From contig NZ_JAASHM010000016.1 in NCBI RefSeq assembly GCF_019734195.1, forward strand, positions 1,208 to 65,207: 64,000 nucleotides of DNA. The letters run 5' to 3'. Below, in pieces: positions 1 through 64,000 of this stretch. The position numbers were made by a program, and so were the translations under genes. The notes beneath the pieces were generated by a model. That model was not told the DNA's origin, did not search any database, and saw only the letters and a list, made by a program, of their open reading frames with translations. Source of the stretch: Clostridium sp. K13. Lineage in GTDB: Bacteria > Bacillota > Clostridia > Clostridiales > Clostridiaceae. The number at the start of each line of letters is the position of its first letter. Position 1 is the first letter of the stretch.

Positions 1-36
1 TAAACTTATATAATTTTCAAAGAGCGAGCAATTCTA

Positions 37-60
37 TGAAAAATCAAGCTATTTTTTCAT
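37..60 (-). terminator. Possible terminator after the ion-channel gene
   Basis: Inverted repeat with arms ATGAAAAAT and ATTTTTTCAT around a 6-base loop, lying 40-60 bases past the stop of the minus-strand channel gene. The stem is AT-only, so this is a weak call. Confidence 0.3.
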
Positions 61-96
61 ATCAGCTTAACAGATTCTATTTTTATAGTGATTAAA

Positions 97-987
97 TTAT
101 ATATCATCTTCAACTTTATCTCTATATGATAAAATCGTACTTAAAAATACAGTTATACATATTATATTTGTAAGTGATATTAAAACACTTACAAACTTTG
201 CTTCTATAGTTGTTGGAACTATATCTCCATATCCAACAGTAGTAAATGTTATTATAGTATAATAAAATAAATCAAAATAATTAGGAGCGTTAGTAAATGC
301 CTCTTTATCACTTCCACTAACAAAACAAACTGCTAAATATAAATTAAGTACTATTAAAACTACAATAAGTATAGCTGCTATTATAATTCTACTAAAGCTA
401 GCTCCTTCTTGATTTTTACTCTTTATATTATGTGGATTAGTCATTAGCATTACTAATACTCTAATATTTAGTAAATAACATATAGCAACTCCTAAAAGTC
501 CAATTTTATACGATTCTTTAAATTGCTGTGGAAAAACTAATAGCACAGTGAAATATGTACTTATAATAAAATAACTTAAAAGTAAATCTACCTTTACATT
601 TTTATTTTCTACTCCATATATAAATTTATGAATTTTAACAGTTGCAAGAAGTATATATCCCATACAAAAGTGTATAATTACTAGACTTGTAAAAATTATA
701 ATTAATTTTATTATTAAATCTATAATAAAATTTGCATATGTATCTATGTGCTTTATAACAGCTGTGGAAACTGCCACCGCTATAAATATTTCGGCTCCTA
801 TTATTAAGCCACCTTGAGTTATTCTTTTAACCATGGACATATCTTTAAATAAATCTTTATAAACATTATTTATTTCACTTATTAATCTTTTAAGTGAAGT
901 AAAAAGTCTTCTATTATTTTTAGCATTTCTTGTTCCTATAATGATTAATAATAGTACTGTTGATATAATTATAAATATTTTTCCCAT
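97..987 (-). CDS. Potassium-channel-like membrane protein (two-TM pore domain)
   Basis: 296 aa. The C-terminal third is a canonical pore module: a helix (about 201-225), a re-entrant loop with the K+ selectivity filter TVGYGD at residues 250-255, and a last helix (about 263-288). Four or so further hydrophobic segments precede it (about 3-18, 61-80, 87-115, 136-180), so the protein resembles a six-helix channel without a recognisable charged S4 or a cytoplasmic RCK/TrkA-N domain. Expected role is passive K+ conductance across the cytoplasmic membrane. It is transcribed divergently from the ClC transporter. The filter makes the channel assignment firm. Ion selectivity and gating are inferred. 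Confidence 0.85.
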   Translation of the reverse strand: MGKIFIIISTVLLLIIIGTRNAKNNRRLFTSLKRLISEINNVYKDLFKDMSMVKRITQGGLIIGAEIFIAVAVSTAVIKHIDTYANFIIDLIIKLIIIFTSLVIIHFCMGYILLATVKIHKFIYGVENKNVKVDLLLSYFIISTYFTVLLVFPQQFKESYKIGLLGVAICYLLNIRVLVMLMTNPHNIKSKNQEGASFSRIIIAAILIVVLIVLNLYLAVCFVSGSDKEAFTNAPNYFDLFYYTIITFTTVGYGDIVPTTIEAKFVSVLISLTNIICITVFLSTILSYRDKVEDDI

Positions 988-1069
988 TTTTTTCTCCTAT
1001 TCATATACTTTCCTATATATTATAAAAAAGTTATACTATTTATATACTATATTTTGAGGTGATAATAAA

Positions 1070-2620
1070 ATGAAAAACTTCGATGTAATTACGCATGCAG
1101 AAGAAAGAAATGTAAAATTAGTTTTGAAGGGACTTTTAGTTGGTATAATAACATCATTTATAGTTGTTCTATACCGCTTTGCCTTATCCTATGCTGAAGA
1201 TTTTGCATTCCTTATTTATAACTTTATAAAAGCTCATAAATATCTTATACCTCTATGGTTCATCGTATTAATAGTTTTAGCCTTTATAGTTGGTAAACTT
1301 ATTGATAGAGAACCTTATATTGGTGGTAGTGGTATACCACATGTTAAAGGTATTATGGGTGGATATTTAAAAAATAGACCAACCTCTATAATTATTAATA
1401 AATTTATAGGTGGTACACTATCTATCATATCCGGTCTATCATTAGGAAGAGAAGGTCCATCTGTTCAACTTGGCGCATGTACAGGTGACATAGTAAGCAA
1501 AAAATTTAATAGTACTAGATTAGAAAGAAGATTACTTATAAGTAGTGGTGCTACTGCAGGTCTTGCTGCTGCCTTTAATGCTCCATTATCTGGAGTATTA
1601 TTTTCACTTGAAGAAATATATAAATATTTTTCTCCATTAGTTCTATTAGCAACTATAACCTCTGCTGTAGCTGCTGATTTTATTTCTAAGCAATTTTTTG
1701 GTCTGAACCCTGTATTTAATTTTGCTGATACTATACCTATCCCACTACGTGATTATTGGCTATTATTACTATTAGGTATTTTACTTGGAGCCTTTGGTGC
1801 TTTTTATAATTGGTTTACATTAAAAACACAAGACATCTATGGTAAAATAAAATGTTCTACTTCAATTAAACTAATGATTCCGTTTTTACTTGCTGGTATA
1901 TTAGGTTTATTATTTCCTGTAGTTTTATGTGGTGGGCATGCTGTTATTGAAGAACTTAATTTAACGTCTACATTAGGACTTTTATTATTAATATTAGTTG
2001 CTAAGTTCTTATTTTCAATAATAAGCTTTGGTTCTGGTGCACCTGGTGGAATATTCTTCCCACTTCTTATTATAGGAGGAACCTTTGGAGCTGTATTTGG
2101 ATACATAGCTATAAACTATCTTGGAATTAGCCCTGCCCTTTTTAATAATTTTATAATACTATCTATGGCAGGATACTTTACAGCAATAGTTAGAGCACCT
2201 ATTACTGGTATAATACTTATTACAGAAATGACTGGTTCATTTACTCATTTACTATCATTAACAATAGTCTCTATAATTGCATATATAGTTGCAGATTTAT
2301 TAAAGAGTGTTCCTATATATGATTCATTACTTGAAGGACTTTTACTTAAAAATAATATTAATGAATATCATAGTCATAGCAACAAAAAATTAATTATTAC
2401 AAATGTAGTTCATTTTGGTTCAAAAATAGAAAAGACTACTATAAGTTCTCTTAATTTACCTGAAAACACACTTATTGTTTCCATCAAACGTGGTGAAGAT
2501 TCTATAGTACCAAAAGGTAATACTATTGTTAGAGGCGGAGATACACTTCTAACAATGACTGATCTAAAGGACGAATGGAAAGTTAGAGAATTAATGGACT
2601 CATTAACTACTATTGAATAA
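1070..2620 (+). CDS. ClC-family chloride/proton antiporter with C-terminal TrkA-C domain
   Basis: 516 aa. The ClC signatures are present in order: GSGIP (86-90), GREGP (126-130, with the gating glutamate E128), and GAPGGIFFP (323-331). The pair EE at 181-182 follows the NAPLSGVLFS helix and corresponds to the internal proton glutamate of exchanger-type ClCs, so antiport is more likely than a passive channel. Residues about 440-512 form a TrkA-C-like ligand-binding domain. About ten membrane helices lie between. The gene follows a GAGGTG ribosome binding site and is monocistronic. Known ClC antiporters move chloride against protons, for example in acid resistance; the physiological role here is inferred. 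Confidence 0.9.
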   Translation: MKNFDVITHAEERNVKLVLKGLLVGIITSFIVVLYRFALSYAEDFAFLIYNFIKAHKYLIPLWFIVLIVLAFIVGKLIDREPYIGGSGIPHVKGIMGGYLKNRPTSIIINKFIGGTLSIISGLSLGREGPSVQLGACTGDIVSKKFNSTRLERRLLISSGATAGLAAAFNAPLSGVLFSLEEIYKYFSPLVLLATITSAVAADFISKQFFGLNPVFNFADTIPIPLRDYWLLLLLGILLGAFGAFYNWFTLKTQDIYGKIKCSTSIKLMIPFLLAGILGLLFPVVLCGGHAVIEELNLTSTLGLLLLILVAKFLFSIISFGSGAPGGIFFPLLIIGGTFGAVFGYIAINYLGISPALFNNFIILSMAGYFTAIVRAPITGIILITEMTGSFTHLLSLTIVSIIAYIVADLLKSVPIYDSLLEGLLLKNNINEYHSHSNKKLIITNVVHFGSKIEKTTISSLNLPENTLIVSIKRGEDSIVPKGNTIVRGGDTLLTMTDLKDEWKVRELMDSLTTIE

Positions 2621-2628
2621 ATATTAAA

Positions 2629-2661
2629 TGGCAAATTAATTTTTAGATAATTAATTTGCCA
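2629..2661 (+). terminator. Intrinsic terminator between convergent clc and TVP38 genes
   Basis: Stem TGGCAAATTAATT / AATTAATTTGCCA with an 8-base loop, followed on the plus strand by CTTTTTATC. It sits 9 bases after the ClC stop and could serve both convergent genes. Confidence 0.8.
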
Positions 2662-2672
2662 CTTTTTATCCC

Positions 2673-3332
2673 TTAATTTTCATGAACTAATTTGAATTTC
2701 AATTCATTCCATAGTTTAACTGAAAATATTCCTGTTATTGTTAATGTTACAACTATCATTATTGTATTAAATATTGAGCCATCAAAACTTTGCCCTAAAT
2801 AGCTATATAAAAATAATGCTGGTAAATTAGCTCCAATAAACACTAAAAGAAATTTTGAAAAACTAATTCCCATATAAGATGATAAGAATACTATTGCATC
2901 AGTTGGTGCAACTGGACATAAAACCCCTATGCCTAGAATCTTATAATTATATGCCTCTAAAAGACTTATAACTTCTGGATATTTATTTTCTATTCTTTTT
3001 CTCAATCCACTTAATATTTTTACTTTTGCTATAGCAAATACAATAGCATCACTAATAACAATTCCTAGTAAAGATAATACAAATGCCTTGTTGGGCTCAA
3101 AAATTAATCCTCCTAAAAGCATTAAAGTTACACCTGGAATAAATGCTATAAGTCTAATACTCCATAGGCCTATAAAAAATACTTCTGATAATGGATTTCC
3201 TTCAATCCAACCTCTTAATGATTCTAAACTAAAATCTATATTTACTTCTTTTCCAATCATAGATATTCCTAAAACTAATAAGACAGCCAGGACACAAGCA
3301 CTAAATATATAAATTAACTTCTTAAATTGCAT
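2673..3332 (-). CDS. TVP38/TMEM64 (DedA-like, VTT domain) membrane protein
   Basis: 219 aa with about six hydrophobic segments. The central region includes PGVTLMLLGGLIF and, later, GVLCPVAPTDAIVFLSSYMG, the paired re-entrant glycine/proline motifs typical of the VTT (SNARE-associated Golgi) fold. Members are proposed to move or scramble membrane lipids such as undecaprenyl phosphate or phosphatidylethanolamine; which lipid applies here cannot be read from sequence. Monocistronic, convergent with the ClC gene. Confidence 0.8.
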   Translation of the reverse strand: MQFKKLIYIFSACVLAVLLVLGISMIGKEVNIDFSLESLRGWIEGNPLSEVFFIGLWSIRLIAFIPGVTLMLLGGLIFEPNKAFVLSLLGIVISDAIVFAIAKVKILSGLRKRIENKYPEVISLLEAYNYKILGIGVLCPVAPTDAIVFLSSYMGISFSKFLLVFIGANLPALFLYSYLGQSFDGSIFNTIMIVVTLTITGIFSVKLWNELKFKLVHEN

Positions 3333-3643
3333 TAGTTATATCACTCCTACACTATATTCCTAAATTTCTTTATTAATAAATTATAAACTAAAATTCAATT
3401 TATTGTATATATTATAATATTAATAATTTATTAATTCTTAAACATCATTTATTATATACTAAATCACTTTTAGAAAATTTATGATTTAACCATTTTTTTC
3501 TATATTATGTTCATATTTCATTATATATTTTAATGCTAATTTCATCTATATATATTTAATATCTACATAATCCAAAATTTTATTACTGTATTTTAATACT
3601 AATGCATATAGTATAATAACAAACAATTTCTGGAGTTGAAATA
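3333..3643. other. 311-base AT-rich intergenic stretch without a gene
   Basis: Lies between the divergent TVP38 and 74-aa genes. Composition is almost pure A/T with many stops in every frame. A TATAAT-like box near 3610 precedes the plus-strand small gene. Nothing else was recognised. Confidence 0.5.
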
Positions 3644-3868
3644 ATGTCAAAAAAAACTGATTGGGGAAAAGTATTTAGGGAAACTGTTAATGATATAATC
3701 TGTGCTATTAAATCTCCTTCTGCAAAACCAAAACAACCAAACTGTCCAAATCCTCGAGCTCGTCTTTGTATATTAATACTTATTGGAATAACATTATTAT
3801 TTTCTGGAATAGGTATATATAGTTGGATAATAATTATAATGTTGTTTTTAATTTTAACTTTTGTATAA
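3644..3868 (+). CDS. Small two-helix membrane protein of unknown function
   Basis: 74 aa, preceded by a TGGAG ribosome binding site. The first half is polar and basic (SKKTDWGKVFRETVND, then a KSPSAKPKQPNCPNPRAR linker with two cysteines). The second half is a hydrophobic hairpin from about residue 43 to the end. I do not recognise the family. It ends 45 bases before rnpB, whose promoter lies in that gap. The coding call rests on the RBS and the clear polar/hydrophobic layout. Confidence 0.6.
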   Translation: MSKKTDWGKVFRETVNDIICAIKSPSAKPKQPNCPNPRARLCILILIGITLLFSGIGIYSWIIIIMLFLILTFV

Positions 3869-3877
3869 AAAAACTAT

Positions 3878-3906
3878 TTGTAATATTTAATAATATATGT
3901 TATTAT
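3878..3906 (+). promoter_or_regulatory. rnpB promoter
   Basis: TTGTAA (3878-3883), a 17-base spacer, then TATTAT (3901-3906). The predicted start, 7 bases on, is 3913, exactly the first base of the RNase P RNA P1 stem. Confidence 0.75.
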
Positions 3907-3912
3907 AAATTC

Positions 3913-4278
3913 TGCGAGTGATACATGCAATCGCTGCTAGCTTTTTAGCTAGGAGAGGAAAGTCGGAGCTCCATAGGGCAGGGTGCTGGTTAACGGCCAG
4001 TCAAGGCGACTTGAAGGATAGTGCAACAGAGATATACCGCCAGAAGTTATTTTAACTGAGTTCACTTTTGTGACTGGTAAGGGTGGAAAGGCGAGGTAAG
4101 AGCTCACCAGCATGGTGGTGACATCATGGCTATGTAAACCCCACCTGGAGCAAGACCGAGTAATGGCATTATGGGATTGCCCGTCCCGCCATGTGGTGTG
4201 TCGCTTGAGCTTACTGGCAACAGTAAGCCTAGATAGATGATTGCTTAATACAGAACTCCGCTTACGGATCATCTCGCA
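3913..4278 (+). ncRNA. rnpB: RNase P RNA, bacterial type B
   Basis: Catalytic RNA that removes 5' leaders from tRNA precursors. Conserved core elements are readable in order: GAGGAAAGTC near 3954, AGGGTGCTGGTTAACG near 3980, ACAGAGATATACCGCC near 4025, the CRIV-like GAGCAAGACCGAGTAA near 4147, and the 3' end CGGATCATCTCGCA. The 5' TGCGAG-TGAT pairs with the 3' ATCA-TCTCGCA to close P1. The roughly 366-base length and layout fit the Firmicute type B form. A strong terminator follows directly. Confidence 0.95.
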
Positions 4279-4283
4279 ACATG

Positions 4284-4313
4284 AAAAACACTAGGTTAAC
4301 ACCTAGTGTTTTT
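4284..4313 (+). terminator. rnpB intrinsic terminator
   Basis: Stem AAAAACACTAGGT / ACCTAGTGTTTTT with a 4-base loop and trailing T-run, 5 bases after the RNA's 3' end. It may also serve the convergent GrdB-like gene. Confidence 0.9.
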
Positions 4314-4367
4314 CTTTATACTTTTTTATTATCTATATATCTAACAATACTTGTAATGTTTATACCT

Positions 4368-4889
4368 TTAAAAACAAACTTTATCTTTTATATCTTCTAT
4401 TTCTATACAATCTACTAAACTTTTAGCAACAATGCATATATTCTTAAGTGATTCCCTTAATCCACCTTCTCCTTTTCTTGGTGTTCTAACAATAGCAATC
4501 TTATCTTTATACTTTTCAATTGTTTCATTATTGTCTATTGACATTGCCGCTAAAGCCTTTATATCTGTTGTTGTTACAATATCATAAGCTACTTTCGCAC
4601 ACATAGATGCGTACTCAGCATAATTTAATGCTGGCCCACATATAACAACATCTGGCTTTAACTTCTTAACCATTGCACAAAACTTACGACTAACCTCACT
4701 TGGATTTTCAAGATATGTCCCTGTTCCACAATAAAGTGTTGCAACTATATTAGCATCTATTTCATTTAAATAAGGTTTCATCATAACTCCTGGCCCAATT
4801 ACTTCCTTAACACCTGTAAGTGGAACCATCTCATCAGTTTTTGTACCATGTCCAGACTGTACTTGGTCTAATATCATTATAACTTTCAT
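4368..4889 (-). CDS. Short GrdB-like protein (glycine/sarcosine/betaine reductase component B family)
   Basis: 173 aa. It resembles the N-terminal third of GrdB: a first strand ending in a TEMVPL-type segment, VATLYCGTGTYLENP (about 52), then KKLKPDVVICGPALNYAEYASMC. GrdB proper is about 435 aa, with its catalytic selenocysteine in the C-terminal part; that part is absent here. No other reductase component (grdA, grdC, trxA) is nearby. The gene is last in a PTS/MupG-like operon, 6 bases after IIA, so a role in sugar rather than glycine metabolism is likely. Biochemical function unknown. Confidence 0.65.
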   Translation of the reverse strand: MKVIMILDQVQSGHGTKTDEMVPLTGVKEVIGPGVMMKPYLNEIDANIVATLYCGTGTYLENPSEVSRKFCAMVKKLKPDVVICGPALNYAEYASMCAKVAYDIVTTTDIKALAAMSIDNNETIEKYKDKIAIVRTPRKGEGGLRESLKNICIVAKSLVDCIEIEDIKDKVCF

Positions 4890-4895
4890 ATTAAT

Positions 4896-5228
4896 TTACA
4901 CCTTCAATTTCTTTTCTAAATTAATTATTCTTTTATAACTTTCTATTAACTCCTCAGCTATAATTTTAAAACCTTCTGCACTCATAAGCTGATCCTCTGC
5001 ATGCATTAATAAAACCGAACTACCTATAGATGTAATATCTCCTTCTCTTTTAAAGAGTTCTAAATGAAGTTCATGCCCCTTTAAGAATCTTTCCTTTCCG
5101 CTTATAATGCATTCCTCTGCACCTTTAAAATCATCAGATTTTGCCTTGTTAATTGCTTCAATATAGCTAGATCTTGCTAATCCTACATTAGAAATAATCT
5201 GTACACAAAGCATCTCTATATTTTCCAT
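4896..5228 (-). CDS. PTS lactose/cellobiose-type IIA component
   Basis: 110 aa, the usual length for the Lac-family IIA helical trimer. The phospho-acceptor is H76 in VLLMHAEDQLMSAEGF, matching the conserved HAQDHLM-type motif. It takes phosphate from HPr and passes it to the IIB cysteine. Located between IIC (15 bases upstream) and the GrdB-like gene in the same operon. Confidence 0.9.
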   Translation of the reverse strand: MENIEMLCVQIISNVGLARSSYIEAINKAKSDDFKGAEECIISGKERFLKGHELHLELFKREGDITSIGSSVLLMHAEDQLMSAEGFKIIAEELIESYKRIINLEKKLKV

Positions 5229-5242
5229 ATATCTTATACCTC

Positions 5243-6574
5243 CTATAAATCATCAAATGATAAATCATCAAGTGAGATATCATCATCTGAATTATCATTT
5301 TCTTTTAATTCATCTCTTTGATATTGTTTATCCATCATCTTTACAAATGGCATGTAAATAAATACACCTATAATTACAAGAATCAACTGAAGGAGTGCTC
5401 CTTTCCATCCTGTAGTTAAGAATCCAGATATAATAACAGGGGTTGTCCACGGTATACTTATTCCACTAGTAAATGGAACTAATCCGCTAATCATTGCAAA
5501 ATATGATACTAATATATTCATAAGTGGAGTTACTAAAAATGGAATCAGAATCATCGGATTTAATACTATAGGTAATCCAAATATAATTGGCTCATTTATT
5601 CCAAATATTGCTGGTATAAATGAAATCTTACTTAGATTTTTAATACGCTTTGATTTACATATTATTACCATAGCTATAAGCATAGATATTGTTGAACCTG
5701 CTCCACCAAATGTAGTAAATAAATCATAGAACTGTTGATTTATTACATTTGGAAGTACTCCTCCTAACTTAAAAGCCTCTAAATTTTCCATAGATAAAGG
5801 TGTTAATATGGGTTGCATTATACTTCCAACAATAGATCCACCATTTATACCAAAGAACCAAAATAAATGTTGAAATCCCATAGCTACTAACACTGCACCT
5901 AACGTATTTCCAAGTATTAATAATGGCTCTTGTAAAAATCTAAATACTAACTCAAATGCATTATTATATGGTGTAAGCGCTAATAAACTATTAACTAAAA
6001 AGAATATACCTATTACTACTGTCGATGGCACTAAAGCTGCAAATGATTGAGTAACTGCAGGTGGAACTCCATTCGGCATTTTTATTACCCAGCCCTTTTT
6101 TATTACCCATGCATATATGTGTACTGATACAAATGCAGTTATTATACCTATAAATATCCCCTTAGAACCAATCCAATTTAATGGAATTCCTGCTAAAGTT
6201 ATACTACCATCTGAAACTTTATATGGCATTAATATAAACCATGATACTAATGCAACTGCAGCTCCTGATAGCTTATCTACTTTTAGCTCTCTTGCAAAAG
6301 AATATGCAATTCCAACTACAGCTAAAATAGCCATAATATCAAATGTTGCATTTGTCGGCTTAGCCATATAAGCAGTCCAATTTTCCCCAAAAAACCTTGC
6401 CCAAAATTCCGTCCAATTATTAATCGGAAAGTTAGCAATAAGTAAGAAAAATGATCCAATAATTAATAATGGTGTTGTAAGTAAAAAACCATCTCTAATA
6501 GAAATTAAATACTTATTTTTCCCTATTTTTTCAGCAAGCAGCATAAAAATAGCTTCTAATTTATTCAACATCAA
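5243..6574 (-). CDS. PTS lactose/cellobiose-type IIC permease
   Basis: 443 aa. The polytopic EIIC fold of the Lac family is evident: about ten membrane segments, the substrate-site region FGINEPIIFGLPIVLNP (about 328-344), and an aspartate-rich C-terminal tail (DDDISLDDLSFDDL). It imports and helps phosphorylate a beta-linked disaccharide. Exact sugar unknown; the MupG-like partner suggests an amino-sugar disaccharide such as MurNAc-GlcNAc, but cellobiose or chitobiose are not excluded. Confidence 0.9.
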   Translation of the reverse strand: MMLNKLEAIFMLLAEKIGKNKYLISIRDGFLLTTPLLIIGSFFLLIANFPINNWTEFWARFFGENWTAYMAKPTNATFDIMAILAVVGIAYSFARELKVDKLSGAAVALVSWFILMPYKVSDGSITLAGIPLNWIGSKGIFIGIITAFVSVHIYAWVIKKGWVIKMPNGVPPAVTQSFAALVPSTVVIGIFFLVNSLLALTPYNNAFELVFRFLQEPLLILGNTLGAVLVAMGFQHLFWFFGINGGSIVGSIMQPILTPLSMENLEAFKLGGVLPNVINQQFYDLFTTFGGAGSTISMLIAMVIICKSKRIKNLSKISFIPAIFGINEPIIFGLPIVLNPMILIPFLVTPLMNILVSYFAMISGLVPFTSGISIPWTTPVIISGFLTTGWKGALLQLILVIIGVFIYMPFVKMMDKQYQRDELKENDNSDDDISLDDLSFDDL

Positions 6575-6589
6575 TGATTAACCTACCTT

Positions 6590-6910
6590 CTATTTATTAT
6601 TCTTTATAAGTTTAATTGCATGCTTTAATACCTTTTCTCCGTTCATCATTCCATAATCATCAGAATCAATTACTTCAACTGGCATTTTTTTATCAGCATA
6701 ACGACTTGCAACCTCTTTATATCTATACTTCACTTGTGGTCCAAGTAAAATTACATCTGGCTGCTTTTCCTCAACAATTTCATCTATTTTTCCATCTGGA
6801 AAAGCCTTGACTTCAACAGGAAGATTATAGGAATCGGCAACCTTTTGCATAATATTTGCTAACATGCTTGTTGACATACCTGCACTACAAAATAAATATA
6901 TTTTTTTCAT
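6590..6910 (-). CDS. PTS lactose/cellobiose-type IIB component
   Basis: 106 aa. The active-site cysteine C8 lies in the P-loop CSAGMSTSML, diagnostic of Lac-family IIB. It relays phosphate from IIA to the sugar in IIC. Fits between the MupG-like gene and IIC with 15-55 base gaps, so it is co-transcribed with them. Confidence 0.93.
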   Translation of the reverse strand: MKKIYLFCSAGMSTSMLANIMQKVADSYNLPVEVKAFPDGKIDEIVEEKQPDVILLGPQVKYRYKEVASRYADKKMPVEVIDSDDYGMMNGEKVLKHAIKLIKNNK

Positions 6911-6965
6911 TTCACTTCCTCCAATTTCTCTTTATAATAATATCTTTAACTAATTAATATATTTT

Positions 6966-8060
6966 TTAAAATTTTTTAAAAGTAAATATCATTCTTGGCT
7001 CCATATAATCAAGTAAGAATAACTCTTCCTTAGGTATATGTCCAATTACATTTTTTCTTCCATCATTAGGCATATCCTTTAATACAATATGAAGTTCACC
7101 TTTATACCTTGAATATTCATCATTTAATATAACGACATCTCCTCTTTTCATATCAATGGCATTTGATTTTGGAATAGATTCCTCAATATATTTTGCCCTT
7201 GGAGCACTAGAGCGAGCCATATACTCACTAGCATCTCCACGATTTGCATGATTTTGCTTATAATATAAAATATCATGCTCTACTGGGGTTAACTCTTTAT
7301 ATAATTCAATTCCAAATGTTAAAAGTCCCGGCGTAATTTTAGAACATGATTTTAATTCCTCTTCTGAGGCATAGGCATTACCTATAATAACATCATCAAT
7401 CATTCTAGTAGCGAATAAATGCCTTACTTGTAAATCAATTGGTAAATCACGATGAATTTCTAAAGTACATAAACCTTCCTTTACTGGCCAAGGTCCAAAA
7501 GTATTTTTATTATTACTAGACACAAAGGCTGCTGTATGTAAGGCATATTCTTTCATAGCCTTATTACAATTATTAAAATGCTCTAAACTCAAACCTGTAT
7601 ATCTTTGTGGATAAAAATTATGACAAGTTATAATTTTATCTCTGTTAGGAAAGTTAGTCATTACATTATCTAAATAACCATTTCCTGAACTTGCATTTAT
7701 CTCTATTTTTAATCCATATTCGTTATATGTCATAAGACTTTCTTTTAATCCATCAAAACCCTCATCTAATCTTATTCCATCCGCATGTATTTCATTAAAT
7801 AAAGCTAAATCATCATAAGATACATTAAGTTCTTTAAATACTCCTGGATTAACATCAAGTATTACTTCCATCCCTTCCTCATGCGCAACATCAATTAGTT
7901 CTTTAAACTCATCCACTAATTCTGATCTTGTTTTTTTTCCTATACTTAATAAACATGTAAATACTCTTTTAAATCCATATTTACCAGCCAAACGAATATA
8001 TTCAATATCTCTTTCCTTTGTTGAATGTTCAGGATATATAGATATTCCTAGTCGTGTCAT
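6966..8060 (-). CDS. DUF871/MupG-family phospho-glycosidase
   Basis: 364 aa, full family length: an N-terminal TIM-like barrel beginning LGISIYPEHS (about 4), with FYPQRYTGLS (about 150), and a C-terminal cyclophilin-like domain (about 245-364). The characterised member, S. aureus MupG, cleaves MurNAc-6P-GlcNAc delivered by a PTS during cell-wall recycling. Here it is the first gene of an operon with a complete IIB-IIC-IIA set, so it most likely hydrolyses the imported 6-phospho-disaccharide. The family is firm; the exact substrate is inferred. Confidence 0.85.
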   Translation of the reverse strand: MTRLGISIYPEHSTKERDIEYIRLAGKYGFKRVFTCLLSIGKKTRSELVDEFKELIDVAHEEGMEVILDVNPGVFKELNVSYDDLALFNEIHADGIRLDEGFDGLKESLMTYNEYGLKIEINASSGNGYLDNVMTNFPNRDKIITCHNFYPQRYTGLSLEHFNNCNKAMKEYALHTAAFVSSNNKNTFGPWPVKEGLCTLEIHRDLPIDLQVRHLFATRMIDDVIIGNAYASEEELKSCSKITPGLLTFGIELYKELTPVEHDILYYKQNHANRGDASEYMARSSAPRAKYIEESIPKSNAIDMKRGDVVILNDEYSRYKGELHIVLKDMPNDGRKNVIGHIPKEELFLLDYMEPRMIFTFKKF

Positions 8061-8468
8061 TTAAATTCCTCCTTATTTTTATTAGTAATTATACTTTCTT
8101 TTTTACATATGGAGTCTCTAACCTTATAAATAATAATAGAAACTTCTCTCATACCCTTGATAACCTTTTTACGCGCAAAATTATTTAGTACTATGATTAA
8201 TTTTTAAATAACTCCCTCACCCTTTTTTAATATATATTTATTATTCTAAGGAAGCATAAACACATTTTTTTTATTTAAAAAAACGCTTTTTTAATATAAA
8301 CTTGTTATAATGTAAATATTTTTACTATTATATAGAATTATAACGCCAAAACATGTTATAATGTTTCCCCTAAATATAAACAAGGTAAAAGTTGATATTT
8401 TATAGGGAAAAATTAAATATATTTCTATATCTTCTTTAAAATATCGAAAAACTCTAAAAAAATAAAAA
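8061..8468. promoter_or_regulatory. Long leader/promoter region of the MupG-PTS operon
   Basis: About 400 bases without a convincing gene. On the minus strand a possible promoter is TTGTTT, a 17-base spacer and TATAAC near 8354-8382. Two direct copies of an 11-mer (TGTTATAATGT on the plus strand) lie at 8303-8313 and 8354-8364. An imperfect dyad centred on AGTACT spans 8177-8205 and could be an operator. No regulator gene is encoded in the operon, so control would come from elsewhere. Site assignments are tentative. Confidence 0.35.
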
Positions 8469-8510
8469 AATAATAGATATTTCTTCAAGAAATATCTATT
8501 ATTTTTTTAA
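8469..8510 (-). terminator. Terminator of the dgt-dnaG-rpoD-trmK-nif3 cluster
   Basis: Near-perfect hairpin of about 17 bp (AATAATAGATATTTCTT with its complement) flanked by T-runs on both sides, about 19 bases past the stop of the Nif3-like gene. The 65-codon open frame across it is not credible. Confidence 0.85.
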
Positions 8511-8528
8511 TAATATATTTATATTTAC

Positions 8529-9314
8529 TTAAATAAATTCAAATGGATCTTCTTCAACACTTGATTTTATAAAAATTACATTGTTAAACTTACTCTCTAT
8601 TTGTTTCATAACATTAAAGAATATTATTTGTTCTGATGCAAAATGACCAACATCCAGTATATTCATTCCCATTTCCTTATAGTCAGATGCAAAATGATAT
8701 GTAGTATCTCCAGTTATCACAGTGTCTACTCCTAATCTCATAGCCTTAGCTATGAAATCTTGACCACTTCCATTTATTATAGCAATTTTAGAAACTGTAT
8801 CAGTTCCTTTAACCACTCTTAAGTTGTTTATATTTAGTTTACTTTTAACTTGTTCTATTAAATCTTCTAATTTAATTTCTTCATCTAATTCTACAATTCT
8901 ACCAAGTCCTGCACTAGTTATATTTTTATTCTTTTCTAATAAAGTTGATTCACCAAAACCTAGTACTGAAACTATAGTGTGATTTAATCCATTTTCAACA
9001 GAATCTAAATTAGTATGACTTGAATATAAAGATATATCATTCTTTATAAGTTCTATAATCTTTTTCCCTTGTAATGTATCAGTTGTTATATTACTTGGCT
9101 TTCTAAAAATTAAAGGATGATGTGTTATTATTAAATCTACCTCTTCTTTTTTAGCCTCTTCTATTACTTTTAATGTGCAATCTAAGGCTAATAAAACTTT
9201 ATTAACAATCTTATTTCTGTCACCTACCATTAATCCAACATTATCAAAGTCTTCCTTTAAATAAGTTGGTGCTAAAGATTCCATTTTATTAATTATATCA
9301 TTTACTATTATCAT
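8529..9314 (-). CDS. Nif3-like dinuclear metal centre protein (YqfO family)
   Basis: 261 aa. Metal-binding motifs of the family are visible: ITHHPLIF (about 61-68), SSHTNLD (about 98-104) and, near the C terminus, DVGHFASEQ. These ligate two metal ions in a hexameric ring protein. The molecular function is unsettled; some members are annotated as GTP cyclohydrolase I type 2. The conserved neighbour of trmK and rpoD in Firmicutes, here 9 bases after trmK. Last gene before the terminator. Confidence 0.9.
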   Translation of the reverse strand: MIIVNDIINKMESLAPTYLKEDFDNVGLMVGDRNKIVNKVLLALDCTLKVIEEAKKEEVDLIITHHPLIFRKPSNITTDTLQGKKIIELIKNDISLYSSHTNLDSVENGLNHTIVSVLGFGESTLLEKNKNITSAGLGRIVELDEEIKLEDLIEQVKSKLNINNLRVVKGTDTVSKIAIINGSGQDFIAKAMRLGVDTVITGDTTYHFASDYKEMGMNILDVGHFASEQIIFFNVMKQIESKFNNVIFIKSSVEEDPFEFI

Positions 9315-9323
9315 AAAATCACC

Positions 9324-10016
9324 TTATACATAGTTTAACATAGAACTAATAACATTTATTTTTTCTTTTACTTCTTCTCTTCTTTTATTAGCACTTACTG
9401 TTGCCTCTGTAATAAATCCTAATATTCTGTTATATTCATCTAATTTAAATTGTAGATAATCTTTCATTAAAGGATTTCTACTTCTTAATAATATAGGACT
9501 TATTTCATAGTATATACTATCTAATTCAGTGGCATTTCCTTCAGCACTTCTTACTTTAAATAATTCATAATATATTCCTTCATCAAAACATAAATCTTCT
9601 TTTATAATCTCATAATTATTAGTATACAAATACTCTCTTAAAACTTCTGGATTTTGAGCTGGTACTAAAATTAAATAATCAATAGATTTTACTTTTTCTC
9701 TATCAGCTTCTAAAATATCTCTTATTAAATTTCCACCCATTCCAGCTATAACAACTTCATTTGCTTCATTTATATTAAGAGGTTCAAATCCTCCGCCTAA
9801 TCTAAATTGAAGCTCATCTCCAAACCCTTCTAAAATAGCATTAAGTCTTGCTTTATCTAATGGGTCCTTATTAATATCACATGCAATTGCTTTTTCACAA
9901 ATTTCTCTTTCTAATGCTATTAAAGGAACATATCCATGATCAGTACCTATATCTGCAAGGGTATCAACCTTTTCTAAATTTTCGATTATAAACTCAATTC
10001 TTTTACTAACATCCAT
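9324..10016 (-). CDS. trmK: tRNA (adenine-22-N1)-methyltransferase
   Basis: 230 aa. N-terminal Rossmann domain with the SAM motif DIGTDHGYVPL (about 21-31) and, further on, VIAGMGGNLI, then a C-terminal coiled helical domain (about 165-230). B. subtilis TrmK methylates A22 of many tRNAs using SAM. The location between rpoD and the nif3 homologue is the conserved Firmicute context and supports the name. Confidence 0.92.
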   Translation of the reverse strand: MDVSKRIEFIIENLEKVDTLADIGTDHGYVPLIALEREICEKAIACDINKDPLDKARLNAILEGFGDELQFRLGGGFEPLNINEANEVVIAGMGGNLIRDILEADREKVKSIDYLILVPAQNPEVLREYLYTNNYEIIKEDLCFDEGIYYELFKVRSAEGNATELDSIYYEISPILLRSRNPLMKDYLQFKLDEYNRILGFITEATVSANKRREEVKEKINVISSMLNYV

Positions 10017-10157
10017 TTTAACTACCTCTAATATTATAATTATTTAATCCTTCGCTATAATTTTAATAACAATTATTATTTTTCTATTTATACTTACTTT
10101 ATTAACTTATGTTATTTTATAAAATTTATTTAATTAATATATCCTATCTAATGCAAA

Positions 10158-10183
10158 AATTAGCACCAATATTGGTGCTAATT
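10158..10183 (-). terminator. Intrinsic terminator after rpoD
   Basis: Perfect inverted repeat AATTAGCACCAAT / ATTGGTGCTAATT followed on the minus strand by TTTTTGC, starting 3 bases past the rpoD stop. It separates rpoD from trmK-nif3, at least partly. Confidence 0.85.
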
Positions 10184-10185
10184 CA

Positions 10186-11292
10186 CTAATCTAAGTAATC
10201 TTTTAGTTTCTTGCTTCTAGATGGGTGTCTAAGCTTTCTTAATGCTTTAGCTTCAATTTGTCTAATTCTTTCTCTTGTTACATTAAATTCTTTACCAACT
10301 TCTTCAAGAGTTCTAGCTCTTCCATCATCTAAACCAAATCTTAATCTTAGTACTTTTTCTTCTCTTGGAGTTAGAGTATCTAAGACATTAATTAATTGTT
10401 CTTTTAGCATTGTAAATGCAGCTGCTTCTGCTGGTGCAGGTGCATCATCATCAGGAATGAAATCTCCTAAGTGTGAATCTTCTTCTTCTCCTATAGGTGT
10501 CTCTAAAGAAACAGGCTCTTGAGCTATTTTTTGAATTTCTCTAACCTTTTCTACTGGTAAATCCATAACCTTAGAAATTTCTTCTGGGAATGGATCTCTT
10601 CCTAACTCTTGTAATAATTGTCTTTGTACTCTTATTAATTTATTTATTGTTTCTACCATATGAACAGGTATTCTAATAGTTCTAGCCTGATCAGCTATGG
10701 CTCTTGTAATCGCTTGTCTTATCCACCATGTAGCATAAGTCGAGAATTTAAACCCTTTTCTAAAATCAAACTTTTCTACGGCTTTTATTAATCCAAGATT
10801 TCCTTCTTGAATTAAGTCTAAGAATAACATTCCTCTACCAACATATCTTTTAGCTATACTTACAACAAGTCTAAGGTTTGCTTCAGCAAGCTTCTTCTTA
10901 GCATACTGACTACCTTCTTCAATTTTCTTTGCAAGCTCCATTTCTTCTTCTGAAGATAATAGTGGCACCTTACCTATTTCTTTTAAGTACATTCTTACAG
11001 GGTCATCAATTGCAATCCCCTCTGGTACTGATAAATCTATTTCCTCTTCAACGACGTCAATATCATTAGCAGCTCCTTGAACTTCAATACCCATTGACTC
11101 TAGAACTTCATAAATCTTTTCTATTTGCTCTGGGCTTAAGTCTATGTTTTCTACCTCATCTAATATTTCTTGATATGTTAATACCCCATTCTTTTTACCT
11201 TTGTCTAGTAGGTTCTTAACGATATTCATTCTATTATTTCTATCATTGCTATCCTTAGGCTTATTCTTATTTACTTTTGTTTTTTCTTCCAC
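10186..11292 (-). CDS. rpoD: Primary sigma factor (sigma-70/SigA)
   Basis: 368 aa. Region 1.2 ([16 protein letters not shown]), region 2 with the -10 recognition helix ([19 protein letters not shown]), region 3 and region 4.2 ([20 protein letters not shown]) are all present and in order. A short acidic and lysine-rich N terminus stands in for region 1.1. It directs RNA polymerase to housekeeping promoters with TTGACA/TATAAT boxes, several of which are seen in this window. Lies 32 bases after dnaG in the classical macromolecular synthesis operon. Confidence 0.98.
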
Positions 11293-11324
11293 TAGCTGAC
11301 TACCTCCTTTCGTTATCTGACCAA

Positions 11325-13109
11325 CTATAATACTCTCTTACTTTCTTTCAACTTCTTAGTAACACTCGCTAACTCTATGGCTAATTTTATAGATTCTTCA
11401 ATTTTACCTTGGTTTTCAAGCTCTTTTTGCTCTTTTCTTAGTTGATCTATTCTTTGCTTTAATTTATATGATTGTATTTCATTAATAAAATCATTAATTT
11501 GTACTTTCACATCATCAGCAAAAAATATATTCTCATCTCTAATTTTAACCAATTCTCCAATAGTTTTTGCACTACTTAGCTTTGACTCTATAAATGAATC
11601 TATATTATTTATATTTTCCCCTTTAGCTAACATAATAACAGTGAAAATTTCTTTATGTTCTAGCAAAATAAAGTCGTTTTCTGATATTCTTTCCTCTATA
11701 TACTGTAGATACTCACTATTTTCTAGCATAATTTTCAAAATTGCTCTTTCTGCCTTTAAAAATCCAGGCTCTACATATAATTTTGACCCATCTTCTTCCT
11801 TATTATTCCTAAAATTATTTTCTCTATTATCTTTCATCTTACTTTTGAGAATATCATATAAAGTTTGTTCTTTTATACCAGTATTTTCCGATGCCTTTTT
11901 TATATAAACATCTTTTTCCACAGGATCTAAATCCGAAATTATTTCCATAATTCTTTTTGCATATAATATTAAAGATTGACTATTTTTAAAATTAATTCCC
12001 TCTTCTGCCTTTTTTATTCTATAATCAATTAAAGGTTCTGCAGAATTAACTAATTTTAAAAATGCATCTCTTCCATTACTACGTACATATTCGTCTGGAT
12101 CTTTTCCTTGTGGAATACTTAACACTCTAACATCAAACCCAGCTGTTCTTAATATTTCCAGTCCTCTTAATGTAGCCATTTGCCCTGCCATATCTGCATC
12201 ATATGAAATTATAACTTTATCAGCATACCTTTTTAGCAGTCTCGCCTGGTTGATAGTAAGTGCTGTTCCTAATGATGCTACTACATTAGTAATCCCATAT
12301 TGATGTAAAGATATTAAATCCATATATCCTTCAACAATGACAAAATACCTTTCATTCATATTGTGCTTTAAAGCAAAATTTAATCCATATAAATTAGTTC
12401 CCTTTTGGAATACTAAAGTTTCAGGTGAGTTTAAATATTTAGGTTTTGAATCATCTAGTACTCTTCCACCAAATCCAATTACCTTTCCTTGATAATCAAA
12501 TACTGGAAACATAACTCTATTTCTAAACCTATCATATTTTCTTCCTTTTTCTTTATTTACAGAAATAAGTCCAGCTTCTTCTAATAAAACATCATTAATA
12601 CCCTTTTTCCTTAAATAAAACATTAAACTATTCCAACTATCATTAGCAAAGCCTAATCCAAACTTTTTAATTGTTTCTTCTTTAATGCCCCTATTCAAAA
12701 AATATTCTTTTGCATTTTGATTATTCATAAGATTTGAAAAGAAAAATTTTGCTGCCTCAACGTTAACTCTATACAACAACTCTTTTCTCTTTGTTACTTT
12801 ACTTTTTTCTCCATTTCCAATTTCTAAAGGAATATTTGCCCTATTTGCTAAATACTTTACAGCCTCAATAAAAGGTAAATTTTTTTCCTTCATCACAAAT
12901 GAAATAACATTTCCAGCTTCTCCACAACCAAAACATTTATAAATCTGCTTCTCCTGTGAAACTGAAAAAGATGGTGTCTTTTCATTATGAAAAGGGCATA
13001 GTCCTGTGAAGTTTCTTCCTGCCTTCCTTAGCCTAACCCTTTCTGAAATTACATCAACAATATCATTTTGCGATTTTATTTTTTCTAAAATTTCTTCAGA
13101 AATCTGCAA
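11325..13109 (-). CDS. dnaG: DNA primase
   Basis: 594 aa. The N-terminal CHC2 zinc finger has ligands C38, H41, C59 and C62. The TOPRIM core includes [12 protein letters not shown] and the acidic DADMAGQ. The C-terminal helicase-interaction domain is present. It makes the RNA primers for replication. The start is TTG at 13109, not ATG: a good AGGAGG ribosome binding site lies 7 bases upstream, and the finger begins at the expected distance. That RBS and start lie in a tight hairpin (separate entry). Between dgt and rpoD, as in other clostridia. Confidence 0.97.
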
Positions 13110-13123
13110 GGAGATCCCTCCTT
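13108..13123 (-). promoter_or_regulatory. Hairpin masking the dnaG ribosome binding site and TTG start
   Basis: On the minus strand AAGGAG, the loop GGAT and CTCCTT form a perfect 6-bp stem. The left arm is the Shine-Dalgarno sequence. The right arm ends in the first two bases of the TTG start codon. Such a hairpin would reduce translation initiation. This is read directly from sequence; the effect is inferred. Confidence 0.6.
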
Positions 13124-13335
13124 ACTATAATAATATTTATTCATTCTATACAATTCGACATATTATTATAAATTCCTTCTTGATTTTTAAATTAAATTTA
13201 TTTTAGTATGTCATTCTTATTAGATTTCTATTTTAATTCTACCCTAATATTACTTATTCTATTTCTATTCTTAAAATCCTTTTTATTCTACAAAATTTAT
13301 TGTTCCCAAATTTTTTGTATTATACAACTTTTTTA

Positions 13336-14364
13336 CTAATAAATTACAAACTTTGGCACATAAATTTTATTAAATGTTGAAATACAATAATCATCTGTCA
13401 TTCCAGCTATATAATCTGCAACTCCTCTTTTTAATCCCTCTTCCTTAACTATTATCTGATATAGCTCTGGTAGTTGTTCACTATTTTTATAATAATACTC
13501 TATTACATGAGTTAAAATAAATTTAGCCTTATCTCTTTCCTCTTTTAGTACATTACCTAAATATATATTAGAAAACATATATCTTCTTAACTCTATCATA
13601 GCTTCTTTAACTTCATCACTTTGTTTTATATCATAAATACCATTTGCTAAATTTTTTTGTGTTTCATTTACCATATCTGTAACCAAAACTTGAATTCTTT
13701 GAGAATGATTATTTCCTAAAACTTTAATAGCCTCTTTAGGTAAATCTTCTTCCCTTAAAAGTCCTGCTCTAATCGAATCATCAATATCATGATTTAAATA
13801 TGCTATCTTATCACTATATTTAACTATTCTACCTTCTAATGTTTTTGCAATATTATCTTTGTTTCCTAATCCGCTATGATTCAATATTCCATCAATTACT
13901 TCTTTAGTTAAATTTAATCCTTTTCCATTTTTCTCTAATCTCTCAACAATTCTCACACTTTGTTCATTATGCCTAAATCCATTATCTAAAAAACTATCAA
14001 GTACTTCTTCTCCATTATGTGCAAATGCTACATGTCCTAAATCATGTCCTAAAGCTATTGCTTCTATTAGCATATCATTTAATCCTATCCCTGCACCAAT
14101 AGTCCTTGCTATTTGCGCTACTTCTAGAGTGTGAGTTAGTCTAGTTCTATAATGATCTCCGAAAGTGCGTATGTATACTTGAGTTTTATGTTTAAGTCTT
14201 CTGAAAGATTTACAATGAATTATTCTATCTCTATCAACCATAAAACAAGTTCTAATATCATCATCTTTCTCATTTATTAATCTTCCACTACTTTTATTAC
14301 TATGAATAGCCTGTGGAATTAATGTCAAGTCTTCATTTTTTTCTATTCTCTCCCTTATATTCAC
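13336..14364 (-). CDS. dgt: dGTPase-like HD-domain triphosphohydrolase
   Basis: 342 aa. HD-domain ligands are visible: the [15 protein letters not shown] segment (His), the [14 protein letters not shown] motif (HD) and a later aspartate in [15 protein letters not shown]. Family members hydrolyse dNTPs to the deoxynucleoside and triphosphate; this shorter branch is usually called dGTPase-like. Located upstream of dnaG with 226 bases between them, an arrangement common in clostridia. Substrate preference cannot be read from sequence. Confidence 0.88.
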
Positions 14365-14525
14365 TTATCTCACCTCCAAATAATTTATTCTATATTTTTC
14401 TCAAAAAACCTCTATTTTATAGCCTATAAATAAATTATTATATACCAATTCCTTTCTATGATATGTATATTTATATATTTTTCATAATATTATTATAATA
14501 AGAAATTTATACAAGGAGTTTTACA

Positions 14526-15572
14526 ATGAGTAACGATAATAAGGTTATAGATATTGATAATATAAAAACTAATATATTACCTAAGTTTTTTTTACAGAAT
14601 GCTGATATTACTATGGTAAAGTTTAAAGATACCGAAAAACAAAGGGCTGTTTTTAAAGTAACTTCAGATAATAAAAATTACTGTTTAAAAAAAGTTTATT
14701 ATGATGAAGGAAATCTACTTTTCGTTTACTCTGCAATGGAGTGGCTATATAGAAATAATATACTTCTCCCTAAATTATTACCTTCTATAGATAACAATAG
14801 ATTTATATACTATGACGATATGTTATTTATATTAACACCTTGGGTTGAAGGTGAAAAATGCAATTTTGATTCACTTATTGACATACGACTGTCAATAAAA
14901 ACTCTAGCTAAATTACATAAATGTTCTAAAAACTTTAAACCAATCTTAGGAAGTACAAATAGAACTGGATTAGATGATTATTATTTATCTATAAATAAAC
15001 ATTTTAACGATATTCTTGAAACTGCAAATTTAGCTTCAACTTATAAAGATAAATTTTCAAGGCTATATTTAGATAACTTAGATAATAATTTATCCCTAGC
15101 TAAACTTTCTCTAGAAATAGCTTCTTCAATAGACAATACTAACTTAAATGTATCTTTATGTCATGGCGACTACGTAAATAAAAATATACTCATAAACAAT
15201 GACGATGTTTGGATAATTGATTTCGATAAATGCAAAATAGACTATTGTGCTCATGACTTAGCTTATTTTTTAAGAAGATTATTAAAAAGATCAACTACCA
15301 ATTGGAATCCTGCACTAACTATTGATATAATTAATACTTATAACAAATTTAATAATTTAACTCAATCTGATTTAAAATATATTTTAGCCTATTTAGCATT
15401 TCCACAAAAATTTTGGAAAATATCTAGAGATTACTATAAAAATATAAATAAATGCAATAAAAACGCATTTATCTCCTTATTTACTAAAGGTCTTGATAGG
15501 TCTGCTGATCAACTTGATTATATTAATAATATGATTGAAATCTTTGAACATTACTATAATGTTAAGTTTTAA
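14526..15572 (+). CDS. CotS-family spore coat kinase-like protein
   Basis: 348 aa. Aminoglycoside-phosphotransferase/CotS fold: an N-lobe lysine in NYCLKKVYYDEG, the catalytic loop LCHGDYVNKNIL and the metal-binding WIIDFDKCKIDY followed by HDLAYFLRRLL. In Bacillus and clostridia such proteins (CotS, YsxE, CotI) are spore-coat components, some probably phosphorylating coat proteins. Transcribed alone on the plus strand, against its neighbours, from an AAGGAG ribosome binding site. The family is sure; sporulation role inferred. Confidence 0.8.
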   Translation: MSNDNKVIDIDNIKTNILPKFFLQNADITMVKFKDTEKQRAVFKVTSDNKNYCLKKVYYDEGNLLFVYSAMEWLYRNNILLPKLLPSIDNNRFIYYDDMLFILTPWVEGEKCNFDSLIDIRLSIKTLAKLHKCSKNFKPILGSTNRTGLDDYYLSINKHFNDILETANLASTYKDKFSRLYLDNLDNNLSLAKLSLEIASSIDNTNLNVSLCHGDYVNKNILINNDDVWIIDFDKCKIDYCAHDLAYFLRRLLKRSTTNWNPALTIDIINTYNKFNNLTQSDLKYILAYLAFPQKFWKISRDYYKNINKCNKNAFISLFTKGLDRSADQLDYINNMIEIFEHYYNVKF

Positions 15573-15574
15573 AT

Positions 15575-15605
15575 AAAAAAAGAACGCTTTCGCGTTCCTT
15601 TTTTT
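15575..15605. terminator. Bidirectional terminator between cotS-like and ppdK
   Basis: Stem AAAAAAAGAACGC / GCGTTCcTTTTTTT with a TTTC loop. A-run and T-run on either side make it usable by both convergent genes. Confidence 0.92.
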
Positions 15606-15616
15606 ATTTATTTATA

Positions 15617-18247
15617 CTATCTTGGATTTTTTACTTGTGCTTGAGCTGCTGCAAGTCTTGCAACTGGTACTCTAAATGGTGAACAAGATACATAGTTTAA
15701 TCCAACATTATGACAGAATTCAACTGATGATGGATCTCCTCCATGTTCTCCACATATACCAAGCTTAATATTTGGCCTTGTAGCTCTACCCTTTTCTGCT
15801 GCAATCTTAACTAATTGACCTACACCTTTTTGGTCTAATTTAGCAAATGGATCTTGTTCATATATCTTTCTTTCATAATAATCTGACAAGAACTTAGCAG
15901 CATCATCTCTTGAGAATCCAAATGTCATTTGAGTTAAATCATTAGTTCCAAATGAGAAGAATTCTGCTTCTTTAGCTATTTCATCAGCTGTTATTGCTGC
16001 TCTAGGAATTTCAATCATTGTACCAACATGGTAGTTTAATTTAACTCCTTTTTCATTCATAACTTCTTCAGCTGTTCTAACAACTATATCTTTAACAAAT
16101 TTTAATTCCTTAATTTCACCAACTAATGGAATCATAATTTCTGGAATAATATCATATCCCTTAGCAGTTTTAACTTCTATTGCAGCTTCAATTACTGCTC
16201 TAGTTTGCATTTCAGCAATTTCTGGATAAGAAACCGCTAATCTACATCCTCTATGACCCATCATTGGGTTAAATTCATGTAAGCTTTCAACTGTAGATTT
16301 AAGCTCCTCAAAAGTTAATCCCATTGTATTAGCAAGTTCTGCTATCTCATCATCAGTATGAGGTAAGAACTCATGTAGTGGTGGATCTAAGAATCTTATT
16401 GTAGCTGGCATTCCTTGAAGTGCTTCATAAATTCCAATAAAATCTTTTCTTTGCATTGGAAGTAATTTTTCAAGTGCAGCTCTTCTTTCCTCTTCATTTT
16501 TAGCTACTATCATTTCTCTAACAGCCATTATTCTATCTTCTTCAAAGAACATATGCTCTGTTCTACAAAGTCCTATACCTTCTGCTCCAAACTCAACTGC
16601 TTGCTTTGTATCCCTTGGATTATCAGCATTAGTTCTAACATTAAGCTTTCTAATTTCATCTGCCCATCCCATAAATGTTGCAAAATGTCCAGAAATTTCT
16701 GGAGTAACTGTCTTAATAGCTTCTCCATATACATTACCTGTAGAACCATCTATTGAAATATAATCTTCAGCAGTATAAACTTTTCCATTAGCTTCTAAAG
16801 TCTTATCTTCTTCATTAACTTTTAAATCTCCACACCCAGCTACACAACAAGTACCCATACCTCTTGCTACAACTGCAGCATGTGAAGTCATACCTCCTCT
16901 AACTGTTAGGATACCTTCAGCAGCTATCATACCTTCAATATCTTCTGGTGAAGTTTCAAGTCTAACTAATACAACTTTTTCGCCCTTTTCTGCTCTTTCT
17001 TTAGCTTCCTCTGCAGTAAATGCTACTTTACCACATGCGGCTCCTGGAGATGCTGGAAGTCCCTTTGCAATAACATTTGCACTCTTCATTTCACTAACAT
17101 CAAATGTTGGGTGTAATAAAGAATCTAATTGTTTAGGTTCAACCTTAAGAATCGCTTCTTCCTTAGTTAACATTCCTTCTTCAACTAAATCAACAGCTAT
17201 TTTCAATGCTGCTTGAGCTGTTCTCTTACCATTTCTAGTTTGTAAGAAGTATAGCTTACCTTCTTCAATAGTAAACTCCATATCTTGCATATCTCTATAA
17301 TGATTTTCAAGTGTATGAACAATGTCCATAAATTGCTTATATATAGCTGGATTTTGTTCTTCTAACTTAGATATTGGAAGTGGTGTTCTAATACCTGCAA
17401 CAACATCTTCCCCTTGAGCATTCATTAAGTATTCTCCGTAAATTTCCTTTTCTCCAGTTGCAGCATTTCTTGAGAATGCAACACCTGTTCCTGAAGTTTC
17501 TCCCTTATTACCAAATACCATTTGTTGAACATTAACAGCAGTTCCCCATTCACCTGGAATATCATTTAATCTTCTATAAACTATAGCTCTTGGATTATCC
17601 CATGATCTAAATACCGCTGTAATAGATTCAGTTAATTGTACTGTTGGATTTTGTGGGAATTCTTCACCTTTTTCTTTCTTGTATAATTCCTTATACTTTA
17701 CAACTAGATTTTTTAAGTCATTTTCATCTAAGTCTGTGTCAAATTTAACCCCTTTTGCTTCTTTTGCTTCATCTATTAAATTTTCAAATAATCTCTTTTC
17801 GATTCCCATAACAACATCAGAGAACATTTGAATAAATCTTCTATATGAATCATAAGCAAATCTTGGATTACCTGTTGCTGATGCAACAGCTTCTACTGCA
17901 ACATCATTTAAACCAAGATTTAATATTGTATCCATCATACCTGGCATTGATACTCTTGCACCAGATCTTACTGAAACTAATAATGGATTTGTGTTGCTTC
18001 CAAATTCTTTTCCTGTTATTCTTTCTAATTCTTTGATATTCGCATGGATTTCTTCTACAACTTCGCTAGTTATTTTTCTTCCGTCCTCGTAATATTTATT
18101 ACAAGCCTCAGTTGTAACAATAAATCCTTGCGGAACTGGGATCCCTATTCTAGTCATTTCTGCTAAATTTGCCCCTTTACCTCCAAGAAGGTTTCTCATT
18201 GAACCATCACCTTCACTAAAAAGGTAAACATACTTTTTCTTCTCCAT
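15617..18247 (-). CDS. ppdK: Pyruvate, phosphate dikinase
   Basis: 876 aa from the ATG at 18247, the family's usual size. An upstream in-frame TTG at 18271 is rejected because the GGAGG ribosome binding site lies between it and the ATG. It interconverts pyruvate, ATP and Pi with PEP, AMP and PPi. Domains: N-terminal ATP-grasp (KGANLAEMTRIGIPVPQGF near the start), the swivelling phosphohistidine domain (GGMTSHAAVVARGMGTCC) and the C-terminal PEP/pyruvate barrel (GICGEHGGDPSSVEF). Preceded by a CcpN-like regulator. The kinase/phosphorylase PpsR that often controls this enzyme is not adjacent. Confidence 0.97.
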   Translation of the reverse strand: MEKKKYVYLFSEGDGSMRNLLGGKGANLAEMTRIGIPVPQGFIVTTEACNKYYEDGRKITSEVVEEIHANIKELERITGKEFGSNTNPLLVSVRSGARVSMPGMMDTILNLGLNDVAVEAVASATGNPRFAYDSYRRFIQMFSDVVMGIEKRLFENLIDEAKEAKGVKFDTDLDENDLKNLVVKYKELYKKEKGEEFPQNPTVQLTESITAVFRSWDNPRAIVYRRLNDIPGEWGTAVNVQQMVFGNKGETSGTGVAFSRNAATGEKEIYGEYLMNAQGEDVVAGIRTPLPISKLEEQNPAIYKQFMDIVHTLENHYRDMQDMEFTIEEGKLYFLQTRNGKRTAQAALKIAVDLVEEGMLTKEEAILKVEPKQLDSLLHPTFDVSEMKSANVIAKGLPASPGAACGKVAFTAEEAKERAEKGEKVVLVRLETSPEDIEGMIAAEGILTVRGGMTSHAAVVARGMGTCCVAGCGDLKVNEEDKTLEANGKVYTAEDYISIDGSTGNVYGEAIKTVTPEISGHFATFMGWADEIRKLNVRTNADNPRDTKQAVEFGAEGIGLCRTEHMFFEEDRIMAVREMIVAKNEEERRAALEKLLPMQRKDFIGIYEALQGMPATIRFLDPPLHEFLPHTDDEIAELANTMGLTFEELKSTVESLHEFNPMMGHRGCRLAVSYPEIAEMQTRAVIEAAIEVKTAKGYDIIPEIMIPLVGEIKELKFVKDIVVRTAEEVMNEKGVKLNYHVGTMIEIPRAAITADEIAKEAEFFSFGTNDLTQMTFGFSRDDAAKFLSDYYERKIYEQDPFAKLDQKGVGQLVKIAAEKGRATRPNIKLGICGEHGGDPSSVEFCHNVGLNYVSCSPFRVPVARLAAAQAQVKNPR

Positions 18248-18292
18248 CTCAATACTCCTCCGTTCATACAATAAATATATACTAACAAGGTC

Positions 18293-18332
18293 TTACCTTG
18301 TAGTTACCCTAGTTACCCTTAAAATTACCCTT
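18293..18332 (-). promoter_or_regulatory. Four phased AGGGTAA-like direct repeats upstream of ppdK
   Basis: On the minus strand the motif (A)AGG(G)TAA occurs four times. On the plus strand its complement TTACC(C)T begins at 18293, 18304, 18313 and 18325. The spacings of 11, 9 and 12 bases keep the copies near one face of the helix. The block fills the gap between the CcpN-like stop codon, which it overlaps, and the ppdK start. It looks like a protein-binding array; the binding protein is unknown. Confidence 0.5.
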
Positions 18333-18969
18333 AATTTGCTTCTCCAAGATTAACAAATAATTTTGTTATGTTAGTCTTAGAAATTTTACCAACTATTTTT
18401 AAATTAACTTTTCCATTGTCTGATTCGCAGGATTTTTCTACTATTGGTATACTATCAATTTCATGTTCAATTATTTTTTTAGCTAATGAATAAGCACTCT
18501 CTTCAGGATATCCATAAATTATATTAGGCATTCTTGTCATGATAATCCCTACTGGAACCTTATGTATATCTGTTCCACCGATTGCTATCTTAAGAAAATC
18601 CTTTCTTGAAGCTGCTCCAACTAAAGTTCCATTATTTTCAATAAACAATGTTCCTACATCATGTAAGAATAAATGAACAATTGCATCATATACAGTAGTA
18701 GCATCGTTAACGGTTACAGGCTTTGACATTATATCTCCAACCTTTATTTTAGATAAATTTTCTAATATTTCACCGTCAATCTTTTTCCCTAAATACACAT
18801 AACCTACTTTAGGTCTAGCATCTAAAGTACCAGTCATTGTAAGTATTGCTAAGTCTGCTCGTAAAGCAGCTCTTGTAACTCCTAGCTTTTCAGCTATAGC
18901 TTCACTTGTAACAGGCTGCCCCTCTTTAACTATCTCAATTATTGCCTCTTGTCTTTTTGTAAACTTCAA
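18331..18969 (-). CDS. CcpN-like transcriptional regulator (HTH plus two CBS domains)
   Basis: 212 aa. Residues 1-60 form a winged HTH (TSEAIAEKLGVTRAALRADL). Two CBS modules follow (about 75-130 and 140-205), which usually sense adenine nucleotides. B. subtilis CcpN represses gluconeogenic genes and responds to ATP/ADP. Here the gene sits directly upstream of ppdK, a pyruvate-PEP enzyme, so it is the likely regulator of ppdK. The domain call is firm; the target is inferred from adjacency. Confidence 0.85.
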   Translation of the reverse strand: MKFTKRQEAIIEIVKEGQPVTSEAIAEKLGVTRAALRADLAILTMTGTLDARPKVGYVYLGKKIDGEILENLSKIKVGDIMSKPVTVNDATTVYDAIVHLFLHDVGTLFIENNGTLVGAASRKDFLKIAIGGTDIHKVPVGIIMTRMPNIIYGYPEESAYSLAKKIIEHEIDSIPIVEKSCESDNGKVNLKIVGKISKTNITKLFVNLGEAN

Positions 18970-19156
18970 TGCTACCCCTCTTTTCGACTATTTAAGGAAT
19001 ATTCAGACAATTAAGAATGTTTTTTATTTACAGTATAATTATAACATTTTCTCATTTTTTGACTATGCTTAATTTTCTGAAAAATCACTCATTTTAGCTG
19101 AATATTCCAAATATTTTTAAATTTTCTAGACTATATCCTTGTTTTTCTCTGTTTTT

Positions 19157-19774
19157 CTAATTTTTACCATCTTCATCATCAAAATTCACAGTATAAGTAA
19201 AAGTATTGCTTTCATCATCTTCTTTTTCCTTAAATTTGTTCGGTACTTTGATTCCATCTAAATTTACATCTTGAACCTTTTCTTTAACTTTATCTGCAAA
19301 GTCACTTGCCTTATCTTTTGCTTCACTAACAGCCTCTGAGATATACTTATTAACAATCTCTACTGTTCCATCAGCTTTAGTTATTTCAATTGTAACTTGA
19401 GTAACTACTGCTGCTACTACTACAAAAGCTAGTATTGGTGGTATTACAATCGCTATAACACCTGCTGCTATTCCAGCATTAACAGGAACATCAACTAACT
19501 TTTTACCATCTTTACTAACTTTAATTCTAGTTACATTTCCTTTGTTAATTAAGTCCTTTAACCAAACTTTTAACTCTTCTATAGTTTCTATTTTCTGAGC
19601 ATTGTCATTAAACTCTCCATCTGATGAACAATCCGCTTCAATACTTTTATCTTCTAAATAAATTATTGCTTCTAATACATCACCATTACATTCTTCTAAT
19701 GCTTTTTTCGCATTTTTGTAAGATGCTCCAGTTCTTTCTCTTACTTGATCAACCTTTTCCAATGTAATATCCAT
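19157..19774 (-). CDS. DUF4342 protein with N-terminal UBA-like domain
   Basis: 205 aa. Residues 1-43 (VDQVRERTGASYKNAKKALE, then CNGDVLEAIIYL) are a UBA/TS-N-like three-helix domain. Residues about 68-145 form the DUF4342 region with a hydrophobic segment (AGIAAGVIAIVIPPILAFVV) long enough to enter the membrane. The tail is acidic and lysine-rich. Function unknown; a membrane-anchored protein-binding role is possible. It begins 9 bases after the recO stop, so it is the last gene of that operon. Confidence 0.75.
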   Translation of the reverse strand: MDITLEKVDQVRERTGASYKNAKKALEECNGDVLEAIIYLEDKSIEADCSSDGEFNDNAQKIETIEELKVWLKDLINKGNVTRIKVSKDGKKLVDVPVNAGIAAGVIAIVIPPILAFVVVAAVVTQVTIEITKADGTVEIVNKYISEAVSEAKDKASDFADKVKEKVQDVNLDGIKVPNKFKEKEDDESNTFTYTVNFDDEDGKN

Positions 19775-19782
19775 CTTTCTCT

Positions 19783-20532
19783 CTACTCCTTTATATAATT
19801 TAACATTTCTAAACTTTTTGGCTTTCTTGAATAATTTGAATTTATTATGAATGTTGTTACTTTTTCTATTTGCTTTTTCACATCTTTATTTATATTTAAT
19901 CTATAAATTTTATCCATAGCTGTATTATTTAAAAATCTTAAAGCATTATATCCTGCTCTAGATATATAAAGCCCATGTTCTTTATTACACTCTACACACA
20001 CACCACCAAAATGTGACAACGAAATATAATCACTTGTTCCTATTGATTTTTTACAAATACAACATTTATCAAACTGTAATCTATATCCTGTTGCATTTAA
20101 TAATCTTAACTCAAATGCTCTTATTAACAATTCATAATCCATTGCATCAGTATTTAATAAATATAAACAAGTTATAAAGTCTCTAAATAATTCTTTATTT
20201 ACTTCTCCATCTTGTACACATATATCTATTAATTCACAAACATATGATGAATAAGTAAGCTTATCTAGATTGTTTAACAATCCCTGAAAGGAGTTTATAA
20301 TTCTTCCTTCTTGAAGGTTATACAAATTTCTTCCCTTAAAAAATATATAATCCCCAAAACATAGGGGTAAAGTTAAGCTCAAATTTTTACTTTTACTTTT
20401 CTTTGCCCCTCTAGCTATAAAGGTTATCTTACCTAACTCTTCACAGTATGCCCATATAAGTTTATCATTTTCCTTATAATCTATGGCCTTAATTATTATG
20501 GCTTTAGTTTTCTCGATAGACAGAATACTCAA
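19783..20532 (-). CDS. recO: DNA repair protein RecO
   Basis: 249 aa. An N-terminal OB fold (KAIIIKAIDYKENDKLIWAY) and a C-terminal helical domain with a four-cysteine zinc site (CCICKK and CVEC, about 159-190). RecO anneals ssDNA and helps load RecA in the RecFOR pathway. Starts 8 bases after era in the conserved ybeY-dgkA-cdd-era-recO order. Confidence 0.95.
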   Translation of the reverse strand: MSILSIEKTKAIIIKAIDYKENDKLIWAYCEELGKITFIARGAKKSKSKNLSLTLPLCFGDYIFFKGRNLYNLQEGRIINSFQGLLNNLDKLTYSSYVCELIDICVQDGEVNKELFRDFITCLYLLNTDAMDYELLIRAFELRLLNATGYRLQFDKCCICKKSIGTSDYISLSHFGGVCVECNKEHGLYISRAGYNALRFLNNTAMDKIYRLNINKDVKKQIEKVTTFIINSNYSRKPKSLEMLNYIKE

Positions 20533-20539
20533 CTCCTAT

Positions 20540-21430
20540 CTATTTAGTCTTTTTATATCCTAATTCTTTAAGTAGAAGTCCGTTATCTCTCCACTCTTTT
20601 CTTACTTTTACCCATATTTTTAGATTAACTTTTGCTTTTAAGAATCTTTCAATTTCATATCTTGCAGTTTCACCAATTTTCTTTAATGATACTCCATTCT
20701 TCCCAATTATTATTCCTTTATGAGAATCCTTTTCACATATTAAATCTACTTCAATGTGATATGTTCCATTCTCTTTTTGTTTCATTTGAATAATATCAAC
20801 TGCTATTCCATGTGGAATCTCATCTCTTAAATTCTTTAATGTTTTTTCTCTTACTATTTCAGCAACTATAAATCTTTCATTAACATCTGTAATCATGTCT
20901 TCTGGATAATACTGTGGTCCTTCTGGCATTTTTTCTACCATTAATTTCACAAGAGTATCTACATTTTTCCCCTTTAATGCTGATATTGGTACTATTTCAG
21001 CAAAGTCATATTCCTTTGAATACATATCTAATGTCTTAGCTACTTTTTCATGACTATTTTCATCTACCTTGTTAACAACTAAGAATACAGGTGCTTTTTG
21101 TTTCTTTAAAGCTTCTAATATAAACTTATCTCCTCTTCCAATCTCATCACAAGGATTGATAATAAATACAACTAAATCTACTTCTTTTATAGAACTAGTT
21201 GCAGCATTCACCATATAATCTCCTAGTTTATTTTTTGGTTTATGTATTCCTGGTGTATCAACAAATACTAATTGATAGTCATCTCCAGTTAATATTGTTT
21301 GTATATTATTTCTTGTAGTTTGTGGTTTATTTGAAACTATTGATAACTTTTCACCCATTATTTGATTAGTTAATGTTGATTTCCCTACGTTTGGTCTTCC
21401 TACTATTGTTACAAATCCTGATTTATACAT
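20540..21430 (-). CDS. era: GTPase Era
   Basis: 296 aa. G1 GRPNVGKST (about 12-20), G3 DTPG, G4 NKVD, then a C-terminal KH RNA-binding domain with [15 protein letters not shown]. Era binds the 3' end of 16S rRNA and supports 30S assembly. It follows cdd by 9 bases and precedes recO by 7. Confidence 0.97.
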
Positions 21431-21439
21431 ATTAGCCTC

Positions 21440-21841
21440 CTAGCCTTTTAAGTCCTTCTTTGAAAAAACACCTGGTAATATTTCTTCAAAAGTTTTTACT
21501 ATATAGTCATTTTTATTTTTTATTATTATTACTGGAATCTTTTCATCAATTACAAATTCTGCAATTACTTGTCTGCATATTCCACATGGATAAGTATATG
21601 CATTAGTATCTCCTACTAAGGCTACTGCTTTTATTTCTCTATTTCCTTCATGTACGCCTTTAAAAATTGCTGTTCTTTCAGCACAATTAGTTCCTCCGAA
21701 AGATGCATTTTCGATATTAGATCCAGTATATATTTTTCCATCCTCAAATAATACAGCTGCTCCAACCTTAAAGTTTGAATATGGACAATATGCTCTTTCT
21801 CTCGCTTCTAAAGCGCTATCTATTAATTCATTATATTTCAT
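21440..21841 (-). CDS. cdd: Cytidine deaminase
   Basis: 133 aa, the normal tetrameric Cdd size. The active-site motif NAERTAIF (H/C-A-E) and the zinc ligands PCGICRQVIAEF are intact. Converts cytidine and deoxycytidine to uridines for pyrimidine salvage. Upstream of era, as in B. subtilis. Confidence 0.96.
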   Translation of the reverse strand: MKYNELIDSALEARERAYCPYSNFKVGAAVLFEDGKIYTGSNIENASFGGTNCAERTAIFKGVHEGNREIKAVALVGDTNAYTYPCGICRQVIAEFVIDEKIPVIIIKNKNDYIVKTFEEILPGVFSKKDLKG

Positions 21842-21915
21842 TCTTCATTCCTCCATTTAAATAGTATATCACATATAAATAAAATTCCAAATCTAAGTTA
21901 TTTATTAACCTTAAT

Positions 21916-22617
21916 CTATAATTTAAATATAGTAAAAATTAATAAAGTCAATAATATTCCTAGTATTCCCCCCACTATAACTTCAAATACAGTATGAACT
22001 TCTGAATCAACTCTACTTTGAGCGGTAATAAAAGCCATTAAATAAGCTAATATTATACAAATAGGTTTTTCAGTTATTAACGCTATAGCTGTTGAAATTG
22101 AGAATGCTAATGCACTATGTCCACTAGGCATTCCTCCCTTTAAAGGTGTTCCTTCACCAAAAATAGCCTTTATTATAACAACAGATAAAACAACTATAAC
22201 TAATGCTATTAATATCATATATGGTTCTGAATGCTTAATCTTATAAACTACTTCAAAAGAAAAGTTAGAAAGTTTATCCCAAAATACAATGTATCCTACT
22301 AATATTGCATTTATTGCTGTCACAAGCACCGCTCCAGCTGCCGTATTTTTTGCTACCTTTGCTAAAGGATGATAATAATTTGTATTTAAATCTACTGCTG
22401 CTTCTACCGCTGTATTAACTAATTCCGCACTAATAACCATTGTAATTGTGATTGCTAATGCTAAAAATTCTGCTTTTGACACATCAAAGAAAAAACAAGC
22501 TATCAAAACCCCAATAGATGCTATTATATGAATCTTCATATTTCTCTGAGTTCTAGCAGCATCAACCACACCATTAATTGCATGGTTAAAACTTTCTAAT
22601 AATTTTTTCATCTCCAT
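21916..22617 (-). CDS. dgkA: Fused diacylglycerol/undecaprenol kinase and PAP2 phosphatase
   Basis: 233 aa with two parts. Residues 1-115 are a DgkA-type small integral membrane kinase (ELVNTAVEAAVDLNTN motif). Residues about 130-233 are a PAP2 lipid phosphatase with KGGMPSGHSALAFS and SRVDSEVHTVFEVIVGG. In Gram-positives DgkA acts on undecaprenol, and PAP2 enzymes dephosphorylate undecaprenyl pyrophosphate, so both halves plausibly serve one lipid-carrier pool. Occupies the dgkA position of the era operon. Confidence 0.88.
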   Translation of the reverse strand: MEMKKLLESFNHAINGVVDAARTQRNMKIHIIASIGVLIACFFFDVSKAEFLALAITITMVISAELVNTAVEAAVDLNTNYYHPLAKVAKNTAAGAVLVTAINAILVGYIVFWDKLSNFSFEVVYKIKHSEPYMILIALVIVVLSVVIIKAIFGEGTPLKGGMPSGHSALAFSISTAIALITEKPICIILAYLMAFITAQSRVDSEVHTVFEVIVGGILGILLTLLIFTIFKL

Positions 22618-22640
22618 AAATTACTCACCCTATCCCCAAT

Positions 22641-23141
22641 TTATCTAGTTATATTTAACTTACCTAATATTTCTTCTTCTCTTTTTCTCATTACTTTCTT
22701 TTCTTCATCTTCCATATGATCATAACCTAACAAATGAAGAATGGAATGTACAACTAAGTAACATACCTCCCTATTAAAAGAATGATTATACTCTATACTC
22801 TGTTCTTTTGCTCTTTCTAAAGATAAAACCATATCTCCTAATACTAGTTCATCACCATCTAAATATATTTCATTAAACTTAGTATCCTTATAAACCTCTT
22901 TAAAAACTTTATTTTGAGGATAATCTAACATTGGAAATGATAGTACATCAGTTGCTTTATCTATTCCTCTTGTATCTCTATTTATCTCTCTTATTTCTTC
23001 ATTATCCACAAATAACAGTGAAATCTGATAAGGAACATTCATTTCTTCTGCCTTTAGCGATTGTTCACAAACTTCATTTATAATATTAATAAGCTCATCA
23101 GTTACTTCCATTTTATTTTGCCTATTATCAGTATATAACAT
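22641..23141 (-). CDS. ybeY: rRNA maturation endonuclease YbeY
   Basis: 166 aa from the ATG at 23141. An earlier in-frame ATG at 23156 is rejected because the GGAGA ribosome binding site lies after it. The metal site [14 protein letters not shown] (H-x3-H-x5-H) is intact. YbeY takes part in 16S 3'-end processing and ribosome quality control. The gene has its own promoter immediately downstream of the 361-bp repeat, while its usual upstream partner yqfF/pgpH ends in a terminator. Confidence 0.95.
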
Positions 23142-23200
23142 AAGTTCTCCTTTCATTTTTCTTAATTTAAATTATGTATATTTTAAATTATTGTTTTATA

Positions 23201-23229
23201 ATTATAATACCTTTTTAATAATTTAACAA
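23201..23229 (-). promoter_or_regulatory. ybeY operon promoter
   Basis: On the minus strand TTGTTA (23224-23229), a 17-base spacer and TATAAT (23201-23206). It lies 3 bases from the end of the 361-bp repeat, between the repeat and ybeY. Confidence 0.65.
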
Positions 23230-23231
23230 TC

Positions 23232-23592
23232 GAAATAAATTGCGAACTACAGTGAGAATGAAAAATGGAATATTACTTTTCCGGTAAGCGGTGAAATTTT
23301 CGCTTTGAATTTATATAATTGATTCCGTAAAATTTGCTAAAGTTTTTAAACTTGCTAAAGCTTCAAACAATAAAAACTTCTTAACACAAATTTTACTACA
23401 TCAATTATTAAATTCTACAGCTTAATTTCAATGCTTCCCTCCAAATTAATATTTCATTTTTTCTCTTCACTGTTTTTCTTATTTCCCCGGCTTATAGTTA
23501 ACGACTCCTGCTACAAATTTATAGCAGAAGTCGTTAACTTTAGGAAAATTCGGCTTAAATTGCAGACTTAAGCTTTAGTTCGCAGTTTATTT
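23232..23592. repeat. 361-bp foldback repeat, copy 1
   Basis: Noncoding element about 93% identical to 28418-28778 in the same orientation. Termini are inverted repeats: AAATAAATTGCGAACTA (23233-23249) against TAGTTCGCAGTTTATTT (23576-23592), 16 of 17 paired. Inside, 23250-23275 pairs with 23447-23472, 23288-23298 with 23424-23434, and 23307-23336 with 23387-23415. A side hairpin joins 23496-23506 and 23529-23539. It sits between pgpH and ybeY. No open frame and no clear target duplication. Confidence 0.9.
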
Positions 23593-23593
23593 G

Positions 23594-23617
23594 AAAAGGG
23601 AGGTAACCCTCCCTTTT
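23594..23617 (-). terminator. Terminator after pgpH
   Basis: Perfect stem AAAAGGGAGG / CCTCCCTTTT with a 4-base loop, overlapping the end of the pgpH stop codon. It isolates pgpH from ybeY, which are usually co-transcribed in Firmicutes. Confidence 0.85.
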
Positions 23618-25679
23618 ATTCTTTACCCTTTTCTTTTGGATACTCTATTCTATGATGATAAATGCCTTTTAATACCTTTAAGAAACAACCTTTTATTATT
23701 TCTAGATCTCTAAAGGTTAAATCACATTCGTTTAATTGATCTGAATTCAGTTTATCCTTTACGATATTATTAACCATATTTTCAATCTTTTCTAATGTAG
23801 GTTCTTGAATTGATCTTACAGCTGCTTCAACACTATCTGCCATCATAATTATAGCTGCTTCTTTACTTTGAGGTTTAGGTCCTGGATATTTAAAATCTTC
23901 TTCTTTTATACTATCTGGATCATTGCTACTATTCTTTAAAGTATAATAAAAGTACTTTACCAATGTTGTTCCATGGTGTTGTATCATCATATCACTTACT
24001 ACACTTGGAATATCGTATTCTTTAGCCAATTCTAAGCCATCTTTAACATGTGAAATTATTATAGATGCACTTAAACTTGGTGCAATTTTATCATGAGGAT
24101 TAACTCCTCCTAACTGATTTTCTCCAAAGAAAAAAGGTCTCTTTATTTTCCCTGCGTCATGATAATAAGCTCCAACCCTAACTAACATTGGATTTGCTCC
24201 TACTTCCTCAGCAGCAACTTCTGCTAAGTTTGCAACCATAACACTATGATGATATGTTCCAGGTGCCTCCATTAATAATCTCTTTAATAGTGGACTATTT
24301 GGATTTGAAAGCTCCAATAATTTCATATTAGTAACCAAACTAAAACTTGATTCTAAAAACGGTAATAACCCTATAGCTAATATACCTGAAATAAATGCTC
24401 CTAATGCTGCTAATGACATATCGATTAATATTTTTTTTATATTATTTGATAAAAGTATTCCACTTGATAAAACAACCATAGAAACAGAAATTGCAACATA
24501 AGCTGTTGAATATAATATATCATTTCTTTGACTTACCTTTTTTAAAGATGTAGATGCTACAATAGTTCCAACCAATCCCACCAAAATAATTTGAGGATCA
24601 AATCCAGCTATAACTGCTATAAGCATCAGATTTAAAGAATTAATTATAACGGAAACCTTATAATCTAAAAATACAGTCATAAGTATTGGAGAACAAGCTA
24701 TTGGAACTAAAAATAATGATACAAAAGCAAAAACTCTAGTTGTTACTAATGATAACAGATTTAATAGTAATATTAAAAACACAAGCTTAGTGTTAATAAT
24801 TACTTCTTTTTTCTCTTTCTTCAAATATAGGTATTGTACAACTAATACAAATAAAACATAAAATGCTATTATTATATAAGTATATATATAGTCCTTACTT
24901 ATACCCTCACCTACTAATCCTAATTCTGTAAGGATTGTTATTTGTCTTTGTGTAATTGGCTCTCCTTCTTTTACTATAGTTTGATTTTTCTTTATCATAA
25001 CCTTAGAAACACTTTTTAATGCCTCTTTAACAGCTTCATCTGTCTTTGTCTGATCAAAAAAGTAATTTGGCTTTACTTGGCTATCACACATTCCCTTTAA
25101 AATTTCTTCTAAATTAGAGTCCAAATTCTGACTATTTAAATAATCTTCTACAGTTGCCTTAGCCGACTCTATTTCCTCACTATTCCCATCTTCTATTTGA
25201 TTCTCATACGCCCTATCAATTGCAGCTAATGCTATCCATTGTAATTCCGTATCTTTATCAACAGTTAAATCTAATAATGTCTTATATTGAGCATCGGCAA
25301 GTTTAAATGTATCTATCTTTTTTAATTCACTAATTTTATCTTTTTCTTCTATTTCACTACTTTTCAGATTAATTAACTTATCAAAAAATGTTTTTATATT
25401 CTGACTCGCTTCGATCTTAACCTCATTTTTAAGAGTAAATTTTTTTTCTACTTTAGCTGATACTTCTTGCTCTTTTGCATTAGTAGCTTCTTCATCAATA
25501 ATATCTCTAGGTGCCTTTATATCAACACTAGCAATATCACCTTCAATGAAGTTATATCTCTTAGGTGTCACAACTGTCATTATTATAAAATATATTAATA
25601 TTGCTGTAACAGTAAATAAAAATATTCTTTTCCACTTATCTTTATGTATCTTTTTATTTACACCATTTTTATCTTTCAT
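23616..25679 (-). CDS. pgpH: Cyclic-di-AMP phosphodiesterase PgpH (7TM-HD, YqfF)
   Basis: 687 aa from the ATG at 25679; an upstream GTG three codons earlier overlaps the AAGGTG ribosome binding site. An N-terminal membrane anchor (about 20-40), a large extracytoplasmic 7TMR-HDED domain (about 45-265), seven membrane helices (about 270-455), then the HD domain with YHHSVMVANLAE, YYHDAGKIKRP and QHHGTTLVKYFYY. Characterised members hydrolyse c-di-AMP, which governs osmolyte transport. Follows yqfD by 21 bases. The phoH gene, found between the two in B. subtilis, is absent. Confidence 0.92.
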   Translation of the reverse strand: MKDKNGVNKKIHKDKWKRIFLFTVTAILIYFIIMTVVTPKRYNFIEGDIASVDIKAPRDIIDEEATNAKEQEVSAKVEKKFTLKNEVKIEASQNIKTFFDKLINLKSSEIEEKDKISELKKIDTFKLADAQYKTLLDLTVDKDTELQWIALAAIDRAYENQIEDGNSEEIESAKATVEDYLNSQNLDSNLEEILKGMCDSQVKPNYFFDQTKTDEAVKEALKSVSKVMIKKNQTIVKEGEPITQRQITILTELGLVGEGISKDYIYTYIIIAFYVLFVLVVQYLYLKKEKKEVIINTKLVFLILLLNLLSLVTTRVFAFVSLFLVPIACSPILMTVFLDYKVSVIINSLNLMLIAVIAGFDPQIILVGLVGTIVASTSLKKVSQRNDILYSTAYVAISVSMVVLSSGILLSNNIKKILIDMSLAALGAFISGILAIGLLPFLESSFSLVTNMKLLELSNPNSPLLKRLLMEAPGTYHHSVMVANLAEVAAEEVGANPMLVRVGAYYHDAGKIKRPFFFGENQLGGVNPHDKIAPSLSASIIISHVKDGLELAKEYDIPSVVSDMMIQHHGTTLVKYFYYTLKNSSNDPDSIKEEDFKYPGPKPQSKEAAIIMMADSVEAAVRSIQEPTLEKIENMVNNIVKDKLNSDQLNECDLTFRDLEIIKGCFLKVLKGIYHHRIEYPKEKGKE

Positions 25680-25709
25680 CTTGTTCACCTTCTCATCTTA
25701 CCCTAATAT

Positions 25710-26849
25710 CTAATAGCTTACTGTATCCTCACTTACTATATTTTGCTCTACAACAAAAACAACTTTTACTAATAAGTTTTCTTCATCTTTCATTTCTTTA
25801 TCCACTAATTTATCTACTACCTTTGCATCTCTACTTAGGTCATTTAACAAAGATTTTTCTAAACTATCAATAGCATTTTCTATTGCATCATCTTCTGATA
25901 GATTTATATCTTTTTCTACTCTTTCATAATATAACACTTTATTAAATATTTTACCACTCAATTCTATTTTATCATAATGTTCAAAATCTTTTATAGCTTT
26001 TTTCAGATAAATTTTTTTACCAAAGATACTTATATAAATATCACTATCCTTTTCTCCACTTCTCTCAAGTGTAGTACCTTTAACTTTTACATTCATAGAT
26101 TTTTCATAAAAAGTATTTGCTATAACTATTCCTCTAGGTGGCAAAATATACTCTCCACCTTCAATTCCATCTATACCTTCTATTACAACATCTCCAGCTT
26201 TAATAAGCTGACCACTCTTCACTTTAGCTCTTCCCGCAAATGTGTAAACTCTCTTTATTTCCCCTTCCATAGTAGCAACCAAATTTCCATACTCATATTC
26301 TTGTTCTTGTGGTGGATTTATTTTTTCTTCCACTACAACTTTCAATGTAGATCCTTCAATCCTTACCCTTAACCATAATATTTCTGAGCTTATATTTTCT
26401 AATTGCTTTTCTATCTCTTTTACATCAATAGATTGTTTTGAAATTCCTGGTCTAACTCCTATACTATTTAATTGCTTTCTTATTTCAAATGGTGGTATAT
26501 TTTGTTGAACATCTACTTCTACTGCCCATATGTAAGTAGATAAATAATATATAATACATAGAAACATGACTCCACCAACAACTAAAGATAATTTCTTCTT
26601 CATATTTCCTAAAAAGAATACTAACCCATTACTTTTTATAATTTTTATTCTGCCACCTAGTTTTTCCACATGTTCTCTTACTACTGCATAATCTAAATAA
26701 TCAATTTCCAGTACTAATGTTGCTACATCTTTTTTCTTTACTTTATACACTCTTATGTTTTTCGCCCAAAATAAATTTAATAATCTTTCAGTATTTAATA
26801 TTTTTATTTCAACCAATATTTTCCCTTTTTTAATCTTATCAAAAGCCAT
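25710..26849 (-). CDS. yqfD: Sporulation protein YqfD
   Basis: 379 aa. A cytoplasmic N-terminal region, one membrane segment (about 88-108, LSLVVGGVMFLCIIYYLSTY) and a large C-terminal extracytoplasmic domain (IGVRPGISKQSI, EILWLRVRIEGSTLKVVVEE). YqfC and YqfD are sporulation proteins made under sigma-E, thought to act at the mother-cell/forespore interface. Located 7 bases after yqfC. Confidence 0.92.
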   Translation of the reverse strand: MAFDKIKKGKILVEIKILNTERLLNLFWAKNIRVYKVKKKDVATLVLEIDYLDYAVVREHVEKLGGRIKIIKSNGLVFFLGNMKKKLSLVVGGVMFLCIIYYLSTYIWAVEVDVQQNIPPFEIRKQLNSIGVRPGISKQSIDVKEIEKQLENISSEILWLRVRIEGSTLKVVVEEKINPPQEQEYEYGNLVATMEGEIKRVYTFAGRAKVKSGQLIKAGDVVIEGIDGIEGGEYILPPRGIVIANTFYEKSMNVKVKGTTLERSGEKDSDIYISIFGKKIYLKKAIKDFEHYDKIELSGKIFNKVLYYERVEKDINLSEDDAIENAIDSLEKSLLNDLSRDAKVVDKLVDKEMKDEENLLVKVVFVVEQNIVSEDTVSY

Positions 26850-26856
26850 TTTTTAT

Positions 26857-27135
26857 TCACCTCACATATTCGATTGAATCAAAATAACCTTTAATAGTTA
26901 TAGTTGATGCCGCTATATATAATATTTCAAAATCATGTCCTTTAATTTCTACAGGTGACATATTGGTATTTATTTTTATTTTATCTCTTTCAAATATCAT
27001 TATCCCTTTATGATTTTCTATAGTTACCTCATTTCTTCCTATAACAATAATCTTTGGTACATCTAACAATACATCTTTAGGGAGATCAAGCTTTTCAACC
27101 AAAATTTCTTTACCTCTATTAATTTTATTTTCCAT
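26857..27135 (-). CDS. yqfC: Sporulation protein YqfC
   Basis: 92 aa, the family's normal length. YabP/YqfC fold: LPKDVLLDVPKIIVIGRNEV, ENHKGIMIFERDKIKIN and ILYIAASTITIKGYFDSIEY. Partner of YqfD, immediately upstream of it. Required for late sporulation in Bacillus; the mechanism is not established. Confidence 0.92.
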   Translation of the reverse strand: MENKINRGKEILVEKLDLPKDVLLDVPKIIVIGRNEVTIENHKGIMIFERDKIKINTNMSPVEIKGHDFEILYIAASTITIKGYFDSIEYVR

Positions 27136-27208
27136 AGTTTCTCTCCTTTAAATAATACTCTCTCAATGTACTTTATGATTTTAATTTAAAGAAAATCACA
27201 AAAATAAA

Positions 27209-27238
27209 AAAAGAACTCAATCTAAATTGAGTTCTTTT
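27209..27238 (-). terminator. Terminator after yqeY
   Basis: Stem AAAAGAACTCAAT / ATTGAGTTCTTTT with a CTAA loop, starting 2 bases beyond the yqeY stop, with a downstream TTTTTATTTT on the minus strand. Confidence 0.9.
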
Positions 27239-27240
27239 AA

Positions 27241-27693
27241 TTATTTACTATTTAAATACTCTTTAACAACCTGACTAACAAGTTTTCCGTCTGCTTTACC
27301 TACAACCTTTGGTCTAACTGCTGACATAAGCTTACCCATGTCTTTCATGTTATCAGCACCTATTTGTGTAGCTGTTTCTTTTACAATTTGTAAAATTTCT
27401 TTTTCACTTAATTGCTGAGGAAGGTAACCTAGCAAGATTTCAATCTCAGATTTATTCTGTTCAACCAAATCCTGTCTATTTCCCTTTTCAAATTCAAGCA
27501 TCGCTTCTTTACGTTGCTTGACTTCTTTTGCTAATATTTCTATAACCTTATCGTCCTCAAGCGTAACACCATCGGTTTTTTCTACTAGCAATACAGCAGA
27601 CTTAGCACTGCTTAATACATTAGCTCTAAATTTATCTTTAGACTTTAATGCACTCTTCCAGTCCTCTTGTAGTCTTTCTTTTATTGTTGGCAT
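27241..27693 (-). CDS. YqeY/GatB C-terminal-like domain protein
   Basis: 150 aa. The protein consists of the helical tail domain shared with GatB (LLGYLPQQLSEKEILQIVKE, then MKDMGKLMSAVRPKVVGKAD, VSQVVKEYL). In amidotransferase GatB this tail contacts tRNA; the free-standing protein's role is unclear. The conserved rpsU-yqeY pair is present, 31 bases apart. Confidence 0.93.
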   Translation of the reverse strand: MPTIKERLQEDWKSALKSKDKFRANVLSSAKSAVLLVEKTDGVTLEDDKVIEILAKEVKQRKEAMLEFEKGNRQDLVEQNKSEIEILLGYLPQQLSEKEILQIVKETATQIGADNMKDMGKLMSAVRPKVVGKADGKLVSQVVKEYLNSK

Positions 27694-27723
27694 ACTTAAA
27701 TACCTTCTTTCAAAAATTAAAAA

Positions 27724-27900
27724 CTACTTGAATTTTCTCTTTCTTGCAGCTTCTGATTTTTTCTTTCTCTTTACGCTTGGCTTTTCGTAGTGTTCTCTCT
27801 TTCTAACTTCTGAAAGAACCCCAGCTCTTGCGCATTTTCTCTTAAATCTTCTTAATGCACTTTCTAGTGTTTCGTTTTCTCCAACTTTGATTTCTGACAT
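27724..27900 (-). CDS. rpsU: 30S ribosomal protein S21
   Basis: 58 aa, starting [20 protein letters not shown], with the basic tail [15 protein letters not shown]. Length and sequence are typical of S21, which sits near the mRNA exit/anti-Shine-Dalgarno region of the 30S subunit. A GGGAGGG ribosome binding site precedes the ATG at 27900. Upstream of yqeY in the conserved order. Confidence 0.97.
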
Positions 27901-28023
27901 CTATTATCCCTCCCTCCGCTAGCTCAAATTAGTATCTTTAAATCAGCTACGGGCTTAATAACACATATTGTATTATACAATACGAGCCACAAAAATGTCA
28001 ATATTATTTATACTATTTTTCTA

Positions 28024-28368
28024 TTAACCTGGTGGCCACTTTAATTCTCTTGCACCTAATATATGAAAATGTATATGATTTACTGTTTGACCTCCATCAG
28101 CACCGCAGTTATTTACTATCCTGTAACCAGAATCAGCAATACCAAGTTCCCTTACTATTTTATTTATTACCATGAATATATGTGAAACTATTTCACATTT
28201 TTCTTCAGTTAATTCATTAGCACTTCCAATATGCTCCTTAGGTACCACTAAAAAATGAACTGGTGCTTCTGGACTTATATCATAAAATGCAAGCACTTTA
28301 TCATCTTCATATATTTTTTTAGATGGAATTTCCCCAGCTACTATTTTACAAAAAATACAATCTCCCAT
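28024..28368 (-). CDS. HIT family nucleotide-binding hydrolase (HinT-like)
   Basis: 114 aa. The catalytic HIT motif HIHFHILG is near the C terminus, and an N-terminal CIFCK pair suggests the zinc-binding variant. HinT-type proteins hydrolyse nucleoside phosphoramidates and aminoacyl-AMPs. The reading frame starts from a GGAGGTG ribosome binding site. The 361-bp repeat copy 2 begins 49 bases upstream of its start, separating it from mtaB. Confidence 0.93.
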   Translation of the reverse strand: MGDCIFCKIVAGEIPSKKIYEDDKVLAFYDISPEAPVHFLVVPKEHIGSANELTEEKCEIVSHIFMVINKIVRELGIADSGYRIVNNCGADGGQTVNHIHFHILGARELKWPPG

Positions 28369-28417
28369 AAACTCACCTCCTTTTATTGCTTAAAACTAAG
28401 TCATCCACGAACATTAT

Positions 28418-28778
28418 GAATAAAGTGCGAACTACAGTGAGAACGAAAAATGGAATATTACTTTTCCGGGAAGCGGTGAAATTTTCACTTTGAATTTATA
28501 TAATTGATTCCATAAAATTTGCTAAAGTTTTTAAACTAGCTAACGCGTCAAACAGTAAAAACTTCTTCACGCAAATTTTACTACATCAATTATTAAATTC
28601 TACAGCTTAATTTCAATGCTTCTCTCCAAATTAATATTTCATTTTTTCTCTTCACTGTTTTTCTTAGTTTCCCGACTTATAGTTAACGACTCCTGCTACA
28701 AATTTGTATTACAAGTCGTTAACTTTAGGGGGATTCTGCTTAAATTGTAGACTTAATCTTTAGTTCTCAATTTATTTC
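28418..28778. repeat. 361-bp foldback repeat, copy 2
   Basis: Same orientation and length as copy 1, with about 26 substitutions and no visible indels. The terminal inverted repeats are more worn (GTGCGAACTA against TAGTTCTCA). A G-to-A change opens one pair in the long inner stem, and four changes destroy the outer part of the side hairpin. Lies between mtaB and the HIT gene, in what is a continuous gene chain in relatives. No open reading frame. Confidence 0.9.
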
Positions 28779-28808
28779 AAATATTCACTAAAGTGCCTTA
28801 ATTCACTT

Positions 28809-30113
28809 CTAAACCATGCTTGCTATAGCATAATCTTCTACTGCTTCTTCAATTTTCACATCTACTATTTTACCAGTAATATCTGCTGACATGCAATGTA
28901 CTATTACTTTTATATAATTTCTTGTATATCCTTCATAGAAATCAGGCTTATCTTTAATTTCTTTTTCTATTAAAACATCCATTACTCTTCCAATGAACTT
29001 TTCAGTAAATGCATGCTCATTTTTATCATTTAATTCTATTAAAGCCTTACTTCTTATATCTTTTACAGTTCCATCAAGCTGATTTGGCATATCTGCAGCC
29101 TTAGTCCCCTTTCTAGGACTATATTTAAATACGTGAGTCTTTGTTAAATGAATTCTTTTTAAGTATTCATATGTTTCGTTAAACTCTTCTTCCGTTTCAC
29201 CTGGGAACCCAACAATTACATCTGTAGAAATTGATACATCTGGCAATGTTTCTCTTAACATGTTAACAGATGCTTCATACTCTTCAGCTGTATATCTTCT
29301 GTTCATTCTCTTTAATGTTGCATCACAACCACTTTGAAGTGATAAATGGAAGTGTGGACATAGCTTTTTAAAGCCTTTAATCTTTTCAACAACTTCTTCA
29401 GTAAAGAATGCTGGTTCAATAGATCCTATTCTAATTCTTTCTATTCCGTCTATCTTTTCTATTTCTTCTATTATATTTATTAAATTTATATTACCCTCTA
29501 AATCTAATCCATATGAAGCAGTATGTATACCTGAAAGTATAACTTCCTTAAATCCATGGGCTGCTAATTCTTTAACTTCTTCTAAAACTTTATTTGGATC
29601 CTTTGAACAAACTGACCCTCTAGCATAAGGTATTGTGCAATATGTACAAAATCTATTACATCCATCTTGAATTTTTAAAAATGCTCTAGTTTTATCTTGA
29701 TAATCCTCTATTTTTAAATCTTCAAACTTTTTATTTTGAAGAACTGGTTGAACATGAACTTGTGGCTGTCCCTCATCCTTCGCTTTATTAACATAGTAAA
29801 CTACATCACCTTTATTTCTTGTACCTAAAACAACATCTACTCCTGGTATTTCAGAAACTTCTTTAGGTGCCATTTGTGAATAACATCCAACTGCTGCAAT
29901 TATAGCATCTGGATTAGTTCTTCTTGCTCTACTTATTATTTGTCTAGATTTTTTATCTCCCATATTTGTTACTGTGCAAGTATTTATTACATATACATCA
30001 GAAAACTCATTAAAATCAACAACTTCATAGCCTTCTCTAATGAATTTTTCAGCCATCGCTTCTGATTCATACACATTAACTCTACATCCTAATGTAGCAA
30101 ATGCAACTTTCAT
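28809..30113 (-). CDS. mtaB: tRNA t6A37 methylthiotransferase MtaB
   Basis: 434 aa. A UPF0004 domain with cluster ligands C10, C46 and C77, then the radical-SAM motif C152-x3-C156-x2-C159, and a C-terminal TRAM domain. It converts t6A to ms2t6A at position 37 of tRNAs reading ANN codons. The prmA-rsmE-mtaB order identifies it as MtaB (YqeV) rather than MiaB or RimO. Its stop/start overlaps rsmE by one base. Confidence 0.95.
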   Translation of the reverse strand: MKVAFATLGCRVNVYESEAMAEKFIREGYEVVDFNEFSDVYVINTCTVTNMGDKKSRQIISRARRTNPDAIIAAVGCYSQMAPKEVSEIPGVDVVLGTRNKGDVVYYVNKAKDEGQPQVHVQPVLQNKKFEDLKIEDYQDKTRAFLKIQDGCNRFCTYCTIPYARGSVCSKDPNKVLEEVKELAAHGFKEVILSGIHTASYGLDLEGNINLINIIEEIEKIDGIERIRIGSIEPAFFTEEVVEKIKGFKKLCPHFHLSLQSGCDATLKRMNRRYTAEEYEASVNMLRETLPDVSISTDVIVGFPGETEEEFNETYEYLKRIHLTKTHVFKYSPRKGTKAADMPNQLDGTVKDIRSKALIELNDKNEHAFTEKFIGRVMDVLIEKEIKDKPDFYEGYTRNYIKVIVHCMSADITGKIVDVKIEEAVEDYAIASMV

Positions 30114-30874
30114 TAATCATTTCCTCCTAAATCACTAAGCTCATATTGTATTAAAGACGTAGCAACAAATCCTGCTGTTTCAGTCCTTAATATTCTCTTT
30201 CCAAGAGTTACTATACGAGCACCTTTATCTTTAAGTCTTTCAATTTCTTCTTCTTCAATTCCACCTTCAGGTCCTACAAATATACCAACATTTTTAATCG
30301 TATTAGTAGTATTATCTTTTCTTAATTCATTAATTAATGTCTTTATACCAAAATTATTTGCATTTTCATATGGAACTATTAATAAATCTAAAGAATTTAT
30401 TCTTTCTAAAACTGCATTGAACTCAATTGGTTCTGAGACCTTTGGAATTATACTTCTTTTACTCTGCTTTGCAGCTTCTAAAGCTATTCTATTTAATCTA
30501 TCTAGCTTTTTAAATTCACCTTTTAATTTAACATCAACTCTATGAGTTATTGTTGGAATAAACTCAGTAATCCCAAGTTCTGTTCCTTTTTGAACTATTA
30601 AATCCATTTTTTGTGACTTTGGCAATCCTTGAAATAAATATATTTTTATATCACTTTCATTATTATCCTCAAGTTTTTCTAATATTTCAATTAAAACTTC
30701 TTGCTTTGAAACTGATATAACTTTTCCTAAATATTCAATACCTTCACAATTATTTAATGTAACTTTTTCGCCTTCTGAAATTCTAAGCACTTTATATATG
30801 TGCTTTACATCATCACCAATTATCTTAGCTACATCTCCATTAATCAATTCTTTTGGAGTAAAAAACTTATGCAT
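30113..30874 (-). CDS. rsmE: 16S rRNA (uracil-1498-N3)-methyltransferase
   Basis: 253 aa. A PUA-like N-terminal domain and a SPOUT knot with FVGPEGGIEEEEIERL, VTLGKRILRTETAG at the C terminus. Methylates U1498 of 16S rRNA using SAM. Immediately follows prmA by 21 bases and overlaps mtaB, consistent with one operon. Confidence 0.96.
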   Translation of the reverse strand: MHKFFTPKELINGDVAKIIGDDVKHIYKVLRISEGEKVTLNNCEGIEYLGKVISVSKQEVLIEILEKLEDNNESDIKIYLFQGLPKSQKMDLIVQKGTELGITEFIPTITHRVDVKLKGEFKKLDRLNRIALEAAKQSKRSIIPKVSEPIEFNAVLERINSLDLLIVPYENANNFGIKTLINELRKDNTTNTIKNVGIFVGPEGGIEEEEIERLKDKGARIVTLGKRILRTETAGFVATSLIQYELSDLGGND

Positions 30875-30895
30875 TCCTTTATTCTCTCCTAAAAA

Positions 30896-31837
30896 TTATT
30901 TTAATTTTGCAACTATACAGTTCCATTCACCATCTCTATTTTTTTCAACTACTTCAAAACCAGTAGCTTCAAGTTTTTCACAAACCATATCAACTCTATC
31001 ATGTATTATTCCTGATGTTATGAAAGTTCCACCTTCTTTTAAGACTCTCTTAACATCATCTGCAAGTATACAAATAATCTCTGCTAATATATTAGCAACA
31101 ACTATATCAGCCTTTCCATTTATAACTTCAACTAAGTTACCATGTAGTATTTCTATATTATCTAGATTATTATATCCTACATTCTCAATTGAAGATTCAA
31201 CAGCAACTGGATCTAAATCTACACCTACAGCTAGTTTTGCTCCTAATTTTGCTGCAGCTATAGCTAAAATACCGGAACCACATCCAACATCAAACACTGT
31301 ACTTTCTTCTTTAACATATCTTTCTAAGGCTTGAATACACATTCTTGTAGTTTCATGAGTACCTGTACCAAAAGCCATACCTGGATCTAAATCAACAACT
31401 AACTCATTATCTTTAGCTTCATATTCTTCCCATATTGGCTTAACAACAATCTTCTCCCCAACTTTTGATGGTTTATAATATTGTTTCCATGTATTAGCCC
31501 AATCTTCTTCATGCATTTTTTCATGCTCAACTTTAGCTTCACCTAAATCAAGTCCCATTTCTTTAAGCTCTACTAATCTTTCATTGACATATGCTAATAC
31601 ATCTTCAATATTATCTTCTTCTGCAAAATAAGCCTTTACAACTGCAACTTTACCTTTATGTTCTAAAACATTTATATCTGCAAAATCCCATGTTAATGGA
31701 CCTTGTTCTCTTCCTAAAATATCCTCAGGATCTTCTATTGCAACACCCTTGCAATCTAAGCTATAAAAAATTCCTGATATTGGTTCTAAAGCCTCACTCT
31801 TAGTTATTACTCTTACCTCTATCCATGTTCCATCCAT
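30896..31837 (-). CDS. prmA: Ribosomal protein L11 methyltransferase
   Basis: 313 aa. An N-terminal substrate domain, then the Rossmann SAM site TVFDVGCGSGILAIAAAKLG and VVANILAEII. The PGMAFGTGTHETT segment is typical of PrmA. Trimethylates L11 at several amino groups. In relatives it follows dnaJ directly; here the intervening 5 kb holds four unrelated genes. Confidence 0.96.
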   Translation of the reverse strand: MDGTWIEVRVITKSEALEPISGIFYSLDCKGVAIEDPEDILGREQGPLTWDFADINVLEHKGKVAVVKAYFAEEDNIEDVLAYVNERLVELKEMGLDLGEAKVEHEKMHEEDWANTWKQYYKPSKVGEKIVVKPIWEEYEAKDNELVVDLDPGMAFGTGTHETTRMCIQALERYVKEESTVFDVGCGSGILAIAAAKLGAKLAVGVDLDPVAVESSIENVGYNNLDNIEILHGNLVEVINGKADIVVANILAEIICILADDVKRVLKEGGTFITSGIIHDRVDMVCEKLEATGFEVVEKNRDGEWNCIVAKLK

Positions 31838-31929
31838 TACTGAATCATCCTTTCACTTCTTTTTCTCTTTGACTAATACTATATTTTACACGTATGTTTA
31901 CATAAAGTCTAGAATAATTTATATACAAA

Positions 31930-31963
31930 AAGGATAACTATATTTTTACATATAATTATCCTT
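31930..31963 (-). terminator. Terminator after the O-antigen-ligase-like gene
   Basis: Stem AAGGATAA-TATAT / ATATA-TTATCCTT followed on the minus strand by TTTTTGTATA. It ends transcription coming from the gene at 31974-33152, ahead of prmA. Confidence 0.8.
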
Positions 31964-31973
31964 AAATAACATT

Positions 31974-33152
31974 TTAAATTGCTATATCTTTATTTTTTTT
32001 ATTTTCTTTTTTCAGTTTAACTTTTTTAATTATCTTATTATTAGCTATATTATAAGTAATAGCTCCTGAAAAAATAAATATTATCCCTAATTGTGGTGCA
32101 TATAAAGTACAATCCACAATCCCTTGAATAATTACCATGGCATTTATAGCTGCAATTAAAGGCAATATTTTATTATGTCCCTTGTATAACTTTATCATAT
32201 CTTTATAAATATTAAATTTAAGATATAAGTATATTAAAAACCCTACAATTCCTAAACTCACTAAAAAAGTTAACCATAAATTATGAGGATGAATTAAAAA
32301 CGTAATGATTTTATTATGTAAACTTGGATCATTACTATAAACGAAATTAGATCCACTTTGCATCATCCCTAACATTCCCCATCCAGTTATAGGCTTCTTA
32401 AATATCATATTCATAGCCCCTATCCAGATGCAATATCTTGAATTAAATGATGTTACGAATTCTCCAATAGGCGTTGTATTAGCCACTTTATTCTGAACAC
32501 TAATAAATAATAAAGTTATTACTGCTACCGTTATACAAATAGCTATTAGACCTTTTATATCCTTTTTTTCTTTTAATATATAATATACAAATATAGCTCC
32601 TACTAAAGCAATAAATGCTCCTGTTGATTCAGTTAATAATAATGCTACGATTATTAATACAATAGAAAGATTATATATTATATCATCCCTTTTTCCTTTA
32701 TCTGTGCACTTTAAGTAAAAAATCATTAATATTACATTTCCAAACCAAGCTCCAGCCATATTAGGATTTCCAAAAGAGCTAAAAACCCTATGCTGAGGCA
32801 CTCCTAATAAAATAAATATTATTTTTTCTATTACTCCCCCAATAGCTGCAATCACACTTAAATATACTATATATTTAATAACTAAATTTATTCTACTTAT
32901 CTTCACAAAATAATTTTGACAAAACACACTTAAAGCAAAATATAAAAACAGCCCTAGAGATGCTAATAAAGATAATAAATTTCTATTTACAATACCGCTA
33001 AATACAGAATATGCAAATAATAAAAATAAACTTATATTCCAATAATTTTTTTCTACTTTTATTTTTTTTCTAATCAACATTCCAACTGTATATATAGCTG
33101 GAATAATAGCTGTAAAAGGCGAAAAAATAATCATAATAATAAAATATATCAT
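31974..33152 (-). CDS. O-antigen ligase/polymerase-like (WaaL/Wzy family) membrane protein
   Basis: 392 aa with about ten membrane helices. The long external loop carries FNSRYCIWIGAMNMIFKKPI, TGWGMLGMMQSG and LIHPHNLWLTFLVSLG, whose R and H residues match the conserved WaaL/Wzy_C motif that binds lipid-linked sugars. Such proteins ligate or polymerise surface glycans. No glycosyltransferases are nearby, so its polymer is unknown. It is absent from the equivalent place in B. subtilis. A perfect palindrome lies 25 bases upstream. Confidence 0.8.
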   Translation of the reverse strand: MIYFIIMIIFSPFTAIIPAIYTVGMLIRKKIKVEKNYWNISLFLLFAYSVFSGIVNRNLLSLLASLGLFLYFALSVFCQNYFVKISRINLVIKYIVYLSVIAAIGGVIEKIIFILLGVPQHRVFSSFGNPNMAGAWFGNVILMIFYLKCTDKGKRDDIIYNLSIVLIIVALLLTESTGAFIALVGAIFVYYILKEKKDIKGLIAICITVAVITLLFISVQNKVANTTPIGEFVTSFNSRYCIWIGAMNMIFKKPITGWGMLGMMQSGSNFVYSNDPSLHNKIITFLIHPHNLWLTFLVSLGIVGFLIYLYLKFNIYKDMIKLYKGHNKILPLIAAINAMVIIQGIVDCTLYAPQLGIIFIFSGAITYNIANNKIIKKVKLKKENKKNKDIAI

Positions 33153-33448
33153 AATTTACCACCAACATTTATTATTTACACCTTAAGGTGTAACTGCCTT
33201 AGTATACACACAATGAAAACTTTATTCAAAGAATTTAACTATCTTTTTATTAAATTTGACATAAACATTTTAATATATACTTAGTATCTCCAATAAATAT
33301 TTTTATTTTTCTAATAACAGCACGTTTACATTTCTATATTTAATAATAATGTTGTTATAAATTATATATATTTCTAACTTTTCTTTTTACTTGATATTAG
33401 TTTGGTTATTTTTTCATCTAAAGGGATTATTATCAACACATAAAGCAA
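33153..33448. other. Intergenic stretch between trmB and the ligase-like gene
   Basis: About 300 bases, AT-rich and without a gene. The one clear element is a 16-bp perfect palindrome at 33177-33192 (TACACCTTAAGGTGTA), close upstream of the ligase-like start and possibly an operator. No other structure recognised. Confidence 0.45.
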
Positions 33449-33471
33449 AAAGATTGCAATTTGCAACCTTT
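33449..33471 (-). terminator. trmB terminator
   Basis: Stem AAAGGTTGC / GCAATCTTT with a short loop, then TTTTTGC on the minus strand, 8 bases past the trmB stop. Confidence 0.8.
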
Positions 33472-33478
33472 CTTACTT

Positions 33479-34135
33479 TTAATTATATGTGGCAATTAAA
33501 AACTTAGTTTTTATTCCTTGTGCAGTAAACATGTCTTCATGCTCAGTTGTAACATTGCCTTCAAATCCGCTGTTATGTAAATCATATGTAATATACTTTA
33601 TCTCTAAATTACTTTCCTTAAAATACTCTAAAGATTCTTCAAATAATTCATCATCATCTGTTTTAAACCATATTTCTGCACCTTTATTTAAGAACTTCTT
33701 ATATTTTTCAAGCTGTCTCGTATGAGTTAATCTTCTTTTTTTATGACGTTCTTTAGGCCAAGGATTACAGAAATTTATATATATTCTTTCTATAACATCA
33801 TTCTCATCTAACATATCATCTATTAATAATATTTCTTGAGACATAAGAGCAACATTATCTATTTCATGCCCTACTTTTTTATAGTCATCTTCAATATTTC
33901 TTTTAGCTAAAACTAAAACCTCATCTTTTATGTCTACAGTTATATAGTTTATTTCAGGATTTTCAGAACCATGAACAGCCATAAATGTTCCTTTTCCACA
34001 TCCTAATTCCATATATATCGGTTTATCATTACCAAAAAATTCTTTCCATTTACCTTTGTATTCACTTGGTTTTTGCACAAAAAACTTGCAACTTTCTAAC
34101 TCAGGTCTTGCCCAAGGCTTTCTTCTCATTCTCAT
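33479..34135 (-). CDS. trmB: tRNA (guanine-46-N7)-methyltransferase
   Basis: 218 aa. SAM motif [12 protein letters not shown] (about 41-52), and the substrate/catalytic segment [18 protein letters not shown]. Methylates G46 of tRNA. Monocistronic with its own terminator. One of four genes lying between dnaJ and prmA here, which are adjacent in the Bacillus order. Confidence 0.95.
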
Positions 34136-34245
34136 AACTTTCGTTCACTCCAAATCATTTCTTTAAGTTCATAGATTAATTATACAGATTATTTCTTTTA
34201 TTTCAACTATATATGAAGCTTTGTAATAACTTTATATAATAATAA

Positions 34246-34292
34246 ATCCACAATATACCTTCTTTAATTTTAAAGATAGTATATTGTGGATA
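34246..34292 (-). terminator. Probable terminator after the sulfite/nitrite reductase
   Basis: Long inverted repeat ATCCACAATATAC...TATATTGTGGAT plus inner TTTA/TAAA pairing, 24 bases past the reductase stop. The downstream tract is only moderately T-rich. Confidence 0.6.
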
Positions 34293-34315
34293 ACATTAAT
34301 TAATATTATTCTTTA

Positions 34316-35866
34316 CTAACAATTATATTTTTCTACTAAAGCTTTAAACTCATTTTCATTACTCTTTATATATTCTATAAATGGCTTATTAGCAGTATTT
34401 AAATTTTCAGCTAATTCGCAAATAAACATAGGAATATCTTTTCTTGCAATGTCTCCAAAGCATTTTCCTAATCTTGCTTCTCCTTCTACAAAGCTTCCAT
34501 CAACATGAACTTCATATGCTTCTTGTATTACATCATTAATTCTCTTTTTCTTTCCTGTAAATCCTATTTCAGCTATTTCATGAACTCCACAAGAATTACC
34601 ACATCCAGAGAAATATAATCTAGGTAATAAATCAACATTTGAAACATTTTTCTTAACGTGATCTAAAGTTTCTCTTAAAACTTCTTGACTTTCACATATA
34701 CCTATTTGACATGTTGGTACCCCTATACAAGATACGCTATAGTCAAATGAAGTTGATCCTCCCATATTATTTGTAACTTCTAGAAGTTCCTCTGCTTCTT
34801 TTCCATTTAAGTTTCTAAAATATACTCCTTCAGTCATTGATAATCTTATTTCTGGATCATCAAATCTTTCTAGTGTATCTATTATAGCTTTTAAATCACT
34901 TAGCTTTATTTGTCCTCCTACTGGATGTAAATAAACACTATATAATCCTGCTTGCTTTTGTTCTACTAATCTAGAATTAGTTATATTTGTTTCTATACCT
35001 TTTTTATCATATTTTTTAGCTTCTACTGATAATTTATAGTTTTCTTCTTTTTTAACTTCATCAACATACTTCTTGTATTCAGCTATAAATCCTTCTTCAC
35101 CTAACTTATCTACCATGTATCTTACACGAGCTTTGGCCTTATTTCCATAATTTCCCTCTGCCTTAAATAATCTAACCATAGCTTCAACATAATTTAATAC
35201 TTCACTAGGTTCAATAAGTTCTGGATATATTAATGCTAATTTAGGATTTCTTCCTAAACCACCACCTAAGTACACTCTAAAATAGTCTTTTCCATCTTTA
35301 TTAACAGCTAAAAATCCTAAATCTTGAATTGTACAGTGCGCTGTATCACTTGAAGCATTAGAGAAAGATACTTTTAACTTTCTTGGTAACTTATAAGTAA
35401 TTATCCTTTCCATGAAATACTCACCAGTAGCTACTGCATATGGTGTAACATCAAAAGCTTCTTCTTTGTCCACACCTGATAATGGAGATAAAGCAACATT
35501 TCTTGGGAAATTCCCACCTGCTCCTCTTGTATATATATCCTTATCTAAAGCTTCTTTCATTAAATCACATACTTCGTCTATTGATAATCCATGATATTGT
35601 ATTGCTTGACGTGTAGTAAAATGTAAGCCACCTAACTTATATTTTTCTGCCCAATCATATATTAACTTTAATTGTGGCATAGTTATTATCCCTGAAGGCA
35701 TTCTAAGTCTTAGCATAAACTCTTTTCCTCCACGATGAGCATATGCTCCCATTCCTCCTGATGCATGTTTAAAGTCCATAACAGACATTTCTCCATTAAC
35801 AAACTTATGTCCAACTTTTCTAAACTCTTCTATCTCCGGCAAAAGTACTTCTTTTAAATTTTTCAT
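34316..35866 (-). CDS. Siroheme-dependent nitrite/sulfite reductase
   Basis: 516 aa. Two NIR/SIR ferredoxin-like half-domains (about 40-105 and 305-365) and two siroheme 4Fe-4S domains. Cluster ligands C380-x5-C386 and C422-x3-C426 are intact (SCIGVPTCQIG, FSGCGNSCGVHE). Members reduce nitrite to ammonia or sulfite to sulfide using ferredoxin; sequence alone does not settle which. The gene is alone, with no siroheme, nitrate or sulfate genes beside it, and no ferredoxin or flavin domain is fused. Confidence 0.9.
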   Translation of the reverse strand: MKNLKEVLLPEIEEFRKVGHKFVNGEMSVMDFKHASGGMGAYAHRGGKEFMLRLRMPSGIITMPQLKLIYDWAEKYKLGGLHFTTRQAIQYHGLSIDEVCDLMKEALDKDIYTRGAGGNFPRNVALSPLSGVDKEEAFDVTPYAVATGEYFMERIITYKLPRKLKVSFSNASSDTAHCTIQDLGFLAVNKDGKDYFRVYLGGGLGRNPKLALIYPELIEPSEVLNYVEAMVRLFKAEGNYGNKAKARVRYMVDKLGEEGFIAEYKKYVDEVKKEENYKLSVEAKKYDKKGIETNITNSRLVEQKQAGLYSVYLHPVGGQIKLSDLKAIIDTLERFDDPEIRLSMTEGVYFRNLNGKEAEELLEVTNNMGGSTSFDYSVSCIGVPTCQIGICESQEVLRETLDHVKKNVSNVDLLPRLYFSGCGNSCGVHEIAEIGFTGKKKRINDVIQEAYEVHVDGSFVEGEARLGKCFGDIARKDIPMFICELAENLNTANKPFIEYIKSNENEFKALVEKYNC

Positions 35867-36103
35867 CTTATCACCTCATATTATTGCTACTATTTTTAAT
35901 ATTCCTACTTATGATAACAAATATTCACCCCTCTATTATATCTATAATCTCATTTCTTTTCTATTATCTAGTTATTTAAATATTTAATTGTAACCATAAA
36001 TTTTTTAAATGTTTACCAATTCTTAAAATTTATATCAATTGATTTTTATCATTTTTTTCTATAAAATAGACATAAATATACAAATAAATAAAGGAGTGAT
36101 TAT

Positions 36104-36781
36104 ATGGTCCCAGTAAAAAACAAACCACCTTTAGACTCTGAAATATCTGTTAAAGAAAAATTTAGATCTTTATCAGTAAAAAAGAAATTTGAATTCATAT
36201 ATGATTATTACAAACTTCCTATAATAACAACACTACTAGCTATAATAATTATAGGATATATATCATATTCAATTGCCACTAAGCAAGATACTTATTGTAA
36301 TATTACATACTATGGTTCAACTGTTAATTTAGATAATTTCAATAAAATTAAAGATAAATTAAACGAAAACATTTTAGGAGATAATAAAAAATCTGCTATT
36401 TTTACAGATACTCTATTATTAAACTTAAATTCTAATCATGGAGATGACCCTACAGCAACTCAAGCATTCGCCGTTAGGTTAGCTGCTAGTGAAATCGATA
36501 TCCTTTTAACAGAAAAAAATAACTTTGAATATTTTGCTACTAACAATATGTTACTTGATTTAAATTCCTTAGAAGGATTTGATACATTAAATATCTCTAG
36601 TGATAACTTAGTAACATCAAAAGATGAATTTGGAAATGATAAAAACTATGGGATTAAAGTGGACAACTTGAATTTATTAAAAGATGCTGGATTTAATAAC
36701 GAAAATACTGTTTTATGTATAGCTATAAGTTCAACTAGACATGAAGAAACTATTAAAGTATTAAGTGAATTTATAAATTAA
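36104..36781 (+). CDS. Single-pass membrane protein of unknown function
   Basis: 225 aa with an AAGGAG ribosome binding site. Residues 1-40 are charged (PLDSEISVKEKFRSLSVKKK), 42-63 are one membrane helix (LPIITTLLAIIIIGYISYSI), and 65-225 are an extracytoplasmic region. The outer part loosely resembles a substrate-binding-protein lobe (ASEIDILLTEKNNFEYFATN, then IAISSTRHEETIKVLSEFIN), but no family is recognised with confidence. It is alone on the plus strand, convergent with dnaJ, and shares a terminator with it. Confidence 0.7.
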   Translation: MVPVKNKPPLDSEISVKEKFRSLSVKKKFEFIYDYYKLPIITTLLAIIIIGYISYSIATKQDTYCNITYYGSTVNLDNFNKIKDKLNENILGDNKKSAIFTDTLLLNLNSNHGDDPTATQAFAVRLAASEIDILLTEKNNFEYFATNNMLLDLNSLEGFDTLNISSDNLVTSKDEFGNDKNYGIKVDNLNLLKDAGFNNENTVLCIAISSTRHEETIKVLSEFIN

Positions 36782-36811
36782 AAAAGATGTTGCAACTGCA
36801 ACATCTTTTTT
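36781..36811. terminator. Bidirectional terminator shared by the 225-aa gene and dnaJ
   Basis: Stem AAAAAGATGTTGC / GCAACATCTTTTT with a short loop, A-run on one side and T-run on the other, between two convergent stop codons. Confidence 0.92.
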
Positions 36812-37948
36812 TTATTTCTTATTAAATAAATCTTTTAAGCCCTTTTTGTGTGTAACTTCTCCGTCAACACTTTCTCCACAAGCTTCCATAAATGCTTCTA
36901 AGGCCTCTTTTTGTTTAGAGTTTAAGTTCTTAGGAATATCAACTATTACTTTTACATATTGATCTCCTCTTGCGCTTGAGTGAACCTTAAGCACACCCTT
37001 ACCCTTTAATCTAAACATTGTTCCAGATTGAGTTCCTGCTGGAATACTATACTTAACATCTCCATCTACTGTTGGAACTGTTATTTCAACACCCAAAGCA
37101 GCTCTTCCCATTGATATATGAGTTTCTATATAAATATCATTTCCTCTTCTATCAAATTGTTTAGATTTAGCCACATTTATTCTGATATATAAATCTCCTG
37201 GAGGCCCATCATTAGAACCATGCTCTCCTTGTCCTCTAAGTGGCATTACATTACCTGTGTCAACACCAGCAGGTACATTTACTTTAATCTTTCTAGTCTT
37301 TCTCACTTTTCCTTTACCACTACAGCTTGAACATGGCGTTTCAACTATTGTTCCTTTACCTCCACATCTATCACAAGTAGAAGTACTTACAAAACTTCCA
37401 AGAGGTGTTTGTCTTTGAACTCTAACTTGCCCACTTCCATTACATGTTGGACATGTTTTTGGTGAAGTTCCTGGTTCAGCACCAGTTCCTCTACACTTCT
37501 CACAATTTTCATGTCTGTTTATAGTTATTTCTTTTTCTACGCCAAATACAGCCTCTTCAAAAGTTAAATTTAAAGTATATTCTATATCTGCGCCTTTTAC
37601 AGGGCCATTTCTTCTTCTTGAAGAACCACCACCGCCTCCAAAAAAGCTTTCAAATATATCACCAAAGCCTCCCATATCTGAGAAGTCAAAGCCACCAAAT
37701 CCACCTGCTCCAAATCCACTTCCATCAAAGTCAGCAGTACCAAATTGATCATATCTAGCTTTCTTCTCTGGGTCAGAAAGTACTTGATATGCTTCATTTA
37801 TATCTTTAAACTTTTCTTCTGCTTCCTTATTACCTTGATTCTTATCAGGATGGTATTTAATAGCTAGCTTTCTAAAGGCTTTTTTTATCTCATCATCACT
37901 TGCACCTTTTTCAAGTCCAAGCACAGCATAATAGTCTTTATTTGCCAT
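36812..37948 (-). CDS. dnaJ: Chaperone DnaJ (type I)
   Basis: 378 aa. J domain with HPDK (about 33-36), a Gly/Phe-rich linker (about 75-110), a zinc domain with four CxxCxGxG-type repeats ([33 protein letters not shown]) and the C-terminal substrate domain. It stimulates DnaK ATPase and delivers substrates. Last gene of hrcA-grpE-dnaK-dnaJ, with its own gap of 123 bases and a terminator before it. Confidence 0.97.
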
Positions 37949-38031
37949 CTATATACTCACCACCTATTTATATTTTGCCTAATTTATATTAACACTTATA
38001 AAAATATTCGTAAATACCTAAACTTTCAAAA

Positions 38032-38056
38032 AGGGAAGACGACTTTTGTCTTCCCT
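38032..38056 (-). terminator. Terminator after dnaK
   Basis: Perfect 9-bp stem AGGGAAGAC / GTCTTCCCT followed by TTTTTGAAAG on the minus strand. It should reduce dnaJ expression relative to dnaK. Confidence 0.88.
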
Positions 38057-38071
38057 ATTTATATATTTATA

Positions 38072-39931
38072 TTATTTTTCGTCTTTTACTTCAAAATCAG
38101 CATCTACTACATTGTCATCATGAGCTGCTCCTGCATTAGCATTTCCACCCATATTGTTTGGATCAAATCCAGCACCTTGAGCTCCTGCTGCACCTTGAGC
38201 ATCAGCATACATCTTTGAAGATATTGCATAGAATTCTTGAGTTAATTCTTCAGTAGCTTTCTTAATTGCTTCTAAGTCTTCTCCATCTTTTACTGCTTTT
38301 AATGCATCTAATTTAGCTGTTATCTTAGCTTTATCATCAGCAGATATCTTATCTCCAAGCTCTTCTAATTGCTTTTCTGTTTGATATGCTAATTGATCTG
38401 CATTGTTCTTAACTTCTATAGATTCTTTTCTCTTCTTATCTTCTTCAGCAAATCTTTCTGCTTCTTTTACTGCTCTATCTACTTCTTCGTCAGAAAGGTT
38501 AGTTGAAGCAGTAATTGTGATGTTTGCTTCCTTACCAGTTCCTTTATCCATAGCAGATACCTTAACAATACCGTTAGCATCTATATCAAAAGTAACTTCG
38601 ATTTGTGGAATTCCTCTTGGAGCTGGAGCAATACCTGATAAAGTAAATCTACCTAAAGTCTTGTTGTCAGCTGCCATTTGTCTTTCACCTTGTACTACGT
38701 GTATTTCAACTGATGTTTGACCATCTGCTGCAGTTGAGAACACTTGGCTCTTCTTAGCTGGTATAGTTGTATTTCTTTCGATTAATGGAGTAGCAACTCC
38801 TCCTAAAGTTTCAATACCTAATGTTAATGGAGTAACATCTAGTAATAATACGTCTTTAACTTCTCCAGTTAAAACACCTGCTTGAATTGCAGCACCCATA
38901 GCTACACATTCATCTGGGTTAACTCCCTTTGAAGGTTCTTTTCCTGTAAAGTTTTTAACAGCTTCTTGTACTGCAGGTATTCTTGTTGATCCACCAACTA
39001 ATATAACTTTATCAATTTGGCTAATTGATAATCCAGCATCGCTTAATGCCTTCTTCATTGGTTCAATTGATCTTTGAACTAAATCATGAGTTAATTCGTT
39101 GAATTTTGCTCTAGTTAAGTTCATATCAATGTGTTTTGGACCAGTTGCATCTGCAGTGATGAATGGTAAGTTAATGTTTGTTTGCATTGATGATGATAAT
39201 TCAATCTTAGCTTTTTCTGCAGCTTCTTTTAATCTTTGAACTGCACTCTTATCATTTCTTAAGTCAATTCCATATTGAGCTTTAAAGTCATTTGCTATAT
39301 AATCAATGATCTTTTGGTCAAAGTCATCTCCACCTAAGTGAGTATCTCCATTTGTTGATAATACTTCGAATACTCCATCACCTAATTCAAGGATAGATAC
39401 GTCGAATGTACCTCCACCTAAGTCATAAACGAATATTTTTTCACTGTGCTCAGTCTTATCTAAACCATAAGCTAATGAAGCTGCTGTTGGTTCGTTTATT
39501 ATTCTTAATACTTCTAATCCTGCTATTCTACCAGCATCTTTAGTTGCTTGTCTTTCAGCATCATTAAAGTATGCAGGAACTGTTATAACTGCTTGAGTTA
39601 CTGGTTCACCTAAGTAAGCTTCTGCATCAGCTTTAATCTTTTGAAGTATCATTGCTGATATTTCTTGTGGTGAATAAGTTTTATCATCTATATGAGTTTT
39701 ATGGTCTGTTCCCATTTCTCTTTTTATTGAAATTATTGTGTGTTCTGGATTTGTAATTGCTTGTCTTTTAGCAATTTGTCCTACTAATCTTTCTCCGTTA
39801 GCTTGGAATGAAACTACTGAAGGAGTAGTTCTAGCACCTTCTGAGTTAGTGATAACTACTGGTTCTCCACCTTCCATAACTGCTACACATGAATTTGTTG
39901 TACCTAAATCAATACCTATAATTTTTCCCAT
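38072..39931 (-). CDS. dnaK: Chaperone DnaK (Hsp70)
   Basis: 619 aa. Nucleotide-binding domain from [18 protein letters not shown] through [19 protein letters not shown] and [15 protein letters not shown], a substrate domain (about 385-500) and a helical lid ending in a Gly/Ala-rich tail ([12 protein letters not shown]) with a terminal [10 protein letters not shown]. Lacks the extra segment in the ATPase domain found in Gram-negative DnaK, as expected for a Firmicute. Second-last gene of the hrcA operon. Confidence 0.98.
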
Positions 39932-39983
39932 AATTTTTTCCTCCTCGAAATTTACATATCTATTTAAATATTTTCCTTATTTA

Positions 39984-40571
39984 CTATTTTGCTACTGTAA
40001 CCATTGAATATCTGATTACTTTTTCTCCTTTTTTATATCCTTTTTGATATACTTGAGCAACATCGTTGCTATTTAAATTAGCATCTTCAACAACTGAAAT
40101 TGCTTGATGTACATTTGGATCAAATCCATTAGTTGTATCAATTTCTTCTACACCTAATTTTTCTAAAGAGTTTAGAAGTCCTTTTATTGTCATCTCAACA
40201 CCTTTTTTAAGATCTTCTACATTTCCATCTACAGCTAAAGCTCTTTCTAAGTTATCTGCTACAGGAAGTATTTCTTTTAATACATCTGTGCAAGCATCTG
40301 TATATATACCTTCTTTTTCTTTTGCTGTTCTTTTTCTGTAATTATCATACTCAGCAGTAAGTCTAAGTAATCTTTCCTTTAATGCATCTAATTCATTAGA
40401 AAGTTTTTTATTTTCATCTTTTAACTTTCTTATCATAGATAAATCATCAGTTTCAGAATATTCTTCTATTATCTCTTCTACTTCTTCATTTTCTGTAGCT
40501 TCAGTATTTTCTTCAACTGTATCATTTTCTTCTAAGATTTCTTCATCTCTTAAATTTTTGTTTTCTTCCAT
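39984..40571 (-). CDS. grpE: Nucleotide exchange factor GrpE
   Basis: 195 aa. A very acidic N-terminal tail (EEILEENDTVEENTEA), a long coiled coil (about 45-85) and the beta domain ending GFDPNVHQAISVVED, YQKGYKKGEKVIRYSMVTV. Releases ADP from DnaK. Between hrcA and dnaK, 23 and 52 bases away. Confidence 0.97.
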   Translation of the reverse strand: MEENKNLRDEEILEENDTVEENTEATENEEVEEIIEEYSETDDLSMIRKLKDENKKLSNELDALKERLLRLTAEYDNYRKRTAKEKEGIYTDACTDVLKEILPVADNLERALAVDGNVEDLKKGVEMTIKGLLNSLEKLGVEEIDTTNGFDPNVHQAISVVEDANLNSNDVAQVYQKGYKKGEKVIRYSMVTVAK

Positions 40572-40594
40572 CTTTACACCTCATCTCTCTTTAA

Positions 40595-41623
40595 TCAATA
40601 CTCTTGATCCTTAAGACTTTTATTTAATTCTTTCATGACTTGTGCCATTATAGAAATAACTTTTGAATAATTAATTCTTTGTGGACCAATAAGCCCAACA
40701 CTTCCAATGGGTCTTCCTCCTAAGGAATATTCTGCAGTTATTACTGAACAATCCTTAGCTTCTGGAATATAATTTTCATCACCAATTTTAATTGATATAT
40801 CCCCACTATTTTCAAGTAGTTCTATTACACAATCTTTATTACTTATTAATTGAAGTACTTCTTTAGCCTTTTCAATATCGTTATACTCTGGATAATTGAA
40901 AAGATTTGTTGTTCCTTCAACAACTAAGTCTGATTTTGAACTATTATTTAAACTTTCATATAAAGCTGGAAGCATTGCATTAAATAAATCATCAAACCCT
41001 ACTAAGTCCTTCTTAAGCTCATTAATAACTTCTAAATTAATAGCTTCAATTGTTAAATTCTTTAATTTAGAATTTAATACCTCATTAATTCTAATAAGTT
41101 CCTCATTACTTGGTACAGTATTAATTTTAATTCTATGATTTTTTATAACACCACTATCTGTTACTATAACAGCTATTAAATTTGTTTCATCTATTTTTAT
41201 TAATTGTAGTGATCTTATATAACTTCTTTTCATAGAAGGTGTTTGAACTATACAAGTTAAATTTGTTAATTCTGATAATAAAACACAAGCTTCTTTTAAT
41301 ATAGTATCAACTTCATGCATAGCTGAATTAATTAAATATTCTTTAATTCTTAGCTCTTCATCTCTACTTAGCTTTGGTGTTTCCATTAACTTATCAACAT
41401 ATAATCTATATCCCTTACTAGATGGTATTCTGCCTGCTGATGTGTGAGGCTGTTCTAAGTATCCCATTTCCTCTAAATCTGCCATTTCATTTCTTATAGT
41501 TGCAGATCCCACACCTAAATCATACTTCTTAGCTATTGTTCTTGAACCAACAGGCTCACCTGTTATTATATAGTCATTAATAATGGCTTGAAGTATTCTT
41601 ATTTTTCTTTCATCAATAGCCAT
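40595..41623 (-). CDS. hrcA: Heat-inducible repressor HrcA
   Basis: 342 aa from the ATG at 41623. An earlier in-frame ATG at 41650 lies inside the CIRCE operator and has no RBS, whereas GGGGTGAT precedes the chosen start. N-terminal winged helix ([40 protein letters not shown]) and C-terminal GAF-like domain. It binds CIRCE and represses the hrcA-grpE-dnaK-dnaJ operon until chaperone demand rises. Confidence 0.96.
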
Positions 41624-41639
41624 TTCATCACCCCTATTG

Positions 41640-41666
41640 TTAGCACTCATTAAAGTCGAGTGCTAA
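41640..41666. promoter_or_regulatory. CIRCE operator
   Basis: Perfect consensus TTAGCACTC, 9-base spacer, GAGTGCTAA. Lies in the 5' leader just downstream of the hrcA promoter. HrcA-binding site controlling the operon. Confidence 0.98.
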
Positions 41667-41679
41667 TGACTACATTATC

Positions 41680-41708
41680 AATATATTCTTATTTGTTTTT
41701 TTTGTCAA
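41680..41708 (-). promoter_or_regulatory. hrcA operon promoter
   Basis: On the minus strand TTGACA (41703-41708), a 17-base spacer and TATATT (41680-41685), placing the start just ahead of CIRCE. A normal SigA promoter. Confidence 0.85.
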
Positions 41709-41816
41709 TTTCATATTTCTTTAAATTTTCAACTATTTTTTTATATAATTTAATTCTTTCGCCATTTTCTCTTTGCATCTCTTAATTTCTCCTTTTTCCT
41801 TCGCTTTTCATTTTCA

Positions 41817-42947
41817 CTATTTATCTAGTATAAAATCTGACATTACACTATTTGATAATTCCATTCCTTTATAGGTTAAAAACATTCTTTTATCATCTAT
41901 AACAAGCAAACCATCTTTTATATTTTTCTCAATGACTTTCTTATATATACTATTTATATCTACGCCAAATTTTCTCTTAAATTTTAACAAATCTATACCA
42001 CAAATCATTCTTAATCCCATAAAGATAAACTCTTCCATTTCATCTTCAATAGAATTCTTATACTTATCTACTATTACTTCTTTTTCATCATTTATATTTT
42101 TTATATAGTTATTTATATTACTTGTATTTACAAATCTATATCCATCAATATAAGAACTGCTTGCACTACCAACTCCTATATACTCGTCTAATGACCAATA
42201 AACCTTGTTATGTCTACATTCTTTCCCATTTAGAGCAAAATTAGAAATCTCATACTGATGATATCCATTTTCCTTTAAAATATCCTTAGTTAACTTATCC
42301 ATTACTCTTTCCTCATCTTCACTTGGAAGTTGAAGTTTATCTTTTTCATATAAGTTATAAAAAGCAGTTCCTTCTTCAATGATTAAACTATATGCAGAAA
42401 TATGTTCTGGCTTTAACTCACATATCTTTTCTAATGTATCTCTCCATAATTCTACAGTTAAATTAGGAAGCCCATACATTAAATCAACATTTATATTATT
42501 AAATCCTACTTTTCTTGCCAAATTATAATTTTCTAAAAACTCTTCAAATGTATGTATACGCCCAATCTTTTTTAATAATTCGTCATTACATGATTGAAGT
42601 CCAAAACTTATTCTATTTATTCCATATTTTTTCATTATCTTTAATTTTTCTTCATTTACAGTTCCAGGATTACATTCCATAGAATATTCTATATCCTCTG
42701 ATAAATTTAATTTAGATACTGATTTTAAAAGTTTTTCAAGCTCTTTTTTCTCAAGATGTGATGGTGTTCCACCACCAATAAATATTGTCCTAATCAAATA
42801 ATTAGTACATTTTTCTTTTATTTCTTTAATTAAAGCATCAACATATGCTTCTCTAAATTGTTCTTTTCCTGAAAAAGTAGGAAAATCACAATAAAAACAT
42901 CTTTGCTTACAAAATGGTATATGTATATATAAACTTATCTCTTTCAT
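41817..42947 (-). CDS. hemW: HemW-like radical SAM protein
   Basis: 376 aa. Radical-SAM ligands C13, C17 and C20 in PFCKQRCFYCDF. The extra cysteine immediately after the motif that is typical of true HemN enzymes is absent, supporting HemW (haem chaperone) rather than coproporphyrinogen oxidase. IFIGGGTPSHLEKKELEKLL and a C-terminal HemN-type domain are present. Conserved lepA-hemW-hrcA order. Confidence 0.92.
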   Translation of the reverse strand: MKEISLYIHIPFCKQRCFYCDFPTFSGKEQFREAYVDALIKEIKEKCTNYLIRTIFIGGGTPSHLEKKELEKLLKSVSKLNLSEDIEYSMECNPGTVNEEKLKIMKKYGINRISFGLQSCNDELLKKIGRIHTFEEFLENYNLARKVGFNNINVDLMYGLPNLTVELWRDTLEKICELKPEHISAYSLIIEEGTAFYNLYEKDKLQLPSEDEERVMDKLTKDILKENGYHQYEISNFALNGKECRHNKVYWSLDEYIGVGSASSSYIDGYRFVNTSNINNYIKNINDEKEVIVDKYKNSIEDEMEEFIFMGLRMICGIDLLKFKRKFGVDINSIYKKVIEKNIKDGLLVIDDKRMFLTYKGMELSNSVMSDFILDK

Positions 42948-42992
42948 ATTTTTCTCCTCTAAATTTTATATTTATAATTTAGCTTAATTATG

Positions 42993-43023
42993 AAAAAAGA
43001 CATTGCTACTGCAATGTCTTTTT
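42993..43023 (-). terminator. lepA terminator
   Basis: Stem AAAAGACATTGC / GCAATGTCTTTT with a TACT loop, beginning 10 bases past the lepA stop, with flanking T-tract. Confidence 0.9.
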
Positions 43024-43033
43024 ATTAAGCTTC

Positions 43034-44839
43034 TTAGTCTACTTTAAGAACAGCCATGAATGCTTCTTGTGGTACTTCTACAGATCCCACCTGTCTCATT
43101 CTCTTCTTACCTTCTTTTTGCTTTTCAAGAAGCTTCTTCTTTCTTGAAATATCTCCACCGTAACACTTAGCAAGTACGTCTTTTCTCATAGCCTTAACTG
43201 TTTCTCTTGCTATAACCTTAGATCCTACTGCTGCTTGAATTGGAACTTCGAACATTTGTCTTGGAATGATTTCCTTAAGCTTTTCTGCAATTCCTCTTCC
43301 TTTATGGTAAGCTCTTTCTTTTGGAACTATCATTGATAAAGCATCAACTATATCTCCATTTAATAATATATCAAGCTTAACAAGTTCTGTCTTCGTATAT
43401 CCTTTGAATTCATAGTCAAATGAAGCATAACCTCTTGTTCTTGACTTTAAAGTATCAAAGAAGTCATAAACAATTTCATTTAATGGAATATCATAATTTA
43501 TGCATACTCTTGTTTCTTCTAAGTATTGCATATCTATATATACGCCTCTTCTTTCTTGACATAAATCCATTATAGCTCCAACATACTCTGTTGGTGCAAT
43601 TACAGATGCTTTAACTATAGGTTCTTCCATAGATTCTATTTCTGTTGGTTCTGGTAAATTAGTTGGGTTTGTTAAATCTAAAGTTTCACCATTAGTCTTT
43701 GTAACCTTATATATAACAGAAGGAGCAGTTGTTATAATATCTAAATTAAATTCTCTTTCTATTCTTTCTTGAATTATTTCCATATGAAGTAATCCAAGGA
43801 ATCCACATCTAAATCCAAATCCTAATGCTATAGATGTTTCTGGTTCAAAATCTAATGCAGCATCATTTATTTGTAATTTTTCTAATGCTTCTCTTAATTC
43901 ATCATATTTAGCTCCATCAACTGGATAAATACCTGAGTAAACCATAGGTACTGCTTTTTTATATCCTGGAAGAGCTTCTGCTGTTGGTCTATCAGCTTCT
44001 GTGATAGTATCCCCAACTCTGGCATCAGCAACATTTTTTATAGATGCTGTTATATATCCAACATCACCAGCCATAAGTTCACCTATTGGTAATAACTTTG
44101 GTGTAAACACCCCTACCTCTACAATATCATAAACCTTATTTGTATTCATAAGCTTTATCTTAGTTCCAGCTTTAACTTTACCATCAAGTATTCTTACATA
44201 ACATACAACACCTTTATAACTGTCATAGTATGAATCAAATATTAAAGCTTTAAGCGGTGCTTCCTCATCTCCACTTGGTGCTGGTATCTTTTCTATTATA
44301 GTTTCAAGCACATCCTCAACATTTAAGCCTGTTTTTGCTGATATCATTGGAGCATCTTCTGCTTCAATTCCTATAACATCTTCAATTTCTTCTTTAACTT
44401 CATCAGCTCTTGCAGATGGCAAATCAATCTTATTAATAACTGGTGCTATTTCTAAGTCATTGTCTAAAGCAAGATAACAGTTAGCTAAAGTTTGGGCTTC
44501 AATACCTTGAGTTGCATCTACTACTAATAGTGCTCCTTCACAAGCAGCTAAACTTCTTGAAACTTCATATGTAAAGTCTACGTGTCCTGGTGTATCAATT
44601 AAATTTAATATATATTCTTCACCATCATCACGTCTGTAAACAAGTCTTGCAGCTTGGGATTTTATTGTAATCCCTCTTTCTCTTTCTATTTCCATATTAT
44701 CAAGAACTTGCTCTTCCATTTCTCTTTTAGTAAGAGTCCCTGTAATTTCTAATAATCTATCCGCTAGGGTTGACTTACCGTGGTCTATATGTGCTACGAT
44801 TGAAAAGTTTCTAATCTTTGATTGTCTATTACTTTGCAT
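43034..44839 (-). CDS. lepA: Elongation factor 4 (LepA) GTPase
   Basis: 601 aa. G1 [17 protein letters not shown]3 DTPGHVDF, G4 NKID, domains II, III and V as in EF-G, and the LepA-specific C-terminal domain ([20 protein letters not shown], then [18 protein letters not shown]). It binds stalled or translocated ribosomes; its role is in initiation/elongation quality. Neighbours hemW and spoIIP as in Bacillus. Confidence 0.98.
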
Positions 44840-44970
44840 ATATCTTAACTACTAATTATATTAGTAGCTTCTTCACCCCCATATTGTTAAATCAAGCTAA
44901 ATTATAACATAGAGTATAGAGTAAGTGTCAAGAATATTAACGTGGAAATAATATTAACATTAATAGTATT

Positions 44971-45432
44971 TTATTTATTATTAATGTTTTCTATAAAATC
45001 ATCTACATTTTTATCAAATTCGCTCTTACTATCTTCATTTATAACTTTATTATTTTCATAATATTCACTATTAGTTTTTGTTGTTTTATTTATTTTATCC
45101 TTTACATTTATAAAAATCCTATTAAAATATCCACCTACCTTTTTTATAGAATTCATAAATAAATTATCATTAGTTAATTTAATTTCCTTATTGTATATCT
45201 TTACTGTAGCTAAACCATCATTTTTTTCTCCAACATAAATTTTAACTACACTATTGTCTTTAATGAACTCCTGGAAGTCCTCACCAAACTCTTCGCTTAC
45301 TATTTTAAAATTATCATCAGTATTTCCTAATGGTGATAAAGACTCAGTATTTATTATATTTATTTTTATACATCCTATAAGAAGTAAAATTACTGCCAAT
45401 ATCGGTATAAGAAAATTCTTAATAATTTTCAA
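44971..45432 (-). CDS. Putative lipoprotein of unknown function
   Basis: 153 aa. N-terminal lysine, a hydrophobic stretch and the lipobox LIGC with the modified cysteine at position 21. The mature part is small and polar (EFGEDFQEFIKDNSVVKIYV, VGGYFNRIFINVKDKIN) and ends in an Asp/Asn/Lys-rich tail. No family recognised. It sits between spoIIP and lepA, which are usually closer, downstream of the spoIIP terminator. Sporulation relevance is only suggested by position. Confidence 0.65.
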   Translation of the reverse strand: MKIIKNFLIPILAVILLLIGCIKINIINTESLSPLGNTDDNFKIVSEEFGEDFQEFIKDNSVVKIYVGEKNDGLATVKIYNKEIKLTNDNLFMNSIKKVGGYFNRIFINVKDKINKTTKTNSEYYENNKVINEDSKSEFDKNVDDFIENINNK

Positions 45433-45473
45433 AATAACATCTCCTCTTTAACTTAATATCTAATATATAAATA

Positions 45474-45518
45474 AAAAAATGAGCTCCCTGCTTATTAGCT
45501 ATAAGGATGCTCACTTTT
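45474..45518 (-). terminator. spoIIP terminator
   Basis: Stem TGAGC-ATCC / GGGA-GCTCA around a 17-base loop, followed by TTTTTTTATT on the minus strand, 16 bases past the spoIIP stop. Confidence 0.8.
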
Positions 45519-45534
45519 TAAACTTTTATTCAAT

Positions 45535-46647
45535 TTACTCTTTACCCTTCAAATATTCTGCAATTATTCTTGCTAAATATTTTGCACTTAACTTAGATTC
45601 TTGAGCTGTATTAAGTTCCGTTCCAAACTCTGTTAATATACATGCTGGGCTCAAATCCTGATTAAAGTTATTTGATCCATGATTAAATTCATGTAGTCCT
45701 ATTCCATCTTTAGCATCTGCCATTAATCCTGGAAAAAGACTTTCAGATATCCCAATCATTTCATTTACAGCCTTCATCATTTCAGAATAATTAGGCGATG
45801 CTTTTGATGTTACAAACATCACTCTTGCTAAGCTCTGGTCATTTATTACAGTAGTTGTTTGTTCTTTACTTGGACCACTATTTCTATGCAAATCTATTAC
45901 TAATTTTAAGTTTGGAAATTGATTTAAATAACTTTGCACAGTAGGTTCTGATCTATAATAAGATTGATTATATGGACTAGTATCATGTATAGTTTTATCG
46001 TGCACTACTGATATTCCATATCCTTCTTCTAACTCTTGAGCTAATACATCTCCTACCCCAACAACACTAAAATCTTCTTGATCTGTATCTGATCCTGCTT
46101 CTGCATATCCCTCATGAGTATGTGTATGATAAATTAATATTTCCACATTAGAATCATCTAGGGTTTTCTTAAGCGAAGGATCATAAGCTGCACTAGTCTT
46201 ATTAAGTTCTGCTAAATCCTCCTCTGTAACTCTAGCTATACTCTCTTCTTTAACAACATATGGTTCAAAAAGTCCAAATGTTGATTTAGCAGAATTATCT
46301 ATGTTTCCTTGATTATTAGCTCTATTTATACCACTAAAAAAAGATACTTCATTGCCTACTATTCCATAAGTAGTTATTTTATTAAGGCCTAAAGCTTCAA
46401 CTATTACTCTTTGAATACTTACTTTATTTTCTCTATATGCTGTACTATCATATATTTGCGTTTCTACTACTGGCATGGAATAATTAAGCAATTGCACATA
46501 TGCTAATCCACCACGTTCTCTATAACTATTAATAACACTACCAGCTCTTACAAAAAAAATTATCATAATAGCCAATAGAACTATATATCCAATACTAATA
46601 CCATGTCTTTTCTTCTTAACATTATTACTTCTATTAACCCACTGCAT
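45535..46647 (-). CDS. spoIIP: Stage II sporulation protein P (SpoIIP)
   Basis: 370 aa. One N-terminal membrane helix (about 18-36) and the amidase/endopeptidase catalytic domain: ILIYHTHTHEGYAEAG (zinc ligand His), LKLVIDLHRNSGPS and a later HEFNHGSNNF. SpoIIP works with SpoIID and SpoIIM to remove septal peptidoglycan during engulfment. Downstream of gpr, as in Bacillus. Its GGGAGGG ribosome binding site has a complementary CCTCCC just upstream (separate entry). Confidence 0.96.
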   Translation of the reverse strand: MQWVNRSNNVKKKRHGISIGYIVLLAIMIIFFVRAGSVINSYRERGGLAYVQLLNYSMPVVETQIYDSTAYRENKVSIQRVIVEALGLNKITTYGIVGNEVSFFSGINRANNQGNIDNSAKSTFGLFEPYVVKEESIARVTEEDLAELNKTSAAYDPSLKKTLDDSNVEILIYHTHTHEGYAEAGSDTDQEDFSVVGVGDVLAQELEEGYGISVVHDKTIHDTSPYNQSYYRSEPTVQSYLNQFPNLKLVIDLHRNSGPSKEQTTTVINDQSLARVMFVTSKASPNYSEMMKAVNEMIGISESLFPGLMADAKDGIGLHEFNHGSNNFNQDLSPACILTEFGTELNTAQESKLSAKYLARIIAEYLKGKE

Positions 46648-46654
46648 TTTTATC

Positions 46655-46684
46655 CCTCCCTACTCTTTCTATATATATGGGAGG
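46655..46684 (-). promoter_or_regulatory. Possible RBS-masking hairpin before spoIIP
   Basis: On the minus strand CCTCCC (46679-46684), an 18-base loop and GGGAGG (46655-46660), the latter being the ribosome binding site 7 bases before the ATG. If transcription starts upstream of 46684 the RBS can be sequestered. Alternatively CATATATA in the loop is a sporulation-sigma -10 box and the left arm is not transcribed. Confidence 0.4.
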
Positions 46685-46750
46685 TTTTACATAATTATTA
46701 ATAGTTTTATAAATTATCTTAACTTTTATTTTCCTTCGCAATATTATTCA

Positions 46751-47725
46751 CTAGTTCATAAACTTATTAATCTCTTCCATGTCCATATTAGGTTGAACTG
46801 CAATATTTATTCCATTTGCAATTATTTTTGATAATGATTCTATAATTGTATCTACATCTTTTGGAGTAACCATTAAATCTCCAAAGGCTGGATTTAATAT
46901 TTCTCTAATAAGCATATTCTTTTCATTTCTATCAACACTTTTCAACATGTTATAAAACTCTTTTCCTTTTTGTGCCTTGCTACATAAATCATCTAATAAT
47001 AAATCCATAGTATCATTTGCTATAGTTGCTGCATCAACAACAGTCGGAACACCTACTGCTAAAACTTTTACACCTAAGCTTTTTTCATTTATTTGCATTC
47101 TATGATTTCCTACTCCAGCTCCTGGTGAAATTCCTGTATCCCCAATTTGAATAGTTCTATTTACTCTTTCTAATCTTCTAGAACCTAATGCATCAACACA
47201 TATAACTAAATCTGGTTTTATTTTATCTACTAATGATTTTATAACTTCTCCTGTTTCTATTCCTGTAATACCTAAAACACCTGGGGCTATTGCACATACT
47301 GGCCTTACTGAATCATCTATTACATCAGGCATTACTTGTTTTAAATGTCTTGTTATCATAATTTTTTCTGTTACCTTTGGTCCAAGTGCATCTGGAGTAA
47401 CATTCCAGTTTCCAAGTCCAACAACTAAAACAAGTTTACTTTCGTCAATATCTACAAGTTTTTTTAAAACTTTTCCTACAACTAGTGATAAATTATCCAT
47501 TGATTCGCCATCATACGGTGTAAATTCTGGAAAATCTATAGTAATATAATGTCCTTTTGGTTTACCTAATTCCTTCCCAGCCTCATCACTTTCAATGGTT
47601 ACGGTAGTAATTTTAACCTCTCCTTCCATTTCTTCATCAACTTTTACTCCATCAAGTTCTCTTTTATTTTCCTCTGTATATGCCTGTTTTGCTTCTATTG
47701 CAAGGTCTGTTCTAACGCTTATCAT
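46751..47725 (-). CDS. gpr: Germination protease GPR
   Basis: 324 aa. Starts MISVRTDLAIEAKQ: the RTDLA segment is the zymogen self-cleavage site, here with only a five-residue propeptide against about sixteen in Bacillus. Core motifs VVGLGNWNVTPDALGP, CAIAPGVLGITGIETGE and VDALGSRRLERVNRTIQ are intact. GPR degrades small acid-soluble proteins during germination. Upstream of spoIIP and divergent from rpsT. Confidence 0.96.
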   Translation of the reverse strand: MISVRTDLAIEAKQAYTEENKRELDGVKVDEEMEGEVKITTVTIESDEAGKELGKPKGHYITIDFPEFTPYDGESMDNLSLVVGKVLKKLVDIDESKLVLVVGLGNWNVTPDALGPKVTEKIMITRHLKQVMPDVIDDSVRPVCAIAPGVLGITGIETGEVIKSLVDKIKPDLVICVDALGSRRLERVNRTIQIGDTGISPGAGVGNHRMQINEKSLGVKVLAVGVPTVVDAATIANDTMDLLLDDLCSKAQKGKEFYNMLKSVDRNEKNMLIREILNPAFGDLMVTPKDVDTIIESLSKIIANGINIAVQPNMDMEEINKFMN

Positions 47726-47758
47726 GATATTCCTCCTAAGTTTTATTACTAATCAAAT

Positions 47759-47789
47759 TTATTTTCCCAAATAAGTTTTAATTTCATAC
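47759..47789 (-). promoter_or_regulatory. Possible forespore (sigma-F/G) promoter of gpr
   Basis: On the minus strand GTATG (47785-47789), a 16-base spacer and GGGAAAATAA (47759-47768), one mismatch each from the sigma-F/G consensus. It abuts the -35 box of the divergent rpsT promoter. Confidence 0.35.
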
Positions 47790-47818
47790 TTGAACTTAAA
47801 AACTTTAGGTGTTATAAT
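47790..47818 (+). promoter_or_regulatory. rpsT promoter
   Basis: TTGAAC (47790-47795), 17-base spacer, TATAAT (47813-47818). Predicted start near 47825, giving a leader of about 75 bases. Confidence 0.8.
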
Positions 47819-47824
47819 ATGATT

Positions 47825-47900
47825 TGTTGAAAATGAACTCGTACGCAGATTTCCCCAAAAAACTGCAGAGGCCCTATAAAATATCAAGGGGGTGAATTGA
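47825..47900 (+). promoter_or_regulatory. Structured rpsT leader, possible autoregulatory element
   Basis: The leader contains GCAG (47845-47848) and CTGC (47863-47866), which can close a loop holding TTCCCC. It also contains CCCT (47872-47875). Both C-tracts can pair with the G-rich ribosome binding site GGGGGTG (47888-47894), but not at once. This suggests translational control by S20. No known leader family recognised. Confidence 0.4.
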
Positions 47901-48164
47901 ATGGCAAATATTAAATCAGCAAAAAAGAGAATTAAAGTTACTGAAAAGAAAACTTTACAAAACAAAATGGTTAAATCAGCTTTAAAAACTGCTATAAAGA
48001 AGTTTGAAGCTGCTGTAGCTGCTAACAACGCTGAAGAAGCTAAGGCTTTATTCGTTAAAGCTACTAAGTCTTTAGACATGGCTGCTCAAAAAGGTGTAGT
48101 TCACCAAAACATGGCTGCTAGAAAGAAGTCAAGATTAGCTGCAAAATTAAACGCTATGGCGTAA
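47901..48164 (+). CDS. rpsT: 30S ribosomal protein S20
   Basis: 87 aa, starting [17 protein letters not shown], with the conserved basic helices and C-terminal [20 protein letters not shown]. Primary 16S-binding protein. Plus-strand gene flanked by minus-strand gpr and holA, as in Bacillus. Own promoter and terminator. Confidence 0.98.
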
Positions 48165-48173
48165 TAAATAAGA

Positions 48174-48195
48174 AGCCGGTGATTTTATCACCGGC
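48174..48195 (+). terminator. rpsT terminator
   Basis: Perfect stem AGCCGGTGAT / ATCACCGGCT with a short T loop, followed by ATTATTTAAC. It starts 9 bases after the rpsT stop. Confidence 0.85.
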
Positions 48196-48279
48196 TATTA
48201 TTTAACATTTTTTTAATTATGAACTTTCTTATATTTTATTAGTATTTTTTTATTAAATTAAATTTTTTTTAAAACCAAT

Positions 48280-49323
48280 TTATTTAACCATAAAGGTTTT
48301 AAATAACATAAGCTCCATCTCCATTTGCTTTTCTGAAGCTGAAGATTTTAATTTTAATTCAGTATCCACACAAATTCTAATAAGCTCACTTAACTGCTTT
48401 ACATTAAATTTAGATGCTTGATTTGCTAGTTTTTCACAAACAAATTGAGGTAATCTATATTTAGACATAAAAAAGTCTATTTTTTTTCCCTTTAATAAAT
48501 ATACCTTAATTTCATATAATCTTTTAAAATGATTCTCTATAGATGATACTATTAGCATATGCTGATCCGCTTTAAATAACAATTCATCTAATAAATCTAA
48601 AGCCTTTTCAACCTTTCTTACAGAAATATATTCTACAAGATCAAATATATCATCTTCACTCTTATTTTGAATTAATTTATCAATATCTTCCTTAGTTATT
48701 TCTCTTCCAAGTGCATAACAATCCAATTTATCAACTTCTCTTTTTATAATATCAAAATTATTTTGAACCTTATCTGCAAAATATCTAAGTTGTATCTTTC
48801 CAATTGTTCTTCCTTTTTCTTTAAATAAATCATCTACTTTTTTATAATATCTATCTTTTTTAAGCTTATCACAATGAACTACTTTAACATACTTATCAAG
48901 TGTAGTTAGCTTTTTATTTTTCTTAGGTGTATCTCTCTTATCATTAAATAAATAATACATAATAAGAACTGTATGTGATGGCAAATCCTTTATATATTTT
49001 GAAATCTCGCTATAAGTTTTAACTCCATCTTTATCTGGCTTTTCTTTTAAAAAATTAGCTCTATATACTAAAACAACTTTTTTTTCTCCAAAGAAGGGCA
49101 TTGTTTCACATGCATTTTCAATTTCTTCAAATGTAGTTGTTAATCCATCTAACTTTATAAGATTTAAATCTAAAAAATCTTTTTCAACAACCTTATTTAT
49201 AATAGCTTCAACACTTATTTTTATAAGCTCCTCATCTAATCCACAAAATATATATCCATTTGATATATCATTTTTTTTAATTTCCGTTTCTAGCACATCT
49301 ATGTTAATCAATCTATACTGCAC
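48280..49323 (-). CDS. holA: DNA polymerase III subunit delta
   Basis: 347 aa. Clamp-loader delta architecture: an N-terminal RecA-like domain (GYIFCGLDEELIKISVEAII), the SENDIFDLVEY-like segment KSEDDIFDLVEYISV and the helical C-terminal collar. It opens the beta clamp. Six bases after comEC, in the conserved comEC-holA order. Confidence 0.93.
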   Translation of the reverse strand: MQYRLINIDVLETEIKKNDISNGYIFCGLDEELIKISVEAIINKVVEKDFLDLNLIKLDGLTTTFEEIENACETMPFFGEKKVVLVYRANFLKEKPDKDGVKTYSEISKYIKDLPSHTVLIMYYLFNDKRDTPKKNKKLTTLDKYVKVVHCDKLKKDRYYKKVDDLFKEKGRTIGKIQLRYFADKVQNNFDIIKREVDKLDCYALGREITKEDIDKLIQNKSEDDIFDLVEYISVRKVEKALDLLDELLFKADQHMLIVSSIENHFKRLYEIKVYLLKGKKIDFFMSKYRLPQFVCEKLANQASKFNVKQLSELIRICVDTELKLKSSASEKQMEMELMLFKTFMVK

Positions 49324-49329
49324 TCCTAA

Positions 49330-51024
49330 CTAATAGTTTATTATATTATCATTAAATACGATAACTTCTTTTATATCACCTTTTCTGAAATCTATTATAT
49401 CATACTCATTATCAATTTTTTCATAATTTACAAACAGTAAATACTGATTATTGGCTGTTTGTAAGATATAATTTTGACCTTCTTTTTTTAATTTTACTTC
49501 TGCTCCAATATTAATTTCATTAATCTCATCTATTAAGTTATTTGATAATGTAATATTCATAATCTTTTCTTTATCAATTACGTCTTTCGTTTGAATAATA
49601 AACTTCTCTCCTCTATAACTTATAAAAAGAGCACCTTCATTATAATATCTTATCTTAGGAAATGGTGAATACACTAAAATTATTATATACATCCCAATAA
49701 TCAATGGATAATATATAAATTGCTTAAATCCCTTTTTATAAAAATAATATGTTGTTAATAAAGCTATATAAAAATATGCCACAGTATAATGAAAATATAT
49801 TAAATCAAATGCCATATATTCTATCTTATACATAATAATATCTATATACTTAATAATATAATGACATAAATACATAATATAATTAAATACCCCTGTCATA
49901 TCTACTATAAATATTAATACATTTCCTAAAACCACTAAAATATTTATAAACGGAATTATTATAATATTTCCAATTATAAAATTTAAGGATATTTCATTAA
50001 AATATAAAATTATTATAGGTAAAGTAAGCACTTGAGCGCTTATTGAAATTGCTATAGTGCTTCTTATAAGATTCGGAAATCTATATAACTTTTTATTTAA
50101 ATTTTTATTAAATAAAATTATTCCTAGTGTAGCTAAAAAGGATAAAACAAATCCTAGGTTATAAATATAATAAGGTTTCATTAGCAATAACACTATTCCT
50201 GCTAATGACAAGGCCGCTAATGGATTATAATTACGTTTCACTACATTCCCTAGGTTTAATATAACTATCATTATATAAGCTCTTACAGCGGGTGCTGAGG
50301 CCCCTGAGAACATAACATATATTAATGCTACAATTAAGCTTAATTTACTTCCTAATAATAATTTTAATACACTATATATTAAAACTAAATGTAATCCTGA
50401 AATAGAAATAGCATGGGATATCCCTAGACTACTCATCAACTCTCTATGATCCTTATCTAGATCATTTTTATAGCCAAATGATACTGATGTAATTAATGCT
50501 GCTTTTCTTTTCCCTAGCTTATTTTCTATCCTTTCATATATGTACCTTCTTCTTTTATAAAGTTTATCAATAAAATCTGATTTTAAAACTCTATACTCTT
50601 CTATTTTATAATCTCCAATTATCCCTTTAGTTTTATTATGATTTTCACTAAACTTACCTTTAACTATTAACTTATTTCCAACTTCTAGATTTGAATCTAC
50701 ATTAGATAAATTAACTATTCTTCCTTTAACATCACCTTTTCCATAATAATTATTCACTTCAATTATTCTTAACTCTTCAAATCCATTAGGAATATATCTA
50801 TAAAAACATATATTATTATTTAAAGCTACAATAAAAAATAACATTAATATTAAGGTTATATATTTTCCTTTAAAATATAATAAAAAAGCAAAAAAACTAC
50901 AGACATAAAAAATTGCCAGTAGTTTATTTTTGCTATATAGTTCATATATAAAAGAAGATAATATAAATATAATAAAAATATATATTAATGGATTATTAAA
51001 ACTTTTATCACTTCTAACATTCAC
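49330..51024 (-). CDS. comEC: ComEC/Rec2-like competence membrane protein, lacking the MBL domain
   Basis: 564 aa. An N-terminal DUF4131 region with an OB-like fold (about 75-150), and the Competence domain with ISGLHLVLIYSVLKLL and a long run of membrane helices (to about 455). B. subtilis ComEC is about 776 aa and ends in a metallo-beta-lactamase domain. Here the final 110 residues contain no HxHxDH motif and the gene stops next to holA, so that nuclease-like domain is missing. DNA-uptake ability is therefore uncertain. Confidence 0.85.
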   Translation of the reverse strand: MNVRSDKSFNNPLIYIFIIFILSSFIYELYSKNKLLAIFYVCSFFAFLLYFKGKYITLILMLFFIVALNNNICFYRYIPNGFEELRIIEVNNYYGKGDVKGRIVNLSNVDSNLEVGNKLIVKGKFSENHNKTKGIIGDYKIEEYRVLKSDFIDKLYKRRRYIYERIENKLGKRKAALITSVSFGYKNDLDKDHRELMSSLGISHAISISGLHLVLIYSVLKLLLGSKLSLIVALIYVMFSGASAPAVRAYIMIVILNLGNVVKRNYNPLAALSLAGIVLLLMKPYYIYNLGFVLSFLATLGIILFNKNLNKKLYRFPNLIRSTIAISISAQVLTLPIIILYFNEISLNFIIGNIIIIPFINILVVLGNVLIFIVDMTGVFNYIMYLCHYIIKYIDIIMYKIEYMAFDLIYFHYTVAYFYIALLTTYYFYKKGFKQFIYYPLIIGMYIIILVYSPFPKIRYYNEGALFISYRGEKFIIQTKDVIDKEKIMNITLSNNLIDEINEINIGAEVKLKKEGQNYILQTANNQYLLFVNYEKIDNEYDIIDFRKGDIKEVIVFNDNIINY

Positions 51025-51070
51025 CTAGGCAACACCTCATTAAATAAGTTTTGCCAATTTTATATTATAT

Positions 51071-51098
51071 AAATCATATTCTAATTTAAATATGATTT
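51071..51098 (-). terminator. Hairpin at the end of the NEAT pseudogene
   Basis: Stem AAATCATATT / AATATGATTT around the stop codon. The T-run is good on the plus strand and weak on the minus strand, so termination in the gene's direction is uncertain. Confidence 0.45.
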
Positions 51099-52155
51099 AT
51101 TATTTTTTTTATAAAAGCAGTAATTTTAATACTTGAATTTACACTAGGAACTTTAAATCTAATATCCATAGTATTGATACTACTACTCTTACGAACAACT
51201 TCATAATTAATATTAGAACCATTTACAGCTACTCTAATATTGCTCATTACATCAAGTTGTGATAATCCTACTGTAATATACTTTACACCATCTATATCTT
51301 CAATATATGATGTACTATTAACTGCAGCTCTAGCAGCTGTATATCCTATAGCACTATCAGTTATAATTTCATTTTTTACTTTATATACAGTTGAATTTTC
51401 ATTTTCTGAAACACTTGGTGTTTGTGTTTCTTCCTTATCAGTAGATTCTGTTGGCCCTTGTTGCCCTCCATTACCACCATTATTGTTATTTGGCTTTTGA
51501 ACGTTCTCACCTTAAGTATATAATTTTAAAGTATCAGCCTTAAGTTTAACTCTAAACTCAACATCCATAGTTCCTAAAACCTTAGTATTTACTATTGTGT
51601 TATCACTTAAAGAACCTATTTCAAATCTAATATAAAAATTTTCTCCACTTTCATCAACTACATCAAAGTTAGTTGCAGTTCCATTAACTTCAATAATATG
51701 ATTTGCCATCATTGATTTCCCTGTAAACTTTAATGTTAAATAAATTTTTTCATCTTTATACTCTACATCACTAATAGATTCTAAGTATTTTCTAGCTAAT
51801 GATTCTTCATATTTATTTATATGTAAAGCATCATTTTCTATAGTATATTTACCATCATTAACTATTTCTTCATTACCTGTATTATTATCCTCTCCTGGAG
51901 TTGTTGTTGGCGGAACTTCTTCTGGTGTTTCTTCTGGAGGAGTTGGATTATTATCAGAACTTCCTCCTGATATAGTTGGTATTTCTGTAGTATCAAACTT
52001 CACTCTAAAAGAAACATTCATTTTAACAAAGCCTAAATTTATAGTTGTTGAAACTTCTAATTAATATTTGTTATAGTTTCTGCCTCAACATTTACTGGGA
52101 TATATCCAATAATACTACTAGATGCTATAATTAATGATAGTAAACTTCTTTTCAT
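51086..52155 (-). pseudogene. Secreted NEAT-domain protein, disrupted by a frameshift and a nonsense codon
   Basis: Three blocks lie in line. (1) ATG at 52155 with a signal peptide (MKRSLLSLIIASSSIIGYIP...VEA), ending in TAG at 52057-52059. (2) After a one-base shift near 52060, a remnant of a NEAT last strand (VKMNVSFRVKF), a Pro/Thr linker and a full NEAT domain (about 51512-51860). (3) After an in-frame TAA at 51512-51514, the same frame runs on through an Asn/Gly linker and another NEAT domain to 51086. NEAT domains bind haem on surface proteins. No sortase motif follows. A sequencing error could explain one defect but hardly both. Confidence 0.75.
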
Positions 52156-52186
52156 CTATATCTTCCATCTTGCTTCCTTTGTTATG

Positions 52187-52507
52187 TTAAAAAATCATTA
52201 TAGTAGTAAATAAATATACAAAAAATAATATAGTGAAAACTATATGCACTTTTCTATATAACTTTGGATTTTTATTAATCAAATACCCACTTAATCCTAT
52301 TAAAATCATTATAATAGTGAACCCTATATATTTAATAAAATCTACTTGTCCAATTCTTTCAATAAGGGCTAAAATCATGGCTACTATTGATATTCCCCCA
52401 ATTATAATATGTGCCTTTAAATATTTCTTCTTTTTCATTTTAAAAGCTTTTGGAACATAATATAAAATTAATGCTACCATAAAAAGTGTTGACGATATTC
52501 TTTCCAT
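52187..52507 (-). CDS. Small four-helix membrane protein, function unknown
   Basis: 106 aa, almost entirely four hydrophobic helices (about 3-16, 31-48, 55-73, 84-105). Histidines sit at the starts of helices 2 and 4 (LKAHIIIGGIS and YRKVHIVFTIL), the kind of placement seen for b-haem ligands in small cytochrome-like proteins. Lies between ybaN-like and the NEAT gene in a Fur-box operon, so an iron- or haem-related role is plausible. Family not recognised. Confidence 0.65.
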   Translation of the reverse strand: MERISSTLFMVALILYYVPKAFKMKKKKYLKAHIIIGGISIVAMILALIERIGQVDFIKYIGFTIIMILIGLSGYLINKNPKLYRKVHIVFTILFFVYLFTTIMIF

Positions 52508-52547
52508 AATACTTTACCTTTTCCTTTGTAAAACTCTATTTATATTT

Positions 52548-52976
52548 TTATGCTAAATTCATTTTAGATCTTGCTCTTTTTGCATTAAGTTCAGCTTTTT
52601 CTTCTGCAGAAATTGTTTTTATTCTAAAAATAAAATAATAGAACTTAAATACCATTAATAGTATAATTATTATTCTCATAGCAAGTACATCTACCAATAT
52701 TAGCGGAAATGCTAACATAGTATCTGCAAATGCTAATAAACATACCTTTTGCTTTAATGTCATTGCTCTTTCCTGCACAAAATTCTCCAAATGTTCTTTG
52801 TAAATTTTTGTATTTGTAAACCAATTATTAAATCTATCTGATCCTTTAGCAAAACATACTGATGCTAATAATAAAAATGGTGTTGTTGGTAATATAGGCA
52901 ATACTACTCCTATAGCTCCTAATGCAAAAGCTATTAATCCAATAGTTATATATATACACTTCTTTATTTTATTCAT
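52548..52976 (-). CDS. DUF454/YbaN-family inner membrane protein
   Basis: 142 aa. Matches the YbaN signature: GAIGVVLPILPTTPFLLLAS near the N terminus, then RFNNWFTNTKIYKEHLENF, and two C-terminal helices. Function unknown; the genes often travel with haem or iron genes. Second gene of the operon starting at the Fur box at 53361. Confidence 0.85.
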   Translation of the reverse strand: MNKIKKCIYITIGLIAFALGAIGVVLPILPTTPFLLLASVCFAKGSDRFNNWFTNTKIYKEHLENFVQERAMTLKQKVCLLAFADTMLAFPLILVDVLAMRIIIILLMVFKFYYFIFRIKTISAEEKAELNAKRARSKMNLA

Positions 52977-53029
52977 ACTTACATCTCCCTTAATTAAAAT
53001 ATATCTCCCTAATAAGTTTTAAAGCCATT

Positions 53030-53329
53030 TTATTTATTTAATGCATGTCTAACTAATTCAATTGGATTATAAATCATTAATCTTGGTCCTGAAAACTTCA
53101 TTACTTCCTTTACCTTTTCTTTCATATCCTTTTTATAACAATGTATTGGACATCTTGAACAAGTAGATTTATTCTCACCAAACTTACAAAAACTTAATCT
53201 TTTATGTGCATACTCTAATAATTCTTTACATTCATCACATAATTCACCTTTTTTATTTCCATGTTTCTTTTGACAATAAATATCTATCATTAATGTAATA
53301 GTCTTTTTTTCTCTTTCAATTCTTCCCAT
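53030..53329 (-). CDS. YgbA/nitrous oxide-stimulated promoter family protein
   Basis: 99 aa with seven cysteines: YCQKKHGNKKGELCDEC, SFCKFGENKSTCSRCPIHCY. This pattern and the IYNPIELVRHAL C terminus are those of the YgbA family. It may bind a metal or cluster; E. coli ygbA is NO-responsive. Here it is the first gene after a perfect Fur box, so iron is the likely signal. Confidence 0.85.
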   Translation of the reverse strand: MGRIEREKKTITLMIDIYCQKKHGNKKGELCDECKELLEYAHKRLSFCKFGENKSTCSRCPIHCYKKDMKEKVKEVMKFSGPRLMIYNPIELVRHALNK

Positions 53330-53360
53330 ATCTAAATAACTCCCACCTTAAGTTTATTAA

Positions 53361-53375
53361 TGATAATCATTATCA
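53361..53375. promoter_or_regulatory. Fur box upstream of ygbA-ybaN-NEAT operon
   Basis: Perfect 7-1-7 palindrome TGATAATCATTATCA, 32 bases upstream of the ygbA-family start. Confidence 0.9.
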
Positions 53376-53387
53376 ATAATTATTATT

Positions 53388-53421
53388 AATTAAGAGGATT
53401 TCTACATTAATCCTCTTAATT
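53388..53421 (-). terminator. Terminator after the ABC exporter pair
   Basis: Stem AATTAAGAGGATT / AATCCTCTTAATT with an 8-base loop, 10 bases after the exporter's stop. Downstream is AT-rich and not a pure T-run, so some read-through into the next operon is possible. Confidence 0.7.
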
Positions 53422-53430
53422 ACCTTTCTT

Positions 53431-55101
53431 TTATACTTCTACTATTTTACTTCTTTCTAATTTGTAAGTTTTATTACAAACAGCTGTAGTTGATTTTCTG
53501 TGAGATATTAAAACTATTGTCTTATCTTCACAGTTTTCCTTAATTGATTTTAATATTTCACCTTCATTTAAAGTATCTAAATTACTTGTTGGCTCATCTA
53601 ATATTAAAATATCACCTTTACTTAAGAATGCTCTAGCAAGTCCTATTCTTTGCTTTTCACCTGAAGAAAGGTTCCCTCCAAGTTCTCCAACCTTAGTTTC
53701 ATATCCTTTAGGTAAAGTTTCTATAAATTCATGAATAGATGCCATTTTAGCAGCTTCTATTACTTCATTTTTGCTTGCTTTAGAATTACCTATTCTTATA
53801 TTATCCATTATACTTTCATTAAACAGATATGTTTCTTGACTAACTAAAGTTTGGCTACCTCTAAGTGAAACAGTATTAACTTCCTTAATATTTTTATTAT
53901 CAAGGTTTATTTTTCCTTCATTAACATCCCAAAATCTCATCATTAGTTTAACAAATGTACTTTTACCAATTCCACTTTCACCAATAAGAGCAACCTTATC
54001 CCCTCTTTTTATGTGAACTGATGTATTATCAAAGATTTTTTCTTTTCTATTTGGATAAGAGAATGTTACATTATCATATGCTATTGACTCTCCATTTACC
54101 TCATGTCCTTCTAGTACTTCTTCAACATGTGGTTCTTCGTCAATTAAATCAAATAATCTTTCTGCACAAGCAAAAGTTTGTAATAATGTATTTGAAAGAT
54201 TACTTAATGCAACAACTGGACCAAATGATGATGCAATTACTACTATTCCAACAAGCATCCAAGTGAATGAAATATCGCCCATTGAATATTGATAGAATCC
54301 TACTCCAACAAAAGTTAATATAGCAATCATAATTGTTAAATCTGTAATAGCTCTTATTATACCCTCATGTTCTTTAATCTTATCAAGGCTTTTATTTATT
54401 CTATGTGATTTTGAATTAATTTCATTTACTCTTTCATTACCTGATTTAAATAATAATACTTCCTTTAGTCCCCTTAAAGAATCAAGTATATAGTTATTAC
54501 ATTCACCAAACATATTTCTATACTCAACACCAGCTGCTTTTCCTAAACCTGAAGAAGCATAAGGTATTACAAATCCAACTATTAAGAAAAATATTACTGA
54601 TAAAATTCCAAACCATGGATTTATTATAAATAAAATTATTGAAATTATAGTATTTGTTATTATTGCAATTGATATTGGCGCTATCGTATGAGCATAAAAT
54701 ACTTCTAAAAGCTCAATATCAGAAGTTATTAAAGAAATAAGATTCCCTTTTTCTTGTCCTTCTAATTTAGCTGGTGCTAACTTTCTTAATTTTCCAAATA
54801 TCTTATCTCTTAATATATAAAGAATTTTAAATGCAATATAATGACCTGATAATTGCTCTGCATATCTTAAAAATCCTCTTAAAAGTGCACTAACTGCCAT
54901 AACTATCATAGCCCCAGTAAAACTAATAAATGTAATATCACCTATTGCTGCACCAATTGCTATTGCACCAAAACTTGCTATTGCTATAGCTGCTAAAAAT
55001 CCTATAACCCCCATGCTTATAGTTATTGCCATAATTGGTGCTAAAGGTTTCAATTCAACTATTAATCTCTTCATTATTTGGAAGCCTGATCTTCTTTTCA
55101 T
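53431..55101 (-). CDS. ABC exporter half-transporter, CydC-like
   Basis: 556 aa. Six membrane helices (about 18-310), then an ATPase with Walker A GESGIGKST, signature LSSGEKQRIGLARAF and Walker B DILILDEPTSNLD. It forms a pair with the preceding gene, whose stop it nearly overlaps. Best resembles CydC of thiol exporters, but no cytochrome bd genes are present and the operon has a Fur-like box, so export of an iron-related compound is equally possible. Confidence 0.85.
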   Translation of the reverse strand: MKRRSGFQIMKRLIVELKPLAPIMAITISMGVIGFLAAIAIASFGAIAIGAAIGDITFISFTGAMIVMAVSALLRGFLRYAEQLSGHYIAFKILYILRDKIFGKLRKLAPAKLEGQEKGNLISLITSDIELLEVFYAHTIAPISIAIITNTIISIILFIINPWFGILSVIFFLIVGFVIPYASSGLGKAAGVEYRNMFGECNNYILDSLRGLKEVLLFKSGNERVNEINSKSHRINKSLDKIKEHEGIIRAITDLTIMIAILTFVGVGFYQYSMGDISFTWMLVGIVVIASSFGPVVALSNLSNTLLQTFACAERLFDLIDEEPHVEEVLEGHEVNGESIAYDNVTFSYPNRKEKIFDNTSVHIKRGDKVALIGESGIGKSTFVKLMMRFWDVNEGKINLDNKNIKEVNTVSLRGSQTLVSQETYLFNESIMDNIRIGNSKASKNEVIEAAKMASIHEFIETLPKGYETKVGELGGNLSSGEKQRIGLARAFLSKGDILILDEPTSNLDTLNEGEILKSIKENCEDKTIVLISHRKSTTAVCNKTYKLERSKIVEV

Positions 55102-55102
55102 A

Positions 55103-56902
55103 TTAGCAAACCTCCCTAATCATTTCTAATTCATTTTGTTTATTAACCATATTGTAATAATGACTTTCTTTATTCATTAACTCTTCATGAGTTCCACTTT
55201 CAACTAAAAGTCCTTTATTCATAACGTAAATATTTTTAGCATCTTTTACATTAGCTAATCTATGAGATATTACTAATATAGTCTTATCTTTTGAAAGCTC
55301 ATAAATAGCTTCCCAAATACTTTCTTCACTTTCTACATCTATATTAGAAGTAGCTTCATCAAATATTATCATTGGTCTATCAGCTAAAATAACCCTAGCT
55401 AATGCTAACCTTTGTTTTTGTCCACCTGATAATGCACTACCTGCTTGACCAACATCTGTTAATAGTCCATCTTTTAATCCCTTAACAAAGTCATATAATC
55501 TTGCTGTCTTTAAGGCACTATTTATTTCTTCTTCTGTAGCATCCTTCTTAGCCATTAATAGATTATCTAAAATTGTTCCATTAAATATATAACTATTAGT
55601 AGAAACTAAAGCTATATTTCCATATATATTATCTAATGATATATTTTCTATATTTACATCATTAACTTTTATTTCTCCATTAGTCACTTCATGATTATTC
55701 AATATAAGTGATGCAACTGTACTCTTACCTGAACCACTTTCCCCTACTATTGCAACTAATCCCCCTGGAGTAAGATCCATATTTATATTCTTTAATACTT
55801 GTCTTTCTCCATCATAACTAAAATCTACATTGTTTAATTTAACTCTTACATCATCAAATTTAACTTCTTCCTTAGTTATAACCTCTTTTTGCTTTTCTTC
55901 TGCATCTAAAATACTAAACATTCTATCACTTGCAGCCATACCATTCATAGCAATATGGAAGTAAGATCCTAAAAGTCTTAGTGGTATAAAGAATTCAGAT
56001 GAAAGTAATATTATTATAAGTAAGCTTCCTACTGGAATCTGTCCATTTTTAAATTGAATTAATGCAACTATTGTTCCTGCCGCTGCTCCACCAAAAGCTA
56101 CTAAATCCATTATTGTTATAGAGTTAAGCTGCATGCTTAAAACCTTCATTGTTATTTTTCTAAACTTTTCAGCTTCAACATTCATTTTTTCATGTCTTTC
56201 TTCATCGATATTAAATACCTTTAAAGTAGTTAATCCTTGAAGATTTTCTAGGAATGTTCCACCTAAATCTGCATAAGAACTCCAATAATCTTTTAATATT
56301 CTTTTTGCAATTTTCATTATTGCAATTATTGATACTGGTATAAGTGGTACACATAGTATAAATACTAAAGCTGCTTTAAATGATATAAAGCTCATAAATA
56401 TAAATAATGTTACTGGAACTAAAAGTGCATAGAAAAATTGAGATAAGTATTTACCAAAATAAATTTCTAACTGTTCTATTCCTTCAACTGATACCTGAAC
56501 TACTGCAGATGTGCTTTCAACATTAGTATAGCCTGTTCCTAATTTTAATAATTTCTTATAAATAAGTTCTCTTAACGTTACTCTTGCATTTGCTGATGCT
56601 GAATTTGAAAACTTAGCATATAAAATATTGCATGAATATCTTGTAGCTAGTAAAATTGCTATAATTATAATTCCTGATAATAATGAAACACTACCCCACA
56701 CCTTAAAATTCATCATAGCTTCTATTACATTATTTCCATCAAGGTTCAATCTTTCACCAATATAAATTCTATTAATAAATTGGCCAATTAGTATTATAGT
56801 AACTATATTACATAAAACTGAAATCCAATTAACCAATATAGTTAATGCTATATATTTTTTTGAATCTTTACATAGGTTTATTAACCTTTTATTTATCATC
56901 AT
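55103..56902 (-). CDS. ABC exporter half-transporter, CydD-like
   Basis: 599 aa from the ATG at 56902, chosen because the GGAGGG ribosome binding site lies inside the longer frame that begins at 56935. Six membrane helices then an ATPase with Walker A GESGSGKST, signature ALSGGQKQRLALARVI and Walker B MIIFDEATSNID. Partner of the CydC-like half. The operon's -35 box overlaps a Fur-like palindrome. Substrate unknown. Confidence 0.85.
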   Translation of the reverse strand: MMINKRLINLCKDSKKYIALTILVNWISVLCNIVTIILIGQFINRIYIGERLNLDGNNVIEAMMNFKVWGSVSLLSGIIIIAILLATRYSCNILYAKFSNSASANARVTLRELIYKKLLKLGTGYTNVESTSAVVQVSVEGIEQLEIYFGKYLSQFFYALLVPVTLFIFMSFISFKAALVFILCVPLIPVSIIAIMKIAKRILKDYWSSYADLGGTFLENLQGLTTLKVFNIDEERHEKMNVEAEKFRKITMKVLSMQLNSITIMDLVAFGGAAAGTIVALIQFKNGQIPVGSLLIIILLSSEFFIPLRLLGSYFHIAMNGMAASDRMFSILDAEEKQKEVITKEEVKFDDVRVKLNNVDFSYDGERQVLKNINMDLTPGGLVAIVGESGSGKSTVASLILNNHEVTNGEIKVNDVNIENISLDNIYGNIALVSTNSYIFNGTILDNLLMAKKDATEEEINSALKTARLYDFVKGLKDGLLTDVGQAGSALSGGQKQRLALARVILADRPMIIFDEATSNIDVESEESIWEAIYELSKDKTILVISHRLANVKDAKNIYVMNKGLLVESGTHEELMNKESHYYNMVNKQNELEMIREVC

Positions 56903-56976
56903 AATATAAAACCCTCCTTTGATTAATTTAATCATTTGAAACTCTATTTCAAATGATATTAATTATTACCTAATAT

Positions 56977-57005
56977 AATATACCCTAGTTGATAATTATT
57001 TTCAA
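56977..57005 (-). promoter_or_regulatory. Promoter and Fur-like box of the ABC exporter operon
   Basis: On the minus strand TTGAAA (57000-57005), a 17-base spacer and TATATT (56977-56982). The palindrome TGATAATTATTTTCA (56990-57004), one mismatch from a 7-1-7 Fur box, covers the -35 and spacer, so bound Fur would block polymerase. Confidence 0.7.
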
Positions 57006-57075
57006 TACTTTAATTAATATTTTTTCAGTTTTTGTATTATAATTAACTTATAGTACATATTTTAGGAGCAATAAA

Positions 57076-57885
57076 ATGAGTAAAGTTTCAAATAAAAATA
57101 AGTTAATTGAAAAACAGTTAAAACAACTTTCTAAAAAAGAAGAAAAATTAACACTAGAAAAGGAACCAGGGACTATAAAAACTAAATTAGATCCTTTGAA
57201 AACAAAACTTGAAGATAAAATTCCCGAAAAGCTTAAATCTACCTTAAATATAGCTTTTGAAAAAGGGTTTAAAACAATATTTGATAAAGGTATAGGTATA
57301 ATTGAAAAAACTTATAACAAAGAAAATATAAATATGGAGTTTGATATAAATACCTATGCTATTAATAAATATCCCAATAAAAAGAATCTTAAAAAAATTG
57401 ATAAATCCGCTTCCAGAAAAATTTTATTCAATAAATCTGTTAGTGTTATTGAAGGAAGCGCTTTAGGTTTATTAGGAATAGGACTTCCAGATATCCCTAT
57501 TTATATTGGTGTAGTTTTAAAATCTATCTATGAAATAAGCTTAAGTTATGGATTTGATTATAGTTTACCGGAAGAAAGGATATATATCTTAAATATAATT
57601 TGTGCTTCAGTTACTTCTGGTAATGAAAAAAAATTTTATTTTAACAAATTAGATATTATAGCTAATGAAATAGATAATAATCAGCATAATAATTACGATA
57701 TTGATACCACCTTAAAAGAAACTTGTGATAAAATTTCTACTTATATGTTAACTTCAAAATTTATACAAGGCCTTCCTATTGTAGGTGTAATTGGTGGTAT
57801 TACTAACTTTAAAACCTTACAAGATATAAGTACTATAGCTAAACTTAAATATAAGAAGCGATATTTAAAAAACATTTTACTTTAA
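57076..57885 (+). CDS. EcsC-family protein
   Basis: 269 aa. The EcsC core EGSALGLLGIGLPDIPIYIG (about 132-151), followed by SIYEISLSYGFDYSLPEER, and a C-terminal GLPIVGVIGGITNF. The first 60 residues are charged and probably coiled. EcsC was named from the ecs ABC locus of B. subtilis; its function is unknown. Alone on the plus strand, with its own terminator. Confidence 0.85.
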   Translation: MSKVSNKNKLIEKQLKQLSKKEEKLTLEKEPGTIKTKLDPLKTKLEDKIPEKLKSTLNIAFEKGFKTIFDKGIGIIEKTYNKENINMEFDINTYAINKYPNKKNLKKIDKSASRKILFNKSVSVIEGSALGLLGIGLPDIPIYIGVVLKSIYEISLSYGFDYSLPEERIYILNIICASVTSGNEKKFYFNKLDIIANEIDNNQHNNYDIDTTLKETCDKISTYMLTSKFIQGLPIVGVIGGITNFKTLQDISTIAKLKYKKRYLKNILL

Positions 57886-57889
57886 TAAT

Positions 57890-57933
57890 AAAAGCGGTTA
57901 GATATAAACTTAATTTATAACTAACCGCTTTTT
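57890..57933. terminator. Bidirectional terminator between EcsC and DUF2325 genes
   Basis: Stem AAAAGCGGTTAG / CTAACCGCTTTT with an AT-rich 19-base loop, 5 bases past the EcsC-like stop and 31 past the convergent stop. Confidence 0.88.
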
Positions 57934-57963
57934 TAAATATATTTTCTTCATATACCAACTCTT

Positions 57964-58248
57964 TTAATTTAATACTATTTCTTTAATAAGTGATTCAACT
58001 GCATTTAATGTACTTTTATGATTTCTTATAACTCTAATATTTTTCTTATCTGCCTCTCTTTTAGCTGTCAATACAAGTTTGTGAGATACTATATCTGTTA
58101 ATAATATAACTGCATCTGGCATTCCTATTTTATCCTTTAATCCAGTTTCCATTTGAGTAAAAACCTTCGCCTTACAATTATATTTCTTACATACCTTAAT
58201 ATAATCCTTACTCATTTTATCATGTCCGCCTACTATAACTACACTCAT
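57964..58248 (-). CDS. DUF2325 protein
   Basis: 94 aa from the ATG at 58248, which follows a GGAGAGAG ribosome binding site; the longer frame to 58332 overlaps the upstream gene and is rejected. Matches DUF2325: VVIVGGHDKMSKDYIKVCKK at the start, AVILLTDIVSHKLVLTAKRE in the middle. A small Rossmann-like fold of unknown function. Third gene of the flavodoxin operon. Confidence 0.85.
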   Translation of the reverse strand: MSVVIVGGHDKMSKDYIKVCKKYNCKAKVFTQMETGLKDKIGMPDAVILLTDIVSHKLVLTAKREADKKNIRVIRNHKSTLNAVESLIKEIVLN

Positions 58249-58303
58249 TTGCTCTCTCCTTTTATCAATTATTAATATAGTTTTTTTATAAATAATATAT
58301 TTC

Positions 58304-58942
58304 CTATGCAGTAACACTTTTATAATTTTCAAATAAACTTCTTATAGAATATGCTACTTCTTGTGATGAATCACCACTTAAAATATAATTTACCGTATGT
58401 GCTTTAACCTTATCATATTTACTAAATATTTCTTGAGCTTCCTGTAAATTATTATATACAAGCCAATACCCACAACTTAAACATTTTTTATCTTTACAAT
58501 TCATAAAATCTTTAACATCATTTAAAGGAAAACCTAAAAATATTCCTAGTTCATGTGGACAATTAAATTCTTTATACCTTCTTTTCAATATTTCTAAGTA
58601 CTCTCTCATGTCATTTTCTTCTGAATATCCTAATTGTCTTAAAAATCTTTTATTTTCTTCCTTGAATATGTAATTTGATAATTTCTCTTCACTGTATATT
58701 AATATAATTAACGCATTACTACATTCTCTCAAATTTATATATTGAATATCAATTTCTTTTAAAAAACTAATTCCGTATTTTATCCATTTATCATATAGAT
58801 TTTCATTGCCTTTTTTTATTGTGATGGTTGCTGATGGTTTTACTCCTGAAATAACCAGAGAGGCATTGTAAATTAAGAATTTTTCAATGCACTCTCTTTC
58901 TTCCATTTTAGAAAGACTTTTATAAAATTCAATTTGTTTCAA
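58304..58942 (-). CDS. DUF3793 protein
   Basis: 212 aa. The hallmark is CPHELGIFLGFPLNDVKDFM followed by the cysteine-rich KDKKCLSCGYWLVY. DUF3793 genes in clostridia are repeatedly found beside flavodoxin and feo genes. Function unknown; a redox or iron role is inferred from context. Six bases after the flavodoxin. Confidence 0.88.
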   Translation of the reverse strand: MKQIEFYKSLSKMEERECIEKFLIYNASLVISGVKPSATITIKKGNENLYDKWIKYGISFLKEIDIQYINLRECSNALIILIYSEEKLSNYIFKEENKRFLRQLGYSEENDMREYLEILKRRYKEFNCPHELGIFLGFPLNDVKDFMNCKDKKCLSCGYWLVYNNLQEAQEIFSKYDKVKAHTVNYILSGDSSQEVAYSIRSLFENYKSVTA

Positions 58943-58948
58943 TTTTAT

Positions 58949-59365
58949 TTATATCCTTGCTATAATTTTTCCTAACTCAATACACTCTGAAGAATTATCT
59001 TCTGGTTCATATTGAATTATTAGTCCATCATCAATTAAAGTACAACCTAATGATTCCATTCTTTCTTGCCAATCTCTCATCCATTGACCATCTCCCCATC
59101 CATATGATCCAAATAAAGCTACTTTTTTCCCTGAAATCTTAGATGATATTTCCTCTAAGAAAGGTTCGAACTCATTTTCTTCTAAAACCTCATCCCCCAT
59201 AGCTGGGCACCCTAGTATAACTATATTCTCATCATCAAAGATATTAGAATTAGCATTTGATACATTTACTAACTCCACACTTTTACCTTCTTCAGATATC
59301 CCCTCTGCAATTAAATTAGCCATTTTTTCAGTATTACCAGACGCTGAATAATAAACTATTTTCAT
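58949..59365 (-). CDS. Flavodoxin
   Basis: 138 aa. FMN phosphate loop YSASGNTEKMANLIAEG (about 6-22), the isoalloxazine loops LGCPAMGDEVLEENE and FGSYGWGDGQWMRDWQERM. Electron carrier that replaces ferredoxin when iron is short. A SigA promoter with a Fur-like box directly downstream fits iron-limited expression. Confidence 0.95.
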   Translation of the reverse strand: MKIVYYSASGNTEKMANLIAEGISEEGKSVELVNVSNANSNIFDDENIVILGCPAMGDEVLEENEFEPFLEEISSKISGKKVALFGSYGWGDGQWMRDWQERMESLGCTLIDDGLIIQYEPEDNSSECIELGKIIARI

Positions 59366-59388
59366 ATTTTCTCCTCCTTAAACAATAT

Positions 59389-59442
59389 TGATATTCATTC
59401 TCAATTACTTATTATAATATAGTATTATCTATATAGTGTCAA
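59389..59442 (-). promoter_or_regulatory. Flavodoxin promoter with Fur-like box
   Basis: On the minus strand TTGACA (59437-59442), 17-base spacer, TATTAT (59414-59419). The Fur-like palindrome TGATATTCATTCTCA (59389-59403, two mismatches) lies a few bases past the predicted start. Confidence 0.7.
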
Positions 59443-59522
59443 TATATAACTTCAAATTTTTTGAAATTATTTTATACTCTATAAAATTACTTATAATTTA
59501 AAGATTAAATCTTTTATAAATA

Positions 59523-59555
59523 AAAAGATACTAAAACTAATATTTAGTATCTTTT
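59523..59555 (-). terminator. Terminator of the feo operon
   Basis: Perfect stem AAAAGATACTAAA / TTTAGTATCTTTT with a 7-base loop and TTTTTATTT after it on the minus strand. Confidence 0.85.
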
Positions 59556-59691
59556 AAATATCCATGATTTATTTATCTGGTGACTAGGCTGTTTCAACAC
59601 TCTCACTTATTCTTTAGTTATAAGCTAACAGCTGATTCTCCCTAGATAATTTCTTCTAACCATAAAGACAAAGTTAAAACTTCACCTAAAT
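59556..59691 (-). other. Noncoding 3' region of the feo operon with inverted repeats
   Basis: About 135 bases between the Cys-rich protein gene and the terminator, without an open frame. CTAGG+GCTGTT (59584-59593) pairs with AACAGC (59627-59632) and CCTAG (59641-59645), leaving an 8-base bulge. Could be a 3'-UTR structure or small RNA. Family not recognised. Confidence 0.35.
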
Positions 59692-59865
59692 TTAAGAATT
59701 TAGTTTATTCTTAAATTCTATTCCATTATTGCATGACGATTTACTTGAGCATCCTGGACAATTACAACCACATCCGCCCTTATTATTTTTATGTTTCTTA
59801 ACCATACTCAATACAGCTAAAAATAACAATCCAAATACTATTGCTCCAATAATAAATGTTGCCAT
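59692..59865 (-). CDS. FeoB-associated Cys-rich membrane protein
   Basis: 57 aa. One membrane helix (about 3-22, FIIGAIVFGLLFLAVLSMV), then the cysteine cluster GGCGCNCPGCSSKSSC. The family is found next to feoB in Firmicutes, probably assisting Fe(II) transport. Immediately downstream of feoB here (31 bases). Confidence 0.9.
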   Translation of the reverse strand: MATFIIGAIVFGLLFLAVLSMVKKHKNNKGGCGCNCPGCSSKSSCNNGIEFKNKLNS

Positions 59866-59896
59866 TTATATCACTTCCTTATTCAATACAATAATT

Positions 59897-62044
59897 TTAA
59901 GCACCTATTCTTCTTCCTTCTTTATTACTTTTAATATCCCTTCCTGATGCAACTGCTAATCCAACTGCTCCTACTGCAATTAATATGGATACTATAGCAC
60001 CAACTACATTACCACTTCCTAATAATAAACTTCCTACTTGATTTATTATTAATGCAACTATATAAGCAGTTCCTGTTTGGAATGCAATTGTAATCCACAT
60101 CCATTTCCAAGATCCCATTTCTCTTCTAATTGCACCTATTGCTGCAAAACAAGGTGCATTTAACATATTAAATGCTATAAATGCAAATCCACTTGCAGCT
60201 GTAAACATTGTTCCAATTTGAGTTGTTAATGCTGGTGTATTCTCTGCTGCATCTGCAATTCCAAACAACACTCCAAATGTCCCTACAACATTTTCCTTAG
60301 CAACTAATCCAGTTAAGCTTGCTACTGCTGATTGCCAGTTTCCAAATCCAAGTGGCGCAAATATTGGTGCTATAACTTTTCCTATACTTGCTAATATACT
60401 TTCTTGAGCATCTACCATTTGTAATGACCAATTGAATGAACTAGTAAACCAAATTATAGCACAAGCAACAAATATTATAGTACCAGCTTTTATTATAAAA
60501 GCTTTTCCTCTATCCCACATATGAATTAATACACTTTTCATACTTGGAATATGATATTGTGGAAGTTCCATAACAAATGGAGCAGACTCTCCTTTAAATA
60601 CTTTAGTTTTACTTAAAATAATACCACAAATTATAATCATGAAAATTCCCAAGAAATAAACTGATGGTGCTACCCATGATGCTCCACCAAAAATAGCCCC
60701 AGCAAATAATGCAATTATAGGTAACTTTGCTCCACAAGGAATAAAAGTAGTAAGCATTATAGTAATTTTTCTATCTTTATCATTTTCCATAGTACGTGTT
60801 GCCATTATTCCTGGTACTCCACATCCTGAGCTTATAAGTACAGGTATAAATGCTTTTCCTGATAATCCAAACTTTCTGAAAAGTCTATCCATAATAAATG
60901 CTATTCTAGCCATATATCCACAATCTTCTAATAACGATAATAAAAAGAATAATAACATTATTTGTGGCACAAATCCTAGAACTGCACCTACACCACCAAC
61001 TATACCATCATTAATTAATCCTTGTAACCATGGTGCTGTACCTATATTTTCTAAAAATCCTGCAACATTTTCACCAATTATCTCACCAAATAAAGTATCA
61101 TTTGTCCAATCTGTTAATATTGCACCTAGGGAACTAACTGATATATAATATACTCCCCACATAATTAAAGCAAAAATAGGTAATGCTAATATACGATTTG
61201 TAACTATTTTATCTATTTCATCTGATACAGTATGTTTAGAGTTATTTTTTTTCTTAACTACCTTTGATACTACTTTACCAATAAATTCATATCTTTCTCC
61301 TGTAATTATTCCCTCTGCATCATCATCAAACTCTTCTTCACACCTTGATATAATAGCTTCTATCTTTTCTTTAACATTATTAGATAAACTTATCTTATCC
61401 ATTAAATTACTATCACGTTCAAATATTTTAATTGCTAACCAGTTATCATTTGCTCCATATTGTCCAATATTATTAATTGCAAGCAAACTACTAATCTCTT
61501 CAAGTGCACTCTTCACTTCAGATGAGAAATTCATTTTAAAATCAATCTTATTACTACCTTTAGCTAATTCAATTGCTTTCATAGCAACATCTTTAGTTCC
61601 TTTTCCTTTTAATGCACTTGTTTCGACTACTGGACATCCAAGAATTTGAGATAACTTATCAATATCAATTTTATCTCCCCTTTTCTCTATAATATCCATC
61701 ATATTTAATGCTATTACAGTTGGTATTCCTAATTCTAATATTTGAGTAGTCAAATAAAGATTTCTCTCAATATTTGATGCATCAATAATATTTATAACTG
61801 CATCTGGTCTATCCTCTATCATAAAATTTCTAGTTACAACTTCTTCTAATGTATATGGTGATAAAGAGTATACTCCTGGTAAATCAACTAATTCAACATC
61901 TTTGTAGCCTCTAATTTTCCCACCTTTTTTCTCTACAGTTACACCTGGCCAATTTCCAACATACTGCTTGGCTCCTGTAAGATTATTAAACATAGTGGTT
62001 TTACCACTGTTTGGATTTCCTGCTAAACCTATTTTTATTGACAT
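59897..62044 (-). CDS. feoB: Ferrous iron transporter FeoB
   Basis: 715 aa. N-terminal GTPase with G1 GNPNSGKTT (9-17), G3 DLPGVYSL and G4 NMMD, a helical GDI-like region, then the membrane domain with two Gate motifs (SSGCGVPGIMATRTMENDKD and the later SLTGLVAKENVVGTFG). Imports Fe(II) under anaerobic conditions. Co-transcribed after two feoA genes from a Fur-box promoter. Confidence 0.97.
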   Translation of the reverse strand: MSIKIGLAGNPNSGKTTMFNNLTGAKQYVGNWPGVTVEKKGGKIRGYKDVELVDLPGVYSLSPYTLEEVVTRNFMIEDRPDAVINIIDASNIERNLYLTTQILELGIPTVIALNMMDIIEKRGDKIDIDKLSQILGCPVVETSALKGKGTKDVAMKAIELAKGSNKIDFKMNFSSEVKSALEEISSLLAINNIGQYGANDNWLAIKIFERDSNLMDKISLSNNVKEKIEAIISRCEEEFDDDAEGIITGERYEFIGKVVSKVVKKKNNSKHTVSDEIDKIVTNRILALPIFALIMWGVYYISVSSLGAILTDWTNDTLFGEIIGENVAGFLENIGTAPWLQGLINDGIVGGVGAVLGFVPQIMLLFFLLSLLEDCGYMARIAFIMDRLFRKFGLSGKAFIPVLISSGCGVPGIMATRTMENDKDRKITIMLTTFIPCGAKLPIIALFAGAIFGGASWVAPSVYFLGIFMIIICGIILSKTKVFKGESAPFVMELPQYHIPSMKSVLIHMWDRGKAFIIKAGTIIFVACAIIWFTSSFNWSLQMVDAQESILASIGKVIAPIFAPLGFGNWQSAVASLTGLVAKENVVGTFGVLFGIADAAENTPALTTQIGTMFTAASGFAFIAFNMLNAPCFAAIGAIRREMGSWKWMWITIAFQTGTAYIVALIINQVGSLLLGSGNVVGAIVSILIAVGAVGLAVASGRDIKSNKEGRRIGA

Positions 62045-62078
62045 CCTTTTTCCCCCTAATTATTCTTTAACCTATTGC

Positions 62079-62300
62079 TTATTCAACTATAATCATTTCA
62101 GCATCAAGTTTACGTAACGTTAATTCATAACCTCGTATATTAACTTCTATTGGATCTCCTAATGGTGCAACTTTTCTAACATAAACCTCGCTCCCTTTAG
62201 TAATACCCATATCCATTATTCTTCTACGAACAGCACCTACACCTTCTATTTTTTTAACTTTTACGGTTTGTCCACATTTAACTTCTTTTAATGTTGTCAT
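62079..62300 (-). CDS. feoA: FeoA (second copy)
   Basis: 73 aa SH3-like protein: VKKIEGVGAVRRRIMDMGIT, KGSEVYVRKVAPLGDPIEVN, IRGYELTLRKLDAEMI. FeoA supports FeoB activity. Adjacent to feoB. Confidence 0.93.
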   Translation of the reverse strand: MTTLKEVKCGQTVKVKKIEGVGAVRRRIMDMGITKGSEVYVRKVAPLGDPIEVNIRGYELTLRKLDAEMIIVE

Positions 62301-62313
62301 CTTAACTATCTCC

Positions 62314-62523
62314 TCATACTATTATTCTACTTGCCATACTTTTATCTAAAGCTATTCTAGCTCCCTTAATATTTACTATTAAATTACCACCTAAATCAGA
62401 AATTATTGTAATACCTTCACCAATAACAAAGCCTAAACTATTTAGAAACTTTTTTGTTTCTGCATTTCCTGTTATCTTTTTAATTTTGACCTCTTCTCCT
62501 ACTTGCGATAATATTAATGACAT
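62314..62523 (-). CDS. feoA: FeoA (first copy)
   Basis: 69 aa from the ATG at 62523, just after a GGTGGAG ribosome binding site. A longer frame to 62556 would run through the Fur box and is rejected. SH3-like FeoA fold: KIKKITGNAETKKFLNSLGF, VIGEGITIISDLGGNLIVNI, KGARIALDKSMASRI. Clearly diverged from the second feoA, so not a recent duplication. Confidence 0.9.
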   Translation of the reverse strand: MSLILSQVGEEVKIKKITGNAETKKFLNSLGFVIGEGITIISDLGGNLIVNIKGARIALDKSMASRIIV

Positions 62524-62540
62524 TTCTCCACCTCTTCTAC

Positions 62541-62575
62541 TGATAATGATTATCATTATTTCTATTTTTATTATA
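62541..62575 (-). promoter_or_regulatory. feo promoter with Fur box
   Basis: On the minus strand a TATAAT box (62570-62575) is preceded 16 bases upstream by TTTACT. A perfect 7-1-7 Fur palindrome TGATAATGATTATCA (62541-62555), extended by TTATT, lies just past the predicted start and ends 18 bases before feoA. Confidence 0.85.
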
Positions 62576-62651
62576 CTCCTTTTTTTGTAAAAGTAAATAT
62601 ATTTTTCTATTAAACAGTTATTTTTCTATAAATTTTAATAACAAAAAAATA

Positions 62652-62689
62652 AGTAACTTAGTATAGATTATTTTCTTTACTAAGTTACT
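62652..62689 (-). terminator. Terminator of the spoVA-DUF1540 run
   Basis: Perfect 12-bp stem AGTAACTTAGTA / TACTAAGTTACT followed on the minus strand by TATTTTTTTGTT. It lies 20 bases past the DUF1540 stop. Confidence 0.9.
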
Positions 62690-62708
62690 CAATTACTAGA
62701 AAATCAGG

Positions 62709-62867
62709 CTATTTTAATACGAATGATTGGCAATCTGTACATTCAACAACTGTTGGATTTGCTTCATGAGTACCAACTTGTATTGCATCTAGAGTACAAT
62801 AATTTTCTGAACATGCATGATGTTTACATTGTTGTACACTGCATTTAATGCTTGAATTCTTTTCCAT
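62709..62867 (-). CDS. DUF1540 protein
   Basis: 52 aa with a GGAGGTG ribosome binding site. MEKNSSIKCSVQQCKHHACS, ENYCTLDAIQVGTHE and VECTDCQSF give six cysteines, the DUF1540 pattern (probable metal binding). Function unknown. Sits right after spoVAE. A GAATA, 14 bases, GGAGAAAATA arrangement upstream resembles a forespore sigma promoter. Confidence 0.88.
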   Translation of the reverse strand: MEKNSSIKCSVQQCKHHACSENYCTLDAIQVGTHEANPTVVECTDCQSFVLK

Positions 62868-62930
62868 AACATTCACCTCCTTGTACTTAATACTCTATTA
62901 TTTTCTCCTATTAAAAATTTATTATTCTTA

Positions 62931-63287
62931 TTATTGTTTTGTTTTTGGATTAAAAATTAAAGCCATTAAATACCCAAAGAATATAGATGCTGTAATACCA
63001 CCTGCTGCACCTTTTATTCCTCCAGTAAATGCTCCTATTAATCCCTCTTCTTTTACAGCCTTTATAGCTGCATCTGCTAATCCATTTCCAAAGCTAGGTA
63101 ATGGTATTGTAGCTCCTGCTCCTCCAATCTCAATTAATTTGTCATATATTCCAAATCCTCCAAGAATAGCTCCAAGAGTAACAAATATAACTAATATTCT
63201 AGCTGGAGTTAATTTAGTTGTATCCATTAATATTTGAGCAACAACACATATTAATCCTCCAACAATAAATGCACTTACATAATCCAT
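62931..63287 (-). CDS. spoVAE: Stage V sporulation protein AE
   Basis: 118 aa with four membrane segments. SpoVAE signature: AFIVGGLICVVAQILMDTTK, LTPARILVIFVTLGAILGG, GAGATIPLPSFGNGLADAA, FTGGIKGAAGGITASIFFGY. SpoVA proteins form the dipicolinate channel for spore loading and germination. 21 bases after spoVAD. Confidence 0.95.
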   Translation of the reverse strand: MDYVSAFIVGGLICVVAQILMDTTKLTPARILVIFVTLGAILGGFGIYDKLIEIGGAGATIPLPSFGNGLADAAIKAVKEEGLIGAFTGGIKGAAGGITASIFFGYLMALIFNPKTKQ

Positions 63288-63308
63288 AAAAAAATTGTCA
63301 CCTACTTT

Positions 63309-64000
63309 CTATTTGAACTCAATAGCTACAGCATGTGCTATTCCTGGTATAGTTTCTCCTTGAAGAGATGAAGTTGTACTCATTAATGCTCCTGTTGAAA
63401 CTAATAATAAACTTTTTATTTCTCTTCTCATTAATTTTTTATAAAAATATCCACATGTTACAACAGCTGAACATCCACAACCACTACCACCTGAATCTGT
63501 CTTTTGTCTTTCATCATCAAATATTAAATCACCACAATCAACATAATTATCCTTTACATCATATCCATAATCTAATAATAATTTAGTTGTTATTTCTTTT
63601 CCTACTTTTCCTAAATCACCTGTTGCAATTATATCGTAATCCTTTGGTGTTCTTCCTGTATCCTTAAAATGATTATATATTGTATCTACTGCCGCTGGTG
63701 CCATTGCAGCACCCATATTATTAGGATCTTTTATTCCATAATCCTTAACTACCCCTGTAGTAACATATGTTACTTTAGGAAAATCACCAGTTCTTCCTAA
63801 TACCATTGCTCCTGATCCTGTTACTGTCCATTGACATGTTGGACATCTTTGAGAACCATATTCTAAAGGAAATCTAAATTGTCTTTCTGCTGCACTAAAA
63901 TGTGATGAAGTTGATGCTACAACATAGTCTCCACATCCTCCATCTAAAAATAATGATGCCATACTTAAGGATTCAGACATTGTAGAACAAGCTCCATACA
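63309..64000 (-). CDS. spoVAD: Stage V sporulation protein AD (5' end outside the window)
   Basis: At least 230 residues of the C-terminal part. Thiolase-like fold: YGACSTMSESLSMASLFLDG, the catalytic-type cysteine in GACST, GCGDYVVASTSSHFSAAERQ, then DIIATGDLGKVGKEITTKLL and SGGSGCGCSAVVTCGYF. SpoVAD binds dipicolinic acid. The gene runs off the window at 64000; an internal methionine at 63980 is not the start. Confidence 0.95.
   Translation of the reverse strand, partial: YGACSTMSESLSMASLFLDGGCGDYVVASTSSHFSAAERQFRFPLEYGSQRCPTCQWTVTGSGAMVLGRTGDFPKVTYVTTGVVKDYGIKDPNNMGAAMAPAAVDTIYNHFKDTGRTPKDYDIIATGDLGKVGKEITTKLLLDYGYDVKDNYVDCGDLIFDDERQKTDSGGSGCGCSAVVTCGYFYKKLMRREIKSLLLVSTGALMSTTSSLQGETIPGIAHAVAIEFK

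Follow-up and report, generated by a model that had tools for sequence, protein, structure and literature searches.

A multi-arm hairpin repeat at gene 3' ends of Clostridium sp. K13, a possible mobile hairpin DNA of a type not yet described

Two copies of a noncoding repeat in a stretch of 64,000 nt from Clostridium sp. K13 (the window) are read here, with a probability of about 0.55, as a non-autonomous, hairpin-forming mobile DNA repeat of REP- or MITE-like character that lodges at the very 3' ends of genes. On the sequence evidence, the repeat points to a type of mobile hairpin DNA that has not been described before. Each copy in the window was a multi-arm palindrome, and the long arm contained a hairpin core of about 105 nt, named R1 (Table 1).

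Architecture and copy number

Copies A and B were in register at 5185 bases, positions 23232-23592 corresponding to 28417-28777 in the alignment. The first-pass annotation had described two copies in the same orientation that align with no indels, which was borne out over 361 bp. Its coordinates were correct for copy A and one base late for copy B (28418-28778), and its estimate of about 26 differences (about 93%) became 29 differences in 361 (92% identity) on recounting; near-identity stood, the exact figures did not. As it had also stated, neither copy contained an ORF (none of at least 60 aa). The absence of a named family agreed with Rfam: a scan of the window at gathering thresholds returned no family for the repeat, and an E-value scan of five loci returned two microRNA matches alone, both far under their thresholds.

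Table 1. Positions of the two repeat copies and their parts in the window
Feature	Position	Strand	Remark
Repeat copy A	23233..23592	+	Between the 3' end of a pgpH-like HD gene (stop 23616) and ybeY (start 23156)
Left TIR core, copy A	23237..23249	+	1 mismatch to consensus
Long arm, copy A	23249..23473	+	About 225 nt
R1 hairpin core, copy A	23307..23415	+	90.3 bits
Second arm, copy A	23493..23542	+	Strong hairpin GTTAACGACT..., 20 pairs on minus strand
Third small hairpin, copy A	23553..23573	+	GCTTAAATTGCAGACTTAAGC; predicted fold
Right TIR core, copy A	23576..23588	-	
Repeat copy B	28418..28777	+	Flanked by the hit gene (28024-28368) and, on the other side, the 3' end of a miaB/mtaB-like gene (28809-30113)
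Left TIR core, copy B	28422..28434	+	1 mismatch
Long arm, copy B	28434..28658	+	Placed by register with copy A
R1 hairpin core, copy B	28492..28600	+	95.3 bits
Second arm, copy B	28678..28727	+	Hairpin less perfect than in copy A
Third small hairpin, copy B	28738..28758	+	By register with copy A
Right TIR core, copy B	28761..28773	-	2 mismatches

The terminal inverted repeats (TIR) noticed at first pass were real but imperfect; in copy A, 23233-23252 was 90% complementary to 23573-23592 over 20 nt. The consensus of the TIR core was AAAYTGCGAACTA...TAGTTCGCARTTT, and the TIR cores bounded 352 nt in each copy (23237-23588 in A and 28422-28773 in B). The TIR pattern, with up to two mismatches, had 49 matches genome-wide vs. 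3 for the reversed control; 46 of the 49 were places found by BLAST or their far ends, and the remaining three carried two mismatches and equalled in number what the control yielded. The flanking sequence TGTATCAAAACTACAATTCAC, present beside several copies, gave 5 matches when searched as a candidate TIR extension vs. 2 in the control. The TIR varied between close species (by eye), and the conserved part was the inner hairpin core. The long arm was reduced to its basal stem in four elements of 171-172 nt. The fold of copy A scored z = -10.8 on one strand and -10.4 on the other; this and the number of TIR matches greatly exceeded chance expectation.

The repeat had 64 BLAST matches in the draft genome, a number that includes both palindrome strands plus broken pieces, and these grouped into about 31 places, many more than the two copies first described. 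Two-ended elements occupied 17 of the about 31 places and measured 145-453 nt; in relatives, elements reached about 800 nt. At seven contig ends the draft assembly stopped within the repeat, so counts of such repeats from draft genomes of clostridia may be too low.

The R1 core across genera and at gene ends

Among 194 genomes of the order, at least 48 had the R1 core, and among 49 genera at least 17; across the phylum it was present in at least 2 of 398 genomes (the source genome and one weak match); genome counts are lower bounds, at most 58 (genus survey), 20 (order survey) or 10 candidates having been scored per genome. Plasmids and phages had no match to the element at E 1e-5. A distant relative had one weak plasmid match, and among viral contigs seven carried the hairpin-loop motif, one of these with a partial R1 match. 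The comparison of core length and of core and TIR conservation took in 86 of the gathered loci.

The stems of R1 covaried while the bulges were nearly constant. With 101 distinct R1 sequences, double changes that kept pairing were present at 31 of 32 pairs, pairing was kept in 95.6% of 3205 cells (68.6% in shuffles), and double-change cells numbered 741 (97-154 when slid), the large alignment (A3) having been built on the model, towards which its pair counts lean. A smaller MAFFT alignment (A2; 21 rows, made of 20 of 22 units taken from a sequence pattern with no pairing rule, two being omitted, plus locus L032) had double changes at 16 of 32 pairs. Compensatory stem changes, which mark a structured RNA, were present in R1; a preference for G-U over A-C on the functional strand, also a mark of such RNA, was not found. 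Of the 3205 cells, 26 were G-T and 51 were A-C, or 26 and 50 after removal of two weak pairs and of two rows, opposite-strand duplicates that were also removed for the tree. For comparison, one RNase P RNA in the window had 8 G-U vs. 2 A-C among 98 scored pairs. Because G-T was no commoner than A-C, pairing in R1 looks, judging from these alignments, to be kept at the DNA level rather than in one RNA strand; the excess of A-C was modest, and the few G-U could also reflect selection of both strands as RNA.

Copies favoured the 3' ends of genes, where many directly abutted the stop codon and many lay between convergent genes. The stop codon lay within -10 to +2 nt at 25 of 47 element ends (a plain count with no control). 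When every intergenic region was counted a single time, convergent ones made up 40 of the 79 that held R1 vs. 5 of the 44 that did not (p of 1e-5). This region-based count mends the tally of gene contexts at 98 R1 places, which counts two R1 of one element twice; repeated-flank places were dropped from that tally, and 6 edge cases and 2 places within ORFs stood outside it. Gene tails of element-free orthologues were longer by 4 residues at site 4 and by 1 and 5 at site 7, and differed by 0-1 residue at most other sites.

Such placement at gene 3' ends, between convergent genes, together with strong folds on both strands, would also suit a structured 3'-UTR element acting as RNA. Such an element would stop transcription from both sides or protect mRNA ends, would stand in for ordinary terminators where genes converge, and would owe its spread to gene conversion. 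At sites 1, 4 and 6 element-free relatives had a simple hairpin terminator (by eye). This RNA reading is possible but rather unlikely: on the strand that faces the upstream gene, G-U occurred less often than A-C, an intrinsic-terminator scan, confined to short stems and loops and blind to stems as long as these, detected no site inside copy A or copy B, and a plain terminator would need no bulge pattern kept over 17 genera. A terminator-like site adjoined copy A at 23594-23617.

Mobility and the same sites in relatives

The proposal of a MITE-like element at first pass held for the multiple copies, the noncoding sequence and the TIR; the reading as a textbook MITE was not supported, as neither a target duplication of at least 4 nt nor an autonomous copy was found. 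No flanking duplication of at least 4 nt was detected at the 17 two-ended elements, the flanks of which were no better than re-paired flanks, and no clean empty site was found among the relatives compared. A full-length relative with a transposase sharing the termini was absent among the 49 TIR matches (in a draft assembly with seven contig ends within the repeat). As no target duplication and no transposase were found, we only infer mobility.

Several candidates for a partner or an autonomous element were rejected. The best R1 match at 38 Y1_Tnp loci, drawn from 16 genomes out of 56 matches, had an E of only 0.086, which spoke against a Y1 (RAYT-like) transposase as partner. Y1 transposases were present in the source genome, two close relatives and 13 of 16 further R1-bearing genomes, in no case next to R1, with no match at all in 3 of the 16. 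A protein-like tail (KASDREKLMISPEESII*, in L009 and L020, changed in L008 and L054; by eye) was dropped as a transposase remnant because L055 has the same stretch, with no frame, as half of another palindromic arm. An inverted R1 pair (L286 in genome G064) and an R1 cluster (L287 in G065) enclosed ORFs that, by eye, resembled ordinary transporter and metabolic genes.

A MITE of the classical type, belonging to a DDE insertion sequence, with short TIR and a target duplication and with its autonomous parent lost or in an assembly gap, would account for the TIR, the size, the copy number and the lack of an ORF. It is nonetheless improbable, given that duplications of at least 4 nt were absent, that the TIR changed from one close species to another and conservation lay in the inner hairpin core, and that the core occurred in at least 17 genera.

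Lineage specificity at both window sites was supported, copy B and the R1 of copy A being absent as such from seven relatives (seven of 12 loci lined up). The comparison of sites used 40 of 57 matches, and 1 of 15 query pieces had no match. Shared sites in relatives held larger or inverted relatives of the element, or an ordinary terminator. The first-pass annotation had regarded only two copies anywhere, or copies always in the same positions across species, as arguing against mobility; the former did not apply, and the latter was observed for several copies, sometimes in opposite orientation and with other arms. That several sites were common to species is equally compatible with long-resident copies homogenised through gene conversion.

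Within the genus R1 was patchy: at the search sensitivity applied, and among the candidates scored, 52 of 68 genomes gave no match, and its numbers were very uneven in the genomes having it (1 to 50). The tree contained one supported clade each for the source genome (8 of 8 distinct arms), G099 (16 of 16) and G020 (3 of 3), with 35 label changes in all vs. 75.7 in shuffles; genome G091 mixed with G092, and G199 with G207. A host DNA site scattered over gene ends, with a role in chromosome organisation or DNA uptake, for instance, would agree with the wide conservation and DNA-level pairing of the core, but is very improbable with such patchiness, such uneven numbers and species-specific sequence clusters.

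Proposed mechanism and comparison with known repeats

If the copies are mobile hairpin DNA, an enzyme provided in trans would recognise the R1 hairpin in its folded DNA form, a role suited to a transposase specific for ssDNA or for hairpins. Insertion would occur at the stop codon or immediately after it and displace the local terminator, the TAA of the TIR itself may sometimes take over as stop codon, and arms may later be lost, gained or inverted in place. Long palindromes can lose, gain or invert arms during replication. A broader version is put forward tentatively, in which a family-wide mobile hairpin DNA may target gene ends, supply the stop codon and the gene-end structure itself, and be moved by an unrecognised hairpin-specific enzyme, the core being kept as a DNA fold (covarying stems, fixed bulges) over much of the Clostridiaceae.

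To our knowledge, bacterial interspersed repeats have mostly been described from one or few species and by sequence alone. Here one hairpin core was traceable by covariation through 17 genera, with the signal of a DNA-level fold. The R1 core offers concrete bait for finding an enzyme that would recognise it, and the repeat a natural experiment on terminator swapping by convergent genes.

No description of this repeat was found in the literature (titles and the starts of abstracts, subscription journals being mostly outside), and the loop sequence, searched as text in several spellings, was absent from searchable papers. BIMEs are mosaic arrangements with both orientations. REP repeats are described in excerpts as imperfect palindromes of many copies, intergenic and clustered at gene 3' ends (PMC1590033), and as 20-40 bp long (PMC3733652). 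The clostridial repeat is likewise an imperfect palindrome, multi-copy, intergenic, at gene 3' ends and mosaic in arrangement, with both orientations; unlike REP, it measures 145-453 nt in its two-ended elements and about 105 nt in the R1 core alone, and no R1 lay beside the 38 Y1 transposase loci in the manner of RAYT flanking. Clop-1 of C. perfringens (93 nt, 44 copies) and Clot-1 of C. tetani (74 nt, 19 copies) are given in an excerpted account as stem-loop families (PMC2267715); they resemble R1 as clostridial stem-loop repeats of conserved structure, and R1, compared with them by description alone, might include one of them. Bcr1, ERIC and NEMIS-type MITEs are noncoding, have TIR and are often beside genes and transcribed (PMC3733652, excerpt), and ERIC folds into one long stem-loop (PMC2267715, excerpt). 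The present repeat shares the TIR and the lack of coding capacity, but no duplication of at least 4 nt was found beside it, and it has several separate arms and varies in arms and orientation at a fixed site. BOX is modular, and BOX, RUP and SPRITE are known from pneumococcus and its close kin. These pneumococcal repeats are interspersed, bunch together and insert into one another (PMC10969869, excerpt). They are similar to the clostridial repeat in being interspersed and modular, but R1 spans at least 17 genera with covarying stems.

The two window copies and the family in the draft genome

The repeat is both real and dynamic, one part of something wider than the first-pass annotation saw, which had proposed a MITE-like repeat of 361 bp in two copies. 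The pair it described was confirmed: copies A and B aligned without indels at a register of 5185 bases, differed at 29 of 361 positions, and contained no open reading frame (ORF) of at least 60 aa. Their near-identity stood, at a computed 92% instead of about 93%. Copy A was predicted to fold far more stably than shuffled sequence on both strands (z = -10.8 and -10.4), into a terminal stem, a ~225-nt long arm, a hairpin of high stability (z = -9.0 and -10.7 against shuffles) and a small third hairpin.

Coordinates of features in the window
Feature	Position	Strand	Context
Copy A	23233..23592		Gap between pgpH-like gene and ybeY (site A)
Copy B	28418..28777		Gap between miaB/mtaB-like gene and hit (site B)
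Promoter-like TTGTTA-17-TATAAT	23201-23229	minus	Upstream of ybeY; adjoins copy A
Bacterial RNase P RNA class A	3915-4280		272.8 bits; sole window Rfam match at gathering threshold

BLAST of the draft K13 genome (4.02 Mb, 92 contigs) gave 64 matches, with both palindrome strands and broken pieces counted, grouped into 31 places, more than the two copies first noted. Both ends were present in 17 elements: seven of 352 nt between the terminal inverted repeat (TIR) cores, four of 171-172 nt with most of the long arm missing, and six of other lengths (145 to 453 nt). Seven contigs started or ended within the repeat, at least two of these holding opposite ends of one element. The TIR pattern had 49 matches (3 for the control), 3 of which were not tied to any BLAST-found place or its far end. 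Flanking duplication, which the first-pass annotation had proposed to look for, was not seen at lengths of 4 nt or more in the 17 two-ended elements (mean longest match 2.12 vs. 2.08 with re-paired flanks).

Relatives, shared sites and clustering by species

Close relatives were found by search with the neighbouring pgpH protein: Clostridium sp. D53t1_180928_C8 (96% identity), D43t1_170807_H7 (D43t1) and C. cuniculi (92%), and Clostridium sp. 1001271B_151109_B4 and C. saudiense (82%). With those of more distant relatives the search gave 12 loci, seven of which were aligned at both window sites. No such element occurred at site B in any of these seven; by eye, D43t1 and C. cuniculi carried another small hairpin repeat there, and other relatives a third kind. 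At site A, the 96% relative had an insert of ~100 nt whose terminal stem was similar but whose contents differed, and the remaining lined-up relatives had no insert. The model of R1, the ~105-nt hairpin core within the long arm, found no core at either site in the seven. BLAST rows for the element numbered 90 in C. cuniculi, 58 in D43t1, and 8 and 6 in two other relatives searched.

Fourteen K13 sites were each set beside their counterparts in one to five relatives (40 of 57 match rows used). Occupation of the same positions across species, which had been set against mobility, was found in part: absent at site B, it was seen by eye at 8 of the 14 sites, with a family element flush with the same stop codon in at least one relative (gaps of 136 to 795 nt in relatives with both flanks located). 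Another site was doubtful, and five had no family element in the relatives compared, only one or two at three of them. In the 82% relatives, sites 1, 4 and 6 held an ordinary hairpin terminator and not the element (by eye). Flank similarity identified six site pairs; the matching part was opposite in orientation in four (by hand), and one same-orientation pair depends on 66% flank identity. Both arms and orientation therefore vary where the site itself stays the same.

The comparison of protein tails covered nine sites, and an element-free relative was available at seven of them. Element-free orthologues were 4 residues longer at site 4, and 1 and 5 residues longer at site 7; tails were equal with and without the element at sites 1, 3 and 6, and mostly differed by one residue or none at sites 0 and 9. 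Elements therefore sit right where genes end, and gene trimming was shown at sites 4 and 7 only.

By eye, a small hairpin repeat of another kind (GTGACAAGTGACAAGTG... arms) occurred at gene ends where K13 has the element (loci L120 and L123, miaB-hit gap; L222/L223, site 11), and a third hairpin type (AGTTAATAGTTA...) at L121, L127, L224 and L225. Several hairpin families seem to share gene ends. Large elements of L194, L195, L204 and L217 contained a nested unit, GTTAAGTGAAGCTCTAAATCTTGATTTAG...CTCACTTAA or close to it, apparently a separate hairpin repeat that had inserted into an arm.

A tree of 99 arms (108 columns only) gave supported clades for 8/8 distinct K13 arms, 16/16 of genome G099 and 3/3 of G020, and mixed C. 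cuniculi with D43t1 and G199 with G207; label changes numbered 35 vs. 75.7 in shuffles. Within several lineages, copies therefore multiply or become alike. The element appears to be mobile.

Conservation and pairing of the R1 core

Arm units, chosen by sequence anchors, shared the frame GAATTTATAT ... TTCC ... GCTAAAG ... CTTCTTAACGC ... CTCC ... ATTAAATTC, with stems varying between units; RNAalifold on 21 units gave 32 pairs, 16 with double changes. The R1 covariance model matched in at least 16/68 genomes of the genus, at least 48/194 of the order (17/49 genera) and at least 2/398 of the phylum (K13 and one weak match, E 5e-4). In 116 R1 matches (101 distinct), 95.6% of cells were paired, and 31/32 pairs had double changes (741 cells). 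None of 500 shuffles attained any of five covariation measures, and pairing fell to 32-49% when the partner was slid by 1-3 columns. Stems outside R1 in other genera were apparently palindromic, with different sequences (by eye). Genome G001 had 35 matches, and an identical 91-nt R1-type hairpin with similar flanks in eight places examined (L289-L296).

An RNA fold on the R1 strand should favour G-U over A-C, and of the 98 pairs scored in the window's RNase P RNA, aligned to its Rfam model, 8 were G-U and 2 A-C (p = 0.012, single RNA). The 3205 R1 cells comprised 3039 Watson-Crick, 26 G-T, 51 A-C and 89 others; after removal of two duplicated rows and of two positions that are often unpaired, these were 2823, 26, 50 and 56. 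R1 is polar: a gene read into its 5' side at 51/62 single-R1 and 23/36 multiple-R1 places. A-C mismatches therefore outnumber wobble pairs on the strand that would form this gene's 3' end, which favours R1 folding as DNA, or one arm being copied from the other as the DNA replicates. Its constant bulges suggest that selection is also at work.

Gene ends, a possible partner enzyme and known repeats

At 25 of 47 distinct element ends, counted without a control, an ORF (50 codons or more between stops) read towards the element with its stop from 10 nt before to 2 nt inside; the stop overlapped the first TIR-core bases in six of the 25, and short ORFs (65 and 71 codons) stood behind two. Copies A and B were of a looser kind, genes reading into their right ends stopping 27 and 35 nt away. 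The 98 scored R1 places were 49 convergent, 38 tandem and 11 divergent, vs. 5, 28 and 13 among the remaining pairs of adjacent genes, a small background of simple ORF calls from the same loci. With each intergenic region taken once, the counts were 40/33/6 (n = 79) vs. 5/26/13 (n = 44; Fisher p = 1e-5). The -35 box before ybeY in four relatives was TTGCGA, within TAAATTGCGAAGTTT (two) or TAAGTTGCGAAGTTT (two), which resemble the element's TIR.

Y1 transposase genes were present in 16 of 19 R1-bearing genomes tested, and no R1 match beside them was better than E 0.086 (38 loci examined of 56 match rows). The full-length transposase-bearing relative that the first-pass annotation had proposed to look for did not appear, no autonomous copy being found among the 49 TIR matches of the draft genome. 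The element differs from REP/RAYT systems in showing no RAYT linkage at the 38 loci, and from REP in size. It works alike to REP/BIME and to BOX, a modular repeat, and in both cases the relation is one of likeness.
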